DNA from: Candidatus Aenigmatarchaeota archaeon
Lineage (GTDB): Archaea; Aenigmatarchaeota; Aenigmatarchaeia; QMZP01; JAFGSV01
Direction of reading: 5' to 3'
NCBI GenBank assembly: GCA_016931255.1
Contig: JAFGFG010000007.1
Span: 1 to 54,904 of the forward strand
DNA length: 54,904 nt
Part shown: one piece after another, positions 1 to 54,904 of the stretch
Layout of the letters: each line of letters starts with the position of its first letter
Numbering within the stretch: the first letter of the stretch is position 1
Translations under genes and position numbers: made by a program
The notes under the pieces: generated by a model
Database searches by the model: none
Seen by the model: the letters and a program-made list of their open reading frames with translations, nothing else
Told to the model about the DNA's origin: nothing

Positions 1-110
1 AATTTTGAACATTCGGGCAAAGCCGTTGCTAAAGAAAACCAAGAGTCAGTGGAAAGAAATCGCTATGTACGCTCGTCGAGGATCATGCAGAGGACGGTTC
101 CGAAGAGCTT
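1..110. other. left edge, no gene seen
   Basis: These 110 bases lie downstream of the minus-strand Fic gene stop. I see no open frame with a plausible start, no tRNA and no repeat. It may be the intergenic end of a neighbouring locus cut by the window. Confidence 0.3.
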
Positions 111-1334
111 TCAGGTACGGTTTATGCCTTTCAGGTTCATCAGTATGATTTCCTCTACAAGATAATTGAAGGATTCATCGTCCCTTTTCGTCGATCTCTT
201 GGTGAGATTGAGATACATATCGAAATAACCTAGGGGAAGGTCAAGGACGGGGATTCCATGGCTCCTGAATATATGCAGCATCAGCAATCTGGATATCCTG
301 CTGTTGCCGTCAGTAAAAGGATGTATCCGCTGGAACTCGTTGTGGAAGAATGAAGCGAATCTTATTATATCTGCGGTGTACCCTTTCCTGCTCTCGAATT
401 CCCGGTATTTTTCCAGCAACTCGCCGAGTTTTAATGGCACCAGATTCCAGTCGCATGTCTTGAAATCAGGATTGAACTTTATTCTCACGTTGTGCTTTCT
501 TATATTCCCTGCGCCGAAGATGTGAGACATCGCAATCTTATGGTACTCGAGAATCAGGCCGAGGTCCAGCTTCACTTTCTTTTTCGCGTTTCCCATCATG
601 AGGTCCACGGCTTTCCTGTAGTTAGTCGTTTCCTGTATATGCTCAAGCTTGCGCTTTTCCGGTACAATGTTCTCGAGTATCAGCTTCTGCGTTTCAGGCA
701 GCGTCAGCGGGTTCCCTTCAAGATTGAGACTGGAATAAATGTAATCGGCCTCCTTGTTTCTCTCTTTATCTTCGACTGCGGTATACTCGATCCTGAGATT
801 TCTCCGGTATTTCCTCAGCTCCTTTTCGATTTCCGGTATGAGGCTGCGTTTGACATCCGTGTAGAATTCTATCTTTTTGCCGAAGAAACCTGCCAACTCC
901 GTAAGGAAATGGTGCCTCAGCAACTTGCATTTCAGCGGCTTTTTTGACATAACGAGCAATAAACCGTATTTTGACAGGGCACTAACATAAAGACTGAAAG
1001 TCTGGGGGTGGATTCCTACGTCTTTGTTCGTGAAAAATTCCTTTCTTGCAGCTTTTAGGATGAACCCGACCATGGTCTTCTTGAGCATGAGATTATAGTT
1101 GATGCGATTCTTCATGCAAAACGATATCAATCCGAACAGTTTCTTCGATTCGCTGTCCAGGACGACTTTTACGGTCCTGTTTCTTCTGACATATCCTTCC
1201 TTCTCCAGACTCATTACATGATTGAAAATTGCTTTATATTCGCTTTCCGGCTTGTTCATGGCTTCCGCTATGTCTTTCGGCCTGATCTCTCCCTCAGATG
1301 CAATAACGTAAAAAACGTCATATTTTGATACCAT
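111..1334 (-). CDS. Fic family protein with N-terminal winged helix
   Basis: Fic-domain enzymes usually transfer AMP (AMPylation) to hydroxyl side chains of target proteins. The 407-residue protein carries the core motif HPFTDGNSRISR at residues 338-349, matching HxFx(D/E)GNxRxxR with the catalytic His338. An inhibitory-helix motif SxxxEG (S202, E206, G207) lies before the Fic domain, as in class II Fic proteins that hold themselves inactive. Residues 1-55 look like a winged helix (DIAEAMNKPESEY...), so it may also bind DNA. A palindromic TATA box (ATTTATAAAT, 1356-1365) sits about 25 nt before the start, implying an almost leaderless transcript. No antitoxin partner gene is adjacent. The target is unknown. 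Confidence 0.88.
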   Translation of the reverse strand: MVSKYDVFYVIASEGEIRPKDIAEAMNKPESEYKAIFNHVMSLEKEGYVRRNRTVKVVLDSESKKLFGLISFCMKNRINYNLMLKKTMVGFILKAARKEFFTNKDVGIHPQTFSLYVSALSKYGLLLVMSKKPLKCKLLRHHFLTELAGFFGKKIEFYTDVKRSLIPEIEKELRKYRRNLRIEYTAVEDKERNKEADYIYSSLNLEGNPLTLPETQKLILENIVPEKRKLEHIQETTNYRKAVDLMMGNAKKKVKLDLGLILEYHKIAMSHIFGAGNIRKHNVRIKFNPDFKTCDWNLVPLKLGELLEKYREFESRKGYTADIIRFASFFHNEFQRIHPFTDGNSRISRLLMLHIFRSHGIPVLDLPLGYFDMYLNLTKRSTKRDDESFNYLVEEIILMNLKGINRT

Positions 1335-1660
1335 AAGACATTATGCGCATCGTGCATTTATAAATGTTTCTATTATTCATTTTTTATGTATCTTTTATCC
1401 ATTTTACGTGTCTTTTGTTTATAGGTCTTTATGCATCCTTCTCGTCAATCTTATCCTAAGAGATTCATAAAGGACAACAAAAGAACTTCTTTGGTAAATC
1501 GCCGTCCGCTAGAAAGACCATAATGCAGACATAATACAAAAATCCAGCTTCCCATGATACCGGTTCTGAATCTACTTTGGTAGAAATTTACACTCGGAGG
1601 TACTGTCCGGAAAATATGTATGACAAAAAGTGTTCTGCATAAAAGAAAAATTGAGGGGGC
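1335..1660. other. 326-base intergenic region
   Basis: Holds the Fic promoter at its left end (TATA box 1356-1365 on the minus strand) and AT-rich sequence with several loose TTTTATCC/TTTTGTTT-like stretches. No supported ORF or RNA gene is seen. At the right end a short palindrome around the metK stop codon (GGGCTTTAAGCCC on the minus strand) could form a weak hairpin. Confidence 0.4.
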
Positions 1661-2827
1661 TTAAAGCCCTGCCTCTTTCTTAAGAATTTCCGCTTTGTCT
1701 GTTTTTTCCCATGTGAAACCAGGTCCTGTTCTTCCAAAATGCCCGTATGATGCTGTGTCCTGGTATTTTGGCTTCTTCAGGTCGAGCACGCTTACAATGT
1801 CTGAAGGCTTTGTCGGGAAGTGCTTCCTGACGAGTGCTGTTATTTTCTCTTCAGGTATACTGTTCGTACCGAATGTGTCCACATGAATTGATACAGGCTC
1901 TGCGACACCGATTGCATAAGCCAATTGCACTTCACACTTCTCTGCGAGACCGGCCTTGACTATGTTCTTTGCGATGTACCGCGCCGCATATGCAGCTGAC
2001 CTGTCGACTTTTGAAGGGTCCTTCCCCGAGAAGGCTCCGCCGCCGTGCCGTCCTACGCCGCCGTACGTGTCCACTATTATCTTCCTTCCTGTGAGGCCTG
2101 CGTCTGCATATGGTCCGCCCCTGACGAATGCGCCTGTCGGATTGATGTGGAACGTTGTCTTTTCATCCAGCCATTCCTTGCAGACCGGCCTGATGACCTT
2201 TGAGATTATTGCTTCCTTTATCTCGCTGTGAGTTATGTCCGGGTCATGCTGCGTTGATACGACAACTGTATCAACCCTCACGGGCTTCCATACTTCATCG
2301 TATTCAACTGAGACCTGAGACTTTCCGTCCGGCCTTACCCACTTGAGGGTGCCGTTCTTCCTAACCTCTGCCAGCTTTGCCGTAAGCTTGTGCGCAAGGG
2401 TTATGGGAAGCGGCATCAGTTCTGGTGTCTCATTGCATGCGTATCCGTACATCATGCCCTGGTCACCCGCGCCCTGCTCCTTGTGAAGACCCCTGTCATT
2501 GCTGACGCCCTGGTCTATGTCAGGAGACTGCTCGGTTATCTGGGACCATACGGTGCATGTCTCGTATTCTATCCCGTAATCGGCTTTTGTGTAGCCTATC
2601 TTCTTTATCGTCTCCCTTGCTATGGTCGGGATGTCGATGTAGCCGCCGGTTGTCATCTCACCGAAAACCATGACCCCGCCGTTCTTGGTGCCTGTCTCTA
2701 TGGCCACCCTGCTGTTCGGGTCCTGCCTGAGAGCCTCGTCTACTATAGCATCGCTTATCTGGTCGCACATCTTGTCCGGATGCCCTTCGGTAACGGATTC
2801 CGAAGAAATTATATGCTTTTCTGCCAT
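1661..2827 (-). CDS. metK: S-adenosylmethionine synthetase, bacterial type
   Basis: Makes S-adenosylmethionine from methionine and ATP in the cytoplasm. The 388-residue protein is the bacterial/eukaryal MAT: it opens with [12 protein letters not shown] (the ATP/methionine-binding GHPDK), contains [29 protein letters not shown], and the [20 protein letters not shown] signature. Length matches the bacterial enzyme. Most archaea instead carry the diverged archaeal MAT, so this looks like a replacement by transfer, though several DPANN genomes may share it. The start is preceded by GGTGATATAAA, a good archaeal ribosome site. A hairpin lies in the leader (2850-2865). It is transcribed divergently from the next gene. 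Confidence 0.95.
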
Positions 2828-2849
2828 TTTATATCACCTTCTTTTTATA

Positions 2850-2865
2850 GCGCGGAGAACCGCGC
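2850..2865 (-). promoter_or_regulatory. 5-prime leader hairpin of metK
   Basis: A perfect 6-bp GC stem (GCGCGG/CCGCGC) closes a 4-nt loop (TTCT on the transcribed strand). It lies between a TATA-like element (AATATAAAT, about 2895) and the metK ribosome site. It is far too short to be a known SAM riboswitch. It may stabilise the mRNA or modulate initiation; function is inferred only from position. Confidence 0.45.
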
Positions 2866-2995
2866 GAATACTGAGATTTAACCTGGGACATTTATATTGT
2901 TTACTATATTGATTAGGCTTGAAATATTCCTGATAGTTATAAGTACTGAACGAAAAATAATTACAAATTTAAATCAACGAACCAAATAATTAATC

Positions 2996-3316
2996 GTGCC
3001 TTCAAAGACCAAGAATTTCATGACGGAACTTTCAAAATCAGATGCTTACAGGAAGCTACGGATTGCAGTGGCCAATGAAAATGACCCCGATGTTCTCGAA
3101 TACCTCAACAGGATCAATGAAAGGATAGGCGAGTTCATGAGCAACACCAAGAGCAATCTTGATGAAAACTGCGGAGAAGGACGGTCATTGAATAATCAGT
3201 ACATTAATTTTGAAAGTGCTGTCAGGAGGCAGGCGGAATACATTATTCCCGAATGGGAGGGGCAGAGAAGATTTACATACAGGCTTCACGGTCTTGAAAC
3301 CCCGTTTCCTATATAA
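2996..3316 (+). CDS. hypothetical protein, 106 residues
   Basis: I do not recognise this protein. It starts at GTG. A TATA-like AAATTTAAAT (about 2966-2975) sits some 25 nt upstream, so the transcript would be leaderless with this start. The product is charged and probably helical (NENDPDVLEYLNRINERIGEFM in the middle), soluble, with no signal peptide or metal motif. It lies divergent to metK and just upstream of the XRE-CBS regulator in the same direction, 25 nt away. The reading frame has normal host-like codon use. Confidence 0.55.
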   Translation: MPSKTKNFMTELSKSDAYRKLRIAVANENDPDVLEYLNRINERIGEFMSNTKSNLDENCGEGRSLNNQYINFESAVRRQAEYIIPEWEGQRRFTYRLHGLETPFPI

Positions 3317-3341
3317 CTGAAAGGACTTATTATAGTTAATT

Positions 3342-3875
3342 ATGATAACCGGAAAGTATATCAAGGAGCTCAGGGAATCATCAGGCCTTTCCCAGACAGA
3401 GCTTGCACGGCTCGCAAACATCTCTCAGGCGCATGTCGCGAAAATCGAGACAGAGAAGGTCAACCCAAGGCTTTCCACCGTGAATTCTATTCTCACAGTA
3501 TTGCAGAATAAAAAGAAAGTGACAGTATGCGGAGACATAATGTCAAAGAGCATAATCCCACTCAGGCCTACTGACAGCGCCAAGAAGGCTGTCAGCCTGA
3601 TGCATAATTTCGACATATCGCAGATACCCGTGATGGACAGGGGAAGGGTGATAGGCTCGATAAACGAGAACACCATAATCAGGCATATGGGTAAGAATCC
3701 GGCTCACATAAAGATCAAAGAGATAATGGACGCCCCGTTCCCGATAGTGAGCGAGAGCGACTCTGTGAGCATACTACCCGAGCTGCTGAACTTCAGGCAG
3801 GGCGTGCTCGTGGCAAAGGAAGGAAAAATAACAGGTATAATAACAAAGTTCAACCTGCTTTCAGTTAAGAATTAA
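3342..3875 (+). CDS. XRE-type HTH regulator with CBS-domain pair
   Basis: Likely a ligand-responsive transcription regulator. Residues about 4-57 form a Cro/CI helix-turn-helix (KELRESSGLSQTELARLANIS, then HVAKIETEKVNPRL). Residues about 63-177 form two CBS motifs (IMSKSIIPLRPTDSAKKAVSLMHNFDISQIPVMD and IMDAPFPIVSESDSVSILPELL), which usually bind adenosyl compounds such as AMP or SAM. HTH-CBS fusions of this size are frequent in archaea. It is convergent with porB and overlaps its end by 4 nt, so it is not in that operon. The closeness of metK makes SAM a reasonable but unproven ligand. Confidence 0.85.
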   Translation: MITGKYIKELRESSGLSQTELARLANISQAHVAKIETEKVNPRLSTVNSILTVLQNKKKVTVCGDIMSKSIIPLRPTDSAKKAVSLMHNFDISQIPVMDRGRVIGSINENTIIRHMGKNPAHIKIKEIMDAPFPIVSESDSVSILPELLNFRQGVLVAKEGKITGIITKFNLLSVKN

Positions 3876-4801
3876 GAGTCTCCGCACAATTTCCTGAGCT
3901 TTTCCCATTCACTGTCAACGTTCTTCTGGATTCTTTCAAGCATGAATTCATTTCCCGGAACGAAGAGGTGCTTGAACCTTCTCTGGGGCTTCATGAAATC
4001 CGCGACAGGCATCTTGTTGGCGGGTTTGTAGTTGAGCTTGTATTCTCCGTTCTCTATTTCATAGAGCGGCCATGAGCAGCTGTCAACCGCCCTCTTGGCA
4101 AGGGTTATGGTATCCTTGGGTTGTGTTCCCCATATGGTCGGGCATGTGGAAAGCACCACAAGGACTGCCGGTCCCTTGGTCTCGAATGCCTTCTTGGCTT
4201 TCATTGCAAGGTCTGTAAGGTTGCTTACAGAAGCCTTTGCAACATACGGAATATTATGGGCGGCGGCTATCTTGACGAGATCCTTCTTGTTCTCCTGTTT
4301 GCCTGGCTTATTCTTTCCTGCAGGATCGGTTGTGGCTGATGCGCCAAGGGGGGTTGAGCTTGACCTCTGGCCGCCTGTGTTCATGTAGCCCTCGTTGTCA
4401 TAGCAGACGTAAACGAAATCATGCCCTCTTTCAAGAGCTCCTGAAAGTGACTGAATGCCGATGTCGTAGCTGCTGCCGTCACCGCCGAAAGCGATGAACT
4501 TGACATCCTCCTTCATCTTCCCTTTCCTTTTCATGGCTTCGTATGCGGCTATGACGCCGGATATCGTTGCAGGAGCATTCTCGAAAGCTGAATGTATCCA
4601 TGGTATGTCCCAGCTGCTGTATGGATAAATTGTACTGGCGACCTCAAGGCATCCTGTTGCATTGGCCGCGACAACCGGCTTGTCAGTGGCAGCGAGTATG
4701 GTCTTGACTATTATCGGGGCTGCGCAGCCTCCGCACATCCTGTGGCCTGAAGTGAACTTCGGATTGTTCGAGATTTTCTGTGCAAGTTCCTTGGGATTCA
4801 T
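3872..4801 (-). CDS. porB: pyruvate:ferredoxin oxidoreductase, beta subunit
   Basis: TPP-binding catalytic subunit of the four-subunit 2-oxoacid:ferredoxin oxidoreductase, which interconverts pyruvate + CoA and acetyl-CoA + CO2 with reduced ferredoxin. In 309 residues I see the [4Fe-4S] cysteines C23 and C26 (MCGGC), C51 (TGCLEV) and C220 (STCPTIWG), and the TPP/Mg motif from GGDGSSYDIG (106-115) to NEGYMNTGGQ (136-145). This is the classic PorB pattern. It is the last gene of the porGDAB operon; its start overlaps the end of porA by 4 nt. Pyruvate is the likely substrate, but 2-oxoisovalerate or 2-oxoglutarate paralogs look similar. Confidence 0.93.
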   Translation of the reverse strand: MNPKELAQKISNNPKFTSGHRMCGGCAAPIIVKTILAATDKPVVAANATGCLEVASTIYPYSSWDIPWIHSAFENAPATISGVIAAYEAMKRKGKMKEDVKFIAFGGDGSSYDIGIQSLSGALERGHDFVYVCYDNEGYMNTGGQRSSSTPLGASATTDPAGKNKPGKQENKKDLVKIAAAHNIPYVAKASVSNLTDLAMKAKKAFETKGPAVLVVLSTCPTIWGTQPKDTITLAKRAVDSCSWPLYEIENGEYKLNYKPANKMPVADFMKPQRRFKHLFVPGNEFMLERIQKNVDSEWEKLRKLCGDS

Positions 4802-5991
4802 ACAGTCTCCTCCCTTAGTCCAAGATACTTCTTTCCGTCGCTGACCTTTCCTGCAAGCATTTCCTTGTAAACATGCTCCACGTGGCTCTCGAGAAGGTCC
4901 CTTCCGCCAAGTCCGAATGTGTAGCTCTGAAGACCCGGCTTCTTTTCCATCGGATAAAGTGCATTCATTATCTCACCGTAGAGAGGCGCGTTTGCGCCGA
5001 ATGACATTGAACGGTCAAGCACTGCAACGTTCTTTGCCCTGCTGAGTGCCTTTGCAACTTCCTTGTACGGGAACGGCCTGAAAAGCCTTATCCTAAGAAG
5101 ACCAACCTTCTTGCCGTCAGCCCTCATCCTGTCTACTACAGCACGCGTTGTTCCTGCAGCTGAACTCATTGTAACTATCACAGCCTCGGCGTCGTTCATT
5201 TTGTACTCCTCGTAGAAACCATAATCATTGCCTGTCAGCATGGAGAGCTCATTGCCTACTTTCAGGAAGACACCCGGAACCTTCTCCATCGCATCCTGTT
5301 GCTGCCTCTTGGTCTCGAAGAAGTAATCCTGCAGTTCAATGGCACCGACAGTTATCGGATTCTTAAGGTCCAGAAGCGCGTGCTCAGGCTTGTTCTCGCC
5401 GACGAACTTCTTCATGGTTTCGTCATCGTAAATCTTGACATTCTGGACGCAGTGCGAAGTGATGAAACCATCCTCGCAGACCATCACGGGAAGCTGTATG
5501 TCTTTATGCTCCGCAAGCCTGACTGCAAGGAAGACATTCTCGTAAGCCTCCTGAGCGGTCTCGTTGTAAATCTGAATCCATCCAAGGTCTCGCGCGCCGA
5601 TGCTGTCCGAGTGGTCGCAGTGGATGTTGATTGGCGCGGATATCGCCCTGTTTGCTACCGGCATCACTATGGGGCATCGGAGCCCTGATGCGACACCGAC
5701 AATCTCGTACATGAGCGCAAGGCCTGCTGAGCATGTGGCTGTCATTGTCCTTGCGCCTGCCATGGCTGCGCCGACGCATGCGGACATCGCCGAATGCTCC
5801 GATTCCACTCTGACCATCTCCGTGTCGACCTTCCCGTCGTTGGCGAATTTTGAGAATGTCTCCACTATCGATGTCTGTGGCGTTATCGGGTACGCGGCCA
5901 CGACATCAGGATTTATCTGCCTCATTGCCTCTGCTATTGCGTAATTCCCTGTGAGCGGAAATATCTTTCCTTTCGCTGTTGCCATAATCAT
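4798..5991 (-). CDS. porA: pyruvate:ferredoxin oxidoreductase, alpha subunit
   Basis: Alpha subunit of the same oxidoreductase, carrying the substrate and CoA side of the active site. The motif YPITPQT follows the start region (NYAIAEAMRQINPDVVAAYPITPQT) and GFITSH appears mid-protein, both typical of PorA. I chose the ATG at 5991, whose ATGA overlaps the porD stop; ATG 5985 (MATAKGKIF) is the alternative. The open frame extends upstream to 6162, but that stretch reads porD in another frame and should not be annotated. About 397 residues, a normal family length. Confidence 0.93.
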   Translation of the reverse strand: MIMATAKGKIFPLTGNYAIAEAMRQINPDVVAAYPITPQTSIVETFSKFANDGKVDTEMVRVESEHSAMSACVGAAMAGARTMTATCSAGLALMYEIVGVASGLRCPIVMPVANRAISAPINIHCDHSDSIGARDLGWIQIYNETAQEAYENVFLAVRLAEHKDIQLPVMVCEDGFITSHCVQNVKIYDDETMKKFVGENKPEHALLDLKNPITVGAIELQDYFFETKRQQQDAMEKVPGVFLKVGNELSMLTGNDYGFYEEYKMNDAEAVIVTMSSAAGTTRAVVDRMRADGKKVGLLRIRLFRPFPYKEVAKALSRAKNVAVLDRSMSFGANAPLYGEIMNALYPMEKKPGLQSYTFGLGGRDLLESHVEHVYKEMLAGKVSDGKKYLGLREETV

Positions 5992-6320
5992 CACTTCTTG
6001 AATTTTGTCTCCTCTTCCATCTTTATGCACTTCACCGGGCAGACGCTGGCGCATATGCCGCATCCCTTGCAGTAGTCCAGATCTATAGGGCTTCTCTTCC
6101 CGTCCTTGAAATGCACCGCGTTGTCTGGGCAGTGCGTCACGCAGAACGAGCAGTTTATGCACTTGCTCTCATCTATGACTGGCCTGAATGACCTCCAGGA
6201 ACCTGTCTTGTTCATGAGGGCCGACGCCCTTCTGGTTATGAGACCTCCTATGGGTATCTCCCTCCATCCGAGCTTCTTTCCGATGCTTTCCTTTGTCGGG
6301 TACTTTTCCTTGCTCATCAT
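5991..6320 (-). CDS. porD: pyruvate:ferredoxin oxidoreductase, delta subunit (2x[4Fe-4S])
   Basis: Electron-transfer subunit with two ferredoxin-type clusters. Cysteines C54, C57, C60, C64 and C84, C87, C90, C94 make two CxxCxxCxxxC motifs, passing electrons from the TPP site in PorB to soluble ferredoxin. About 109 residues. The WRSFRPVIDESKCINC lead-in is typical of PorD. It overlaps porG upstream by 4 nt and porA downstream by 3 nt, so the four genes are translationally coupled. The second ATG (MSKEK) could be the true start. Confidence 0.92.
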   Translation of the reverse strand: MMSKEKYPTKESIGKKLGWREIPIGGLITRRASALMNKTGSWRSFRPVIDESKCINCSFCVTHCPDNAVHFKDGKRSPIDLDYCKGCGICASVCPVKCIKMEEETKFKK

Positions 6321-6886
6321 TTCACCTCGTCATGCGCCCTCTTGATAGCATCAATGTTGGCCTGGGTTTTCTCAACTCCTATTTTCTTCAGGAACATGCC
6401 TTCAACCCTCTTCTCGACATACTTTATGTCAATGACACCCGTGACCTTTATCAGCGCCCCTATGATAGGGGTGTTCGGGAGGTTCTTTCCCAGAAGGTCT
6501 ATGGAAATTCCTGTTGCGTCAACCGTGTATATCTTGCCTGTGAAACCGGTCTTCTTTTTCAGTTCATCTGTGCTTTCAACCGTATTGACGACAAGTATGC
6601 CGTCCTTTCCAAGTCCCTGTGTGACATCCACCTGGCCTACGAGTGTCGGGTCTATGACAAGAACTATGTCCGGCTCAAGCACAGGCTCATAAGTGGTAAT
6701 GGGTTTGTCCGATATCCGTGCATATGTCTTCATCGGAGCGCCTGTCCTCTCAGGTCCGTATTCCGGGAACGCCTGTATCTGCTTTCCCTGGTCAAGCGCG
6801 GCTTCGACAATGAGCTGGGACGCGGACTTCGCTCCCTGGCCTCCGCGGCCATGAATCCTTATCTCAAATACGGCTTTTTTTGTCAT
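6317..6886 (-). CDS. porG: pyruvate:ferredoxin oxidoreductase, gamma subunit
   Basis: Gamma subunit, first gene of the porGDAB operon. The N-terminus IRIHGRGGQGAKSASQLI is the glycine-rich signature of this subunit, followed by FPEYGPERTGAP, also diagnostic. Length 189 is standard. The promoter should lie in the 115-nt divergent region 6887-7001 shared with the dUTPase gene. Together the operon gives this organism acetyl-CoA/pyruvate interconversion, an anaerobic trait. Confidence 0.93.
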   Translation of the reverse strand: MTKKAVFEIRIHGRGGQGAKSASQLIVEAALDQGKQIQAFPEYGPERTGAPMKTYARISDKPITTYEPVLEPDIVLVIDPTLVGQVDVTQGLGKDGILVVNTVESTDELKKKTGFTGKIYTVDATGISIDLLGKNLPNTPIIGALIKVTGVIDIKYVEKRVEGMFLKKIGVEKTQANIDAIKRAHDEVK

Positions 6887-7001
6887 CGTACAACCATCTC
6901 GCGAATTACAATAATTACCATTGGCGACTTAAAAACTTGCCTCCTGAGAAAAAACAATATTAATGATATCAGATTAATAGTTAACATTTAACGGTGTTTC
7001 T

Positions 7002-7391
7002 ATGGACGGGAAGCTGAAGAAAGTTCAGGAAGGAATGGACATACTCCTTTCACTTCAGAGGAAGTTTCAGGAGGAGCATGGCTTCGATTTCTGGAAGAAT
7101 TCCCCGGAAAAGAAAAGGGACATGTTCGTGAGGACCCTCTTCGCTGCCATAGACGAGCTTGCCGAAGCCGGCGATGAGGTCAACCGCTGGTGGAAGAAGG
7201 GATTCAAGGAACCCGAGGCGCTGGAAGAAAAGAAGGATGAAATACTGGAAGAGATGATAGATTCACTCCACTTCTTCCTCGGCGCCCTGCTTATACTCGG
7301 TGTTGACGGAAAGGACGTCGCAGATGCTTATATGAAGAAGAACAGGATAAATTTCGAGCGCCAGAAGAACAAGGAACTCGGATATGTATAG
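7002..7391 (+). CDS. dimeric dUTPase / MazG-like pyrophosphatase
   Basis: Probably hydrolyses dUTP (or another NTP) to the monophosphate and pyrophosphate, keeping uracil out of DNA. The 129-residue all-helical protein has the two acidic motifs of the dimeric dUTPase family: ELAEAGDEVNRWW (E52, E55, E59) and KKDEILEEMIDSLHFF (E80, E83/E84, D87), which chelate Mg2+. No trimeric dUTPase is seen in the window. It starts a plus-strand pair with the membrane protein 8 nt downstream. Substrate choice between dUTP and other nucleotides cannot be read from the motifs alone. Confidence 0.8.
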   Translation: MDGKLKKVQEGMDILLSLQRKFQEEHGFDFWKNSPEKKRDMFVRTLFAAIDELAEAGDEVNRWWKKGFKEPEALEEKKDEILEEMIDSLHFFLGALLILGVDGKDVADAYMKKNRINFERQKNKELGYV

Positions 7392-7399
7392 GTGATTGG

Positions 7400-8179
7400 A
7401 TGACGAATCATGTTCATGAGAAAATAGAAGTCAGGAAAAAGGAACTGGAAAAGAAGATGCGCATCCCGAAGATAATGTTCGCAGTGCTTTTCGCAGCGCT
7501 TTTCATCGTGCTTTCCCAGACGAAGATGTTCCCCATAATGGGGACTGAATTCAACTTCTCGCTCGCTGTGATGTTCGGCCCCGCTCTCGGAGGACTTCTC
7601 GGAATGGGACTCGGAGCAGCCACAATCGTCCTGTCTCAGGTTATCGGAGTGGCTATCGGGATGTATTCCGCGGACAGCCTCATAAGCATAGCCGTGTTCT
7701 TCCCGATACTTTTCGGTTCACTGTACTTCGCAAGGAGCTTCAGGGGCGACAGGAGGCTCATGATTATACCAATTGCCATGATGATCGCATTCATGGCGCA
7801 TCCGATAGGCCAGCAGGTATGGTTCTACTCTCTATTCTGGGTCATTCCGCTGGTGGTCATCCAGTTCAAGAAGCAGATAGATTCGCTGCTGAAGCATCCG
7901 ATAGCGCAGACTTATTCATACTCACTGGGAACCGCTTTTGTCGACCACTCTGTAGGCTCCGTGATGTATCTCTGGGCATTCGCCATACCGGCCGAGATGT
8001 GGATAGCAGCGATACCGGTAACGCTGTTCGAGAGGCTTCTTATTGCATTGGGAATAACGTTCAGCTTCCATGCGGTGAAGGCGGGAATGAAAGCGCTCCA
8101 AGACGTGGCCATGGCTGTTGCCCACGCGGAGCCCCAGAAAGAGACGCAGAAAGAACCGGTTCCTGTTCACGCGAAATAG
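7400..8179 (+). CDS. polytopic membrane protein, ECF-S-component-like
   Basis: A 259-residue integral membrane protein with about six hydrophobic segments (roughly residues 22-40, 52-75, 75-95, 97-112, 120-135, 140-155, with more near 180-225) and a charged C-terminal tail. The glycine-rich pattern GPALGGLLGMGLGAATIVLSQVIG recalls the substrate-binding subunits of ECF vitamin transporters, but no ATPase or T component is next to it. The start has a good site GGTGATTGG overlapping the preceding stop region. Substrate unknown. Confidence 0.6.
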   Translation: MTNHVHEKIEVRKKELEKKMRIPKIMFAVLFAALFIVLSQTKMFPIMGTEFNFSLAVMFGPALGGLLGMGLGAATIVLSQVIGVAIGMYSADSLISIAVFFPILFGSLYFARSFRGDRRLMIIPIAMMIAFMAHPIGQQVWFYSLFWVIPLVVIQFKKQIDSLLKHPIAQTYSYSLGTAFVDHSVGSVMYLWAFAIPAEMWIAAIPVTLFERLLIALGITFSFHAVKAGMKALQDVAMAVAHAEPQKETQKEPVPVHAK

Positions 8180-8596
8180 CTACTTAAGGCTTTTTGCGAA
8201 TTTCTTTGCCTGCTCAAAATGTTCTGGCTTCGGATAACCGCGCCTGAAAATCTTGAACATTGTTCCGGAGCACACGAAGCTTCCGGTGACCTTATAGCCT
8301 TTCTTCTCAAGCGCCCATTTCATCTGCTCGCCGGCGACAATCTTCTTGCCGTCACCTGATGTCTCGAATACTGCTGCCTTTCCGGATTTCACCTTAGGCA
8401 GGCTTTCGATGAAATTGAGTATGCCCTTGCCAGCATTGCCGCCGTAGACCCCTGAGCCTGTCAGCAGGAAAGTGCCCTTAGGCACATTCCTGACATCACT
8501 GATGTTATGCGCTTCAGTACCAGTCTCATCAGCCATTGTTTCGGCTATCTTCTTCGTGTTGCCAGTTTTCGAGCAGTATACTATGAAAGGCTTCAT
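8180..8596 (-). CDS. flavodoxin-fold protein
   Basis: A 138-residue flavodoxin-like protein, presumably binding FMN. The N-terminal loop YCSKTGNTKKIAETMA (about residues 7-22) is the phosphate-binding loop of flavodoxins (T/SxTGNT). The middle segment LLTGSGVYGGNAG resembles the 60s-loop. It could carry electrons between ferredoxin-dependent enzymes such as PorGDAB, or act as a menaquinone-type oxidoreductase; no partner gene decides this. It converges on the membrane protein gene with no space between stops. Confidence 0.8.
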   Translation of the reverse strand: MKPFIVYCSKTGNTKKIAETMADETGTEAHNISDVRNVPKGTFLLTGSGVYGGNAGKGILNFIESLPKVKSGKAAVFETSGDGKKIVAGEQMKWALEKKGYKVTGSFVCSGTMFKIFRRGYPKPEHFEQAKKFAKSLK

Positions 8597-8688
8597 ACTA
8601 GAGCATTGCGCATGCTGCTATAAAAATATGTTTTCCCTGTTCAGAAGGCTTTTATATTAACTTTCCAAATTAGTCTTGAGGGATAGCG

Positions 8689-9096
8689 ATGACAGACTAT
8701 GAAAATCTTCTGGAGAGGTGCATATGCAAGATGCCGGAAGACTGCAAGGAATCCGGAAGATTTACAATGCCAAGGGCGCAGGTGCTCATACAGGGGGCGC
8801 GTACCATATTCGTCAACTTCAGGGATGCCGCAACCGAGCTCAGAAGAGACCCGAAGCACATGCTCAAGGTGATTGCAAAGGACCTTGCAACATCTTATGA
8901 GGAAAGCGGAAACAAGGTGATTTTTCAGGGAAGGTTTCCGGGTCCGCTGATGAACAGGAAGCTCGAGAGTTACGTGAAGAACTTCGTTCTCTGCCCGAAC
9001 TGCTGCAAGCCTGACACGAAGATAATGAAGGTTGGGAGAGATGACATCCTCAAGTGCGAGGCCTGCGGCTCGAAGAGCCCTCTGAAGAAAATATAA
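8689..9096 (+). CDS. eif2b: translation initiation factor aIF2 subunit beta
   Basis: Beta subunit of the archaeal heterotrimeric aIF2, which brings initiator Met-tRNA to the small ribosomal subunit. The 135-residue protein has the central NFxDxAxxLxRxPxHxxKxxxxDL core (residues 43-66), the FQGRFPGPLMNRKLESYVKNFVLC stretch, and a C-terminal zinc ribbon with C102, C105, C123 and C126. The spacing CPNC...CEAC matches the family. The gamma subunit is at 40013-41266, about 31 kb away. The ribosome site GAGGGATAGCG precedes the ATG. Two extra cysteines near the N-terminus (CICK) are unusual. Confidence 0.95.
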   Translation: MTDYENLLERCICKMPEDCKESGRFTMPRAQVLIQGARTIFVNFRDAATELRRDPKHMLKVIAKDLATSYEESGNKVIFQGRFPGPLMNRKLESYVKNFVLCPNCCKPDTKIMKVGRDDILKCEACGSKSPLKKI

Positions 9097-9127
9097 ACTA
9101 TTATTTCACCTTCGACAAATATTTTAC

Positions 9128-9670
9128 ATGAAGGCCCAGATGTTTGTTGTGACAGCTATATTTCTTGCTACCATGCTTTTCTCAGTGCAGCAGGCATTCA
9201 TAACGTATTCGAAAATAGACATGTCAGAGCCCTTCGACACGAAGCAGCCGTACATCATAAAGAACATCATAAGGAGCGTCAACGAGAGCATAATAAACGA
9301 GCCCAGCAGCGGAACCCAGCTGGCGCAGTGCCAGAGATTCCAGAGGAACCTTGAGGAGCTTCTGGATGACCTCAAGTTCGATGTCAGCCGTGAAGGATAC
9401 CTCATGGAAAGCAAAATTCTAATGAACTGCGTGAACTGGGGAAACGCATATCCGGCCAGCCCTCCGCTGAAGCTCAGCCTCAGGCTTTCCGAAACGTATG
9501 AGTACAACACTATAATTGACTTCTACCATATTCCGGTTACGGTTTTTGCCATATGCCAGTCAGCTGATATCAACGGACTTTGCGATGGCCTAGAAATAGC
9601 CTACTCACCGGGATACAAAGATGCATGCTGCTCACAGCACAGTCTTTGCTGCTGCGTTTCACCATGCTAG
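9128..9670 (+). CDS. hypothetical protein with N-terminal membrane segment
   Basis: A 180-residue protein beginning MKAQMFVVTAIFLATMLFSVQQAF, one hydrophobic segment right after a short charged start, as in membrane-anchored or pilin-like archaeal proteins. The rest is predicted to be outside the cell. The extreme C-terminus is very cysteine-rich (CCSQHSLCCC), which may bind metal or form disulfides. It is the first of three consecutive secreted-protein genes. Family not recognised. The transcript is probably short-leadered, with a TATA-like AAATATTTTA close upstream. Confidence 0.6.
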   Translation: MKAQMFVVTAIFLATMLFSVQQAFITYSKIDMSEPFDTKQPYIIKNIIRSVNESIINEPSSGTQLAQCQRFQRNLEELLDDLKFDVSREGYLMESKILMNCVNWGNAYPASPPLKLSLRLSETYEYNTIIDFYHIPVTVFAICQSADINGLCDGLEIAYSPGYKDACCSQHSLCCCVSPC

Positions 9671-9704
9671 AAAAACAATATAAAACAAAAAAGAAAAATA
9701 TGAA

Positions 9705-12700
9705 ATGTATATGAAAAACGAAATCATATTATCGCTCATCATATTGATTGTAATTTCAAGTATAGCGGAGGCCTCAAATTACAGCGACTTCAAAAAGGTC
9801 CTGAGAAACAGCCTCATAGACTTCTTTGAGAAAACAAGTTCCGGTGATGTTCCTGCAATGACTTCTGATGAAATCAGGGATATGATAGATTTCTTCATTG
9901 AAATACCTGAAAATGAATATAATGTTAATATTCTTCTAGTCGGCGAGAGTAGCGGCAATACCATTCTGGACTTGTATGAAAAGGCCAGAAATATAGAGAC
10001 ATTAAATTATACGGATGATTCAGAAATTGGCTGGTGTGGTGACCTGTTCTGCAACACGGCAATGGGCGAAAGCCATTCGAGTTGCTGCAAGGACTGCGGA
10101 TGTCCCTCCGGGCAGACATGCATAAATGATGCCTGCAAAGGTGAAGACCTGACACCAAGAATTGCCTACTGGTCCGGAAAGGTAAACCAGCACACTGAAA
10201 ACGGTGTATGGATGACCGATTATGATGGACTGAGCAGTACTGTGATTGACAACTTGACCTATTGCCGTAAATGGTATCCAAGCACCACATCTTTCAGGGC
10301 GTATGATATGGAGACAATCACGACATGGAGAAATGCGGGGAACAGGGACGGTCCGTTTACTTCCACTAAGCAGAGCTATGAGTGCGTACTTCCGCAGGGA
10401 TGCATCCCTGATTGCGCTGGAAGGGAATGTGGCTCCGACGGCTGTGGCGGCAGCTACGGCACATGCGGTTCCAACTCCTATTGCAAAGCTGATGTATGTG
10501 AGTGCAATTATGGCTTCGGCGACTGCGACGGGAACAAGGCGAATGGATGCGAGACGAACCTTTTCGCTTATGATATAAACAATTGCGGTTACTGCGGCAA
10601 CGCCTGCACGAATGAGCATGGGACGACTAGCTGCAACGAAAGATATTGCGTCCCTGTCTGCAGTAGCGGCTTCGGCGACTGCGATGACAATTCCTACAAT
10701 GGTTGTGAGACGATTCTTAATACCAATATCAACTGCGGCAGCTGTGGGAATGCATGCGGCTCAACGGAATACTGCTCGAACGGCGAATGCACATACATTT
10801 CAATTCCTGCAGGACCAAATGAGAAAGACATGTCAAGATATTCTGGTGGTGAAGTCTTTCTTGTTTCCGATGCGGACTGGAAGGACGTCCTGCAGCTCGT
10901 TCCGGTGACTACATGGACAGGCAACGAAAGATGCAACAATGGCTATGGAACCCCTGATGATGTATGTGTGTATCCGACGCTGATTTTCCACCGCGAGGAA
11001 GACGTGATTCCTCCATTCGATGCAGATTCGATAATTTATTTCATGCAGCAGTATTCGCTGGACAGACTGACCATAATCGGCGACACTCCTCAGGAGCTGG
11101 ACAATCTCCTTGTCGCCGCGGCGCCCCTAGGTGCAGGACTATCTCAGGATAAAATAAAAAGAATCTCGATTAATGACGCTCTTTATTATTGGGAAGCTTT
11201 TGACAAAATCGTATATGTCCAGGATGACTATGAAACTGCTCTATTGGCTTCGACATATGCCTCCCTGCTAGACGTGCCCCTTGTGATAGAAGGGACGGAT
11301 TTAGACAGAGAGTCTTTATTTCAGGGGAGAGACGTTATCTGCGTCGGTAACGTGGATAGGACATGCAGCGAGAAGTACAGCATTCAGGAGATGCAGGAAA
11401 AATATGCCTCTGAAACTGGAACCGACAAGATGATATTGGTCAATCCGAATGATCTGGATATCACAGTCAAAGAAAGAATGACGCCGGACAAAAGCTCTAC
11501 CGATGTTTATGAATTGTACGGAAAAACGTCCATGGCGTCTCCATTTCTGGGGTCTTCAAAACATGAACTCCTTGTGAGCACAACAAATTCAGTCTATCAG
11601 GAAGTAGATGAATTAATTGACAATAAAGCCAATCTATACGGGATTAATTATCTAACGATTGTCGCAGCGCCGAATGCAATAGATGCATCTTATAATTTTT
11701 GTGAGGACGCTGGTCGAACAGATGAACTTGGTTGTTATTACTCCACAGATGCATGGTATTATGCAGAAGCAGGCGACGGAGACGAATTTCTGGATATGGC
11801 TGTCGGAAGGATTTACGGGATGAGCGTCAGTGATGTTTCATCTAATATAGCAAGAAGCATATTCTACGACGAAACCACGAAGCATGAGAACAGTATGCTT
11901 GTGACACGGGGACATGTATTGTTAAATACAGCTTCAGTTGTTTATGTAATGGGAAGCGTGTTGTCGAAAATAGGTTACGATGTCAAGACAACGCCTTCAG
12001 GAACCAAGGCGGATGACTGGAAGGACAAGTCCATGATACTGTACACGGACCACGGAAATGTTAATTGGGCCGGGATAAGCAATAATCAGATACCTTATCT
12101 GGACAATTCAATAATAATAAGCGAAGCCTGCCTAACTTGCAGCTTCGACAGGGCAAAAGGGTCTGAAAAATTTATGTTTTGCACAAATGCCCTGAGGAAA
12201 GGCGCTGTGGCATACATAGGTGCTGTTGATGTGTCTCAGTCTCCGGGCTTGAACAAACCAGGACTGATGATAGAATTATTCTCTGATAATCAGACAATCG
12301 GAGACAGCTTTATCATATCAAAGAATGCATTAATGACTGCATCTAACCGTTTTTCGAATGGAGATATGCCCCGTTACATGCTTCTCGGCGACCCGACACT
12401 GAAGCCTTTGATGGTGAACTCAATTCCGCAGCCGACACTGGAAAATTCTGGAGTTACTGAATACACACTCAAAACGCACGTGATGAAGTTTGAGATTCCG
12501 GAGGACGTTGTAAGCTTGAACCAAGATACTTCCATGGAGGCAGAAGATTACTATTTCATCGACAGTGTATATCAAAACAGGCAACTGATTAAAGGGAATC
12601 TTTTCGCGGTAAGAATCGGTCCGGTTGAATGGCCTGGAGGAAGTGAAATCACAATGCCCTCTGGCTGGACTATTATGAAAGAGGCATATCATGGTGATGA

Positions 12701-12851
12701 ATACATATGGATTGTTAGCAAATATATATTTGACCAAATCTGTGACACTGTGGATGGTATTAAAACTTGTTCATCGATTGCAAAAAGTTATTTCCCGGAT
12801 GCCAATGATGAAAGCTTTACTGAATATGGATTCGTAATTGAGGTATCTTAG
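9705..12851 (+). CDS. secreted C25 (gingipain-type) cysteine peptidase with Cys-rich repeats
   Basis: A 1048-residue exported protein that I assign to the C25 cysteine peptidases. A signal peptide occupies residues 1-23. Cys-rich segments at about 109-141 and 232-365 include two copies of a GFGDCDxNxxNGCET...NCGxCGNAC repeat. The catalytic domain follows from about 410 to 910: His783 in the YTDHGN motif and Cys809 in SEACLTCSF, 26 residues apart, match the gingipain His-Cys dyad, and Cys809 aligns with the CxxxxF nucleophile motif. LRKGAVAYIGA after the nucleophile is also typical. An Ig-like C-terminal part probably follows. Start at 9705 or 9711. It is 2 nt upstream of a membrane-anchored protein gene, likely a functional partner. 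Confidence 0.75.
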   Translation: MYMKNEIILSLIILIVISSIAEASNYSDFKKVLRNSLIDFFEKTSSGDVPAMTSDEIRDMIDFFIEIPENEYNVNILLVGESSGNTILDLYEKARNIETLNYTDDSEIGWCGDLFCNTAMGESHSSCCKDCGCPSGQTCINDACKGEDLTPRIAYWSGKVNQHTENGVWMTDYDGLSSTVIDNLTYCRKWYPSTTSFRAYDMETITTWRNAGNRDGPFTSTKQSYECVLPQGCIPDCAGRECGSDGCGGSYGTCGSNSYCKADVCECNYGFGDCDGNKANGCETNLFAYDINNCGYCGNACTNEHGTTSCNERYCVPVCSSGFGDCDDNSYNGCETILNTNINCGSCGNACGSTEYCSNGECTYISIPAGPNEKDMSRYSGGEVFLVSDADWKDVLQLVPVTTWTGNERCNNGYGTPDDVCVYPTLIFHREEDVIPPFDADSIIYFMQQYSLDRLTIIGDTPQELDNLLVAAAPLGAGLSQDKIKRISINDALYYWEAFDKIVYVQDDYETALLASTYASLLDVPLVIEGTDLDRESLFQGRDVICVGNVDRTCSEKYSIQEMQEKYASETGTDKMILVNPNDLDITVKERMTPDKSSTDVYELYGKTSMASPFLGSSKHELLVSTTNSVYQEVDELIDNKANLYGINYLTIVAAPNAIDASYNFCEDAGRTDELGCYYSTDAWYYAEAGDGDEFLDMAVGRIYGMSVSDVSSNIARSIFYDETTKHENSMLVTRGHVLLNTASVVYVMGSVLSKIGYDVKTTPSGTKADDWKDKSMILYTDHGNVNWAGISNNQIPYLDNSIIISEACLTCSFDRAKGSEKFMFCTNALRKGAVAYIGAVDVSQSPGLNKPGLMIELFSDNQTIGDSFIISKNALMTASNRFSNGDMPRYMLLGDPTLKPLMVNSIPQPTLENSGVTEYTLKTHVMKFEIPEDVVSLNQDTSMEAEDYYFIDSVYQNRQLIKGNLFAVRIGPVEWPGGSEITMPSGWTIMKEAYHGDEYIWIVSKYIFDQICDTVDGIKTCSSIAKSYFPDANDESFTEYGFVIEVS

Positions 12852-12853
12852 AT

Positions 12854-13717
12854 ATGAAAATGACAAAAAGAAGAAAAATTGTCATCATCGGATTCTTCTT
12901 GGTCTTACTGTTACCTTCCATGGCGGAATCTTTGGCCAATATCAATTGTACTATATATGTGGATGACTCATTCGATATCGGTGATGAAATAACATTTAGT
13001 TATACTATAATTGCGGATTCTGATACAGAGATTACATATTATCCTTACATCTATTGCACGAATTTACATGTTCCTCTCATTGAAGAGAAAAGCTCTAGCA
13101 TGGAAAAGAATGAACCATACACAGGTGTATTCTCGGATAATTTTGTCGAAGAATACATGGACTCGTCGATATGCACAGCATATGTAAAGATAACATCTCC
13201 CGTTCAGAAGACGATTTCAAAGCAATTTACAATAAACGCACAAACCGCAATAGGGTTTGACATCATTACATGCAAGACCTCGCCATGTACGCGGAAGTCG
13301 AAAATATTCATCCTCGGTGAAGACATTCATATTGAATACGTCACTGACGCCGAAAATCCATCTATCGAGGCAATGCTCATACTTCCTGATGGGACGACCA
13401 AGCAGATTGACATTCCAGCAACGGTGAAATCAGAGCAGACAGGCACCTACGAGCTTTCCGTAACGGCATCGAAGAAAGGATACAGGACCATGACAGAGAA
13501 CACACAGTTCGGCGTAATTGAATCAGAAGCTGATATTCCCTACTCCGAAATAGGAGGGGAAGATGATGTCCTAAACTTTGACTATATGTTCCTATCAGCC
13601 GCGGTCATAGCCCTGCTTGCCGTCGTTATCGGCGTCTTCCTCTACAGGAAAAGAAGTAGAACAGTGAAGAATAAAGTGGGCCCGGCAGGATTTGAACCTG
13701 CGATATCTGCCGTGTGA
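12854..13717 (+). CDS. secreted, C-terminally membrane-anchored protein
   Basis: A 287-residue protein with a signal peptide (residues about 8-27, IVIIGFFLVLLLPSMAES), an extracellular beta-rich domain of about 210 residues with a few cysteines, and a C-terminal membrane helix (about 249-266, FLSAAVIALLAVVIGVFLY) followed by KRSR. This is a stalk-type surface protein. It follows the C25 peptidase gene after 2 nt and is probably co-transcribed. The last 13 or so residues (after VKNK) are read from the antisense strand of tRNA-Val, and the TGA stop lies in the anticodon loop. The tail GFEPA is therefore tRNA-derived; the gene body is genuine. Confidence 0.7.
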   Translation: MKMTKRRKIVIIGFFLVLLLPSMAESLANINCTIYVDDSFDIGDEITFSYTIIADSDTEITYYPYIYCTNLHVPLIEEKSSSMEKNEPYTGVFSDNFVEEYMDSSICTAYVKITSPVQKTISKQFTINAQTAIGFDIITCKTSPCTRKSKIFILGEDIHIEYVTDAENPSIEAMLILPDGTTKQIDIPATVKSEQTGTYELSVTASKKGYRTMTENTQFGVIESEADIPYSEIGGEDDVLNFDYMFLSAAVIALLAVVIGVFLYRKRSRTVKNKVGPAGFEPAISAV

Positions 13718-13749
13718 GGGCAGCGTCATAGCCGCTAGACCACAGGCCC
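13677..13749 (-). tRNA. tRNA-Val (CAC), no intron
   Basis: Full cloverleaf read on the minus strand: acceptor GGGCCTG/CGGGCCC with discriminator A; T arm GCAGG-TTCAAAT-CCTGC; anticodon stem CTGCC/GGCAG around the 7-nt loop CTCACAC, giving anticodon CAC at 34-36. 73 nt, CCA not encoded. The neighbouring surface-protein CDS overlaps its 3-prime part on the opposite strand by 41 nt. A TATA-like stretch TTTTATTTTT lies about 30 nt upstream. Confidence 0.93.
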
Positions 13750-13782
13750 TTACGAGTATTTTCATGCCAGAAAAATAAAAGC

Positions 13783-14076
13783 TTATGCCGGAACAGAAAA
13801 CCGTATGAAATTCGCGTAGCCGAAGAAAAAGAAAGCCGCTATCGTTATGGCTGTCTTGGCTATCATTTTTGTGAGAGAGACACTCTCATGCTCATTAGGA
13901 TGTGCATAAATGTAGTAGATGCTCTTGAAGGAAAGGGGTATCATCGCGAGACTCGCAACCATTATGAAAATGTATGTGAGGGAAGCATCAAGAAATCTTA
14001 GACCAAGTGTGTCAGCAAAAAAATAGTAAATCGCATTTATCATCCGCACCAAAGCAAGCATTATGATTTCAATCAT
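13783..14076 (-). CDS. small membrane protein, three predicted helices
   Basis: A 97-residue hydrophobic protein with segments at about residues 3-20, 34-55 and 70-90, separated by a short charged loop (HPNEHESVSLTK). No family recognised. It follows the MTH938-type gene on the minus strand after 12 nt and precedes tRNA-Val, so it may be in one transcript with both. Function unknown. Confidence 0.5.
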   Translation of the reverse strand: MIEIIMLALVRMINAIYYFFADTLGLRFLDASLTYIFIMVASLAMIPLSFKSIYYIYAHPNEHESVSLTKMIAKTAITIAAFFFFGYANFIRFSVPA

Positions 14077-14088
14077 ATTTATCAGCCA

Positions 14089-14442
14089 TCAGCAGGTGAC
14101 ATGAAAAACACCTGCCACCTTCTTTCCCTGATCAGAGAAGGCGTTGAAGAGGTCTATTGCTTTTGAAGTTTTCTCGGCATACATCTTTATTCCTTTCTGC
14201 TCGGCTATCTGGTTCACTTCAGGTGCTATTCTCAGCACACCTTCCTCTCCAGTGCCTATCACTATGATTTCAGGTCCCGGCCTCAGTACTGTCAGAAGCT
14301 CACCCACCTCGAATGTATGTTCCTTTGTCCTGTAACTGAGTTTTCCGTCCCAGAATACTGTCATATCAGAATCATAAGGCTTCCCGTTTATGGTTATCTC
14401 TCCGAACTTGGTTCCGTTTATCTTTACGGGAAGGGCACTCAT
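14089..14442 (-). CDS. MTH938 / NDUFAF3-fold protein (DUF498)
   Basis: A 117-residue protein of the MTH938-like family (Pfam DUF498/598), whose eukaryotic relatives include NDUFAF3 and AAMDC. Diagnostic stretches are FGEITINGKPYDSDMTVFWDGKL and EIIVIGTGEEGVLRIAPEV, the GTG loop of the fold. Biochemical role in archaea is unknown. It lies between thpR and a small membrane protein on the minus strand; spacing of 42 nt from thpR suggests a shared transcript. Confidence 0.85.
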   Translation of the reverse strand: MSALPVKINGTKFGEITINGKPYDSDMTVFWDGKLSYRTKEHTFEVGELLTVLRPGPEIIVIGTGEEGVLRIAPEVNQIAEQKGIKMYAEKTSKAIDLFNAFSDQGKKVAGVFHVTC

Positions 14443-14484
14443 GAGAATTATTTGTCCGAACTCGTTAAAATGTATTAGAATGTA

Positions 14485-15024
14485 TCAGAATGACATTACG
14501 TCTTCGTATACAGGCCCATCAGGAGTAAGTGTGCTCTTCTTCAGTTTGAAGCAGCTGACTGTGAAAGCCATTGAAAAGTGTTTTTCCATTAGCTCATGCA
14601 GATGCTTTTCCATCTTAAGGAGGTCGCTGACAATCTTCACCCTTCCTATGGTGATATGAGATGTGAACATTTCCTTCTGGAAACCGGGATCATCCAATGC
14701 ATCATCTATCTTTTTGTGAAGGTATATGACATCGTCTTCAGGTGTTATGCCTGCCCATATGACTCTCGGACGATGCATATCCGGAAACACACCGAAGCCG
14801 CTGACACTGCACCGGAAGGGGCTGAATTCGACCTTTCGGAGGGCATTAACTATTTCATCCAGTCTCTTCTCTTCCGTATCCCCGAGGAACCTGAGAGTGA
14901 GGTGGATGTTGTCTTTTTCCACCCATCTGATTTTCGCTGCATCAGAAGGTATCCTGAAGTCAGAAATTGTACTTCTTATATATTCAGGAATATCGACTGC
15001 TATGAAAAGCCTTGCTGTAACCAT
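14485..15024 (-). CDS. thpR: RNA 2',3'-cyclic phosphodiesterase (LigT/ThpR)
   Basis: A 2H-phosphoesterase that opens 2',3'-cyclic phosphates on RNA and was originally known as 2'-5' RNA ligase. The two HxTx motifs are HLTL (H41, T43) and HITI (H123, T125), forming the paired active site. Length 179 is typical. It may process ends left by RNA cleavage, which is relevant here because intron-bearing tRNAs occur in the same window and archaeal splicing generates 2',3'-cyclic ends; that link is inference. It is divergent from dph6. Confidence 0.92.
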   Translation of the reverse strand: MVTARLFIAVDIPEYIRSTISDFRIPSDAAKIRWVEKDNIHLTLRFLGDTEEKRLDEIVNALRKVEFSPFRCSVSGFGVFPDMHRPRVIWAGITPEDDVIYLHKKIDDALDDPGFQKEMFTSHITIGRVKIVSDLLKMEKHLHELMEKHFSMAFTVSCFKLKKSTLTPDGPVYEDVMSF

Positions 15025-15079
15025 ATCTCATCTTTGTTCAGCATGCTAAAATTATAAACCCCTAAACCAATCATTTTCC

Positions 15080-15763
15080 ATGAAGCTTGCGGTTCTTTTT
15101 TCAGGAGGGAAGGATTCTGTGCTTGCGATGCACAAGGCGATGAAGACAGACAAAGTCGTATGCCTCATAACGCTCGTGTCCGAGAACAAAGAAAGCTACA
15201 TGTTTCACACCCCGAATATCGGACTGACAAAACTCCAGGCAGAAGCAATCGGGCTGCCTCTTATAGAAAAGATCACGAAGGGTGTCAAGGAGGATGAGCT
15301 CAAAGACCTGAAATCAGCAATCTCCGAAGCCAGAGAGAGATTCGGCATCGAGGGAATAGTCACTGGCGCGGTAAAGTCTGTCTATCAGGCTGAGAGGATA
15401 CAAAAGATATGCAACGACATGGGTCTGAAATGCATTAATCCTTTATGGCACATAGATGAGAGAGTGTTACTGGAGGAGTTGATTGAGAATGGGTTCAGAG
15501 TAATGATATCAGGCGTTTTCGCATATCCTCTTGACAAGTCGTGGATAGGCATAATAATAGATAAAGATGTCATAGAAGAGCTCGTAAAGCTGCAGGAAAA
15601 GTATATGATAAGCCCTGTAGGGGAAGGGGGTGAGATAGAGACAACTGCCCTGGATGCGCCATTCTTCACAAAGACGTTGGAAGTTATCGATTACGAGGTT
15701 CACTGGAATGGTGACTCAGGAATACTGGAAGTTAAGAAAGCCGTCCTTAGAAACAAGGGTTAA
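15080..15763 (+). CDS. dph6: diphthine--ammonia ligase
   Basis: Catalyses the last step of diphthamide synthesis on elongation factor 2, the ATP-dependent amidation of diphthine. The N-terminal PP-loop FSGGKDS (S8-S13) binds ATP, and GIEGIVTGAVKSVYQAERI and PLWH are family hallmarks. 227 residues, usual archaeal length. A TATA box (TTATAAA, about 15051) lies some 28 nt before the ATG, consistent with a leaderless transcript. Other diphthamide genes are not in the window. The MltB-like gene follows 30 nt downstream. Confidence 0.9.
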   Translation: MKLAVLFSGGKDSVLAMHKAMKTDKVVCLITLVSENKESYMFHTPNIGLTKLQAEAIGLPLIEKITKGVKEDELKDLKSAISEARERFGIEGIVTGAVKSVYQAERIQKICNDMGLKCINPLWHIDERVLLEELIENGFRVMISGVFAYPLDKSWIGIIIDKDVIEELVKLQEKYMISPVGEGGEIETTALDAPFFTKTLEVIDYEVHWNGDSGILEVKKAVLRNKG

Positions 15764-15793
15764 GGTAATAAAATTTACTCATCTATTTTCTAG

Positions 15794-16720
15794 ATGATAC
15801 AAGAGATTGTGCTGACCGCATTAATGTCCATGACTCCGACCGAGAAAAAAGCACTCGACAACTTTCAGGCCAGACTGGAAAGGAACGGTTATGACATATC
15901 CCAGTACATAGAAGACCCGCGCTTTGGAATATACAGATTTAAGAAAGGAAAGCACATCAATTACGCGGATACAACAGAATCATGGTACATGAAAAGAGAT
16001 TCCATTGAGAAATGCGCGGATTTCATTGAAGAAGAGTATTACTGGCTGAAAAAGGCTGAGAATGAATTCGGCCCATCGCCGGAGCACATCGCATCCCAGC
16101 TCCAGCTTGAGACAAACTGCGGACAATACACAGGCGAGCGTTCGCTTCTGAATTCATTCATTTCCGTGTATATAGACAGACCTGACAGAAGGAATGAATT
16201 CTACAGGTATATGACAGACTTCCTCGACCTTTTCGCAGACACTACTGACAACATAGTTTTACCTACGGATATTTTCAAGATAAATGGATCGTGGGCAGGT
16301 GCTTATGGAATCGCACAGATGATGCCTGATGTTTTGAAGAAGTACGGAAAGATTTCAGACTTTGATGGCGACGGCTACTTTGACCCGATGAACATGCCGG
16401 ATGCCATAGGATTCATGGCACGGTACCTTGCAGACCATGGCTTTGGAAAGAATGCTTTGGGAGCTACTCATGATTACAACAGCGGCCATCCGTTCTATGC
16501 GAGCTCAATAGGAAAACACGCAGCCGAGCTCATGGAAATAATGGAAAATAGGATGAGAATTCCCCCGGAGAAAATCAGATACAGGACAGATGCTATAATA
16601 ATCGATATGAAAACACCAAAATACGATAGCCTCCGTGATATGAAGCCCGCTGCGATAATGCCTCAGGCACGGCCTCTCGGAAAGAACAGGCTGTTCAATC
16701 GCAGACTGGGAAGAAGATGA
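15794..16720 (+). CDS. MltB-like lytic transglycosylase domain protein
   Basis: A 308-residue protein resembling membrane-bound lytic transglycosylase B, an enzyme that cleaves peptidoglycan glycan strands. The SLT-type core is visible: IASQLQLETNCGQYTG with the candidate catalytic Glu106, then GSWAGAYGIAQMMPDVLKKYG, then the EF-hand-like DFDGDGYFDPMNMPDAIGFMARYLADHG, which is the MltB Ca-loop order. No clear signal peptide; the N-terminus has only a short hydrophobic stretch. Archaea lack murein, so the substrate must be something else, such as a bacterial cell wall or pseudomurein-like glycan. The last 50 residues are proline-, lysine- and arginine-rich and unassigned. Confidence 0.72.
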   Translation: MIQEIVLTALMSMTPTEKKALDNFQARLERNGYDISQYIEDPRFGIYRFKKGKHINYADTTESWYMKRDSIEKCADFIEEEYYWLKKAENEFGPSPEHIASQLQLETNCGQYTGERSLLNSFISVYIDRPDRRNEFYRYMTDFLDLFADTTDNIVLPTDIFKINGSWAGAYGIAQMMPDVLKKYGKISDFDGDGYFDPMNMPDAIGFMARYLADHGFGKNALGATHDYNSGHPFYASSIGKHAAELMEIMENRMRIPPEKIRYRTDAIIIDMKTPKYDSLRDMKPAAIMPQARPLGKNRLFNRRLGRR

Positions 16721-16737
16721 ATCGTCAATAACTATGG

Positions 16738-17526
16738 CTATTTTTCGTATTCTTTTTTCATATTTTTCGATTTAGCAAGAGAAGATAAAACGACATCCGC
16801 AAGCATATTCTTTGTCTTCTCATCACTGAGAACACGGATGCCTTCAGCGGTTATCCCGTCCGGTGTAGAACAGAATTTCATCACGTCCCTGCATTCATCT
16901 ATGCTCTTTTTTCTCAGAGACTCTGCAGTTGCATCAATCACATCAAGAATCAGTTCTTTTGGGAGCCGCTTGTCGCTTACCGGCAGCCTGTCCAGAACAT
17001 TTACAAGCGCAGTTGAGATAAATGCACTCCCTGAGGAAGTTAGAATGGTAAAAAGCTCCATGTCATTTTCGTCAACAACATGCATTTTTGATGACCATTT
17101 TGACATGAACGGTTTAAGATAACCCGGTATGCCATCACCGGAAACAATAGCAACTCCCCCATTTTCTGTTATGAGAGGTGAGGGGATGTATCTTGTAACA
17201 GGACCATTGAAGAACCTCTTGATGTATTCTATGCTTATGGATGCTGCGGTGCTGATTATCGTCTGGCTGCCTTCAACATGAGGCTTTATCTCGTTCAAGA
17301 CATCATACATGTCAGCCGGCCTCAGACAAAGAAAAATAACATCTGCGTTCTCAATGGCTTTCACATTGCTCTCATTGTATGCAGCACTGTACTTCTCCGC
17401 AATTTCATGTCCTTTTTTGCTGTTTCTGCGGGTTATCCAAATCTCAGAATCCTTGTCACTTTCCCGCAGGTTCCTGAGTATCTGCTCACCGATTTCCCCG
17501 CATCCGAGTATAGCGATTTTAACCAT
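16738..17526 (-). CDS. pyrroline-5-carboxylate reductase-like NAD(P)-binding protein
   Basis: A 262-residue protein of the ProC superfamily. The Rossmann start MVKIAILGCGEIGEQILRNL binds NAD(P)H and the second half holds the helical dimerisation domain with LTSSGSAFISTALVNVLDRL, the ProC substrate-loop region (usually GSGPAY). That loop is changed to SGSAFI, so it may reduce a different imine rather than pyrroline-5-carboxylate. No proA or proB neighbour. It is convergent with the MltB-like gene and divergent from the alcohol dehydrogenase. Confidence 0.75.
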   Translation of the reverse strand: MVKIAILGCGEIGEQILRNLRESDKDSEIWITRRNSKKGHEIAEKYSAAYNESNVKAIENADVIFLCLRPADMYDVLNEIKPHVEGSQTIISTAASISIEYIKRFFNGPVTRYIPSPLITENGGVAIVSGDGIPGYLKPFMSKWSSKMHVVDENDMELFTILTSSGSAFISTALVNVLDRLPVSDKRLPKELILDVIDATAESLRKKSIDECRDVMKFCSTPDGITAEGIRVLSDEKTKNMLADVVLSSLAKSKNMKKEYEK

Positions 17527-17591
17527 AAGATAATTCTGGAAGAATGAAATAAAGCTTTAACTGATTTAAACGTTTGAAACCATTCAATTTA

Positions 17592-18752
17592 ATGGAAAAT
17601 TTTGCACTCGACCTTTCTACGAAAATCATATTCGGGAAGGATTCGGAAGAAAAGGTGGGAGAAGAAATAAAGAATTATTCAGAAAAGGTTCTTCTCCATT
17701 ACGGGGGAGGCAGCATAAAACGTACAGGACTGTATGAAAAGGTCGTTAAGTCTCTGAAAAAATCATCTGTTGAATTTGTCGAGCTTGGGGGAGTGGTTCC
17801 GAATCCGAGGCTGTCACTGGTAAGGGAAGGAATAGAGCTTTGCAGGAAAGAAAATATTGATTTCATACTCGCTGTCGGAGGCGGAAGCGTGATAGACTCT
17901 GCAAAGGCCATAGCTGCCGGTGTTCCATACAAGGGAGATGTGTGGGATTTCTTTGAGAAAAAGGCCAGAATAAGGGAAGCCATTCCCGTAGCAACGATAC
18001 TCACGATTTCAGCAGCGGGAAGCGAGATGAGCCCGAGCATGGTGATAACCGATGAGAAGAGCAGGAGAAAGCTTTCCGGCAGAAGCGACCTGATAAGGCC
18101 GGTGTTCTCTATACTCAACCCTGAACTGACATTCACGCTTCCGAAGGAGCAGGTAGCATACGGAGCGGTCGACATGTTCGCACACATAGTCGAAAGGTAT
18201 TTCACCAGCACGAAGAATGTGGATGTGACAGATGAGATGTGCGAAGCTGTCATGCGCTCCATAATCATGAACGCCAAGAAGGCTGTGGCAGACCTGGAGG
18301 ACTATAATGCACAGGCTGAGCTCATGTGGGGAGGAACAGTGGCTCATAACGGCATCCTCGGCGCAGGAAGGGAGGAAGACTGGTCATCGCACAGGATAGA
18401 GCATGAATTGTCAGCAGCATATGACATAGCGCACGGAGCCGGGCTCGCGGTGATAGTTCCGGCATGGATGGCATATGTTTACAAACATGATGTCAGGAGA
18501 TTCGCAAGATACGCAAGGAATGTCTTTCATGTTCTGGATGAAGATGATGAAAAGGCTGCGCTGTCCGGAATAGAGGAGACAAATAAATTCTTCTCCTCGC
18601 TCGGACTGAGCACTACGATGAAGGGGCTTGGAATCGGGGAAGAAAACATTGGAAAAATGTCGAAGCTGTGCGCAGGTAAAGATGGAATTGGTTTTTTCGT
18701 GAAACTTGATGCAGAAGATATTGAAAAGATTTACAGGCTTGCACTCGATTAA
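17592..18752 (+). CDS. iron-containing alcohol dehydrogenase, YqhD/Bdh type
   Basis: NADPH-dependent reduction of aldehydes to alcohols. I start at ATG 17592 (MENFALDLSTKIIFG); a TTG frame extends to 17574. With this start the metal ligands fall at D194, H198, H267 and H281, the same numbers as in E. coli YqhD, which supports the choice. The NADP loop GGGSVIDS is at 96-103. 386 residues, family length. It could regenerate NADP in fermentation of acetyl-CoA-derived aldehydes or detoxify them; the window does not say which. Confidence 0.9.
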   Translation: MENFALDLSTKIIFGKDSEEKVGEEIKNYSEKVLLHYGGGSIKRTGLYEKVVKSLKKSSVEFVELGGVVPNPRLSLVREGIELCRKENIDFILAVGGGSVIDSAKAIAAGVPYKGDVWDFFEKKARIREAIPVATILTISAAGSEMSPSMVITDEKSRRKLSGRSDLIRPVFSILNPELTFTLPKEQVAYGAVDMFAHIVERYFTSTKNVDVTDEMCEAVMRSIIMNAKKAVADLEDYNAQAELMWGGTVAHNGILGAGREEDWSSHRIEHELSAAYDIAHGAGLAVIVPAWMAYVYKHDVRRFARYARNVFHVLDEDDEKAALSGIEETNKFFSSLGLSTTMKGLGIGEENIGKMSKLCAGKDGIGFFVKLDAEDIEKIYRLALD

Positions 18753-19330
18753 TCGAACTTGACATCGACATCCTTTGTGTCTCCATCACTTACCTTGAAC
18801 ATCTCCTGTGGCTTCAGGCTCATCATCCTCGCCACGAACATGTCCGGGAATGACTCTATCCTTATGTTGAAGTTGTTGACGCTGTCATTGTAGAATTCCC
18901 TTCTGTCAGCAAGCTCATTTTCCAGTCCGCTTATCCTTTCCTGAAGCTGCTTGAAGTTCTCATTGGCCTTGAGGTTCGGATAATTCTCAGCAACAGCGAA
19001 TATGGTCTTGAGAGCGCCTGATATCAGGCCGTCGGCTTCGGCTTTCTCTGACATGGTCTTTGCCTTGAGGAAGTCCGTGCGGGCCTTTGTCAGGACAGAG
19101 AGCGTTTCCCTCTCATGCTTCATGTAGCCCTTGACCGAGCTTATCAACTTTGGGAGCTCGTCGGAACGCTGCTTCAGAAGGACATTGATGTTTCCCCATG
19201 ACTTCTTTATGTTGTTCCTCAGCCTCACGAGCCCATTGTAGACTGAGATGAAATACACTGCTATTCCTGTTAGGAAAAGAGCTCCCACGAAAATCAATAT
19301 CACTTCGAGTCCCAGAGCCATAAAAATCAC
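18749..19330 (-). CDS. lemA: LemA family protein
   Basis: A 193-residue LemA-type protein: one N-terminal membrane helix (about residues 6-28) followed by a long antiparallel helical bundle with VRLRNNIKKSWGNINVLLKQRSDELPKLI, the family signature, and ARTDFLKAKT. Function is poorly known across bacteria and archaea. It is 4 nt from the GIDE-domain gene upstream, a pairing often seen. Converges on the alcohol dehydrogenase gene with a 4-nt overlap. Confidence 0.9.
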   Translation of the reverse strand: MIFMALGLEVILIFVGALFLTGIAVYFISVYNGLVRLRNNIKKSWGNINVLLKQRSDELPKLISSVKGYMKHERETLSVLTKARTDFLKAKTMSEKAEADGLISGALKTIFAVAENYPNLKANENFKQLQERISGLENELADRREFYNDSVNNFNIRIESFPDMFVARMMSLKPQEMFKVSDGDTKDVDVKFD

Positions 19331-19334
19331 TGTT

Positions 19335-20105
19335 TCATATATTGATTCCTGTGTATAAAAATATTATCAGGAGGCACCCTATGCTCAGAAGGGGGCCAAG
19401 TATGAGTCCCCCAAGAACAGCCCTGTTGAGTGAGCTGAGTATTTCCTTCTCGCCCTTGTCAGTTATATAATATTTTATGCCGCTTTCAGGCTTCCTTATC
19501 ATTATGTCGTCAGCGTTCCTCTTTCCGGTGGCATCTTCAACGAATGGATTGTCGGCAGCCTCGCCCATTACGTAGCATCTGTCATTTGGAGCAAGGAAAT
19601 GCTCGCTGAACCGCATGTTCTTCTTGAAGATTATCCCGAAGTTGTATTTTATTCCGGATTCCTTTATGAACGAGAGGAGCGTCTCCGGCTCCTTCTTCCT
19701 GAATCCGGTGGAGAAGTGGAAGTCCTTTGGTATATCAACGCTGGCTCCCTTGGGGTCCACGAGAACCACTCCAGTATCGTCCCTTACATGGAAAGGCAGT
19801 CCCTTCTCGCCCTTGTCGATTGTCACCCAGTGTCCGCTCTTTCCGGAGCTCCTGTATTCCTCGACCTTGTACTTGTAATAAACGCAGTCTTTCTTCGACA
19901 TAGGGCTTCTGAGAATCTTCTTGGCAGTCTGAGGTTCGACCCTGCCGAAAATCTCGACCATTCCCATTGCTATGGACCTTATTTTTGACGTTGGAATATT
20001 CTCTATGAGCCTCTTTCGCATGAAAGCACGTATGCCCCTGTAGAACAGAAAAAGTCCGAAGAAGAACCCGGCTACAGCATAAAGGAATCCATTGCCTTCA
20101 GACAT
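19335..20105 (-). CDS. GIDE-domain membrane protein (MULAN-like)
   Basis: A 256-residue protein with a membrane helix at each end (about 8-25 and 232-252) and a central GIDE domain: GRVEPQTAKKILRSPMSKKDCVYYKYKVEEYRSSGKSGHW is the diagnostic block also found in the mitochondrial E3 ligase MULAN, but no RING finger is present here. Role in archaea unknown. It is co-directional with and directly upstream of lemA, so the two probably form one membrane system. Confidence 0.82.
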   Translation of the reverse strand: MSEGNGFLYAVAGFFFGLFLFYRGIRAFMRKRLIENIPTSKIRSIAMGMVEIFGRVEPQTAKKILRSPMSKKDCVYYKYKVEEYRSSGKSGHWVTIDKGEKGLPFHVRDDTGVVLVDPKGASVDIPKDFHFSTGFRKKEPETLLSFIKESGIKYNFGIIFKKNMRFSEHFLAPNDRCYVMGEAADNPFVEDATGKRNADDIMIRKPESGIKYYITDKGEKEILSSLNRAVLGGLILGPLLSIGCLLIIFLYTGINI

Positions 20106-20174
20106 AATTATTATTTACTTTCCTGCTTTTATTCAAACAATGAATAAAGCCATGCAACAGAATAAAACAGATGA

Positions 20175-20438
20175 TTACTTGTTCTTTCCACGGTAGTATT
20201 TTACAGAAGTGTCACGGGTCTTCAGTATTCTAGATCTGTATTCCTTTTCACGCTGAATCCTCTGTTCCCTGCGCTTTCTGGCGGCTTCCTCGTCTTTCTT
20301 CTTCTTGGCTTCGATTCTCTCAATTTCAGAAAGGTTTACTATGTTACGGCTGTAGCATGAGGCACAGAAAGCAGTGCCCTTTTTATCTTCTTTCCATTTC
20401 TTCTTGCAGTTCTTGCAAAGGTATTCGTCTCCTTCCAT
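20175..20438 (-). CDS. small zinc-ribbon protein with charged helix
   Basis: An 87-residue protein. The N-terminus has CKNCKKKWKEDKKGTAFCASCYS, a four-cysteine zinc ribbon (C8, C11, C25, C28), followed by an extremely Lys/Arg/Glu-rich helix (about residues 39-72) and RDTSVKYYRGKNK. Such proteins often bind RNA or ribosomes, but no function is shown. It is 31 nt downstream of the parvulin gene. Confidence 0.6.
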   Translation of the reverse strand: MEGDEYLCKNCKKKWKEDKKGTAFCASCYSRNIVNLSEIERIEAKKKKDEEAARKRREQRIQREKEYRSRILKTRDTSVKYYRGKNK

Positions 20439-20469
20439 AAAGAATATCTTGGAAGGATGATAAAAAGGT

Positions 20470-20745
20470 TTAATCCAGTCTCTTGATTAAATGCCACCCG
20501 AACTGTGTCTTTACGGGTTCCGATACATGGCCCTTCTGGAGAGCGAACGCAGCCTTTTCGAACTCTTTTACCATCTGGCCTCTTCCGAATGTTCCCAGAT
20601 CGCCGCCTCTCTTGCCTGATGGGCATGTTGACCTTTCGGCAGAGAGCTTGGAGAAGCTCTCTCCTGACTGCAGCATCTTCTGAATCTCGAGTACTTCGGT
20701 ATGGGTTGACACAAGTATGTGCGCGCAATGAACTTTATCCGTCAT
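20470..20745 (-). CDS. parvulin-type peptidyl-prolyl isomerase
   Basis: A 91-residue single-domain parvulin that isomerises X-Pro bonds in the cytoplasm. The block CAHILVSTHTE, then SKLSAERSTCPSGKRGGDLGTFGRGQMVKEFEKAAFAL, then VSEPVKTQFGWHLIKRLD is the full PpiC domain with no targeting segment. Close to the minimal E. coli parvulin in size. It precedes the zinc-ribbon gene, likely in one transcript. Confidence 0.93.
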   Translation of the reverse strand: MTDKVHCAHILVSTHTEVLEIQKMLQSGESFSKLSAERSTCPSGKRGGDLGTFGRGQMVKEFEKAAFALQKGHVSEPVKTQFGWHLIKRLD

Positions 20746-20832
20746 AGTTTCACCTCACTTTAATAGAAGAAAATTACCGACAGTGAATAAAAATAAGTAG
20801 CCCCGCCAGGATTCGAACCTGGGTCACCCGGT

Positions 20833-20869
20833 ATCCCTCTAGAAAATCAACTTGCGTTAATATTCCAGG
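20833..20869 (-). other. canonical tRNA-Gln intron at 37/38
   Basis: 37-nt intron. The bulge-helix-bulge is clear: central helix CTCT/AGGG, 3-nt bulges GGC (cut GG^C) and ATA (cut AT^A), outer helix the anticodon stem, inner helix CTGG/CTAG. This is the standard archaeal splice site. Confidence 0.85.
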
Positions 20870-20892
20870 CCAGAGCCGAGCATCCTTGACCA

Positions 20893-20954
20893 TTATCCCA
20901 TCCGTTTCCGATTTTCCGCGCACGCTTTTGCATGCGCATCCCGGAAAAGGGTGC
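20893..20954 (-). other. D-loop intron of tRNA-Gln
   Basis: 62-nt intron at 15/16. Central helix GTCT/GGAT, bulges AGG (AG^G) and AAT (AA^T), and an inner helix of 12 positions with two mismatches starting CACCC. Inside, an 8-bp hairpin GCGCATGC/GCGTGCGC closes an AAAA loop. The outer helix is weak, so this is a relaxed splice motif. The boundaries restore a normal 73-nt tRNA. Confidence 0.75.
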
Positions 20955-20996
20955 CTAGACTACGGGGCTGTTTGTAAGACTTTTACTGATTTGTAT

Positions 20997-21013
20997 TATT
21001 AAATATTTATAAG
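20997..21013. promoter_or_regulatory. shared AT-rich promoter between tRNA-Gln and thrS
   Basis: A near-palindromic ATTAAATATTTATAAG reads as a TATA box on both strands. On the minus strand it lies 28-44 nt before tRNA-Gln; on the plus strand it would start a thrS transcript near 21035, leaving a leader of about 45 nt with a hairpin. Confidence 0.5.
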
Positions 21014-21048
21014 ATTCACATTCAACTAATTCTAATAACCGTGGTAAA

Positions 21049-21067
21049 GCAGCCGCTGTAAGGCTGC
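21049..21067 (+). promoter_or_regulatory. leader hairpin next to thrS ribosome site
   Basis: A 6-bp stem GCAGCC/GGCTGC with a 7-nt loop ends one base before the thrS ribosome site GGTGAGG (21068-21074). An upstream ACC (21038-21040) can extend pairing to GGT of that site. The geometry fits control of ThrRS translation, as known in bacteria, but this is inference. Confidence 0.4.
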
Positions 21068-21081
21068 GGTGAGGGATTGTA

Positions 21082-22977
21082 ATGAAGATATTGCTTATAC
21101 ATGCAGATTTCATAGAGTATCAGGCCAGGAAAAAGGCCGTGAAGTCCGCTGAGGACATCGAAAACAAAGACCCTGTGAGGGTCGAAGAGGCTCTTGTCGT
21201 ATTCTCGAGTGTTGAGAAAAAAGATGAGAAAGCAAAAGACAAAGTGATATCAAACGCTGTGAAGGAAATTCTTAATGTCAACGAACAGGTGAAAGCAAAG
21301 AGCATCGTTGTGTACCCTTTCGTCCACCTCACTCACGAGCCGTCATCACCCGCAGCGGCACTGGATGTTGTGAAGGGCATCGAGGAGAAGTTGCGAAAGA
21401 AAGGCCTTAATGTGAAGCGCTCTCCTTTCGGGTGGTACAAGTCTTTTGACATAAAATGCAAGGGGCATCCCCTTGCCGAGCTTTCAAGGGAGATAACAGC
21501 TGAAGGCGCTGAAGAAGGGGAAGAGAATGTTTCCGAGGCGCTGAAGAAGGAGAAAGAGCTGAAGTCAGAGTGGTTCATACTAGACCCTGCAGGAAAGAGG
21601 CACAGCATATCGCTGAAGGACGGGAAGATTGCAGGATTTGATTTTAAGGATTATCCAAAGCTTGAGAAGCTGACGATGTATGAGATGGCAAAGAGCCGCG
21701 AGGTGAAGGAGCAGCCGCCACACATAAAGCTCATGCAGCGATTGGAACTCGTTGATTACGAAGAAGGAAGCGACCCCGGACACTTCAGGTATTTCCCGAA
21801 GGGTAAGATGATAAAGAGCCTTCTGGAGGACTGGGTGAACCAGAACATGGCCGCTTACGGGGCGATGGAAGTCGAAACCCCCATAATGTACGATGCTGAG
21901 CACCCTTCACTCAAGGATTACCTGAACAGGTTCCCTGCGAGGCAGTATGCGATGCAGACACCCAACAAGAATGTGTTCCTTAGGTTTGCAGCATGCTTCG
22001 GGCAGTTCCTTATGACGCATGACGCGAGCATATCCTACAGAAACCTTCCGTTGAGGCTTTACGAGATGACACGCTATTCCTTCAGGGTTGAGCAGCGCGG
22101 AGAGCTTGCAGGCCTAAGAAGGCTAAGAGCGTTCACCATGCCGGACTGCCACGCAGTATGCAGGGACATACCGCAGGCAAAGGAAGAGATGATGAGAAGG
22201 GTTGAAGTGTCCAAAAAGATACAGAAAGGTCTCGGCCTTCTCGACGACCTCCAGCTTTCTGTCAGGCTTGTCAGGGACTTCGATAAGGAGCATCCCGAGC
22301 ACCTCAGGGAACTGGTAAAGAGCTGGGGAAGGCCGGCGCTCGTGGAGATGTGGGACAAGAAATTCTTCTATTTCGTTTTCAAGCAGGAATGGAACTTCGT
22401 GGATGCATTAGACAAGGCGGCCTGCCTTACAACAGACCAGATAGATGTTGAGAACGCTGCACGTTACAAGCTGAAGTACACCGACTCGGACAATACGCGA
22501 AAGGAACCGGTGATACTCCACCTCTCGCCGAGCGGTTCCATTGAAAGGGTGATGTACGCGCTGCTCGAAAAGTACCACATGGAATCGCTGAAAGGCAGCC
22601 ATCCCACGTTCCCATTGTGGCTTGCGCCGACGCAGATAAGGCTTTGTCCGCTTTCGGAGAAGTTCCACAAGGACGTGATGAAAGTCGCTGAGGAACTTGA
22701 GAAGGAAGGCATACGCGTCGATGTCGACGACAGGATGGAATCCGTCGGCAAGAAGATACGCGATGCGGAAAGCGAATGGGTGAACATGATAGCAGTGCTT
22801 GGCGACAAGGAACTGAAAAGCAGGAAACTTGCAGTCAGGTTCCGTGAGACTTCAAAAGTAAAAGACATGACAAATAAGCAGGTAGTCGACCTTGTACATA
22901 AAGAGACATCAGGCTATCCCAACAGGCCTCTGCCGCTTCCGAAACTCCTCACCAAGAGACCGGTATTTTACGGATAG
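21082..22977 (+). CDS. thrS: threonine--tRNA ligase, archaeal type
   Basis: Charges tRNA-Thr. The 631-residue enzyme has the archaea-specific N-terminal editing domain (residues 1 to about 145, MKILLIHADFIEYQ and VVYPFVHLTHEPSSPAAALDVV), related to D-aminoacyl-tRNA deacylase and removing mischarged Ser. The class II catalytic core follows, with motif 2 in FRVEQRGELAGLRRLRAFTMPDCHAVC, and a C-terminal anticodon-binding domain from about 525. No bacterial-type N2 editing domain. Ribosome site GGTGAGG is 7 nt before the ATG. Transcribed away from tRNA-Gln. Confidence 0.96.
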   Translation: MKILLIHADFIEYQARKKAVKSAEDIENKDPVRVEEALVVFSSVEKKDEKAKDKVISNAVKEILNVNEQVKAKSIVVYPFVHLTHEPSSPAAALDVVKGIEEKLRKKGLNVKRSPFGWYKSFDIKCKGHPLAELSREITAEGAEEGEENVSEALKKEKELKSEWFILDPAGKRHSISLKDGKIAGFDFKDYPKLEKLTMYEMAKSREVKEQPPHIKLMQRLELVDYEEGSDPGHFRYFPKGKMIKSLLEDWVNQNMAAYGAMEVETPIMYDAEHPSLKDYLNRFPARQYAMQTPNKNVFLRFAACFGQFLMTHDASISYRNLPLRLYEMTRYSFRVEQRGELAGLRRLRAFTMPDCHAVCRDIPQAKEEMMRRVEVSKKIQKGLGLLDDLQLSVRLVRDFDKEHPEHLRELVKSWGRPALVEMWDKKFFYFVFKQEWNFVDALDKAACLTTDQIDVENAARYKLKYTDSDNTRKEPVILHLSPSGSIERVMYALLEKYHMESLKGSHPTFPLWLAPTQIRLCPLSEKFHKDVMKVAEELEKEGIRVDVDDRMESVGKKIRDAESEWVNMIAVLGDKELKSRKLAVRFRETSKVKDMTNKQVVDLVHKETSGYPNRPLPLPKLLTKRPVFYG

Positions 22978-23077
22978 ACTCGCTTGAGATGAAAAACTTG
23001 GGGAGATTCGCGTCGACGGGAATCTTGTACAGAAGAACGGCGTCTGGCTTTTCGAATGAGATGATGAGGCAGTTCAC
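22949..23077 (-). CDS. possible 42-residue small protein
   Basis: A 42-codon frame starting at GTG, whose GTGA overlaps the stop of the 106-residue gene upstream, so it could be translationally coupled. It reads with a protein-like composition (ISFEKPDAVLLYKIPVD) and ends 29 nt inside the 3-prime end of convergent thrS. Not recognised; it could also be chance. It otherwise explains the 96-nt gap after thrS. Confidence 0.3.
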   Translation of the reverse strand: MNCLIISFEKPDAVLLYKIPVDANLPKFFISSESIRKIPVSW

Positions 23078-23394
23078 TTCATTCTGAGGGCATTCTCGAT
23101 GCATTTGAGCTTTGACCTCAGCTTCGAGATATCATCGGAGTCGGGCCTGTCGCCGTAGAGAAGGACGTGATGCATGTCGCCGTATTTTTCCGCGCGCCTT
23201 TCAACCTGCGATATGTACGAGAAGTCCGGGATTTCCTGCATGAGCTCGCTGTCAATCTCCTGGTCACAGTAATCCAGGAATTCTTTTATCATGTCCATGC
23301 TGCCCATGTAGTCTGCAGAGATTAGGTCCAGCTTAAGGGCATTCTCAGCCTCATACAGCTTCATGTGCTTCGGCGCCCGTCCTATGCCTTTCAT
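23074..23394 (-). CDS. hypothetical protein, 106 residues
   Basis: An acidic, probably helical soluble protein (MDMIKEFLDYCDQEIDSELMQEIPDF). No motif recognised. The ATG at 23364 (MKLYEAEN) is an alternative start and would remove most of the overlap with sequence upstream of the aminotransferase. It is divergent from that gene. Confidence 0.5.
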   Translation of the reverse strand: MKGIGRAPKHMKLYEAENALKLDLISADYMGSMDMIKEFLDYCDQEIDSELMQEIPDFSYISQVERRAEKYGDMHHVLLYGDRPDSDDISKLRSKLKCIENALRMK

Positions 23395-23470
23395 GAGGAA
23401 GGATTGGCAGGAAAGTTTTAAAATAGAATATAATTTAAATCAACGGGGAAAGAACTTAAGAGGTGTTTAT

Positions 23471-24667
23471 ATGAAAATAATTCCATCGGAAAGGACAAAA
23501 AACATACGCTATGCCATAAGGGATATTGGTGTAGAGGCGAAGAATCTTGAAAAGGCCGGAAAGAAAATAATATGTCTTAATATCGGCGACCCGCTCAAGT
23601 ACGATTTCAAGACACCGAAACATCTGATTTCAGCTATTGAAAGCACATGGTCCAAGAGCTCTTCTTATGCGGATTCAATGGGAATAGACAGCGCCCGCGA
23701 GGCTGTGTCAAGGGAGGCCGCGAGAATCGGCATAAAGGGTGTAACTCCTGAAGACACCATAATAACAGCCGGAGGCAGTGAAGGTATAATTATGTCCATA
23801 TCAGCGCTCATAAATTCAGGAGACAATATACTCACGCCTGTACCCGGATACCCGCTTTACAATTCAACTGTGATGCAGTTCGAAGGGAAGATGAATGAAT
23901 ACAGGCTCAATGAGGAAGATGAATGGCAGCCTGACCTCGCTGACATGATAAAGAAAATCAACAGCCGGACAAAGGCGATTGTGATAATAAACCCCAACAA
24001 CCCGACGGGCTCTGTTTACACCAGAAGCACGCTGAAGAGAATCATAGACATAGCAGGAGAGCACAATCTTCCTATATTCACCGACGAGACATACGACAAG
24101 CTGATACTGGACGATGACTTTTCCTTCACATCAGTCGGGTCGATATCAGGCGACGTGCCTGTGGTGACATTCAACACGCTTTCAAAGAACTATCTCGTTC
24201 CCGGCTGGAGGGCAGGATGGGCGATATTCTCAGGCCCGCGGGAGTCAATAGGGGACTACGCAGATGCGGTGAAGAAGATTGCAAGGGCAAGGCTCTGCAC
24301 GAACAGCCCTGTCCAGTATGCGATACAGCCCGCGCTTGAGGGTCCGCAGGACCACCTGAAAGACGTGATAAGGAAGCTGAAGGCCAGGCGTGACATCACA
24401 TACAAAAGAATCAATGAGATTGAAGGACTTTCAGTGAAGAAGCCGCACGGGGCATTCTATGCATTCCCGAGGATTGATGTAGATGTCGAGAGCGACGAAG
24501 TGTTCGTAAGGAAGCTTCTTCAGGAAGAAGGCGTGGTCTTAGTGCACGGCTCAGGATTCGGCAGGCTAGACGAAAAATACTTCCGCGTGGTATTCGCAGC
24601 ATCAGAGCAGGCGCTTAACGATGCATTTGACAAGCTAGAGAATTTTGTGAAGAAGAACTACATGTGA
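23471..24667 (+). CDS. class I aminotransferase, probably alanine/aspartate type
   Basis: PLP-dependent transaminase of 398 residues. I start at ATG 23471, 5 nt after AGGTG; the open frame extends upstream to 23363 but that part overlaps the divergent gene. Catalytic Lys239 sits in TLSKNYLVPGWRAGW, with the NPNNPTG block (174-180), D205 and Y208 for PLP, and R247 near the ring phosphate. The N-terminus MKIIPSERTKNIRYAIRDI resembles archaeal alanine-aminotransferase-like proteins. With PorGDAB it could link pyruvate to alanine. The exact substrate pair is not settled. Confidence 0.88.
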   Translation: MKIIPSERTKNIRYAIRDIGVEAKNLEKAGKKIICLNIGDPLKYDFKTPKHLISAIESTWSKSSSYADSMGIDSAREAVSREAARIGIKGVTPEDTIITAGGSEGIIMSISALINSGDNILTPVPGYPLYNSTVMQFEGKMNEYRLNEEDEWQPDLADMIKKINSRTKAIVIINPNNPTGSVYTRSTLKRIIDIAGEHNLPIFTDETYDKLILDDDFSFTSVGSISGDVPVVTFNTLSKNYLVPGWRAGWAIFSGPRESIGDYADAVKKIARARLCTNSPVQYAIQPALEGPQDHLKDVIRKLKARRDITYKRINEIEGLSVKKPHGAFYAFPRIDVDVESDEVFVRKLLQEEGVVLVHGSGFGRLDEKYFRVVFAASEQALNDAFDKLENFVKKNYM

Positions 24668-24710
24668 ATCACGTGCCTCTCTTTTTAAAATTTTGCATGA
24701 TTAGCTGTTT

Positions 24711-25328
24711 ATGTCCGGAATCTTAACTCCCGACAAAGTGGTGTCCGTATTGGAATCAGGGGAATTTGAAAATTTTGTCAATGATTATCTGGGCACAGTC
24801 AATGCAGCAAGACTCTACGCGGATTTCTCCGGCTGGTTCACCGGACTCGGATACAAAGAAACCGAGGTCTTCGCATACAGCCTCGGGAAGACAGTGAATA
24901 TGGCGCATAACCTTAAGGATGATTATGACATATGCATAGGAATCGCAAAAGGCGGCCTTTTCTCAACGTATGTTTTCAATAAGCTTGGCATGGATACGAA
25001 GCTGGCAGAGGCTCATGCCGGTCCGGAAAAATCAACATTCGAATGGATAGACTCTGTTTCACCTGATGAGCTGGAGGGCAGGCGTATTCTCGTGCTTGAA
25101 TGTGATGCCATTTCAGGGGGAACATCAAAGAAAGTTCTTGAGGTGCTCAGTAATTATAATCCCGGAGAAATAGACATATCATTCAATGTGGAGCCTGCGG
25201 GCGGAAAATACGGATACGGAACTAACGTGTCAAACATTCCGGATGGATACGGAAAAATCCATTTTCCTTCGAGTTTCAGCTATGAAAACTTCGGCCAGGC
25301 AATCAGCGCAATCAGAGATGCCATATGA
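24711..25328 (+). CDS. phosphoribosyltransferase-like protein
   Basis: A 205-residue protein with the shape of a type I phosphoribosyltransferase: DICIGIAKGGLFSTYVFNKLG (substrate-side helix) and ILVLECDAISGGTSKKVLEVL in the place of the PRPP loop (usually DDVxxTGxT). The acidic pair is changed to EC-D, so PRPP binding is uncertain. Role unknown; it follows the aminotransferase by 43 nt and converges with serS. Confidence 0.6.
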   Translation: MSGILTPDKVVSVLESGEFENFVNDYLGTVNAARLYADFSGWFTGLGYKETEVFAYSLGKTVNMAHNLKDDYDICIGIAKGGLFSTYVFNKLGMDTKLAEAHAGPEKSTFEWIDSVSPDELEGRRILVLECDAISGGTSKKVLEVLSNYNPGEIDISFNVEPAGGKYGYGTNVSNIPDGYGKIHFPSSFSYENFGQAISAIRDAI

Positions 25329-26606
25329 TTACTTCTTTATGACCTTCTGCCCGCACATGTACGGTACAAGGACTTCAGGCACCTTTATGGAGCCGTCTTC
25401 CTGCTGGTAGTTCTCCATGATTGCTATGAGCGCGCGCTCTGTGGGCACGAGTGTGCTGTTGAGTGTATGCACGTACTGTGTCGGGTCGCTGGTCTTCTCG
25501 CGGAACCTTATGCCCGAGCGCCTCGCCTGATATTCTGTGCAGTTGGAGCATGAGCCGAGTTCCCTGTATTGCTTCTGCCCGGGAAGCCAACCCTCAAGGT
25601 CGTACTTCTTGGCAGCTATGGAACCCAGGTCCCCTGTGCAGACATTGACAACCCTGAAAGGAATCTTGAGTTCCCTGAAGAAATCCTCAAGGTTTCCTAT
25701 GAGCTCTTCGTGCATCTTCCATGAGTCCTCGGGCTTGCAAAATATGAACATCTCAACCTTCTCGAACTGGTGAACCCTGAATATGCCTTTTGTATCGCGG
25801 CCGTGGGAGCCTGCTTCTTTCCTGAAGCACGGTGATATGCCTGCATACCTTATCGGAAGCCCGCTCTCGATTATCCCCCCCATGTGGAACGCGAGCATGG
25901 GATGCTCGGATGTCGCTATGAGATGAAGGTCCTCACCCTCTATCTTGTATATGACATCCCCGAAGTCCGATAATGAGACCGCTCCTTCAAGGGCACTCCT
26001 ATTAAGCATGTATGGGGGCTGCATAAGGCTGTAGCCTCTTTTCGATATGAAGTCAAGAGCAAATTGTATCAATGCATAGTTAAGGCGTACGAGGTCCTTC
26101 TTAAGATAGTAGAATCTTGAGCCTGCGATTTCCGAGGCCTTCTCAGTGTCAGCGAGGTCCAGCAAATCTGTCAGTTCTATGTGATCCCTGACACCGAACC
26201 TGAACTTGCGTGGAGTTCCCCATGTCTTCACGATCTTGTTGTCCTCGTCGCTTGCTCCCACAGGAACGGTTTCATGGATTATGTTCGGAAGCCTCATCAT
26301 ATACCAGTCTATTTTCTCTTTCAGTTCAGCTGTCTTCTTCTCGGAAAGCTCTATCTTCTTCGGTATGTCCTTTATCTCTTTGAGCAGCTTTGTTGCATCC
26401 TTGCCTTCCTTCTTCAGGCGCCCGACTTCCTGGCTCGCCTCGTTCCTTCTCTTCCTGAGGTTCTGAACCTCGTAAAGAAGCTTTCCGTACTCCTTGTACT
26501 TCTTTATGGCGTCATCAACCCATTTTGACTTCTCTGTATCTTTCCTCTTCTTCAGGTCTTCCCTGACAAGGCCAGGATTCTGTGAGACGAACTTTATGTC
26601 GAGCAT
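25329..26606 (-). CDS. serS: serine--tRNA ligase
   Basis: Charges tRNA-Ser. The common (bacterial/eukaryal-like) form, not the rare methanogen type. The N-terminal coiled coil (about residues 30-105, KEYGKLLYEVQNLRKRRNEASQEVGRL) holds the long tRNA arm; the class II core shows motif 2 GISPCFRKEAGSHGRDTKGIFRVHQFEKVEMFIF and motif 3 LNSTLVPTERALIAIMENYQ. I use ATG 26606 (MLDIKFV); a GTG frame begins at 26615. About 425 residues. A run of Lys/Glu in the coiled coil is normal. Confidence 0.95.
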   Translation of the reverse strand: MLDIKFVSQNPGLVREDLKKRKDTEKSKWVDDAIKKYKEYGKLLYEVQNLRKRRNEASQEVGRLKKEGKDATKLLKEIKDIPKKIELSEKKTAELKEKIDWYMMRLPNIIHETVPVGASDEDNKIVKTWGTPRKFRFGVRDHIELTDLLDLADTEKASEIAGSRFYYLKKDLVRLNYALIQFALDFISKRGYSLMQPPYMLNRSALEGAVSLSDFGDVIYKIEGEDLHLIATSEHPMLAFHMGGIIESGLPIRYAGISPCFRKEAGSHGRDTKGIFRVHQFEKVEMFIFCKPEDSWKMHEELIGNLEDFFRELKIPFRVVNVCTGDLGSIAAKKYDLEGWLPGQKQYRELGSCSNCTEYQARRSGIRFREKTSDPTQYVHTLNSTLVPTERALIAIMENYQQEDGSIKVPEVLVPYMCGQKVIKK

Positions 26607-26635
26607 ATCAAACACTTCAGATTAAGATATAAAAA

Positions 26636-27928
26636 TCAGCCGGGAAGAAGGGACGCGAACATCATGTTTATCATGAACGTTGCACCAAAGAACACCAGCA
26701 ATGCTATTACCGAGAGTATTGGAGCGTACTTTATCCCGTCCTTCTCCTTTCCGGAGTTTATCATCCCGAGTATAAGCCCTCCGAAGACCGTGGTTATGAG
26801 TATGGCACCAAGAGAGAACATGAAAAGGAATTCAGGTGAGACCTGGCCTCCACTCATCTGTATGAAAGATACCTTGGAAGAGACCTGCTCGGACATTGAC
26901 ATGTCAGGCGTGAGCTGGGACATTGTGGTGGTGAGATATCCTGAAAGCGCATAAAGCCCGGGAGCTCCCAGGCAGCCGGCGAATGCTATGAATATGGCAT
27001 ACATCATTATGTTGGCGCTTATCTCCTTGCTTATCGCCTGGCGCCTTCTGATGTCTATGGCAGTCTCCTCCAGCAGCGTGACTATCTGGCCTCCTCCGCG
27101 TATGCCCTCTATTATGAGCATTATGGTTCTCTCGAGGTCCTTGGACCGAATCTTCTTTGGTATCTCTCTGAGTCCGTCCTCAAGCGACGCACCTGTCATT
27201 ATTTCCTTTCCAGCCCTGCGGATTGCGATTGACAGCGGCCCGAACTCCTTTCTGGCAGAAAGTATGAGTGCCCTGCTTGGTATGTATCCTGCCCGTATGT
27301 TAGCTGAAAGGAGTAGCAGTGCATCGGGAAGTATCTCGTCAACAAATCTTGCTCTCCTGTCCACTGACAATGAAAGCATTGCATTGAACATAGCGAAAAG
27401 ACCTGCAAAGATGCCGGGAATTATATACATGGAATATGTCCTGAAAAACAATCCCGCACCAACAGCTATCATGGCACTTATGATTGCCATGTTGAATATA
27501 ACCTTCTTTGGTGTCTTTCCGGAGCCTGAGAAGAATAGCTGCTTCTCCACCCACTCTTCGTAAGGCCTTGGTATCAAATTTATCCTCGGGAATGGGAGCG
27601 ATTTCTTTTTCTTCTTTTTCACTGGTGCTCCTTTAGAAGATTTATCAGCTTCCGCTTTTTCATTATTCTTATCTGTTGAAGCGGAAACTGCTTCAGGCTT
27701 CATGGCTGGCTGGACAATATCATTCTTTGACTCGGTTTTCTTTTCAGGTTCCCTGAGAGTCTCTGGCTTTTTCTTCTCTTCTTTCTTTTTTCCGAAGAGA
27801 TGGTAAACGCGCTTCTTCTTTTCATCATGCTTCTTCTCAGCAGGTGCAGCCGCATGGGATTTCTTCTTCTCAACCGTCTTTTCCCGCTTCTTTTCATTCT
27901 TCTTTCTTCCGAATGGTCCGAATTTCAT
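26636..27928 (-). CDS. type IV pilus/T2SS F-domain membrane protein, lysine-rich N-terminus
   Basis: Inner-membrane platform protein of the TadC/ArlJ/GspF family, which anchors pilus assembly. Residues from about 140 on carry the F domain (SLSVDRRARFVDEILPDALLLLSANIRAGYIPSRALILSARKEFGPLSIAIRRAGKEI) with several membrane helices to the C-terminus. The first 115 residues are an extreme Lys/Glu tail (KKNEKKREKTVEKKKSHAAAP, then further Lys-rich runs), absent from usual relatives. It overlaps the second F-domain gene by 4 nt. No pilus ATPase is in the window. Confidence 0.82.
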   Translation of the reverse strand: MKFGPFGRKKNEKKREKTVEKKKSHAAAPAEKKHDEKKKRVYHLFGKKKEEKKKPETLREPEKKTESKNDIVQPAMKPEAVSASTDKNNEKAEADKSSKGAPVKKKKKKSLPFPRINLIPRPYEEWVEKQLFFSGSGKTPKKVIFNMAIISAMIAVGAGLFFRTYSMYIIPGIFAGLFAMFNAMLSLSVDRRARFVDEILPDALLLLSANIRAGYIPSRALILSARKEFGPLSIAIRRAGKEIMTGASLEDGLREIPKKIRSKDLERTIMLIIEGIRGGGQIVTLLEETAIDIRRRQAISKEISANIMMYAIFIAFAGCLGAPGLYALSGYLTTTMSQLTPDMSMSEQVSSKVSFIQMSGGQVSPEFLFMFSLGAILITTVFGGLILGMINSGKEKDGIKYAPILSVIALLVFFGATFMINMMFASLLPG

Positions 27929-28812
27929 ATTCCCACCGGCCTCTTAGCTTTTATCATGCCTATAAGCATGAACTGGAAGAACACGAGGAATCCCAGTATT
28001 CCAAGGAAGATGTACTCCATGTTTATGCTCAGTCCTATGAAGGATCCGAGAACAAGCAGGAACGTTATCCCAAGTGTCGGCATTATGACGCAGAACACCA
28101 TGTAAAGCATTGCAATCGGGTTCAGCTGCGCTCCGTACTTCTTGATTGCCATGGTCTGCTCAACTGCGAGGTTGTCGACAATCTCCTTTATGGTTGTGCC
28201 CACGTCAGCGCCGGATTTCAGCGCGTTTACCATCTGCCACAGCACCCTTCTGAAATACAGGGAAGGATTCTCCCTTGCAAGGTTTTCCATGGTCTCGATT
28301 TCGGATTTTCCCGTGTTTATCTCGTTCACCGCTCTCTCAAATACCTTGCTCAGCTCTCCATATCCGGCCTTGGATATGGAAACAAGGCAGTTGAACAGAG
28401 GCACTCCTGAACGTATCTGTATGAGAAGATGATGAAGCGCATGGGGAAGGTTCTCATTGAGGTTCTTCACTTTCTTCTTTGCCATGAGCTTCGGGTACAT
28501 GCTTATGTAGAAGAAACTCGCTGAAGATATGGAGAAGCCCACAAGTAGCGAAACGCCTATGGCCTGCGGGCCGGTTATTCCGGCAGCAGCTGTTATGAAC
28601 AGCATGAGTCCGCCCAGCATGATGAAATAGAAAAGGGAGGAGAACAAGGCCACTGCTGTCCATTCCCTCGGCTCCATCTCCATCTGGGACTGCTCAAGAT
28701 CCCAGTCAAGCCCCGGAAAGAACATTGAGAATGTGTCCCCGAAGCCTATGAGAAACCTTGAGAACTTCTTCACGGTTTCAAGTGGAAATGGCACCAGCGG
28801 GACTCTCTTCAT
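27925..28812 (-). CDS. type IV pilus/T2SS F-domain membrane protein
   Basis: A 295-residue partner of the preceding protein with the same fold: NENLPHALHHLLIQIRSGVPLFNCLVSISKAGYGELSKVFERAVNEINTG is the F-domain helix pair, with membrane helices at about 55-78, 80-105, 235-255 and 265-285. Two F-domain proteins in tandem match the TadB/TadC arrangement of Tad-like and archaeal adhesive pili. The ATPase and pilins must lie elsewhere. First gene of the two-gene operon. Confidence 0.82.
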   Translation of the reverse strand: MKRVPLVPFPLETVKKFSRFLIGFGDTFSMFFPGLDWDLEQSQMEMEPREWTAVALFSSLFYFIMLGGLMLFITAAAGITGPQAIGVSLLVGFSISSASFFYISMYPKLMAKKKVKNLNENLPHALHHLLIQIRSGVPLFNCLVSISKAGYGELSKVFERAVNEINTGKSEIETMENLARENPSLYFRRVLWQMVNALKSGADVGTTIKEIVDNLAVEQTMAIKKYGAQLNPIAMLYMVFCVIMPTLGITFLLVLGSFIGLSINMEYIFLGILGFLVFFQFMLIGMIKAKRPVGI

Positions 28813-28866
28813 ACTATATTATTGGCTAACTGAATAAATATTAAGCACGGTTAACAGAATAATGTT

Positions 28867-29073
28867 ATGAAGAGGCTTGAGGTTTTAGGTTCCATTTTTG
28901 TGATTTTCGGTTCCGGGGTCCTTGCGGGCTACGGAATGTACGCATTCCTGCAGGCTTACGAGATACCACTGCTGATAAGATTCGGGTCAGTTGTGTTCTT
29001 CATCGGCATGCTGATAATACTTCTCTCACTGTTAAAAGAGAGAATACTTGAAAAGAAGAAGGGGATATTGTGA
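28867..29073 (+). CDS. small membrane protein, two helices
   Basis: A 68-residue protein with two hydrophobic helices (about 9-28 and 35-56) and a Lys/Arg-rich end (KERILEKKKG). Its TGA overlaps the GTG start of the YbjQ gene (GTGA), so the two are translationally coupled. Family not recognised. Confidence 0.6.
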   Translation: MKRLEVLGSIFVIFGSGVLAGYGMYAFLQAYEIPLLIRFGSVVFFIGMLIILLSLLKERILEKKKGIL

Positions 29074-29387
29074 TAATAGCTACAACAGAAACCATAGAAG
29101 GCAGAAAAATCGTGAAGACGCTCGGACTTGTCAAAGGGAATACGATAAGGGCGAAGCATCTCGGGAAGGACATCATAGCAGGGCTGAGGAACATAGTCGG
29201 CGGCGAGATAAAGGAATACACGGAGATGCTGAATGATGCGAGAATGCAGTCTGTCCAGAGGATGGAGGATGAAGCAAAAAGCCTTGGAGGAGATGCCATA
29301 GTCAGCGTGAGGTTCACGACATCAACTGTCACAAGCGGCGCTGCTGAGCTTCTTGCTTACGGAACTGCAGTCAAGCTCAGGAAATAA
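29070..29387 (+). CDS. YbjQ family (UPF0145/DUF74) protein
   Basis: A 105-residue YbjQ-type protein that forms a pentameric ring in structures of relatives; activity unknown. Hallmarks: TTETIEGRKIVKTLGLVKGNT, RNIVGGEIKEYTEMLNDAR and EDEAKSLGGDAIVSVRFTTS. GTG start inside the stop of the preceding small membrane protein. It is followed by the tRNA-Leu locus on the other strand. Confidence 0.92.
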   Translation: MIIATTETIEGRKIVKTLGLVKGNTIRAKHLGKDIIAGLRNIVGGEIKEYTEMLNDARMQSVQRMEDEAKSLGGDAIVSVRFTTSTVTSGAAELLAYGTAVKLRK

Positions 29388-29399
29388 GTTCCTGCACTA

Positions 29400-29457
29400 C
29401 ATCCTTGCGTCATCATTCCCGTGTCATCGTTTTCCGCGAACGCTTTTGAAAAAAGGG
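29400..29457 (-). repeat. relic resembling the tRNA-Gln D-loop intron
   Basis: Three blocks match the tRNA-Gln locus in order and orientation: CATCCTTG (29400; 20881), a 19-nt block with one mismatch (29430-29448; 20912-20930) reading TTTTCCGCG-A/C-ACGCTTTTG, and AAAAGGG (29451; 20945). Spacings are 30 versus 31 and 21 versus 33. The first block is part of the tRNA-Gln D arm. It looks like a decayed copy of D arm plus intron. Confidence 0.5.
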
Positions 29458-29476
29458 CTCTATGCGGGGGGCAGGA

Positions 29477-29546
29477 TTTCCAGACCGCTTTTCCATTTTT
29501 GCGATGCCTGCTTTTGTGCAGGCGTCAGCTGCCGGAAAAGCCGGCG
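29477..29546 (-). other. T-loop intron of tRNA-Leu
   Basis: 70-nt intron between positions 59 and 60. Bulge-helix-bulge: outer helix is the T stem, central helix TTCG/TGGA, bulges AAC (AA^C) and AAT (AA^T). The inner helix pairs a GGCTTTTCC strand with GGAAAAGC, capped by a GCCTGC/GCAGGC hairpin. Confidence 0.8.
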
Positions 29547-29585
29547 TTCGAACCTGCGAAGGCACTGAGCCACACGGTCCTAAGC

Positions 29586-29615
29586 TTAGCATCATTGATT
29601 CTAAGAACCCATGAT
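29586..29615 (-). other. anticodon-stem intron of tRNA-Leu
   Basis: 30-nt intron between positions 30 and 31. Central helix GGCA/TGCT, bulges TGA (TG^A) and AAG (AA^G), inner helix TCAT/ATGA, then a GGTTC/GAATC hairpin. Outer helix short. Confidence 0.78.
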
Positions 29616-29701
29616 CATGCCCCTTTGACCGCTTGGGTACCCCCGCTGAGTAAATAGCTTTTGTCGGTTCTCCTTTTAAAACTTTCCGGGAAATCATCTT
29701 C

Positions 29702-30100
29702 ATGAAAGTTCCGTCCTATTTGTCCGGGTATATCGAGGATGACGGCCAGATGTCCTTCAGGCATGTCTTTGACGAAGAGATGAAATATGACGCACTTCCG
29801 GAAAACGTGAGAAAGCTCCACAGGAACGTGCTTGCTGATCTCAGAAACATAAGGGACACCCTGATAATGACTTACAACCAGTCAAATCCGGAAGAAGTCG
29901 AAGCTATTTTTCCCCATGGAAAACATATAGGAAAGCTGTATGCAGGGGACGACGGAATATATTACAAGGGTATTGTGCTTGACGAGATGATTGAGCCGTT
30001 CTTTGACAACGGTGTCATAATAGAAAGGGGTTCTGTTTTTGAGAAAACCGGAAAAACCATCAGGAAGACTCGTCATCCCCGTTATCGCTCTCTTCTATGA
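29702..30100 (+). CDS. hypothetical protein, 132 residues
   Basis: Not recognised. A soluble, mixed acidic/basic protein ([35 protein letters not shown]) with no signal peptide or metal motif. A TTTTAAAA element about 26 nt before the ATG, also usable by tRNA-Leu in the other direction, suggests a leaderless transcript. Its 3-prime end overlaps gyrA convergently by 41 nt. Confidence 0.55.
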
Positions 30101-32504
30101 GCGCGATGTCCTCGAGCTTGTCGCTTTCCTTGAGCTTCATGACGCGGACGCCCTGCGTTGACCTTCCTATGTTGGATATGCTGTCAACCTCTGTTCTTAT
30201 CGCAGTGCCATGGTTGCTTATGAGCATAAGATGCTCGCCGCCTGAAACCTTCTTTATGGCTGTGACAGGACCTGTTTTCTCAGTGACCTTCATGTTTATC
30301 ATTCCCTTGCCGCCTCTCTTCTGAACCTTGTAGAACGATGAGTCGGTGCGCTTGCCGTATCCGTTCTCAGATACTGTGAGTATGCGGTCTCCGTTGTCAA
30401 GTATTTCCATTCCTATGATGCTGTCGCCCTTCCTCAGGTTTATTCCCCTGACACCGGAAGCTGAACGTCCTGTCTGCCTGACATCCTTCTCATTGAACTT
30501 TATGGCATAGCCCTTCCTTGTTCCAAGGAATATATTCCTGCTTCCGTCTGTAATCTTGACGTCTATCAGCTTGTCGCCTTCCTTCAGCAGTATGGCTATG
30601 ATTCCCCCGTTCCTTGGCTTGCTGTATGAAGCGAGCACGGTCTTCTTGACAGTGCCGTTCTTCGTTGAGAATATCAGATTGTGATTGTCACTGAATTCCT
30701 TTACCGGTATCATGGTGGCAACCCTCTCACCTTCATCAAATCGTATGTAGTTGACTATCGCCTTGCCCATCGAGTACCTGCTCCCTGACGGCAGCTGGTA
30801 TGTCTTCAGCCAGTGAACCCTTCCCTTGTTGGTGAAGAACAGGAGCATGTCATGGCTGTGCGCTATGAACAGGTTCCTGACGAATCCGTCTTCGCTTATG
30901 CCCGTAGCGGTTATGCCGACTCCTCCCCTCTTCTGCGACCTGTACTCGTCTATGGGAACCCTTTTCATGTATCCCTTGTTCGTGAGGGTGACAACGTAAT
31001 CGTCCCTCGGTATGAGGTCCTCATCGCATATGTCAGCTATCTCATCGGATATCTCTGTCTTCCTCTCATCGCCGTACTTCTCCTTTATCTCAAGTGTTTC
31101 TTCCCGGATTATGGCAAGCACCTCTGCTTCAGAGCCGAGTATCTTCTCGTAACGAATTATATCAGCCATGAGCCTGTCATATTCTTCCTTTATCCTGCTC
31201 TGCTCAAGCCCTGTAAGCGCCTGGAGTCTCATCTGAAGAATCGCATCAGCCTGCTTGTCCGTGAGCCTGAACTTCGCCATCAGCCCTTCCTTGGCTACGG
31301 AAGGGTCCTTGCTGCCCTTAATGAGAGCGACGACAGCATCTATGTTGTCCAGCGCGATTTTAAGGCCTTCAAGGATGTGAGCGCGGTCCTTTGCTTTATT
31401 GAGAAGGAATTTAGTCCTTCTGACGATTATGTCCTTCCTGTGCTTTATGAAATTGAGAAGTATGTCCCTGAGCGAGAGTATCCTGGGCCTGTTGTCAACA
31501 AGGGCCAGATTAATTATCCCGAATGATGTTTCCAGTTGCGTGTGCTGGTAAAGCTTGTTGAGTATAAGCTCTGAACTGGTTCCGCGGGTAAGCTCTATTG
31601 CGACCCTTATCCCGTCCTTGTTGGACTCATCGCGGATGTCGCGTATGCCTTCTATTCTCTTGTCCTTGACGAGATTCGCTATGTTCTCTATAAGCTTTGA
31701 CTTGTTGACAATGTAGGGTATTTCCCTTATGATTATCTTGTCCTCACCCTCCATATCGACCTGCCCGCGTATCCTGATGCTTCCCCGGCCTGTCTTGTAT
31801 GCCTCGTATATTCCCCCGCGTCCGCATATCATGCCGCCGGTCGGGAAGTCAGGCCCCTTGACAACCTTCACAAGGTCTTCAAGCTCTGCGTCAGGCCTGT
31901 CTATGAGAAGGATAACGGCATCTGAAATCTCACCTATGTTATGGGGAGGCATGTTGGTTGACATTCCGACTGCAATTCCGCTGCTCCCGTTTATGAGAAG
32001 GTTGGGTATCCTGTTCGGCAGCACGACCGGCTCCTCAGAGCTTCCGTCGAAGTTGGGGATGAAAGTAACAGTGTCCATGTCGATGTCCCTGAGCATCTCT
32101 TCAGCTATTCTGGATATCCTTGCCTCTGTGTATCTCATTGCAGCAGCAGGGTCGCCGTCCACGCTTCCGAAGTTGCCCTGGCCGTCAACAAGCATGTATC
32201 TCAGCGAGAACCACTGCGCCATCCTGACAAGCGTGTCATACACGGACTGGTCGCCGTGCGGATGGTACTTACCGAGCACATCACCGACTATCCTCGCGGA
32301 TTTCCTGTGCTGCTTGCTGTACTGCAGGCCGAGTTCGTGCATTGAGAAGAGCACACGCCTGTGCACAGGCTTGAGTCCGTCCCTCACGTCAGGCAGGGCC
32401 CTGCCTATTATGACAGACATGGCGTAGTCTATGTAGTTTTCCTTCATCTCGTCGATGATGGGCCTCTTTATTATCCTTTCATCATTCTTTTCATCAGACG
32501 TCAA
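30060..32504 (-). CDS. gyrA: DNA gyrase subunit A
   Basis: Breakage-reunion subunit of gyrase, which introduces negative supercoils using GyrB ATPase. 814 residues: the winged-helix core [21 protein letters not shown], active-site Tyr125 in [10 protein letters not shown], and the C-terminal beta-pinwheel beginning with the GyrA box QKRGGVG (524-530), which distinguishes gyrase from topoisomerase IV. Start is TTG overlapping the end of gyrB; no nearby ATG fits better. Gyrase in archaea is of bacterial origin. Confidence 0.96.
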
Positions 32505-34401
32505 GGTTCTTCACATCCCCTGAATTCTTGATTATGAAATCCTTCCTTGGCTCAACCTCGTTGCCCATGAGTATTGAGAACACCTCGTCAGCAATCATGG
32601 CATCCTCTATTGTTATCTGCTTCAGCCTCCGGGTCGCCGGATTCAGCGTTGTCTCCCACAGTTGCTCGGGATTCATTTCTCCAAGGCCCTTGAATCTCTG
32701 GATAAGCAGACCTTTCTCTCCGCCGTTCTCCTTGACGAAACTCTCCTTCTCCTTTTCTGTGAATACATAATGCACTTTTCCCCACTGCCTTATCCTGTAC
32801 AGCGGGGCGTTGGCGATGTATATCTTTCCGGCGTGTATCATCGGCTGCATGTACCTGTAGAAGAACGTCAGTATGAGCGTGATTATGTGGTTTCCGTCGA
32901 CATCGCTGTCCGCGAGTATGAGCACTTTTCCGTAACGGCTCTTGGAAGGGTCGCATTCCTCGTTCATGCCTGTCCCTATGGCGGTCATCATGGCTGTTAT
33001 CTCGTTGTTCTCGTATATCTTGTCTATCCTTGCTTTCTCTGTATTCAGTACCTTGCCCCTCAGGGGAAGTATTGCCTGGGTTCTCCTGTCACGTCCCTGT
33101 TTTGAACTTCCTCCAGCACTGTCGCCTTCCACAATGAATAATTCAGCCTTGTCCGGGTCCCTTACCTGGCAGTCAGCAAGTTTTCCGGGAAGAGACCCTG
33201 TGCTGAAGGCGCTCTTCCTCCTGACGAGATCCTTGGCCTTCCGTGCGGCTTCCCTTGCCTTTGCAGCCTCGAGAACCTTTGTAAGGATGATGACCCTTAT
33301 CTTGGGATTTTCCTCAAGGAATGATGTGAGCCTGTCGTAAGTCACCTTGGCAGCAGTGCTCTTCATGTCAGCATTACCAAGTTTTGTCTTGGTCTGTCCC
33401 TCAAACTGGGGGTCAGTGAGCCTGACAGAAACAACAGCTGTAAGGCCTTCCCTTACGTCATCACCCTTGAGCTGGAGCGTCTCCTTCTCATCGAGATACT
33501 TGTTCAGCGCCCTTGTGAGTGCTGTCCTCCATCCCTCTTCGTGTGTTCCGCCCTCTATGGTGTTGATGCCATTGACGAAGGAGTAGACTGTCTTGAGGTA
33601 TCCGTCCGTGTACTGCATCGCGACCTCAATCTCGTGAGTCTCATTCTTCTCCTGAAAATATATCGGCTCTGGATGTATCGGATTCTTGGTTTTGTTGAGT
33701 GTCTTCACATAGGATTTTATTCCTCCTTCATGAAGGAATTTGTCCTTCTTTCCGTCTCTCTCGTCAGAGAGTTCTATCTCAAGCCCTGCATTGAGGAAAG
33801 AAAGTTCTTCAAGCCTGTTTTCAAGTATTTCATAATCGAATACAAGCTCTGAAAAAATCTCCTGGTCGGGCTTGAAAGTCACGGTTGTCCCTGTGCTGCC
33901 GCTGGTGCCGCCTGTCTTCATCGGGGCTACGGCTATGCCTCTCCTGTATTCCTGGCTGTGAACCTTTCCGTTTATTCTGACCTCGACTTTCAACCATTCC
34001 GAAAGCGCGTTGGTCACGGAAACCCCCACACCGTGAAGCCCTCCTGACATCCTGTACGACTTGGAATCGAACTTCCCTCCCGCGTGCAGCATGGTAAGCA
34101 CGACCTCAAGGGCCGGCTTCCTGGTTTCTGGATGTATGCCAACGGGAATCCCTCGCCCGTCGTCACTGACAGTAGCAGAATTGTCCTTGTGTATGATTAC
34201 GGATATCTTTTTGCAGTGTCCTGCGAGATGCTCGTCTATGGAGTTATCTACAACCTCCTCAAGAATATGATGAAGTCCTCTTTTGCCCGTGTCGCCAATG
34301 TACATTGCAGGACGCTTCCTGACGCCTTCAAGACCTTTCAGGATCTTGATGGAGTCTGCAGTGTAGTCATTCCCCTTTGCACCGTCTACTTTCGCAGTCA
34401 T
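32494..34401 (-). CDS. gyrB: DNA gyrase subunit B
   Basis: ATPase subunit of gyrase, 635 residues. GHKL ATPase motifs [46 protein letters not shown] and [24 protein letters not shown] motifs [29 protein letters not shown] and DSDVDGNHI in the C-terminal half. First gene of gyrBA, overlapping gyrA by 11 nt. A TATA box and palindrome precede it (34457-34490). Confidence 0.96.
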
Positions 34402-34456
34402 GCCAATACCCTTGTCAATGCATTACAAGTTAAACAATTAACAGGTAACAAATTAA

Positions 34457-34474
34457 CCAATAATCAATTATTGG
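34457..34474 (-). promoter_or_regulatory. palindrome at the gyrBA promoter
   Basis: A perfect 8-bp inverted repeat CCAATAAT-CA-ATTATTGG, just downstream of a TATA box (TTTAAATATA, 34481-34490, minus-strand reading). It covers the expected transcription start, where a repressor would act. No regulator is identified. Confidence 0.5.
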
Positions 34475-34529
34475 CAAGGATATATTTAAATGATTAAAGA
34501 ATGGCTGAATTTGACCAGAAATGGCACTT

Positions 34530-36608
34530 TTACGACCCGAAAACGAGCTCTTTGATGTCTGACAGGTCGCTGAGGCTATTGAGCTTTAATTTCGTGGCTG
34601 AGAGTGTGTAGAGCACATCACCTATGTAAAGGCTCCTCTTCACTGAGTAATCGCCGCCTGCGTAGTAGTATCCGCTCTTGAGGAATGTGTCCTCGTCTTC
34701 CACGTGGGTTATCCTTCCCTTCAGCTCGAACCCGTCCTCAAGGTTGATGCTGTAGACGTATGCGCCCTGGAAGGTGTATTCCCCGTCCATGCTGCTTGGC
34801 TGGCCGTCCTTCAGTTCCGCAAGGAGGATAGGAACAACAAGCAGTTCTCTTTCCCTGTCGAAAAGGAATGCCTTGTGGTCTGTTGCCGCTTCGCTTTCAG
34901 TTCCGCGGTCGCCTATGACTTCCTTGTACATCTCAACAGGGTTCTCAACATCGCTCACATCGAATATCGCAAGCTTGACTCCCTGTATTGCAGTATAATA
35001 GACAGCATTATCCGAGTGTATCTTGTCCGCGTCTATGCTCTCATCAACCTCTTTTCCTATGCCTATGAGGTGCGTTTCATCGTATGGGTGCAGGTAATCC
35101 GAGTATCCGGGTATCTTAAGCTTTCCGAGTATCTTCGGCGACTGTGGCACGCTCAGATCTATCACGAACAAGGGGTCGACCTGCTTGAATGTCACGAGAT
35201 AGCCACGGTCTCCCATGAATCTTGCTGAATATATGCTTTCTCCGGGAGCTATGTCCTCTATCTTTCCTATTGTCTCCATTCCGTCGTCAAGAATGTAGAT
35301 GTTGTTGCTTGAGGCTGATGTTCCTCCCATTGATGCGCGGCTTATTGTGGTTGCAATCCTGAAGTATCCTTTATGCTCATCCATGGAGAACTGGTTGAGT
35401 ATGTGGCCGGAAACCTCGCCATCTGATTTGTAGCTTATCTCTCCGTCATCAAGTCCGAATTTGTGTATGACAGTATTCTCTGTGGCTTCCTGCGTCCCGG
35501 AACCGCTGGCTGTTCTTGCCATGGGCATTATCCATCCCCATCCGGGCCATGATGTTTCTGCTATGTAAATATTATCCTGCGAAGCATAGACATTCTGGCC
35601 TGAGCCGACAAGAACTTCCTTTGTTATTTCTGCATCATCATTCTCCATGGACATTGATATGAGCATGACGAATCTCTCTACCTCCACTTCGTTGAAGTAG
35701 CCGACATCATCGCAACCGCATGCAGGCTTGAGTTCCCCGCTGTCTGCTGTGTCCCTGACAACCGGCAGTATGTCCTCTCCGCTGCTCCCATCCACAGCCG
35801 CACTCTCAAGTATCCGGTACTGGGGGTAAGAATTCACGACGAAATAAACATCCCCGCCAATCTTTCTGGAGGTAAGGTAATTACCCTCGAAATCAGCAGA
35901 CCTTATAAGCTCAGGAGACTCCCTGTCAGATATATCCCAGAGCTGGACTGTAGTGAATGACATGGTTCTCATGTAAGGGTACGGTGCTATCATCATTTCC
36001 CCAACTGCACCGTCTGATGCATCCGCTATGGCAGTTTTAACCTGAGGTTCTTCCCATTCTACCTCTTCATATGTTAAACCGAAAATCATGAGCCTGTCAT
36101 TGTGTATGAAAATCTCATTAGGGTAGAAATCTCCAAGTTCTGTCTCGCTCGCTATCTCAGCGTCCTCGCCGGGATAAGCCTTCAATATGATGAGCCTGCT
36201 TCCTGTATCTTCTGACTTGGAATCATAATAGTAATAATTTCTGCTCTGCTTTATAGTATAAATATACTCGCCGTCTGTCTTCACTATGTCAGCCTCGTCA
36301 ACGCCTTCGACCTGAACATTCGTCTCAGAATAATCAGCGATTCCGCTGCCTCCGGATTTCTGCGCGCCTGTATCAGCGGCCATTGCAGTCTCCATGGCAT
36401 TGGGAGCAGCTAATGTCCTTGCCATTCCGTCGTACATGTAATTCTGGCTCTGCCTTGAATTCTCGAAAGCTGTGACAAGCTGGTCGCAGCTGCCGAACTT
36501 CTCTATGCTTCCGCTTGCCGGAACCACGAAAAATGCAGCCCCGAATGACCCGAGCACAGCAAGGATTAATACAAGAACTCCGAAATCCATGAAAGCTTTT
36601 CTTTCCAT
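34530..36608 (-). CDS. secreted beta-propeller domain protein
   Basis: A 692-residue surface protein of the archaeal Beta_propel family (PF09826-like). Signal/anchor at about residues 9-30 (FGVLVLILAVLGSFGAAFFV). Then the family opening YSETNVQVEGVDEADIVKTDGEYIYTI (about 93-119), where the propeller begins, and repeating blades such as RLIILKAYPG and LFVIDLSVPQSPKILGKLKIPGYSDYLHPYDETHLIGIGKE. Likely exported by Sec and exposed outside; ligand unknown. Upstream of KaiC-like and CWB2 genes on the same strand. Confidence 0.82.
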   Translation of the reverse strand: MERKAFMDFGVLVLILAVLGSFGAAFFVVPASGSIEKFGSCDQLVTAFENSRQSQNYMYDGMARTLAAPNAMETAMAADTGAQKSGGSGIADYSETNVQVEGVDEADIVKTDGEYIYTIKQSRNYYYYDSKSEDTGSRLIILKAYPGEDAEIASETELGDFYPNEIFIHNDRLMIFGLTYEEVEWEEPQVKTAIADASDGAVGEMMIAPYPYMRTMSFTTVQLWDISDRESPELIRSADFEGNYLTSRKIGGDVYFVVNSYPQYRILESAAVDGSSGEDILPVVRDTADSGELKPACGCDDVGYFNEVEVERFVMLISMSMENDDAEITKEVLVGSGQNVYASQDNIYIAETSWPGWGWIMPMARTASGSGTQEATENTVIHKFGLDDGEISYKSDGEVSGHILNQFSMDEHKGYFRIATTISRASMGGTSASSNNIYILDDGMETIGKIEDIAPGESIYSARFMGDRGYLVTFKQVDPLFVIDLSVPQSPKILGKLKIPGYSDYLHPYDETHLIGIGKEVDESIDADKIHSDNAVYYTAIQGVKLAIFDVSDVENPVEMYKEVIGDRGTESEAATDHKAFLFDRERELLVVPILLAELKDGQPSSMDGEYTFQGAYVYSINLEDGFELKGRITHVEDEDTFLKSGYYYAGGDYSVKRSLYIGDVLYTLSATKLKLNSLSDLSDIKELVFGS

Positions 36609-36670
36609 AATACACCTTTCTCAGGCCCCTTTTAAAGAACCCGGGTTTTGTTTCGGTTTTTTCCTAAAAG

Positions 36671-37342
36671 CTACCTGACAGGCGGAGGTGATGTGAACTC
36701 TATTCCGTTACCTGTTACCTGATATGCATGGGAGTCCTTGTTTATCTTGGCTGACCTGAGCTTCTCTATCCTCAGCAGGTTCTTCTGCTCGCCTGCAGCC
36801 TCAACGCTTCTGAGAAGTATGAGCCCGTCAGCAACGAATTCCGATATGCCGTCCCTTGTGAAACCCTCCTTTCCGGAGAGCATCTCTGATATGAGTATTG
36901 CTGTCAGGTTTGTATCCTTGAGCTTCTCGGCCATCTTGTGGAACGCTTCACGATTATCGCGCATCGTGTATGTTATGGAGGTTATCGAATCCACGACAAG
37001 CCTCTTGGGCTTGTAGTAGAGGCATTTGAATATCTTGGCTATGACCTCATCGAACGAAGTTGGCCACATTGAAAAAACCCTTATCAGGTTCTTCTTCTCA
37101 AGGTCAGCGAAATCCCAGCCGAACTGCCCTGCCTGCCTGAGTATGTCCTTCTTCTCCTGCTCAAAGGAAACATAGATGCCCATCTCGCCTTTCCTGGCAC
37201 CTTCGTAGAGGAACTGCATCCCCATTATGGTCTTCCCTGTTCCGGGAGTCCCTGAGATTACGACCACGCTGTCCTCGGGATAGCCTCCTCCTGTGAGTGC
37301 ATCAAGTCCCTTTATGCCAGTGCTGACTCTGCCGGTGACCAT
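36671..37342 (-). CDS. KaiC-like RecA-superfamily ATPase
   Basis: A 223-residue single-domain KaiC-type ATPase. Walker A GTPGTGKT at 31-38, Walker B RLVVDSITSI around 113-122, and the opening STGIKGLDALTGGGYPEDSVVVISG. No second domain, so it differs from circadian KaiC; archaeal relatives include ArlH of the archaellum motor and signalling ATPases. No archaellum genes flank it. Role unknown. Confidence 0.88.
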   Translation of the reverse strand: MVTGRVSTGIKGLDALTGGGYPEDSVVVISGTPGTGKTIMGMQFLYEGARKGEMGIYVSFEQEKKDILRQAGQFGWDFADLEKKNLIRVFSMWPTSFDEVIAKIFKCLYYKPKRLVVDSITSITYTMRDNREAFHKMAEKLKDTNLTAILISEMLSGKEGFTRDGISEFVADGLILLRSVEAAGEQKNLLRIEKLRSAKINKDSHAYQVTGNGIEFTSPPPVR

Positions 37343-37413
37343 AATAATCTAATTGAATTAATGGTATAAATTCTTGCCTGAAATTTTAGAAAATAAAAGA
37401 AAAAGTCACTGAC

Positions 37414-38781
37414 CTAATCAGAGACAATCCTTTCCCTTAACGAGTTTATTCTTTCCCTGAGGGCTGTCTGAAGCGTCGTCTCCTGCCTGATGAGGCTGTG
37501 GTATGCATTCGAGAGGCGTTCCCTGTATTCAAGTGTCTTCGCCTTTATCGTGTCCTTGATGCTGTTGAAGTCGCCCATAGCTTCCCGATAGTTGCCGTCC
37601 TGTATGTTATTGTCGAAATTATCCTTCTTTTCGCTGAGCCAGTTGAGCCATCTGGTCTTGAGCTCTTCGGAAAGTCCGGATTGGGATATGAACATTCTCG
37701 TTCTTTCAACCAGCCTGTCAGCATCCTTCTGCTGATTTTGGGCCTTCCTCTGGTACATGTCCCTGAGCCTGTCTTTCATCGCATCCGCTCGCATCTTTAT
37801 CATCGAAAGCTCTTTTTTCATCAGCCAGACAGATGAAGATGCAGTGTCCCTTGCTGTTATGAGATCAGCATCTATGCCTGCTTCCGTGAGCCTGTCGTAT
37901 ATGATCATGGCGAGTTCCGGATTCCCGACTATCTTTATGCTCGTGTAGTTCATTTGTTCAATTTCTGCTATTAGGTTGTCTATCTGGTCCTCGCCTGTTA
38001 TGTGCCTGGCAGAGCCGTTCGTCATGTATGGTGCTTTTATGCAGTCAGACCAGTTGCCGGTTGCAACAATAACCATATGCTTCTGCGCTCTTTGCCTCAT
38101 GCGTTCCCTGACCTTCTCCCTGACCATCTCCGTGGTTTTGTTCCGGTCCGCGCCGGCTATGTGGTCTTCGATTTCTATGCCAAGCTCATCAAGCGTGCCG
38201 GTGACATCGTCTCCGACATTCCCCACGAGCACGACACTCTGTACGCTGAGATTGACAAGCGCGTCTACCACCTGTTCAGGTATCTCGTTCCTGCTTATCA
38301 GAAGTACAGGAATATCCTCCTGTATGGCAAGGTCCCTCGCCTCAGCCAGCATCTCGTAGTTTCCGGCATCTGCAAGCCCGAGCACGTCCCAGACTAGCAT
38401 GGCCTTTTCTGAACTCTCCCAGAAGTACTGCGCAAGCTCGGCTGCGGTGCCGTATCTTGTCATTCCCCATATCCTCACGACATCGTAGTCCTCTGTTAGT
38501 GATGCCTCGACATCATCGCTTATGGCAGCGGGTCCTCCGATGATATAGACTGTGGCTGGCGAAAGGCTTTCTATCTCAGCAAGCACTTCACTGTCAAGCC
38601 TGTTCTGGGTGGTCACGAACACAGGAGAACCGATATGGTTTCCGACAGCACCCGCGATGATTGTATCAGGATAATGCGTCTTTGTCGTCAGTATCACTGA
38701 GTCTATCTCCTCGGCAGCTACTGTTGCAGTTGCCATAAGAAGCACAGCCAGAACAAATACAGCCAAAATTTTTGCTTCCAT
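37414..38781 (-). CDS. secreted protein with CWB2-type cell-wall-binding repeats
   Basis: An exported protein of about 455 residues. I start at ATG 38781 (MEAKILAVFVLAVLLMATATVAAEE), 5 nt after GGAGG; the frame extends to 38814. After the signal peptide come CWB2 repeats: VILTTKTHYPDTIIAGAVGNHIGSPVFVT...VYIIGGPAAISDDVE and ALVNLSVQSVVLVGNVGDDVTGTL, then a third around YTSIKIVGNPELAMII. The last 140 residues are a coiled coil (RMRADAMKDRLRDMYQRKAQ). In Firmicutes CWB2 repeats hold proteins to the cell wall; here the ligand must be another surface polymer. Confidence 0.8.
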   Translation of the reverse strand: MEAKILAVFVLAVLLMATATVAAEEIDSVILTTKTHYPDTIIAGAVGNHIGSPVFVTTQNRLDSEVLAEIESLSPATVYIIGGPAAISDDVEASLTEDYDVVRIWGMTRYGTAAELAQYFWESSEKAMLVWDVLGLADAGNYEMLAEARDLAIQEDIPVLLISRNEIPEQVVDALVNLSVQSVVLVGNVGDDVTGTLDELGIEIEDHIAGADRNKTTEMVREKVRERMRQRAQKHMVIVATGNWSDCIKAPYMTNGSARHITGEDQIDNLIAEIEQMNYTSIKIVGNPELAMIIYDRLTEAGIDADLITARDTASSSVWLMKKELSMIKMRADAMKDRLRDMYQRKAQNQQKDADRLVERTRMFISQSGLSEELKTRWLNWLSEKKDNFDNNIQDGNYREAMGDFNSIKDTIKAKTLEYRERLSNAYHSLIRQETTLQTALRERINSLRERIVSD

Positions 38782-38867
38782 AATATCCTCCATAGTAAAT
38801 AGATATTTATACATGGGTTATATGATATATTAATCTTGAATTGACTATACTATTGAGGTTTTTGGAA

Positions 38868-38957
38868 ATGCCATGCGGAAAAAAGAGAAAACGCGGAAAG
38901 ATTAAGGCTCACAAGCTCAAGAAGCGGCAGAAGAAGATGAGGTACAAGAAGAAGTGA
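38868..38957 (+). CDS. 29-residue basic microprotein, AURKAIP1/COX24-like
   Basis: ATG at 38868, stop at 38955-38957, with GAGGT upstream. The product is almost half Lys and starts MPCGKKRKRGK, followed by IKAHKLKKRQKKMRYKKK. This pattern (MPxGKKRKR...HKxKKRxKxxRxKKK) is like the AURKAIP1/COX24 domain of mitochondrial mS38 and of short Bacteroidota proteins, which bind small-subunit rRNA. It is 4 nt before the DUF5654-like gene. A new ribosomal protein is possible. Confidence 0.6.
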   Translation: MPCGKKRKRGKIKAHKLKKRQKKMRYKKK

Positions 38958-38961
38958 TCTC

Positions 38962-39312
38962 ATGAAAAGGGTTACCGGGAAGCTGCTTGACAAGACTACT
39001 CTGGACGATAAAATCCTAAGCAAGACCAGGGCAGTCGTGGAAAAGACAACCGTAGACGACAAGCTGCTGGCTGCATCCAAGAAGTTCAGGAAAGAGGTCA
39101 GGAAGAACACGACAACAGCCGTCCTGGCTGCGTTCGCATTCATAATAGCGCTCGTGTGGAGGGATGTCATCCAGCAGGGAGTGAACAGGCTTATTGAATA
39201 CATGAACCTCCAGAATGACGGGTACACGTTCACTGTGCTGAGCGCTATCGTCACGACTGTGGTATGCGTCATCGGAATAATTTACTTTTCCAGATGGGGT
39301 GAGAAGAAATGA
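38962..39312 (+). CDS. DUF5654-like two-helix membrane protein
   Basis: A 116-residue protein: a charged N-terminal half with a duplicated pattern (KTTLDDKILSKTRAVVEKTTVDDKLLAASKK) and two membrane helices (about 53-70 and 88-108). FRKEVRKNTTTAVLAAFAFIIALVWRDVI is the DUF5654-type core. Function unknown. The start is 4 nt after the microprotein stop, and it overlaps the next gene by 4 nt. Confidence 0.7.
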   Translation: MKRVTGKLLDKTTLDDKILSKTRAVVEKTTVDDKLLAASKKFRKEVRKNTTTAVLAAFAFIIALVWRDVIQQGVNRLIEYMNLQNDGYTFTVLSAIVTTVVCVIGIIYFSRWGEKK

Positions 39313-39572
39313 CAGCAAAGGAAGACCTGAAGCAAATAAGGATTTCAGTTGCCCTTCACGTGGCAGTCGCATTCGCCATAGGACTCATTGCGCCGTTCAT
39401 AGGTTCGGGCTATTACGTGCTGGTAGCGTCTATGGCAATTGCAGTTGTTGTCGGGCATGTCACACAGATGATTGTAGGAAAGAAGGCTTTCAGCTGGTGG
39501 TTCGGCAACGGTCTCTTCATATATTTCTTCGTGATAGCAGACGTGTGGATATTCATCTCAAATTACTTCTGA
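39309..39572 (+). CDS. small membrane protein, three helices
   Basis: An 87-residue hydrophobic protein with helices at about 12-30, 35-55 and 66-85; a VGHVTQMIVGKKAFSWW stretch separates the last two. ATGA overlap with the upstream DUF5654-like gene. Family not recognised. Its end overlaps the convergent gene by 15 nt. Confidence 0.65.
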   Translation: MTAKEDLKQIRISVALHVAVAFAIGLIAPFIGSGYYVLVASMAIAVVVGHVTQMIVGKKAFSWWFGNGLFIYFFVIADVWIFISNYF

Positions 39573-39917
39573 TTCCCGGGCCGGATTCGCCCATTTCTTT
39601 ATCAGTTTCACCGGAATCTTCGCTATCCTGTAAAGCATGTCCACGTCAGGATTATCTTCCGAGGCGGCTTCGTTGTATAATACCGCAAGCCTGTTAATCC
39701 TGCGCTTTTGTGATTCTGTGAAATCCGGCTCAAAAGCTATGCCGAAGCTCTTCTGGTATTCCTCTGTTGTCTCCACGTGCTTCATTATGTAATCGAGGGC
39801 ATTTTCCATGCCGTCGAAATCCCCTTCTTTCCTGCAGTCCATGTACCGGAAGAGATACATGTACTGGCCGACCCATGCATTGCCGTAGTCGTAAAGGGCC
39901 GGTACTTTCATGATCAT
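39558..39917 (-). CDS. hypothetical protein, 119 residues
   Basis: A small helical protein (MKVPALYDYGNAWVGQYMYLFRYMDC, then KRRINRLAVLYNEAAS). No domain recognised. The ATG at 39911 (MKVPAL) is a likely alternative start. Divergent from aIF2-gamma across about 95 nt. Confidence 0.5.
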   Translation of the reverse strand: MIMKVPALYDYGNAWVGQYMYLFRYMDCRKEGDFDGMENALDYIMKHVETTEEYQKSFGIAFEPDFTESQKRRINRLAVLYNEAASEDNPDVDMLYRIAKIPVKLIKKWANPARESEVI

Positions 39918-40012
39918 GAGTGAATTTTGCCCGCAACTTTTATAAGGAGTGCATACACGAAGCCATGGAACTTATTAAAATCACGCTTCCGTATTAAGAG
40001 ACACGTGATACT

Positions 40013-41266
40013 ATGGCTGAGAAAAAAGCTAAGAAGGCAGAAAATAAGGATGACAGGCTCCCTGAAGTAAACATAGGACTTGTCGGCCATGTGGACCACG
40101 GAAAGACCACTCTTACGGAAGCGCTCAGCGGGAAATGGACAGACACCCATTCTGAGGAAGTGAAAAGGGGTATCACAATCAGGATAGGCTACGCTGACAT
40201 ATCATTCTACAAGTGCCCGAAATGCGGGAACAAGACCGAGTCATACGGCACCTCGCCGAAATGCGTGAAATGCTTTGCCGACGGGGAACTCCAGAGGACA
40301 GTGTCGCTCGTAGACGCACCAGGACACGAGACGCTCATGGCAACGGTTCTCGCAGGGGCGGCCCTTATGGACGGCGCAATACTGGTGATAGCTGCTGACG
40401 AGCCGTGCCCGCAGCCGCAGACAAGCGAGCATCTTCTGGTTCTGGACATAGCAGGGATAAAGAACATCGTTGTGGTGCAGAACAAGATAGACAGGGTCGA
40501 TTCCGAGCAGGCCAAGAAGAATTACGATGAAATAAAGGAATTCCTGAAGGGCTCGGTGGCGGAGAACGCGCCCATAGTCCCGGTCTCTGCCCAATACAGG
40601 GTGAACATAGACGCCCTCATAGAGAGTATTGAAAAGACCATAAAGACGCCGGAAAGGAATCGCAATGCTGAGCCTAAGATGCTTGTTGCGCGGAGCTTTG
40701 ATGTCAACAAGCCCGGAACTGGCATACCGGATCTTGAGGGCGGCGTGCTCGGCGGTTCGCTCGTTCAGGGCATACTGAAAGTCGGTGACGAGATTGAAAT
40801 AAGGCCCGGCCTCAGGATAAAGAATGTCGTGAAGCCTCTTAAATGCAGGATAACAGGCCTGCACAAGGCACAGAAAAAGCAGAAGGAAGTGACACCAGGC
40901 GGACTTCTTGGAGTATCGACATCACTTGACACGTCAATAGCGAAGTCGGATACCCTCTCAGGTTCTGTTGTCGGAAAGCCGGGAACCCTTCCGCCTGTCC
41001 TGGACACACTTAAGATGAATGTTCACATGCTCGACAGGGTGGTCGGGCTGAAGGACAAGGTGACTGTAGAGGTACTCAAGGAAGGCGTGGCGCTCATGCT
41101 CACAGCGGGAACGGCAAGGACCGTTGGCGTGATAAAGGAAAAGAAAGGTGCCAATGCCACAGTAAGCCTGAAGATGCCTGTATGCGCTGACAAGGGCGAG
41201 AGGGTGGCGCTCTCTAGGCAGGTAGGCGGGAGATGGCATCTCGTCGGCTGGGGCGATCTGCAGTAG
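40013..41266 (+). CDS. eif2g: translation initiation factor aIF2 subunit gamma
   Basis: GTPase subunit of aIF2 that binds initiator Met-tRNA. 417 residues: G1 GHVDHGKTT (25-33), a zinc knuckle C68/C71...C84/C87, G3 DAPGH (101-105), G4 NKID, then two beta-barrel domains. This is the EF-Tu-like fold with the gamma-specific zinc insertion. The subunit partners are apart in this genome; the beta subunit is at 8.7 kb. A GTGATACT site precedes the ATG. Confidence 0.97.
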   Translation: MAEKKAKKAENKDDRLPEVNIGLVGHVDHGKTTLTEALSGKWTDTHSEEVKRGITIRIGYADISFYKCPKCGNKTESYGTSPKCVKCFADGELQRTVSLVDAPGHETLMATVLAGAALMDGAILVIAADEPCPQPQTSEHLLVLDIAGIKNIVVVQNKIDRVDSEQAKKNYDEIKEFLKGSVAENAPIVPVSAQYRVNIDALIESIEKTIKTPERNRNAEPKMLVARSFDVNKPGTGIPDLEGGVLGGSLVQGILKVGDEIEIRPGLRIKNVVKPLKCRITGLHKAQKKQKEVTPGGLLGVSTSLDTSIAKSDTLSGSVVGKPGTLPPVLDTLKMNVHMLDRVVGLKDKVTVEVLKEGVALMLTAGTARTVGVIKEKKGANATVSLKMPVCADKGERVALSRQVGGRWHLVGWGDLQ

Positions 41267-41340
41267 GCGTCTGAACAGCGGAACTCATTCATATGGTTCT
41301 TTCGTTATGCTTTTATTTTTTCTCATTACATTAATAGAAC

Positions 41341-42099
41341 ATGCTCGAATTGATAGAGAAGGCGTTCGCACCTGAGCTGCTTCTTGTTTCCCACAAGGCG
41401 GCAAGGTACATGGACTTCGCCTGGACTGTGAAGAACATTGGAGGTGCTGTGCCGATAACAGCAATAGAGGAGCAGTTCGAAAAGCCTGACGAGATGGTCG
41501 AGTCCCTGTCAAAATCCGGTGTCCTGAGGTATGCAATGGGGGGTTTCATAAACAGGGACCAGAAGAAGCAGTCCATTTCAGTTGCTGTCAACGAGGAAAT
41601 AACATCCCAGCTTCCGAAGAACTACAGGAGAAAGGATTTCGATAATGTTGTTTTCAGGAACCACGGGGAGAAGATGATACAAAGCTGCAGGTCTGACCTT
41701 ACCGAGCCGCTGACAGTAATGCTCACAAGCATAATATTCTATGCCACACCGGACAAGCCGGTTTTTTCCAACACCATAGTCAGGAGGGCTGCAAAAGTGT
41801 GCATGAGGTCTCACCTGGAATGCCAGAACATACTGGACTACTACCTTAACAGGTTTCTGGGTCTGGTCACATTCGAGGCAGGCTCCCTCGTGAACCTGGC
41901 AGTACGCTCCAAACAGAGGGTCAGGCTGTACCCGAAGATATGGGAGATGTACGTAAGGCCTTATCAGGAAAAGCCTGAAGAGGAAGATGTCAGGCCGAGG
42001 ATTATTCCAGAGGCTGCAAGGCCGACAATAGCACCGACAACAAAAGCCTCAGAGCAGGAAAGGAAGCTCAAGGGATACTTCCCATGGCTCAAGCTGTGA
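41341..42099 (+). CDS. hypothetical protein, 252 residues
   Basis: Not recognised. Two blocks look structured: residues 1 to about 75 (LIEKAFAPELLLVSHKAARYMDFAWTVKNIGG, possibly winged-helix) and about 95-205 with several cysteines (CRSD, CMRSHLECQ), followed by a low-complexity proline-rich linker (PEEEDVRPRIIPEAARPTIAPTT) and a short end. It lies downstream of aIF2-gamma after 74 nt, possibly in its transcript. Confidence 0.5.
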   Translation: MLELIEKAFAPELLLVSHKAARYMDFAWTVKNIGGAVPITAIEEQFEKPDEMVESLSKSGVLRYAMGGFINRDQKKQSISVAVNEEITSQLPKNYRRKDFDNVVFRNHGEKMIQSCRSDLTEPLTVMLTSIIFYATPDKPVFSNTIVRRAAKVCMRSHLECQNILDYYLNRFLGLVTFEAGSLVNLAVRSKQRVRLYPKIWEMYVRPYQEKPEEEDVRPRIIPEAARPTIAPTTKASEQERKLKGYFPWLKL

Positions 42100-42105
42100 C
42101 GGCGG

Positions 42106-42351
42106 CTAGGGGTAGCGGAATGAGACTTCCGGAAAGAAGTACCTTATTATGTTGGCGTCGAAGTGCGTGATGCAGTCCTCCACCCCGATGCACCACGCGC
42201 TGTCGCCCTCGTTATGCATTCTGGAGAAGACGTAGCCTCCCATGTCGAGGACAGTCAGCGCATAATCCAGGCTGTCTTGGCAGGTTCCCTCGATGAATAC
42301 GTAGCGCGTTCCTCCGGCAGGAGTCATTAGAAAGGTTTTGGGTGTAAACAT
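42106..42351 (-). CDS. hypothetical protein, 81 residues
   Basis: A small protein with an alpha/beta look (RYVFIEGTCQDSLDYALTVLDMGGYVFSRMH). No motif known to me. It is 6 nt downstream of the broken phosphatase gene and converges with the preceding gene. It may be in the same transcript as the ferritin-like genes. Confidence 0.45.
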   Translation of the reverse strand: MFTPKTFLMTPAGGTRYVFIEGTCQDSLDYALTVLDMGGYVFSRMHNEGDSAWCIGVEDCITHFDANIIRYFFPEVSFRYP

Positions 42352-42357
42352 TTTAAA

Positions 42358-42827
42358 CTAATCGGCAGCGACAGATTTCCTGATGGTTCCGAGTATCGCA
42401 TCATGGAGCCTTCCCTTGCTTGCTGAAAGCTCTCTTGAATCCATGTTGTATCTCTCTCCTGAAAAATCCGTCACAACTCCGCCCGCTTCACGCACAATCA
42501 AAAGTCCTGCCGCAACATCCCATGGCTGCAGGTTATGATGAATGAATGCATCAAGCCTTCCGGCTGCGACATAAGCCAGCTCGAGTGCTGCTGCACCCAT
42601 TTGTAGTCAAAGCCCCTGTCATCCATTCCTGTCTCCTCGCCCATGAAAGAGTAATCAGGAAATTCTCTTGTTAGCAGCGTCTTTATCGCAGCCTCAGATT
42701 CCCTGTCCGCAATTGTGACATCAGTCCCGTCGCTCTTCTTCTCAGCGCTGACCCTGCCGTAATGCTTCATCAGTATCTTTCCGGCTTCCAGCGCGGCTCT
42801 TTTTGCTGCGTCGAGCTCCTTGTCCAC
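42358..42827 (-). pseudogene. inositol-monophosphatase family gene with internal deletion
   Basis: Two frames give the two ends of one IMPase/archaeal fructose-1,6-bisphosphatase-like protein. The N-terminal part (GTG 42827, after GGTG-TTTCT) runs through KSDGTDVTIADRESEAAIKTLL and [15 protein letters not shown]. Then, at about 42602, the sequence jumps to [18 protein letters not shown]...PWDVAAG in another frame. The DPLDGT metal motif and about 100 residues in between are missing. The ATGGGT at the joint suggests deletion across short homology. The product cannot be active. Confidence 0.85.
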
Positions 42828-42855
42828 AGAAACACCAGAAATGAATTCCGGAGTA

Positions 42856-43419
42856 CTAACCCTCCAGAAGCCAGCCCTCTTCACCGGCGTTCCATGATGC
42901 AGGGTCGTTCATGTAGTCGAATGCATTCTGTATGAACATGTAGTGGGACTGCTCCTGCTCAACGAGCCAGAGAAGGAACTTCTTCAGGTTTTCATTGCTT
43001 GTCGCATCGGCACCCTTCTGGTAATATTCGTATCCGTTCTTCTCGAACTGCATGGCCACGTCCCTTGACTTGTTGTCATCGTCGCTTGGGTCAGCCATCT
43101 TGGACATTTCAGACACGAGCTTCCCGAATATTTCCTTTGCATGCTTTACAGAGTCTTCTGATGTTATTTTCTCAACATCTATTTCCGAGAAATCCGCTGT
43201 TGCCTCAAGGAACTGCTGTATGTCAGATATATGCGTGAGCTCCTCGTTCGCAAGATGCTCGAAAACCTTCTTTGCCATCTCATTCTTCACTGTGTTGGCG
43301 TACTGGTTGTAGAGCTCCCTTCCCTTCATCTCATTCTCAAGAGCTGCCTTAAGGACAGCCACGGGGTCATTGAAATCAACGCTTCCAGAGTCAGCAAATC
43401 CCATTCCTTTCGCATCCAT
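42856..43419 (-). CDS. ferritin-like diiron protein, rubrerythrin family
   Basis: A 187-residue protein with the four-helix di-metal pattern: ALENEMKGRELYNQYA and FEHLANEELTHISDI in the first half, and AMQFEKNGYEYYQKGA plus LLWLVEQEQSHYMFI in the second. These give the ExxH/ExxxE ligands of rubrerythrin-type peroxidases or iron stores. No rubredoxin domain is present. A likely partner is the similar gene 2 nt upstream. An oxidative-stress role in an anaerobe is the family expectation. Confidence 0.82.
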   Translation of the reverse strand: MDAKGMGFADSGSVDFNDPVAVLKAALENEMKGRELYNQYANTVKNEMAKKVFEHLANEELTHISDIQQFLEATADFSEIDVEKITSEDSVKHAKEIFGKLVSEMSKMADPSDDDNKSRDVAMQFEKNGYEYYQKGADATSNENLKKFLLWLVEQEQSHYMFIQNAFDYMNDPASWNAGEEGWLLEG

Positions 43420-43421
43420 AT

Positions 43422-43970
43422 CTATTCACCTCCGTCTTTAATCTTTGGTACACAGACACCATAAGTGCAGTAGTATTCTTCACTACTTTTGTAGTTTTTC
43501 TTTATTTCGGTATCCACTTCTTTCAGCGCTTCCTCGAGCTTCTTTATGTGGAGTTCCTCCTCAACGAGCATCCTGCTGAGCCTTTCAGTATTCTCATCAT
43601 CGTCCGATGCTTCCGAGTCGGTTATCATCTTCTTTATGACTTCGGTCTTGTCCTTTTCCCTCTTGATTGCAGTCCTGAGGTTCATAAGCGTCTTGGTGCC
43701 TCCCATCTCGTCATTATGATTTTCCTCCTCCGCCATAATGTCCTTGAAGAGATTTGCTATCTTTCTGAAACCTTCGTTGTCAGCAGCCTTGGAAAATTCG
43801 CTGTAGCGCGCCTTCTCTTCTGTCTCCAGCGTGGCGAGGTATCTCATCCTGTCAACAGTAACAGGAGCACCCAGTCCGCTGGACGACTTCAGCATCGGGC
43901 GGTAGTCCGGAGCCTCATCCTTATTCGATTCTATTCCATCAAGGTCTATTTCCTCATACATAAGCAGCAC
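43422..43970 (-). CDS. second ferritin-like protein
   Basis: A 182-residue ferritin-like protein: LETEEKARYSEFSKAADNEGF, KDIMAEEENHNDEM and LVEEELHIKKLEEAL form EExH-type ligands. The C-terminus has CTYGVC. I prefer the ATG at 43961 (MYEEIDLDG) as start. It lies 2 nt upstream of the other ferritin-like gene. The two may form a hetero-oligomer. Confidence 0.72.
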   Translation of the reverse strand: MLLMYEEIDLDGIESNKDEAPDYRPMLKSSSGLGAPVTVDRMRYLATLETEEKARYSEFSKAADNEGFRKIANLFKDIMAEEENHNDEMGGTKTLMNLRTAIKREKDKTEVIKKMITDSEASDDDENTERLSRMLVEEELHIKKLEEALKEVDTEIKKNYKSSEEYYCTYGVCVPKIKDGGE

Positions 43971-44024
43971 AGTTTTATTTCACAGCATTATAAAGATAAA
44001 AACACGTTTTAAAAAGGTGTAATT

Positions 44025-45419
44025 ATGCTTAAGCTTTACAACACGATGTCCAGAAAGAAGGAAGGATTCAGCCCATCCAAAGGAAAGGAAGCCCGGATAT
44101 ATTCCTGCGGCCCGACTGTTTACGACTATGCGCACATAGGCAATTTCAGGGCATACATATTCTCAGACCTCCTGAGGCGATACCTCGAATACAAAGGCAT
44201 GAAGGTGAATCTCGTGATGAACCTGACTGATGTGGATGACAAGACCATAAAGCGTTCCCGCGAGAAGTGTGTCAGCCTTTCGCAGTACACAAAGGAATAC
44301 AAGAAGGCATTCTTCGATGATATCAAGAAGCTGAGCATAAAGCCGGCGTCTGCATACCCGTGCGCCACTGACCACATAAAGGAGATGACTGAAATGGTGA
44401 ATGCTCTCCTGAAGAAAGGGTTCGCCTACAGGAGCGACGACGGCTCCATATACTTCGACATCAGGAAGTACGAGGATTACGGCAGGCTCGCGAAGCTTGA
44501 CAGGAAGGGCCTCAAGGCAGGGGCTCGCGTCAGCCAGGATGAATACGAAAAGGAGCAGGCGCATGATTTCGCTCTCTGGAAGGCATGGACAGAAGAGGAC
44601 GGCGATGTCTTCTGGAAGACAGACCTTGGAAAAGGCAGGCCGGGATGGCACATCGAGTGCTCGGCGATGTCCTCGAAATACCTCGGTGAAACCTTCGACA
44701 TACATACTGGCGGCGTTGACCTGATATTCCCGCATCATGAAAATGAAATCGCCCAGTACGAGGCAGCCACAGGAAAGACTTTCGCACGGTTCTGGATGCA
44801 CAACGAGCACCTGCTCGTGGACAACAGGAAGATGTCGAAATCACTGGGAAACTTCTATACACTCAGGGACCTTTTCGAAAAGGGCTACAGCCCGAAAGCT
44901 GTACGCTACATACTCCTTGCGACACACTACAGGCAGAAGCTCAACTTCACGTTCAATGGGCTGGAAGCTGCCAGCAATTCAGTGAACAGGCTTCTGGATT
45001 TCATGGACATGCTTGACTCAGCTAAAGGCAGTGAGTTCGCCGGTATAAAGAAAATAGCTGACAAGGCGAGAAAGGATTTCGAAGTTGCAATGGATGATGA
45101 CCTCAACATAGCGGAAGCGCTCGCCGCTGTGTTCAGTCTTGTCAGAGAAGTGAATACGCTCTCGGAAAAGGAAAGTCTTGGAAAGAAGGGTGCGGCAGAG
45201 ATAAAGAAGCTGATGCTGGAATTTGACAGCGTGCTTGGTGTTCTTGGAGAAGAAAAGAAAAACATCGGAAAGGATGTCGAGAAGCTCATAGAGGAAAGGG
45301 AGAAAGCCCGTGCAGCAAAGGACTGGAATAAGGCTGACAAAATCCGTGACAATATTAATGCATTGGGAATAATTCTCGAGGACACACCCGATGGAGTGAA
45401 ATGGAAGATGCGTGATTGA
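44025..45419 (+). CDS. cysS: cysteine--tRNA ligase
   Basis: Charges tRNA-Cys. 464 residues: zinc ligand C28 in YSCGPTVYDYAHIGN (HIGH-type motif 37-40), GWHIECSAMSSKYLG, FPHHENEIAQ, and KMSKS at 269-273. Full-length class I enzyme. Starts about 55 nt after the divergent ferritin-like gene. The small gene downstream starts 1 nt after its stop. Confidence 0.96.
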   Translation: MLKLYNTMSRKKEGFSPSKGKEARIYSCGPTVYDYAHIGNFRAYIFSDLLRRYLEYKGMKVNLVMNLTDVDDKTIKRSREKCVSLSQYTKEYKKAFFDDIKKLSIKPASAYPCATDHIKEMTEMVNALLKKGFAYRSDDGSIYFDIRKYEDYGRLAKLDRKGLKAGARVSQDEYEKEQAHDFALWKAWTEEDGDVFWKTDLGKGRPGWHIECSAMSSKYLGETFDIHTGGVDLIFPHHENEIAQYEAATGKTFARFWMHNEHLLVDNRKMSKSLGNFYTLRDLFEKGYSPKAVRYILLATHYRQKLNFTFNGLEAASNSVNRLLDFMDMLDSAKGSEFAGIKKIADKARKDFEVAMDDDLNIAEALAAVFSLVREVNTLSEKESLGKKGAAEIKKLMLEFDSVLGVLGEEKKNIGKDVEKLIEEREKARAAKDWNKADKIRDNINALGIILEDTPDGVKWKMRD

Positions 45420-45420
45420 C

Positions 45421-45681
45421 ATGGAAATTGACAGGCATAAACTCCGGGATGAGCTCATAAGGATTTTTTCTGCATATGCAAAAGACCCTACCAATGCTGA
45501 GATGAAAAAAGCTGCGAAAAGGCTTCATCAGGAGCATGGTGACAGCCACAGGAAAGTGGACAGGAACATGTCCCTTGCACTGAGACTTCTCCCGAATATA
45601 GGCTGGGAAGTTCTGGAACCAAAACCGACAAAAGAAGACGCTACAGAACTTGTCTTTGCACTGGCCGCCAGAAAGGCTTAA
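45421..45681 (+). CDS. hypothetical protein, 86 residues
   Basis: A small, charged, probably helical protein (NAEMKKAAKRLHQEHGDSHRKVDRNMSLALRLL). ATG at 45421 is 1 nt after cysS; a GTG start at 45412 is also open. Not recognised. Likely cotranscribed with cysS. Confidence 0.5.
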   Translation: MEIDRHKLRDELIRIFSAYAKDPTNAEMKKAAKRLHQEHGDSHRKVDRNMSLALRLLPNIGWEVLEPKPTKEDATELVFALAARKA

Positions 45682-45738
45682 ATACTTTTCCTCAGCAAGC
45701 TTTTTATTATTTCCATTCAATCTAATATCAGTGATATT

Positions 45739-46365
45739 ATGATAAAGAAATTCGGCGAAGTGACCATGATTAATCTTTCTGATTCAGACTCGAATATCTA
45801 CGTGGTAGGCAACACTGTAATAGACGCCGGCACAGGGCTGAACTTTACCAGGCTGATGGGCTTCCTCAAGATTATGGGAAAGAAATTCGACGACTTCGAA
45901 TGGGTCGTCAACACGCACGGCCACTTCGACCACGTGGGCGGAGACGGATACTTCTACAACGCGCAGATAGCCATACACGAGGGAGATGCCGGAATAGTAG
46001 AGAAAGGAGACCAGGAGCTCAGCTTCGCTGACTTCTTCGACGCGGACATAAAGCCGCACAAGGTCGGAAGAAAGCTGAAGGACGGTGATGAAATTTCCGG
46101 CCTGAAGGTCATTCACACGCCAGGCCACAGCCCTGGTTCAATTTGCCTGTACGATGAAAAGAACAAAGTCCTTTTTTCCGGAGACACGGTATTCGCTGAG
46201 GGACGGGGGAGGACAGACCTTCCGGGGGGCAGCGAGGAAGAGATAAAAAAATCAATAGACAAGCTGAAAGGCCTGAAGATAGAAAAGATGTTTCCCGGCC
46301 ACGGGAACCCTGTCACGAGCAACGTGAAGATGGTACTGGACAAAGTAACAGAAGACTTCTATTAG
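45739..46365 (+). CDS. metallo-beta-lactamase-fold hydrolase
   Basis: A 208-residue hydrolase of the glyoxalase II-like group. The metal motif THGHFDHVGG has H60, H62, D64, H65; further ligands are likely in HTPGHSPGS and FPGHGNP. Substrate could be a thioester such as lactoylglutathione analogues or an unrelated ester. It converges with the KamA-like gene by 4 nt. Confidence 0.9.
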   Translation: MIKKFGEVTMINLSDSDSNIYVVGNTVIDAGTGLNFTRLMGFLKIMGKKFDDFEWVVNTHGHFDHVGGDGYFYNAQIAIHEGDAGIVEKGDQELSFADFFDADIKPHKVGRKLKDGDEISGLKVIHTPGHSPGSICLYDEKNKVLFSGDTVFAEGRGRTDLPGGSEEEIKKSIDKLKGLKIEKMFPGHGNPVTSNVKMVLDKVTEDFY

Positions 46366-47966
46366 ACGCTAAGTGTGAAATCCGGTTCCCTGACTGCTGC
46401 ATAATCAGGACTGAATCCCTGCGGATTTGTCACATAGGGCTGTCCCCTGAAACCGAGCTCTTCCCCGTTCCTTCTGTAACCAAGAGCATCAGCCTTATTA
46501 TCGAAGGTCATTATCTCAGGTGTGCTCACATTCGTTACATAGAGGATATCATCGGGGTCATTGTCGCTGACAACTATGACCGAAGGCCGGTATTTTCCGG
46601 ATGCGCTCTCCCTGACCTTAATGTCCTTTGCATTCGCCATCCTTCCAATGTCAATAGGCTTGTCATCACTGTAGAACATTTCCTCCATCATGTCATGTTC
46701 ACTTGAGTCAAGTATGCTACTGTCACCGTAGAACTCGCTCATCGCATAGAGAGCTTTCACGTAGTCGCTCTCCCTGACGCGCATGAGCTCCTCGTAGCCG
46801 ACAACATCATTCTTCCATGTCCGCATGTTCCTCAAGAGTCTGTAACCAAAATCCTGCATGCCGAAATCACTCTGGGGTGTGAGGACGACCTTGCCTCCTC
46901 CGCCGGTCATGTTGACAGCGTATGTCGGTATGCTAGATCCCTCCTGCCCCCTGAGATCTGACATTATGTACTGACCGACATTTATGGGAACTATCTTTGA
47001 GGCAAGCCCGTCAACCTTGTGGCACTGAAAAATGTAACGCGGATTTATTCCCATGTGATGCATATCCATGAACATCCGGCTCATCTTCTTGAAATCGTCA
47101 TTGACACCCTTGAGAAGAACTGTCTGATTCCTTATGTCGAATCCTGCTCTCCTTATCCTGCTGACGCCTTCCTGCATCTCGAACGTGAGCTCTTCTGGTG
47201 AATTCGCATGGGTCGCGAAGTATATATTCGGCAGGTCGCTGCTTCCGCCCGTGTGCTTTGAGTACCTGCCTATCATTTCAAGCCTCTCCGGGTCGGATGC
47301 GAAAGGATTGGTGACAGGAAGTCTTGATGCTATCCTCACTGACTCAACGTGTCCTATCCCGCTGAGTGACTTCAGTATGGACTCAAGCTTCCTACCGCTT
47401 ATTGCAAGGGCGTCGCCTCCTGTGATCAGGACCTCGCTTATGTTCTCATTCCTTCTTATGTACTCGACGCCCTCGTCTATACCCTTCTGTACAGCCTCAT
47501 TGCCCTGATCCTTGCCTCTCTGGCAGTGTGTGCAGAACATGTGGCACTGCCCACTGGGACTGGACATGAGCGCTCCCCTGTCAACATATCTCTGATAGAA
47601 TGCGCCTGCTGAACGTGAACCTTCGGACATCGGGTCCGGTGTTCCCGCCTTCATGAGATACATATCAGGCGTCGGGACAGCCTGAAGGAAAACCCCGTTT
47701 ACATTGTAACCGATGCTCAGCCCGCCTTCGACACTGGTCGGGTTCCTTCCCATGAGAGAAGTGTAATAAGGTGTTATCCTCATCGGCTTTCCGCTTTTAA
47801 TTGTGTTCTCTATCATGCCTATCTGGCTGTCGCTGAGATCAATGTATCCGGAAAGCTCCTGCGGGCTTGTTATGACATTGCTGCGCTGCCATCTCCAGTC
47901 CTTCCACTGCTCTTCACTGGCTCCGAATTCCTTCCACGGGTCTTCCCTTCCAAGATAGTATTCCAT
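46362..47966 (-). CDS. KamA family radical SAM aminomutase-like protein
   Basis: A 534-residue radical SAM enzyme of the lysine 2,3-aminomutase group, which moves an amino group using SAM, a 4Fe-4S cluster and PLP. Cluster cysteines C141, C145, C148 (CHMFCTHC); SAM motif GGDAL (183-187); PLP lysine K359 in GGGGK. Two aspartates that hold the lysine side chain in known KAM (Asp293, Asp330) are replaced by H316 and N352, so lysine is unlikely; glutamate 2,3-aminomutase has Lys and Asn there. The last 120 residues are extra. Divergent from a Lrp regulator. Confidence 0.82.
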   Translation of the reverse strand: MEYYLGREDPWKEFGASEEQWKDWRWQRSNVITSPQELSGYIDLSDSQIGMIENTIKSGKPMRITPYYTSLMGRNPTSVEGGLSIGYNVNGVFLQAVPTPDMYLMKAGTPDPMSEGSRSAGAFYQRYVDRGALMSSPSGQCHMFCTHCQRGKDQGNEAVQKGIDEGVEYIRRNENISEVLITGGDALAISGRKLESILKSLSGIGHVESVRIASRLPVTNPFASDPERLEMIGRYSKHTGGSSDLPNIYFATHANSPEELTFEMQEGVSRIRRAGFDIRNQTVLLKGVNDDFKKMSRMFMDMHHMGINPRYIFQCHKVDGLASKIVPINVGQYIMSDLRGQEGSSIPTYAVNMTGGGGKVVLTPQSDFGMQDFGYRLLRNMRTWKNDVVGYEELMRVRESDYVKALYAMSEFYGDSSILDSSEHDMMEEMFYSDDKPIDIGRMANAKDIKVRESASGKYRPSVIVVSDNDPDDILYVTNVSTPEIMTFDNKADALGYRRNGEELGFRGQPYVTNPQGFSPDYAAVREPDFTLSV

Positions 47967-48004
47967 AGTACATCAGCAAAATAATTTCTACCTTTTCATA
48001 GATT

Positions 48005-48024
48005 AATTAATAAAAATATTAATT
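48005..48024. promoter_or_regulatory. inverted repeat between kamA-like and lrp-like genes
   Basis: Perfect AATTAATA-AAAA-TATTAATT in the 120-nt divergent region. AT-rich dyads of this type are typical for Lrp proteins, so the double Lrp may bind here and control itself and the aminomutase-like gene. No other support. Confidence 0.45.
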
Positions 48025-48086
48025 CGATAAGTAGTTTCTTTGTTAAATTATAATTATTTAAGTAATTAATACAAAATAACAAAATA

Positions 48087-49070
48087 ATGACAAAGAAAAA
48101 CCTTTCAGGAATTGAGCAGCTTGTTCTGAGCAGACTTGAGATTGACTCCCGGATGCCGTTTTCAGGTATAGGGAAAAGCATAAGGAAGAGCCAGCAGCAG
48201 GTAAGCTACACAGTTGGGTCACTTACAGACAGGGGTTTGATAAGCCGCTTCATGTCACTGATAGACTACTCCAAATTCGGGGTGCTGAACTTCCGTGTAT
48301 ATTTTACGGTGAATTACATCGACAAGAGTAAATTCGATGAGCTTATAGACTATCTGGTGAAAGAGCCTCACACATCGTGGGTGGTCACGTGCGGAGGCCG
48401 GTATGACCTCATATGCTCATTCTTCGCGCCGAACCCGTCGCATTTCAGCAAGACACTAAGAACGTTCATGGAGCGGTTCCCGATGCAGCTGCAAAACTAC
48501 AGGGTACTGACAACAGTGGTTGTAAGGAAATTCGGAAGGAAGTACCTCCTCAAGAATCCGGGGATGCTTCAGGAGATTGTGATAGGCGGTGACAGCGAGA
48601 GGGAAGAAGTGGACAAGACTGATATACGCATACTGATGGAACTATCTGAAAATGCAAGGAAAAGCTCCGTGAGCATAGCGCAGGAGCTTTCGGTATCCAC
48701 GAAGACCGTGATAGACAGGATAAAAAAGCTTTACAAAAGGGGCATAATCAAGGGAGCCCGTCCGATTGTGAACATAAGAAAGACAGGATTCTCTCCGGGC
48801 CTCCTGATGGTGAAGTACCACAACATAACATCCGATGCTGAGAAGGAATTCATAGAGTACCTAAGAAGGCATCCCAATGTGAGGGGCATAGCCAAGACAC
48901 TTGGAGAATGGAACATGGAAATTTACTTAGAGGCGAAGGATGCCTTGGAGAAGAAGATGATAGAAATGGAAATAAGGCAGAGCTTCCCCTCGCTGATACA
49001 GCAGACAGAAAGCATTCCCCTGTACCAGACATACAAGAAGTGCTTCTTCCCGCGGTTTCTTGTCGACTGA
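48087..49070 (+). CDS. double Lrp/AsnC-type regulator
   Basis: A 327-residue protein with two Lrp-like modules. HTH one is near residues 5-50 (SGIEQLVLSRLEIDSRMPFSGIGKSI) followed by a RAM-like domain; HTH two starts near 177 (DKTDIRILMELSENARKSSVSIAQEL) with a second RAM-like part (GLLMVKYHN...). Tandem Lrp proteins are known in archaea. The TGA stop lies inside the left 9-bp target duplication of the mobile element, so the insertion left the coding sequence intact. Probably controls the divergent aminomutase. Confidence 0.82.
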   Translation: MTKKNLSGIEQLVLSRLEIDSRMPFSGIGKSIRKSQQQVSYTVGSLTDRGLISRFMSLIDYSKFGVLNFRVYFTVNYIDKSKFDELIDYLVKEPHTSWVVTCGGRYDLICSFFAPNPSHFSKTLRTFMERFPMQLQNYRVLTTVVVRKFGRKYLLKNPGMLQEIVIGGDSEREEVDKTDIRILMELSENARKSSVSIAQELSVSTKTVIDRIKKLYKRGIIKGARPIVNIRKTGFSPGLLMVKYHNITSDAEKEFIEYLRRHPNVRGIAKTLGEWNMEIYLEAKDALEKKMIEMEIRQSFPSLIQQTESIPLYQTYKKCFFPRFLVD

Positions 49071-49072
49071 CC

Positions 49073-49087
49073 GGCTTTGCACCCAAA
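49073..49087. repeat. left terminal inverted repeat of the element
   Basis: GGCTTTGCACCCAAA, perfect to the right end for the first 11 bases and 14 of 15 overall. Two further direct copies of the TTTRGGTGCA core follow at 49107-49117 and 49127-49137. Confidence 0.85.
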
Positions 49088-49153
49088 CCCCTGACTCACC
49101 CCCTACATTAGGTGCAAGTGCGGGACTTTGGGTGCAAGATGGTTTGTAAACAC

Positions 49154-49810
49154 CTAAACCTTTTTTTCAGTACTTCCTTTCTCCTTCTCACTCTCTTTTG
49201 GTGGATGGAGAATCAAATATTTTAGAAGCCAGTATAATACAAGCATGGTTGCGGTATAGAAAAATAACGAACCTATCAAATCCATAGCTGGGAGATATAT
49301 TCTGAAAATTGTCCAGTAACCTGTCGTTACAGCTATTCCGTATGGAAGATAGATTTTCACAAGGAAATTCTTCCAAGCTTCCGTTCTCATGTCATCCTCG
49401 TTGTCGACTATTTCGTTCCATAACTCTATTACTTCGTTAAATAGCTTCTTAACGTCCTTTAGTAACTGAGAAGATTCTGATATGTCTTCGAATTCATAAC
49501 TCTTTACAATCTCCTTGTGCTTTCTTCGGTACTTGTGCATCTTGGTCTTGTAAGATTTAACGGCAACCAGTGCTTTGGATAATGTTATTAGAACCTCCTC
49601 AATGTTCTCAATCTGTTCAAATATGTAATCCAACCATAACTCCATTCGAACCTCTTCAATCTTTTCTTCGGGAACCTTTTCGTTTTTGCAAGTACACATC
49701 TTGATTACTCTGTCATCCGTTTCTTTGAGGGCAGTATCAGTAGAATTATGTATGACATTCAAATCGTTCATAAGACTTGCAAGAAGTTCCTTTTTTACCA
49801 TTGCCACCAT
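49154..49810 (-). CDS. element passenger: coiled-coil membrane protein
   Basis: A 218-residue protein: a long charged helical region (about 1-150, with a CTCKNEK pair of cysteines) and two hydrophobic segments near the C-terminus (about 152-172 and 178-203), then a Lys/Glu-rich tail. Family unknown. The start region overlaps the stop of the 35-residue frame upstream, with a second ATG at 49801, so initiation may be coupled. It ends 81 nt from the left tip. Confidence 0.55.
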   Translation of the reverse strand: MVAMVKKELLASLMNDLNVIHNSTDTALKETDDRVIKMCTCKNEKVPEEKIEEVRMELWLDYIFEQIENIEEVLITLSKALVAVKSYKTKMHKYRRKHKEIVKSYEFEDISESSQLLKDVKKLFNEVIELWNEIVDNEDDMRTEAWKNFLVKIYLPYGIAVTTGYWTIFRIYLPAMDLIGSLFFYTATMLVLYWLLKYLILHPPKESEKEKGSTEKKV

Positions 49811-49902
49811 TCCCTTTTCTTTCTTTTCTTCTTTTTTGGTGGAGCCATAGTAGAATCATTATTGCCTTGATTAATATTAATGTCAGTTTCTACATCGCAC
49901 AT
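49795..49902 (-). CDS. element passenger: 35-residue lysine-rich small protein
   Basis: A 35-codon frame with a near-perfect ribosome site GGAGGTGA 5 nt before its ATG, the strongest in this region. The product starts MCDVETDININ and ends in a basic stretch PPKKKKRKKREWWQW. It overlaps the start of the 218-residue gene out of frame, an arrangement for translational coupling. Function unknown. Confidence 0.5.
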   Translation of the reverse strand: MCDVETDININQGNNDSTMAPPKKKKRKKREWWQW

Positions 49903-49996
49903 TTAAGTCACCTCCCTAATCCATTATCAGAAGTATAGCTTTCGCTGTGAGAGGTTACTTCACGCCAATAGAGAGTTGTATCTTTGATTTAAATCT

Positions 49997-51187
49997 TTAG
50001 TCGAAGCTCGGAGAAACGCCAAGCTCGTGCATCTCGTGTATTAAGACCACTATGTTGTGTGCGATGAACTTGCAAAGAAGCTCGTTCACCTGTGCCGTCC
50101 AGTTCTTGCTTTTCAGCTTGTCCCCGAATTTCGCCTTGACCATGTTGAAGGTGCTTTCCACGTTGCTCCTGTCATGGTAATGACCCATGAACTCGTCCCT
50201 GTTGAACTGGAAAAAGTGATACATCTTCTTCCATGTGTATGACCCCCTCGAAAGTCCCGTGCTGTTGGACTTGAACGGAATGTAAGCCTCTGCTCCAATC
50301 TTCGTTGCCGTGTTGTAGTTCTCCCTGCTCGAATATCCCATGTCAGCCGTTACCTTCTCTATCGTGAAGCCGTTGTCGTGTGCCTCGGTGACAAGCGGGA
50401 CGAACTGCGGGCAGTCGGCACTGTTCTCCTCTCCAATCTTCGCACCGACTATCACATTGGTCTTCGTTCCCGTCAGTATGTGAGCCTTCACCCACTTGTG
50501 CTTTCTCATGGTTCCGTATTTCTCGACTGCATACTGCCCGAACTTGCTCGTGCGGAAGCCGGAGCTGTCAGGGGCAAAGCTCGTCTCTATGCTTCTCAGG
50601 GGAAGTGCGGATATTGTCAGAAGCTTCTCCAGTATCGGCGTCATGTCCTTCCTGTTGAGCATCTTCCCCACGGCATTGAAGTGAGGAGTGTGGCTAATTT
50701 GTTCCCTCTCCTCTGCGTTCCTGTAAAGCGAGTGTGCCCTTCTCTGTGACAACTGGGAATAAACCTTCTGTATCGAGCAGAATGCAGTCTCGTTGAGGCT
50801 CAGCCGTGGGCGTCCCATGACCTGCTTCTGTTCGGGTATTATGGCGACCAATTCCTTAAGGAGTGTGTCAAAAAGGCGAACCTCCGAGGTCTGAGCCTTG
50901 TTGTATGCTTTCCAGTCCTGCGGGTATGTCATTCTTACAGCCTTCGTGACCGTCACGTTGCCCTGCTCGTCCTTGACCTCGTGGTAGAAGTATTTTACCG
51001 CCCACTGGTGCTTGCATTCAAGCCCCCTGCTCTGGCAGTCGGGGCAGTCGCATTTAGTTCCCATGCCCTCTTTATACACCAAATAAGCCCCGTTCCCGCT
51101 CTGGGAAGGGACTATCCAGCCTTTAGGCGTTTCCCTTATTCCTCCGTTCTTTGCGATTTCAAGACCCTTTAGTTGCCTCATATCCAT
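49997..51187 (-). CDS. DDE transposase with N-terminal SWIM zinc finger
   Basis: Catalyses movement of the element. I start at ATG 51187, 6 nt after GGTG; frames to 51196 are open. The SWIM finger CDC...CKH (C46, C48, C58, H60) is followed by an IS4/IS5-type catalytic domain with D207 (APDSSG), D282 (TADMGYSS) and E344 (DRSNVESTFNMVKAKF). About 396 residues, no frame break. A SWIM finger fused to a DDE domain is seen in some archaeal transposases. A 9-bp duplication fits the IS4 group better than IS5. Confidence 0.88.
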   Translation of the reverse strand: MDMRQLKGLEIAKNGGIRETPKGWIVPSQSGNGAYLVYKEGMGTKCDCPDCQSRGLECKHQWAVKYFYHEVKDEQGNVTVTKAVRMTYPQDWKAYNKAQTSEVRLFDTLLKELVAIIPEQKQVMGRPRLSLNETAFCSIQKVYSQLSQRRAHSLYRNAEEREQISHTPHFNAVGKMLNRKDMTPILEKLLTISALPLRSIETSFAPDSSGFRTSKFGQYAVEKYGTMRKHKWVKAHILTGTKTNVIVGAKIGEENSADCPQFVPLVTEAHDNGFTIEKVTADMGYSSRENYNTATKIGAEAYIPFKSNSTGLSRGSYTWKKMYHFFQFNRDEFMGHYHDRSNVESTFNMVKAKFGDKLKSKNWTAQVNELLCKFIAHNIVVLIHEMHELGVSPSFD

Positions 51188-51196
51188 ACGCATCAC

Positions 51197-51298
51197 CTAT
51201 ACCTTTAATCACTACCTATAGGTATATTGTATGCAAAGCTTTAAATACTTATCGGTATATATACTAATTATGATTAATTATGATAAGAGGTAATAGGT
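51197..51298. promoter_or_regulatory. divergent control region inside the element
   Basis: A 100-nt AT-rich region between the transposase and the passenger genes on the right. It holds the palindrome ACCTATAGGT and a TTTAAATACTT TATA-like element for rightward or leftward promoters. Either could serve as operator. Confidence 0.4.
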
Positions 51299-51478
51299 AT
51301 GAAATTAACATGTCCACACTGCGATAAGGAGTTCGACCTCAAGCTGAAATGCAAGAGATGTGGTCATGAATGGGTACCTCGTGACGAAAGGCCCCCAAAG
51401 GTCTGCCCGAACCCTAAATGCAAGAGCCCATACTGGGACAGGCCTCGAAAAAGGCTCATTAAGAAAAAAGGTGACTGA
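51299..51478 (+). CDS. element passenger: 59-residue zinc-ribbon protein
   Basis: ATG at 51299, stop at 51476-51478. Three pairs of cysteines: CPHC (C5, C8), CKRC (C18, C21) and CPNPKC (C36, C41), with a basic C-terminus PRKRLIKKKGD. A double or split zinc ribbon; likely a nucleic-acid-binding accessory or regulator. It starts a plus-strand group with the 211-residue gene 2 nt downstream. Confidence 0.65.
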   Translation: MKLTCPHCDKEFDLKLKCKRCGHEWVPRDERPPKVCPNPKCKSPYWDRPRKRLIKKKGD

Positions 51479-51480
51479 CA

Positions 51481-52116
51481 GTGGGAATAATTGAAACGTT
51501 ACAAGTAATATTCAATGACGCTTTTGTGCGGATAATGGGTGGTATAGGTGTATTAATAGCAACTACACTGATTCAGTACAAATTCAGGCTCGTTCAGAGA
51601 GTTAAGAAACTCTGCACCTTCGCTATGAATCGTGCAGTGAAAATCGGGCTCGTGATAACAATAAAAACCGACATGAAGCCGAAAGATGTCGGAACAAAAA
51701 TCGGGGACAAATGGCATTCAGAAGGCAAGCGAGTGCGGATAATAACGGATTCGAGGAGTGCCTACAATCTTGATAATGGAGATTACGTCGTTGATATTTA
51801 CCAACTACCAGATAAGCAGTTGGGTGTGAAGACATCTAACATCGAAACACCAATACGGGAAGTAGATGACAAGTTTACCGAAATAATAGACCTTTTCGAG
51901 AGATTGGACGGAATCAAAATGGACAGTATTGGGCTCACTGCACTTCTACCATTCAAATTCGAGTTAGTAGAGATAAAAACGACATCGGGCATAGCTATCG
52001 AGGATTATGACATTAAGCTTAAGAATGATAAGTGGAAATCCGAGATTTACCTTAAGCTCAGAGACAAGAAGTCACCCTTAATGGTGCTACACCATCTGGA
52101 ATGTTTCAATCGATAA
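51481..52116 (+). CDS. element passenger: membrane-anchored protein, 211 residues
   Basis: GTG start with GGTGA 6 nt upstream. Residues about 15-32 (FVRIMGGIGVLIATTLIQY) form one membrane helix; the rest is a soluble alpha/beta domain with no family I recognise. Follows the zinc-ribbon gene. CGN arginine codons are frequent, unlike host genes that favour AGG/AGA. Confidence 0.55.
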   Translation: MGIIETLQVIFNDAFVRIMGGIGVLIATTLIQYKFRLVQRVKKLCTFAMNRAVKIGLVITIKTDMKPKDVGTKIGDKWHSEGKRVRIITDSRSAYNLDNGDYVVDIYQLPDKQLGVKTSNIETPIREVDDKFTEIIDLFERLDGIKMDSIGLTALLPFKFELVEIKTTSGIAIEDYDIKLKNDKWKSEIYLKLRDKKSPLMVLHHLECFNR

Positions 52117-52169
52117 GAGGCATGTTTAAACTAATATAGTTTTTTAAAACCTACCCATAATCTCCTATT

Positions 52170-52859
52170 ATGGGTATATCAGTGGCGTTCTTGAAGCCAA
52201 TAATTTTCGATTTGTCGAAAAAACTCGAATTGAAGGACAAGCTCATCATTTCAAGAGACAACCAAGTGACTATCCACCATTTCGGTGATACAGGGCTCCC
52301 CGTTCCGCAGACCATAATAAGTCTGAAGTCTCTTGGTGATAGATTTGAGGTTTACGATGTAACCCATTGGTCTAATACAATAGAAGAGCCAATTCGATTA
52401 TGGGACAAATACACAGACGAGTACGGGAAATACCAAAAGAAGATGATTTTTGAAATAATATACGATAAGAAAACCCGCGAAGCTTACATAACGGCACCGA
52501 AAGACACGACAAATGAATTTCTACAGAGAGCCAACGCATTGAGTTATCTAAAGCTTGAACGATACCCATTCAATCTGAATATAAAAAAGGTACCCGAAAT
52601 CCTAAACATATACGGGAAGTGGTGCAGGACAGACAAGGGAAATATAAGATGTGAAGCTAAGTTCGGTTTCGATGTTCATACCAACTCCACCGATGGTGAG
52701 ACGACAACACTGAACATGCAAGTCAGAACGGAATCTGGTGAATGCGACATTACAATATCGAGAGAAGGTCAGATAAGCAGCCATACGAAATCGGTAACAG
52801 TAAATCATGTGATAGAATTTTATCATTTAATAAAGTTAGACCTACTATCACCGCTTTAA
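52170..52859 (+). CDS. element passenger: hypothetical protein, 229 residues
   Basis: A soluble-looking protein with an alternating beta-rich middle (KKMIFEIIYDKKTREAYITA) and no known motif. The stop codon is embedded in the first right-end repeat (52855-52865). Whether it is a defence, control or transfer gene cannot be said. Confidence 0.5.
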   Translation: MGISVAFLKPIIFDLSKKLELKDKLIISRDNQVTIHHFGDTGLPVPQTIISLKSLGDRFEVYDVTHWSNTIEEPIRLWDKYTDEYGKYQKKMIFEIIYDKKTREAYITAPKDTTNEFLQRANALSYLKLERYPFNLNIKKVPEILNIYGKWCRTDKGNIRCEAKFGFDVHTNSTDGETTTLNMQVRTESGECDITISREGQISSHTKSVTVNHVIEFYHLIKLDLLSPL

Positions 52860-52907
52860 GTGCAGACCTCATACTTTAGGTGCAGAATCTACTTTAGGTG
52901 CAAAGCC
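52855..52907. repeat. right end repeats and terminal inverted repeat
   Basis: Three direct copies of TTTARGTGCA at 52855-52865, 52875-52885 and 52893-52903, spaced 20 and 18 nt. The last one is part of the terminal inverted repeat (52893-52907). Confidence 0.75.
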
Positions 52908-52990
52908 CGACTGACCACTACCTTTATATTATAAAGGGCCAAATATAACGAAAATTATTAATAACTGTTCATAATATAAGATGTGTTGAT

Positions 52991-53767
52991 ATGTTAGCGG
53001 AAAGAACTGAGTACCTCTCATCTGGGGTCCACATAGGGATGAAGTCTTGCACGAAGTACCTGAAGCAGTTCGTGTACAAGATAAGGGATGACGGCCTTGC
53101 GGTCTTCAATCTCAGGAAGGTGGACAGCAGAATAGCCATAGCTGCCAATTTCATATCTCAGTTCGACAATGTTCTCATAGTTTCAAGAAAAGGCAATGCC
53201 GCTGACGCGATACTCAAGTTCGCGGAGATAACAGGCGCAAAGGCCATTGCAGGCCGTTTCTCACCCGGAACCCTTACCAATCCTTCCTACAGAGACTTCT
53301 TCGAGCCGGATGTTGTCATATCAATAGACCCACTCGTCGACGAGAACGCAATAAAGGAAGCCAAGAAGAAAAGGATACCGATGATTGCATTCTGCGACAC
53401 ATTCAACGAGGCTACGGACATAGACCTCGTGATTCCTATCAACAACAACGGGAAGAAGGCACTGGCACTTGTGCTCATGCTTCTCTCAAAGGAGATTCTT
53501 AGGAAGAGGGGCAAGCTCAAGAAGGATTCTGATTTCAAGTACACTGTGGAAGACTTCGGTGGCGAGCTGCCGCAGGAAAGACCCAGGACAGAGCCGGCTG
53601 GAAAGCCGAGGTACGATAAAGGGGAAGCGAAGGCTGTAAAGACTGAGAAGAAGGCAGAGGAAAAGCCGAAGGTTGTAAAGAAGGAAGTGAAGCCAGCGAA
53701 GAAATCCGGGGAAAAGCCGAAAGCAGTGAAGAAGACTGCCAGGAAGGCAGCTAAGAAGAGTGAATGA
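52991..53767 (+). CDS. rps2: 30S ribosomal protein uS2, with long Lys/Ala tail
   Basis: Small-subunit protein. Residues 1 to about 195 are the archaeal uS2 fold (EYLSSGVHIGMKSCTKYLKQFVYKIRDDGLAVFN, then AGRFSPGTLTNPSYRDFFEPDVVISIDP). The last 60 residues are a Lys/Ala/Glu tail with repeats like EKPKVVKKEVKPAKK, beyond usual uS2. TATA TTATAAAG (about 52928-52936) precedes it, immediately right of the mobile element, so the insertion may affect expression. Followed by eL19 with 4-nt overlap. Confidence 0.95.
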   Translation: MLAERTEYLSSGVHIGMKSCTKYLKQFVYKIRDDGLAVFNLRKVDSRIAIAANFISQFDNVLIVSRKGNAADAILKFAEITGAKAIAGRFSPGTLTNPSYRDFFEPDVVISIDPLVDENAIKEAKKKRIPMIAFCDTFNEATDIDLVIPINNNGKKALALVLMLLSKEILRKRGKLKKDSDFKYTVEDFGGELPQERPRTEPAGKPRYDKGEAKAVKTEKKAEEKPKVVKKEVKPAKKSGEKPKAVKKTARKAAKKSE

Positions 53768-54237
53768 TTATGGATACGTCATACCAGAAGAGGCTTGCGG
53801 CAAAGATTCTCAAGATCAGCCCAAGAAGGGTGAAGATGTCCCAGAACAAGGACATAGAGGAATCCCTAACGAGAAGTGACGTGAGGCATCTCATAGTTAA
53901 AGGCCTTATAACAAAGAAGCAGAAGAAGGGAACTACACGCGTAGAGGCAAGAGAGAAGCTCGTACAGAAGAAGAAGGGAAGGAGCTCAGGACGCGGAAGG
54001 GGGAAAGGAACCAAGTACTCGAAGGTCACGCAGAAGGAACTGTGGATGAAGACCGTGAGAGCCCAGAGGAAGCTGCTCAAGGAACTGAGGGACAACGGCC
54101 AGATAACCACGGAGACATACGGGCTCCTTTACAGAAGGTCAAAGGGTGGGGATTTCAGGAACAAGAATCACATGCTTTCATATCTTAAGGAAAACAGCCT
54201 GATGACAGGCACAAAGAAGGGTGGTGCGAATGCCTAG
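53764..54237 (+). CDS. rpl19e: 50S ribosomal protein eL19
   Basis: Archaeal/eukaryal large-subunit protein. 157 residues; hallmarks [58 protein letters not shown] and [16 protein letters not shown]. The ATG at 53770 (MDTSYQKR) is the likely start. uL18 overlaps its end. In most archaea it lies in the spc operon between eL32 and uL18; here uS2 replaces the upstream part. Confidence 0.95.
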
Positions 54238-54811
54238 GGGAAGAAAGAAGATTGTACCTCACAGGAGAAGGAGGGAGCTCAAGACCAATTACCATTCCAG
54301 GCTCAAGCTTCTCAAGAGCGGAAAGCCCAGGCTTGTCGTAAGGAAGTCGCTGAACAAGGTCGTATGCCAGATAGTGGAATACCAGGCCGAGGGTGACAAG
54401 ACTCTTTTCACTGCTGACTCAACAGAGTTGAAGAAATATGGATGGTCCGTAAACACGGGAAACATTCCCGCAGCCTATCTTACCGGACTGCTTTGCGCTG
54501 TCAAGGCGAAGAAGAAGGTCAAGGAAGCCATCCTTGATGTCGGCCTCTTCAGGTCCACCAAGGGAAATCGCCTTTACGCAGCCCTGAAGGGTGTCGTGGA
54601 CGGGGGAATCAGTATAGCCCATTCAGAGGAGATACTTCCGGACGAGGACAGGATAAAGGGCCAGCACATTGCTTCGCACGCGGAGATTCTCAGGAAGGAC
54701 AATGCCGAAAAATACAAGAAGATGTTCTCAGCATATGCAAAGTCCAAGGTTGCGCCGGAAGACCTTCCGAAGCACTTCGATGAAGTGAAAGCAAAGATTC
54801 TGAAAGCTTAG
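54230..54811 (+). CDS. rpl18: 50S ribosomal protein uL18, archaeal type
   Basis: Binds 5S rRNA in the large subunit. I start at ATG 54230 ([28 protein letters not shown]); the frame extends to 54221. [29 protein letters not shown] is the family core. 193 residues. Stop followed by a T-run (TTTTTTAATCTTCTT), a candidate terminator. uS5, its usual neighbour, does not follow. Confidence 0.94.
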
Positions 54812-54844
54812 TTTTTTAATCTTCTTCCAACAATTACTTAATCA

Positions 54845-54904
54845 ATGAAGACTCTGGCGTTTTCCATATTCGTTCTCGGGGCAGTGCTCTTAGTCTCTGC
54901 TGTG
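54845..54904 (+). CDS. start of a secreted or membrane protein, cut by the window
   Basis: The last 20 codons open with MKTLAFSIFVLGAVLLVSAV, a typical signal peptide or anchor. The rest is outside the window. Not the uS5 gene expected here. Confidence 0.45.
   Translation, partial: MKTLAFSIFVLGAVLLVSAV

Follow-up and report, generated by a model that had tools for sequence, protein, structure and literature searches.

What is the block of genes that separates an Lrp-like regulator gene from the gene for ribosomal protein S2 (rpS2) in this small-genome archaeon, and what are its passengers for? Here we report that, within the window (the whole 54.9-kb stretch of DNA analysed), the positions of a 9-bp target duplication and of terminal inverted repeats (TIRs) define a 3835-bp element at 49073-52907 (Table 1). 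The original prediction of a complete 3.8-kb transposon carrying passengers was confirmed in its 9-bp duplication, perfect 11-bp ends and five subterminal repeats, and all five passenger reading frames are present as described. The reading we consider probable is an intact, passenger-carrying DDE transposon of IS903 type, in whose cargo the genes P4 and P5 would form a defence (or addiction) module.

Table 1. Features of the element and its host flanks (window coordinates)
Feature	Position	Strand	Remarks
Lrp-like two-unit regulator (lrp), host flank	48087..49070	+	intact
Left 9-bp target duplication CGACTGACC	49064..49072	+	overlaps lrp stop codon TGA 49068-49070
Left TIR GGCTTTGCACC	49073..49083	+	IS903-type end
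Subterminal repeat TTGGGTGCA	49078..49086	-	overlaps TIR; probable transposase-binding site
Subterminal repeat TTAGGTGCA	49108..49116	+	
Subterminal repeat TTGGGTGCA	49128..49136	+	
P2, 218-aa helical/coiled-coil protein	49154..49810	-	C-terminal hydrophobic segment(s)
35-aa basic peptide ORF	49795..49902	-	overlaps P2 start; strong Shine-Dalgarno
DDE transposase, 399 aa	49997..51196	-	IS903-type catalytic domain (D210, D285, E347)
SWIM zinc finger, transposase N-terminus, residues 39-70	50987..51082	-	sub-threshold Pfam match plus CxC...CxH
Putative divergent promoter region, transposase/cargo operon	51197..51298	.	from gene layout
ZnR, 59-aa zinc-ribbon protein	51299..51478	+	conserved divergent partner of transposase
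P4, 211 aa	51481..52116	+	hydrophobic helix at the N-terminus, and an alpha/beta domain; constant P5 partner
P5, 229-aa soluble protein	52170..52859	+	predicted RdgC-like (DNA clamp) fold; constant P4 partner
Subterminal repeat TTAGGTGCA	52876..52884	+	
Subterminal repeat TTAGGTGCA	52894..52902	+	overlaps TIR
Right TIR GGCTTTGCACC	52897..52907	-	inverted copy
Right 9-bp target duplication CGACTGACC	52908..52916	+	
Ribosomal protein S2 (rpS2), host flank	52991..53767	+	own promoter kept, downstream of element

The duplicated 9-mer occurs exactly twice across the window, and the 11-bp TIR likewise has two copies and no others, a count reached in 0 of 100 shuffled sequences. All five matches to TWRGGTGCA in the window are subterminal, lying no more than about 65 bp from the left end or 32 bp from the right; five matches anywhere in the sequence arose in 1 of 100 shuffles, a figure that is somewhat flattering because the motif was picked with the sites already in view. 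TWGGTGCA proved too loose for significance, and TWRGGTGCA was used in its place. The insertion point is two bases beyond the lrp stop codon, which lies within the target duplication, and both neighbours are therefore unbroken. A check for the empty site succeeded in two congeners (G107 and G108), where the lrp-like gene and rpS2 are only ~93-112 bp apart without the element and the same rpS2 promoter sequence is kept. The element is single-copy within its genome, so there is no second copy to confirm its ends, as might be expected of a composite artefact in which two unrelated repeats or a misassembly mimic one insertion; the exact duplication directly outside an exact TIR, the empty site in two congeners and the same anatomy in 38 relatives make such an artefact extremely improbable.

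The transposase was predicted to be an intact SWIM-DDE enzyme, and this is borne out: it matches Pfam DDE_Tnp_1 at 1.8e-22, its catalytic residues are kept in 38-39 of 39 relatives, and the CxC...CxH pattern of the SWIM finger is readable in the sequence, with a Pfam match of 15.4 bits that falls below the cut-off of 19.6. Compared with an IS903-group transposase, the family profile gave an hhalign probability of 98.8 over 275 columns (hmmsearch 1.7e-24). The NCBIfam model IS5_2 (NF033579) was the top model for all family members tested; the window's transposase scores 121 bits against it, under the 140-bit cut-off, while among its relatives L054 scores 135 and L051 passes at 141.5 bits. Judged by sequence, the transposase, the ends and the 9-bp duplication place the element on the IS903 side of the IS5 family, with an N-terminal SWIM extension added.

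IS903 is about 1.06 kb long, with the transposase as its sole gene. The element shares with IS903 and IS903B a DDE transposase homologous over the whole catalytic region, ends that start GGCTTTG (GGCTTTGTTGAATAAATC in IS903B) and 9-bp direct repeats (PMC10569121), but differs in some 90 extra N-terminal residues with the SWIM finger, in the internal sequence of its ends and in having passengers. Insertion sequences that carry passengers are already a named concept, the "transporter IS" or tIS (PMC3129680), which joins an IS-type transposase and ends to unrelated passenger genes (PMC3129680; PMC7986276); here, five passenger frames lie within one pair of TIRs and target duplications, and P4-P5 are also found without the transposon. 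Described tISs are occasional members of IS families, such as the single one in the IS6 family (PMC7986276), whereas every delimited member of the present lineage is loaded, mainly with defence genes. The suggestion of an undescribed element type thus holds only in part: the type itself is not new, as the IS903 side of IS5 and the tIS both have names, and what survives is a lineage always loaded with cargo and enriched in defence genes, for which we found no description in the literature searched, and which is apparently an undescribed lineage of defence-shuttling tIS.

Tn7-like transposons, 96% of which carry cargo (Benler et al. 2021, PMC8649781), are comparable in defence-gene shuttling, in variable cargo and in repeated transposase-binding sites at the ends, which are predicted here (PMC8649781). 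In contrast to their TnsABCDE-type machinery, with a TnsB-type transposase plus TnsA/TnsC, the sole recombinase seen here is of DDE_Tnp_1/IS5 type, with a 9-bp duplication and lengths of only 2.4-8.8 kb in the lineage. Casposons and cryptic integrated elements of Thaumarchaeota are also archaeal and in some cases carry restriction-modification (RM) genes, but are multigene and Cas1- or integrase-based, and IS-like transposons typically have 1-2 genes (PMC6563490). Composite transposon anatomy, with two flanking IS copies, is absent: there is a single transposase gene, and the ends are without long repeats.

Searching for relatives by transposase and ends, as originally proposed, delimited 39 related elements in two DPANN phyla, Methanosarcinales, Acidobacteria and one viral contig. 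An element counted as delimited when its two ends and an exact 9-bp duplication scored at least 26; 39 of 71 transposase loci qualified, and none of 2931 chimeric controls reached that score. Among the other 32 are fragmentary loci, loci at contig ends and copies that have decayed. Delimited elements range from 2350 to 8829 bp, and no bare IS copy is among them. Their cargo is dominated by RM and other defence genes, unlike the flanking genes. In 120 cargo frames Pfam found N6_Mtase (11), C5 methylase (6), PD-(D/E)XK (6), N6_N4 (4), Vsr (3), Methylase_S (3), GmrSD (2) and DarT (1), and in the flanking-gene control household families with at most two members each. PADLOC matched 332 models in the cargo, with up to 10 members each, against 58 in the control, with at most one member each among the matches listed.

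Were the element a simple IS903-type IS with randomly captured host genes, its passengers would be neutral hitchhikers. Cargo does vary between elements, and some of it, such as a serine protease (L032) and lipoprotein-like genes (L053), is not recognisably defensive; yet the strong enrichment of RM and defence genes over local flanking genes, the lack of bare copies and the fact that two widely separated transposase branches share the ZnR-P4-P5 cassette render this account very unlikely.

ZnR divergently adjoins the transposase in 13 of the 13 loci that have it. The slot after it holds P4-P5 here and a DNA methyltransferase in sister elements, with a methyltransferase gene following ZnR in seven loci. 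The constant divergent position of ZnR, together with a predicted P5 fold of DNA-binding type, would suit a role of ZnR, P4 and P5 as helpers of transposition, whether by regulating it, selecting targets or binding the ends, and not as cargo. We think such a role distinctly unlikely for the three together, though less clearly so for ZnR alone, as ZnR is missing from most elements and is also present in unrelated viral contigs, P4-P5 lie inside just 2 of the 39 elements, and at two loci (L148 and L170) they occur without this transposase or its ends. The latter finding also refutes, for P4-P5, the idea that the passengers always accompany this transposase.

That no passenger could be recognised holds for Pfam, NCBIfam, PADLOC and PHROGs, which gave sub-threshold zinc-ribbon matches only, but not for relatives, which three of the five have (ZnR, P4 and P5). 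P4 invariably adjoins P5, in five places and one degenerate one, across three phyla; these six occurrences constitute the evidence on the pair, and one of them (L170) is without a defence neighbour. In the second element of the lineage that carries it the pair lies beside DarTG, and outside the transposon its neighbours are a type III RM system, the remnant of an RM system or a Fic module. PADLOC at E<=0.1 gave no match for P2, ZnR, P4, P5 or the homologues tested, and P4-P5 correspond to no anti-phage defence system described there. The window's own phylum yielded no relatives of P4 and P5 beyond themselves, phage and plasmid records none of P5 (queried with the L133 homologue), viral contigs no match to the P5 profile, and PDB sequences nothing convincing for the P4 and P5 profiles. 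We regard P4-P5 as a candidate that may represent a new defence module.

The constant pairing and small size of P4 and P5, the DarTG and Fic modules among their neighbours and the probable membrane anchor of one partner are also what a toxin-antitoxin (TA)-like addiction pair might display, serving to stabilise the transposon and having no antiviral role. We hold this somewhat unlikely, since the pair bears no likeness to TA families in Pfam or PADLOC and the order and direction of its two genes are not fixed: they run co-directionally in transposons and convergently at other sites, an uncommon situation for TA genes under joint regulation. As many defence systems resemble TA pairs, the addiction and defence readings of P4-P5 overlap.

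When the P5 model was compared with the PDB using Foldseek, RdgC took ranks 1-3 at probabilities of 0.97-0.99, with a TM-score of only ~0.43, and phage RdgC was among the top matches in a viral structure library. P5 does not match Pfam RdgC, and hhalign against E. coli RdgC and six plasmid RdgCs found no significant sequence similarity (P=0.16); P5 further differs from RdgC in being shorter, archaeal and paired with P4. It has no similarity to the DUF4747 cargo protein of L051. For P4, a fold of AdoMetDC/TBP-like two-layer sheets was not interpretable at TM <0.4, and the L133 homologue has a weak hydrophobic helix.

Based on these observations, we suggest that the transposase would bind the TWRGGTGCA repeats at both ends, excise the element and insert it into target DNA cut with a 9-bp stagger. 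The transposase and, in the opposite direction, the ZnR-cargo operon would be served by a divergent promoter, and the element would thereby pay its way by supplying defence genes. In the slot of the sister elements' methyltransferase, P4-P5 would act as a two-gene defence (or addiction) module, with P5, through its RdgC-like fold, clamping foreign or replicating DNA and P4, anchored in the membrane through its N-terminal helix, acting as the sensing or executing partner. More tentatively, and somewhat against our own expectation, this always-loaded IS903-derived lineage could be a dedicated shuttle of defence genes in DPANN archaea and beyond, and P4-P5 a novel two-gene antiviral system of RdgC-like clamp and membrane-tethered partner. 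The lineage, with one transposase, a 9-bp duplication and GGCTTTG ends, would help explain the spread of RM and defence genes among small DPANN genomes. It would also offer an annotation-free route to new defence systems, in which genes of no known family inside these ends become suspects by position; P4-P5 are the first concrete candidate from this approach here.

Of the two remaining passengers, P2 has a coiled coil and a C-terminus of hydrophobic character and could be a membrane effector, in place of which the sister element has DarTG. No convincing relative of P2 was found; one weak match (E=0.0025) was of coiled-coil type and was not taken as homology. A search for relatives of the 35-aa peptide returned none. 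Its start, read directly from the sequence, lies 8 nt after a Shine-Dalgarno GGAGG, and the peptide is likely a translationally coupled leader of P2.

By its sequence organization, we show the element to be a complete, structurally intact IS903-type passenger transposon, 3835 bp long and present as a single copy in its genome. Its anatomy is as the original prediction described it, with ends, target duplication, ordered repeats and an open transposase reading frame all found as stated. The window contains exactly two copies of the 9-mer CGACTGACC, and they lie directly outside the two copies of the terminal repeat GGCTTTGCACC, which has no window copies except at the element ends; all five window sites of TWRGGTGCA lie within these ends (three left, two right). 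An Lrp-like gene has its stop codon 2 bases before the insertion, and the rpS2 promoter is kept downstream. In two genomes of the same genus the Lrp-like gene and rpS2 lie 93-112 bp apart without the element, sharing the rpS2 promoter motif with the window; taking the element and one duplication away from the window locus predicts a spacing of 76 bp, versus 93-112 bp in these congeners.

The IS903 assignment follows from three observations: the best NCBIfam model for the transposase is an IS5-family model, against which an IS903-group transposase scores 352 bits; a profile of 39 transposase relatives aligns with the IS903-group transposase over 275 columns (probability 98.8%); and IS903B has the ends GGCTTTGTTGAATAAATC and a 9-bp repeat (PMC10569121), several related elements having GGCTTTGTTTAATAAGT or AGCTTTGTTGAATAAGT. 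Residues D210, D285 and E347 are kept in 38-39 of the 39 relatives. The element thus shares transposase and end type with IS903 but has in addition a SWIM-bearing N-terminal extension, itself missing from some relatives, such as the transposase of locus L133. We infer that the transposase binds the subterminal repeats and that the element moves by cut-and-paste. "Undescribed element type", as first proposed, is therefore too strong for the transposon, and may be fair for its lineage and cargo slot: passenger genes on insertion sequences (PMC3129680) and defence cargo on Tn7-like transposons (PMC8649781) are already known, and a search of openly accessible papers yielded none on this lineage.

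Searches with differing E-value limits found relatives of the transposase in the window's phylum (22 of 156 genomes), the phylum of a Woesearchaeota genome, G157 (37 of 371 sampled genomes), the Acidobacteria sample (3 of 227 genomes), one Methanosarcinales MAG and a viral contig. Of the 71 transposase loci, 39 yielded delimited elements in a scan that required GGCTTTG-like ends plus an exact 9-bp duplication. In 2931 control trials on chimeras, each pairing the left flank of one locus with the right flank of a different one, the scan made 72 weak matches, all below the lowest accepted score. The delimited elements measure 2350 to 8829 bp and the transposase gene about 1.2 kb, so every member carries additional DNA, and no bare insertion sequence was seen among the 39.

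Judged from gene content, we show this cargo to be enriched for defence genes. Among 120 cargo ORFs the leading families are N6 and C5 DNA methyltransferases and PD-(D/E)XK nucleases, then N6_N4 methylases, with Vsr, type I specificity subunits, GmrSD and DarT also present, whereas the 114 ORFs flanking the same elements encode tRNA synthetases, glycosyltransferases and similar families, none with more than two members. Among the matches listed, PADLOC models had up to 10 cargo members each versus at most one in the flanks. By motif, at least 15 of the 39 elements encode a DNA methyltransferase, a lower bound because the type III enzyme of L115 escaped detection; in the flanks the motif marked 1 of 116 ORFs, at L060, which adjoins its own zinc ribbon and a second transposase.

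Relatives of the 59-residue zinc ribbon adjoin the transposase in 12 other loci, and in all 13, window included, the two genes are divergent. In L039, L054, L108, L109, L112, L115 and L142 a methyltransferase gene directly follows the zinc ribbon in its operon (assigned by judging the sequence in L109, L112 and L142). The zinc ribbon could be a cargo component or a transposon accessory. The 218-residue coiled-coil protein and the 35-residue peptide are orphans, no relatives having been found.

Coordinates of the element and of related or recurrent features
Feature	Position	Observation
Window element	49073-52907	Full extent
P5/P4 pair	L148:5824-7725	Convergent; near Fic-like and IS1-like genes
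P5/P4 pair	L170:8071-9571	Convergent; no defence gene among neighbours
DUF4747 and multi-pass membrane proteins	L051:8617-10024	Adjacent within element; layout recalls P4-P5, no sequence relation found
Zinc ribbon, N6/N4 methyltransferase, second same-family transposase	L060:13916-14999	In that order; probably another, undelimited element
C5 methyltransferase, Vsr-like endonuclease, GHKL-ATPase protein	L119:3201-7457; L124:9583-14713	Recurrent cargo set; suggests a shared composite RM-type system
PD-(D/E)XK-type protein	L047:8999-9766; L110:4059-4715; L116:3973-4620; L124:12748-13407	Recurrent within these elements, near methyltransferases; Cas4-like in appearance, N-terminal motif resembling SPSSLNLMGECPRCFWL
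Second small CxxC protein (CPFCxxGxI...CxxCxK)	L047:12634-12927; L051:4209-4487; L054:6222-6452	Cargo of three elements
GmrSD_N (DUF262-type) proteins	L105:3690-4766; L138:12141-13217	Closely similar-looking, in two different elements; hints at recent cargo exchange

The remaining passengers, P4 (211 residues) and P5 (229 residues), co-occur in every instance found, co-directional in transposons and convergent elsewhere. In L133 adjacent homologues of both share a 4239-bp element, whose own target duplication is CGAGCGCAA, with a zinc ribbon and a DarT-DarG fusion. Since the transposases of this and the window element are distant in the tree, the cassette was exchanged between branches or repeatedly lost. 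Profile searches located further pairs: one adjoining a type III Res and Mod pair (L149, P4 truncated at the contig end), a remnant beside an RM gene (L150), and those of L148 and L170 (the latter from the phylum of the Methanosarcinales MAG), which stand alone outside any recognised element of the lineage. Position and neighbours suggest a defensive role for P4-P5; the two could also be a toxin-antitoxin pair. The predicted model of P5 (pLDDT 71) has RdgC as its best PDB match and phage RdgCs among the best matches in a viral library, and significant sequence support for a relation to RdgC was not found. P4 gave uninformative fold matches, and three of four homologues have a hydrophobic helix at the N-terminus. 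On enterobacterial plasmids (records H2-H8 and H12), rdgC commonly overlaps or abuts a Dam-family methyltransferase gene.
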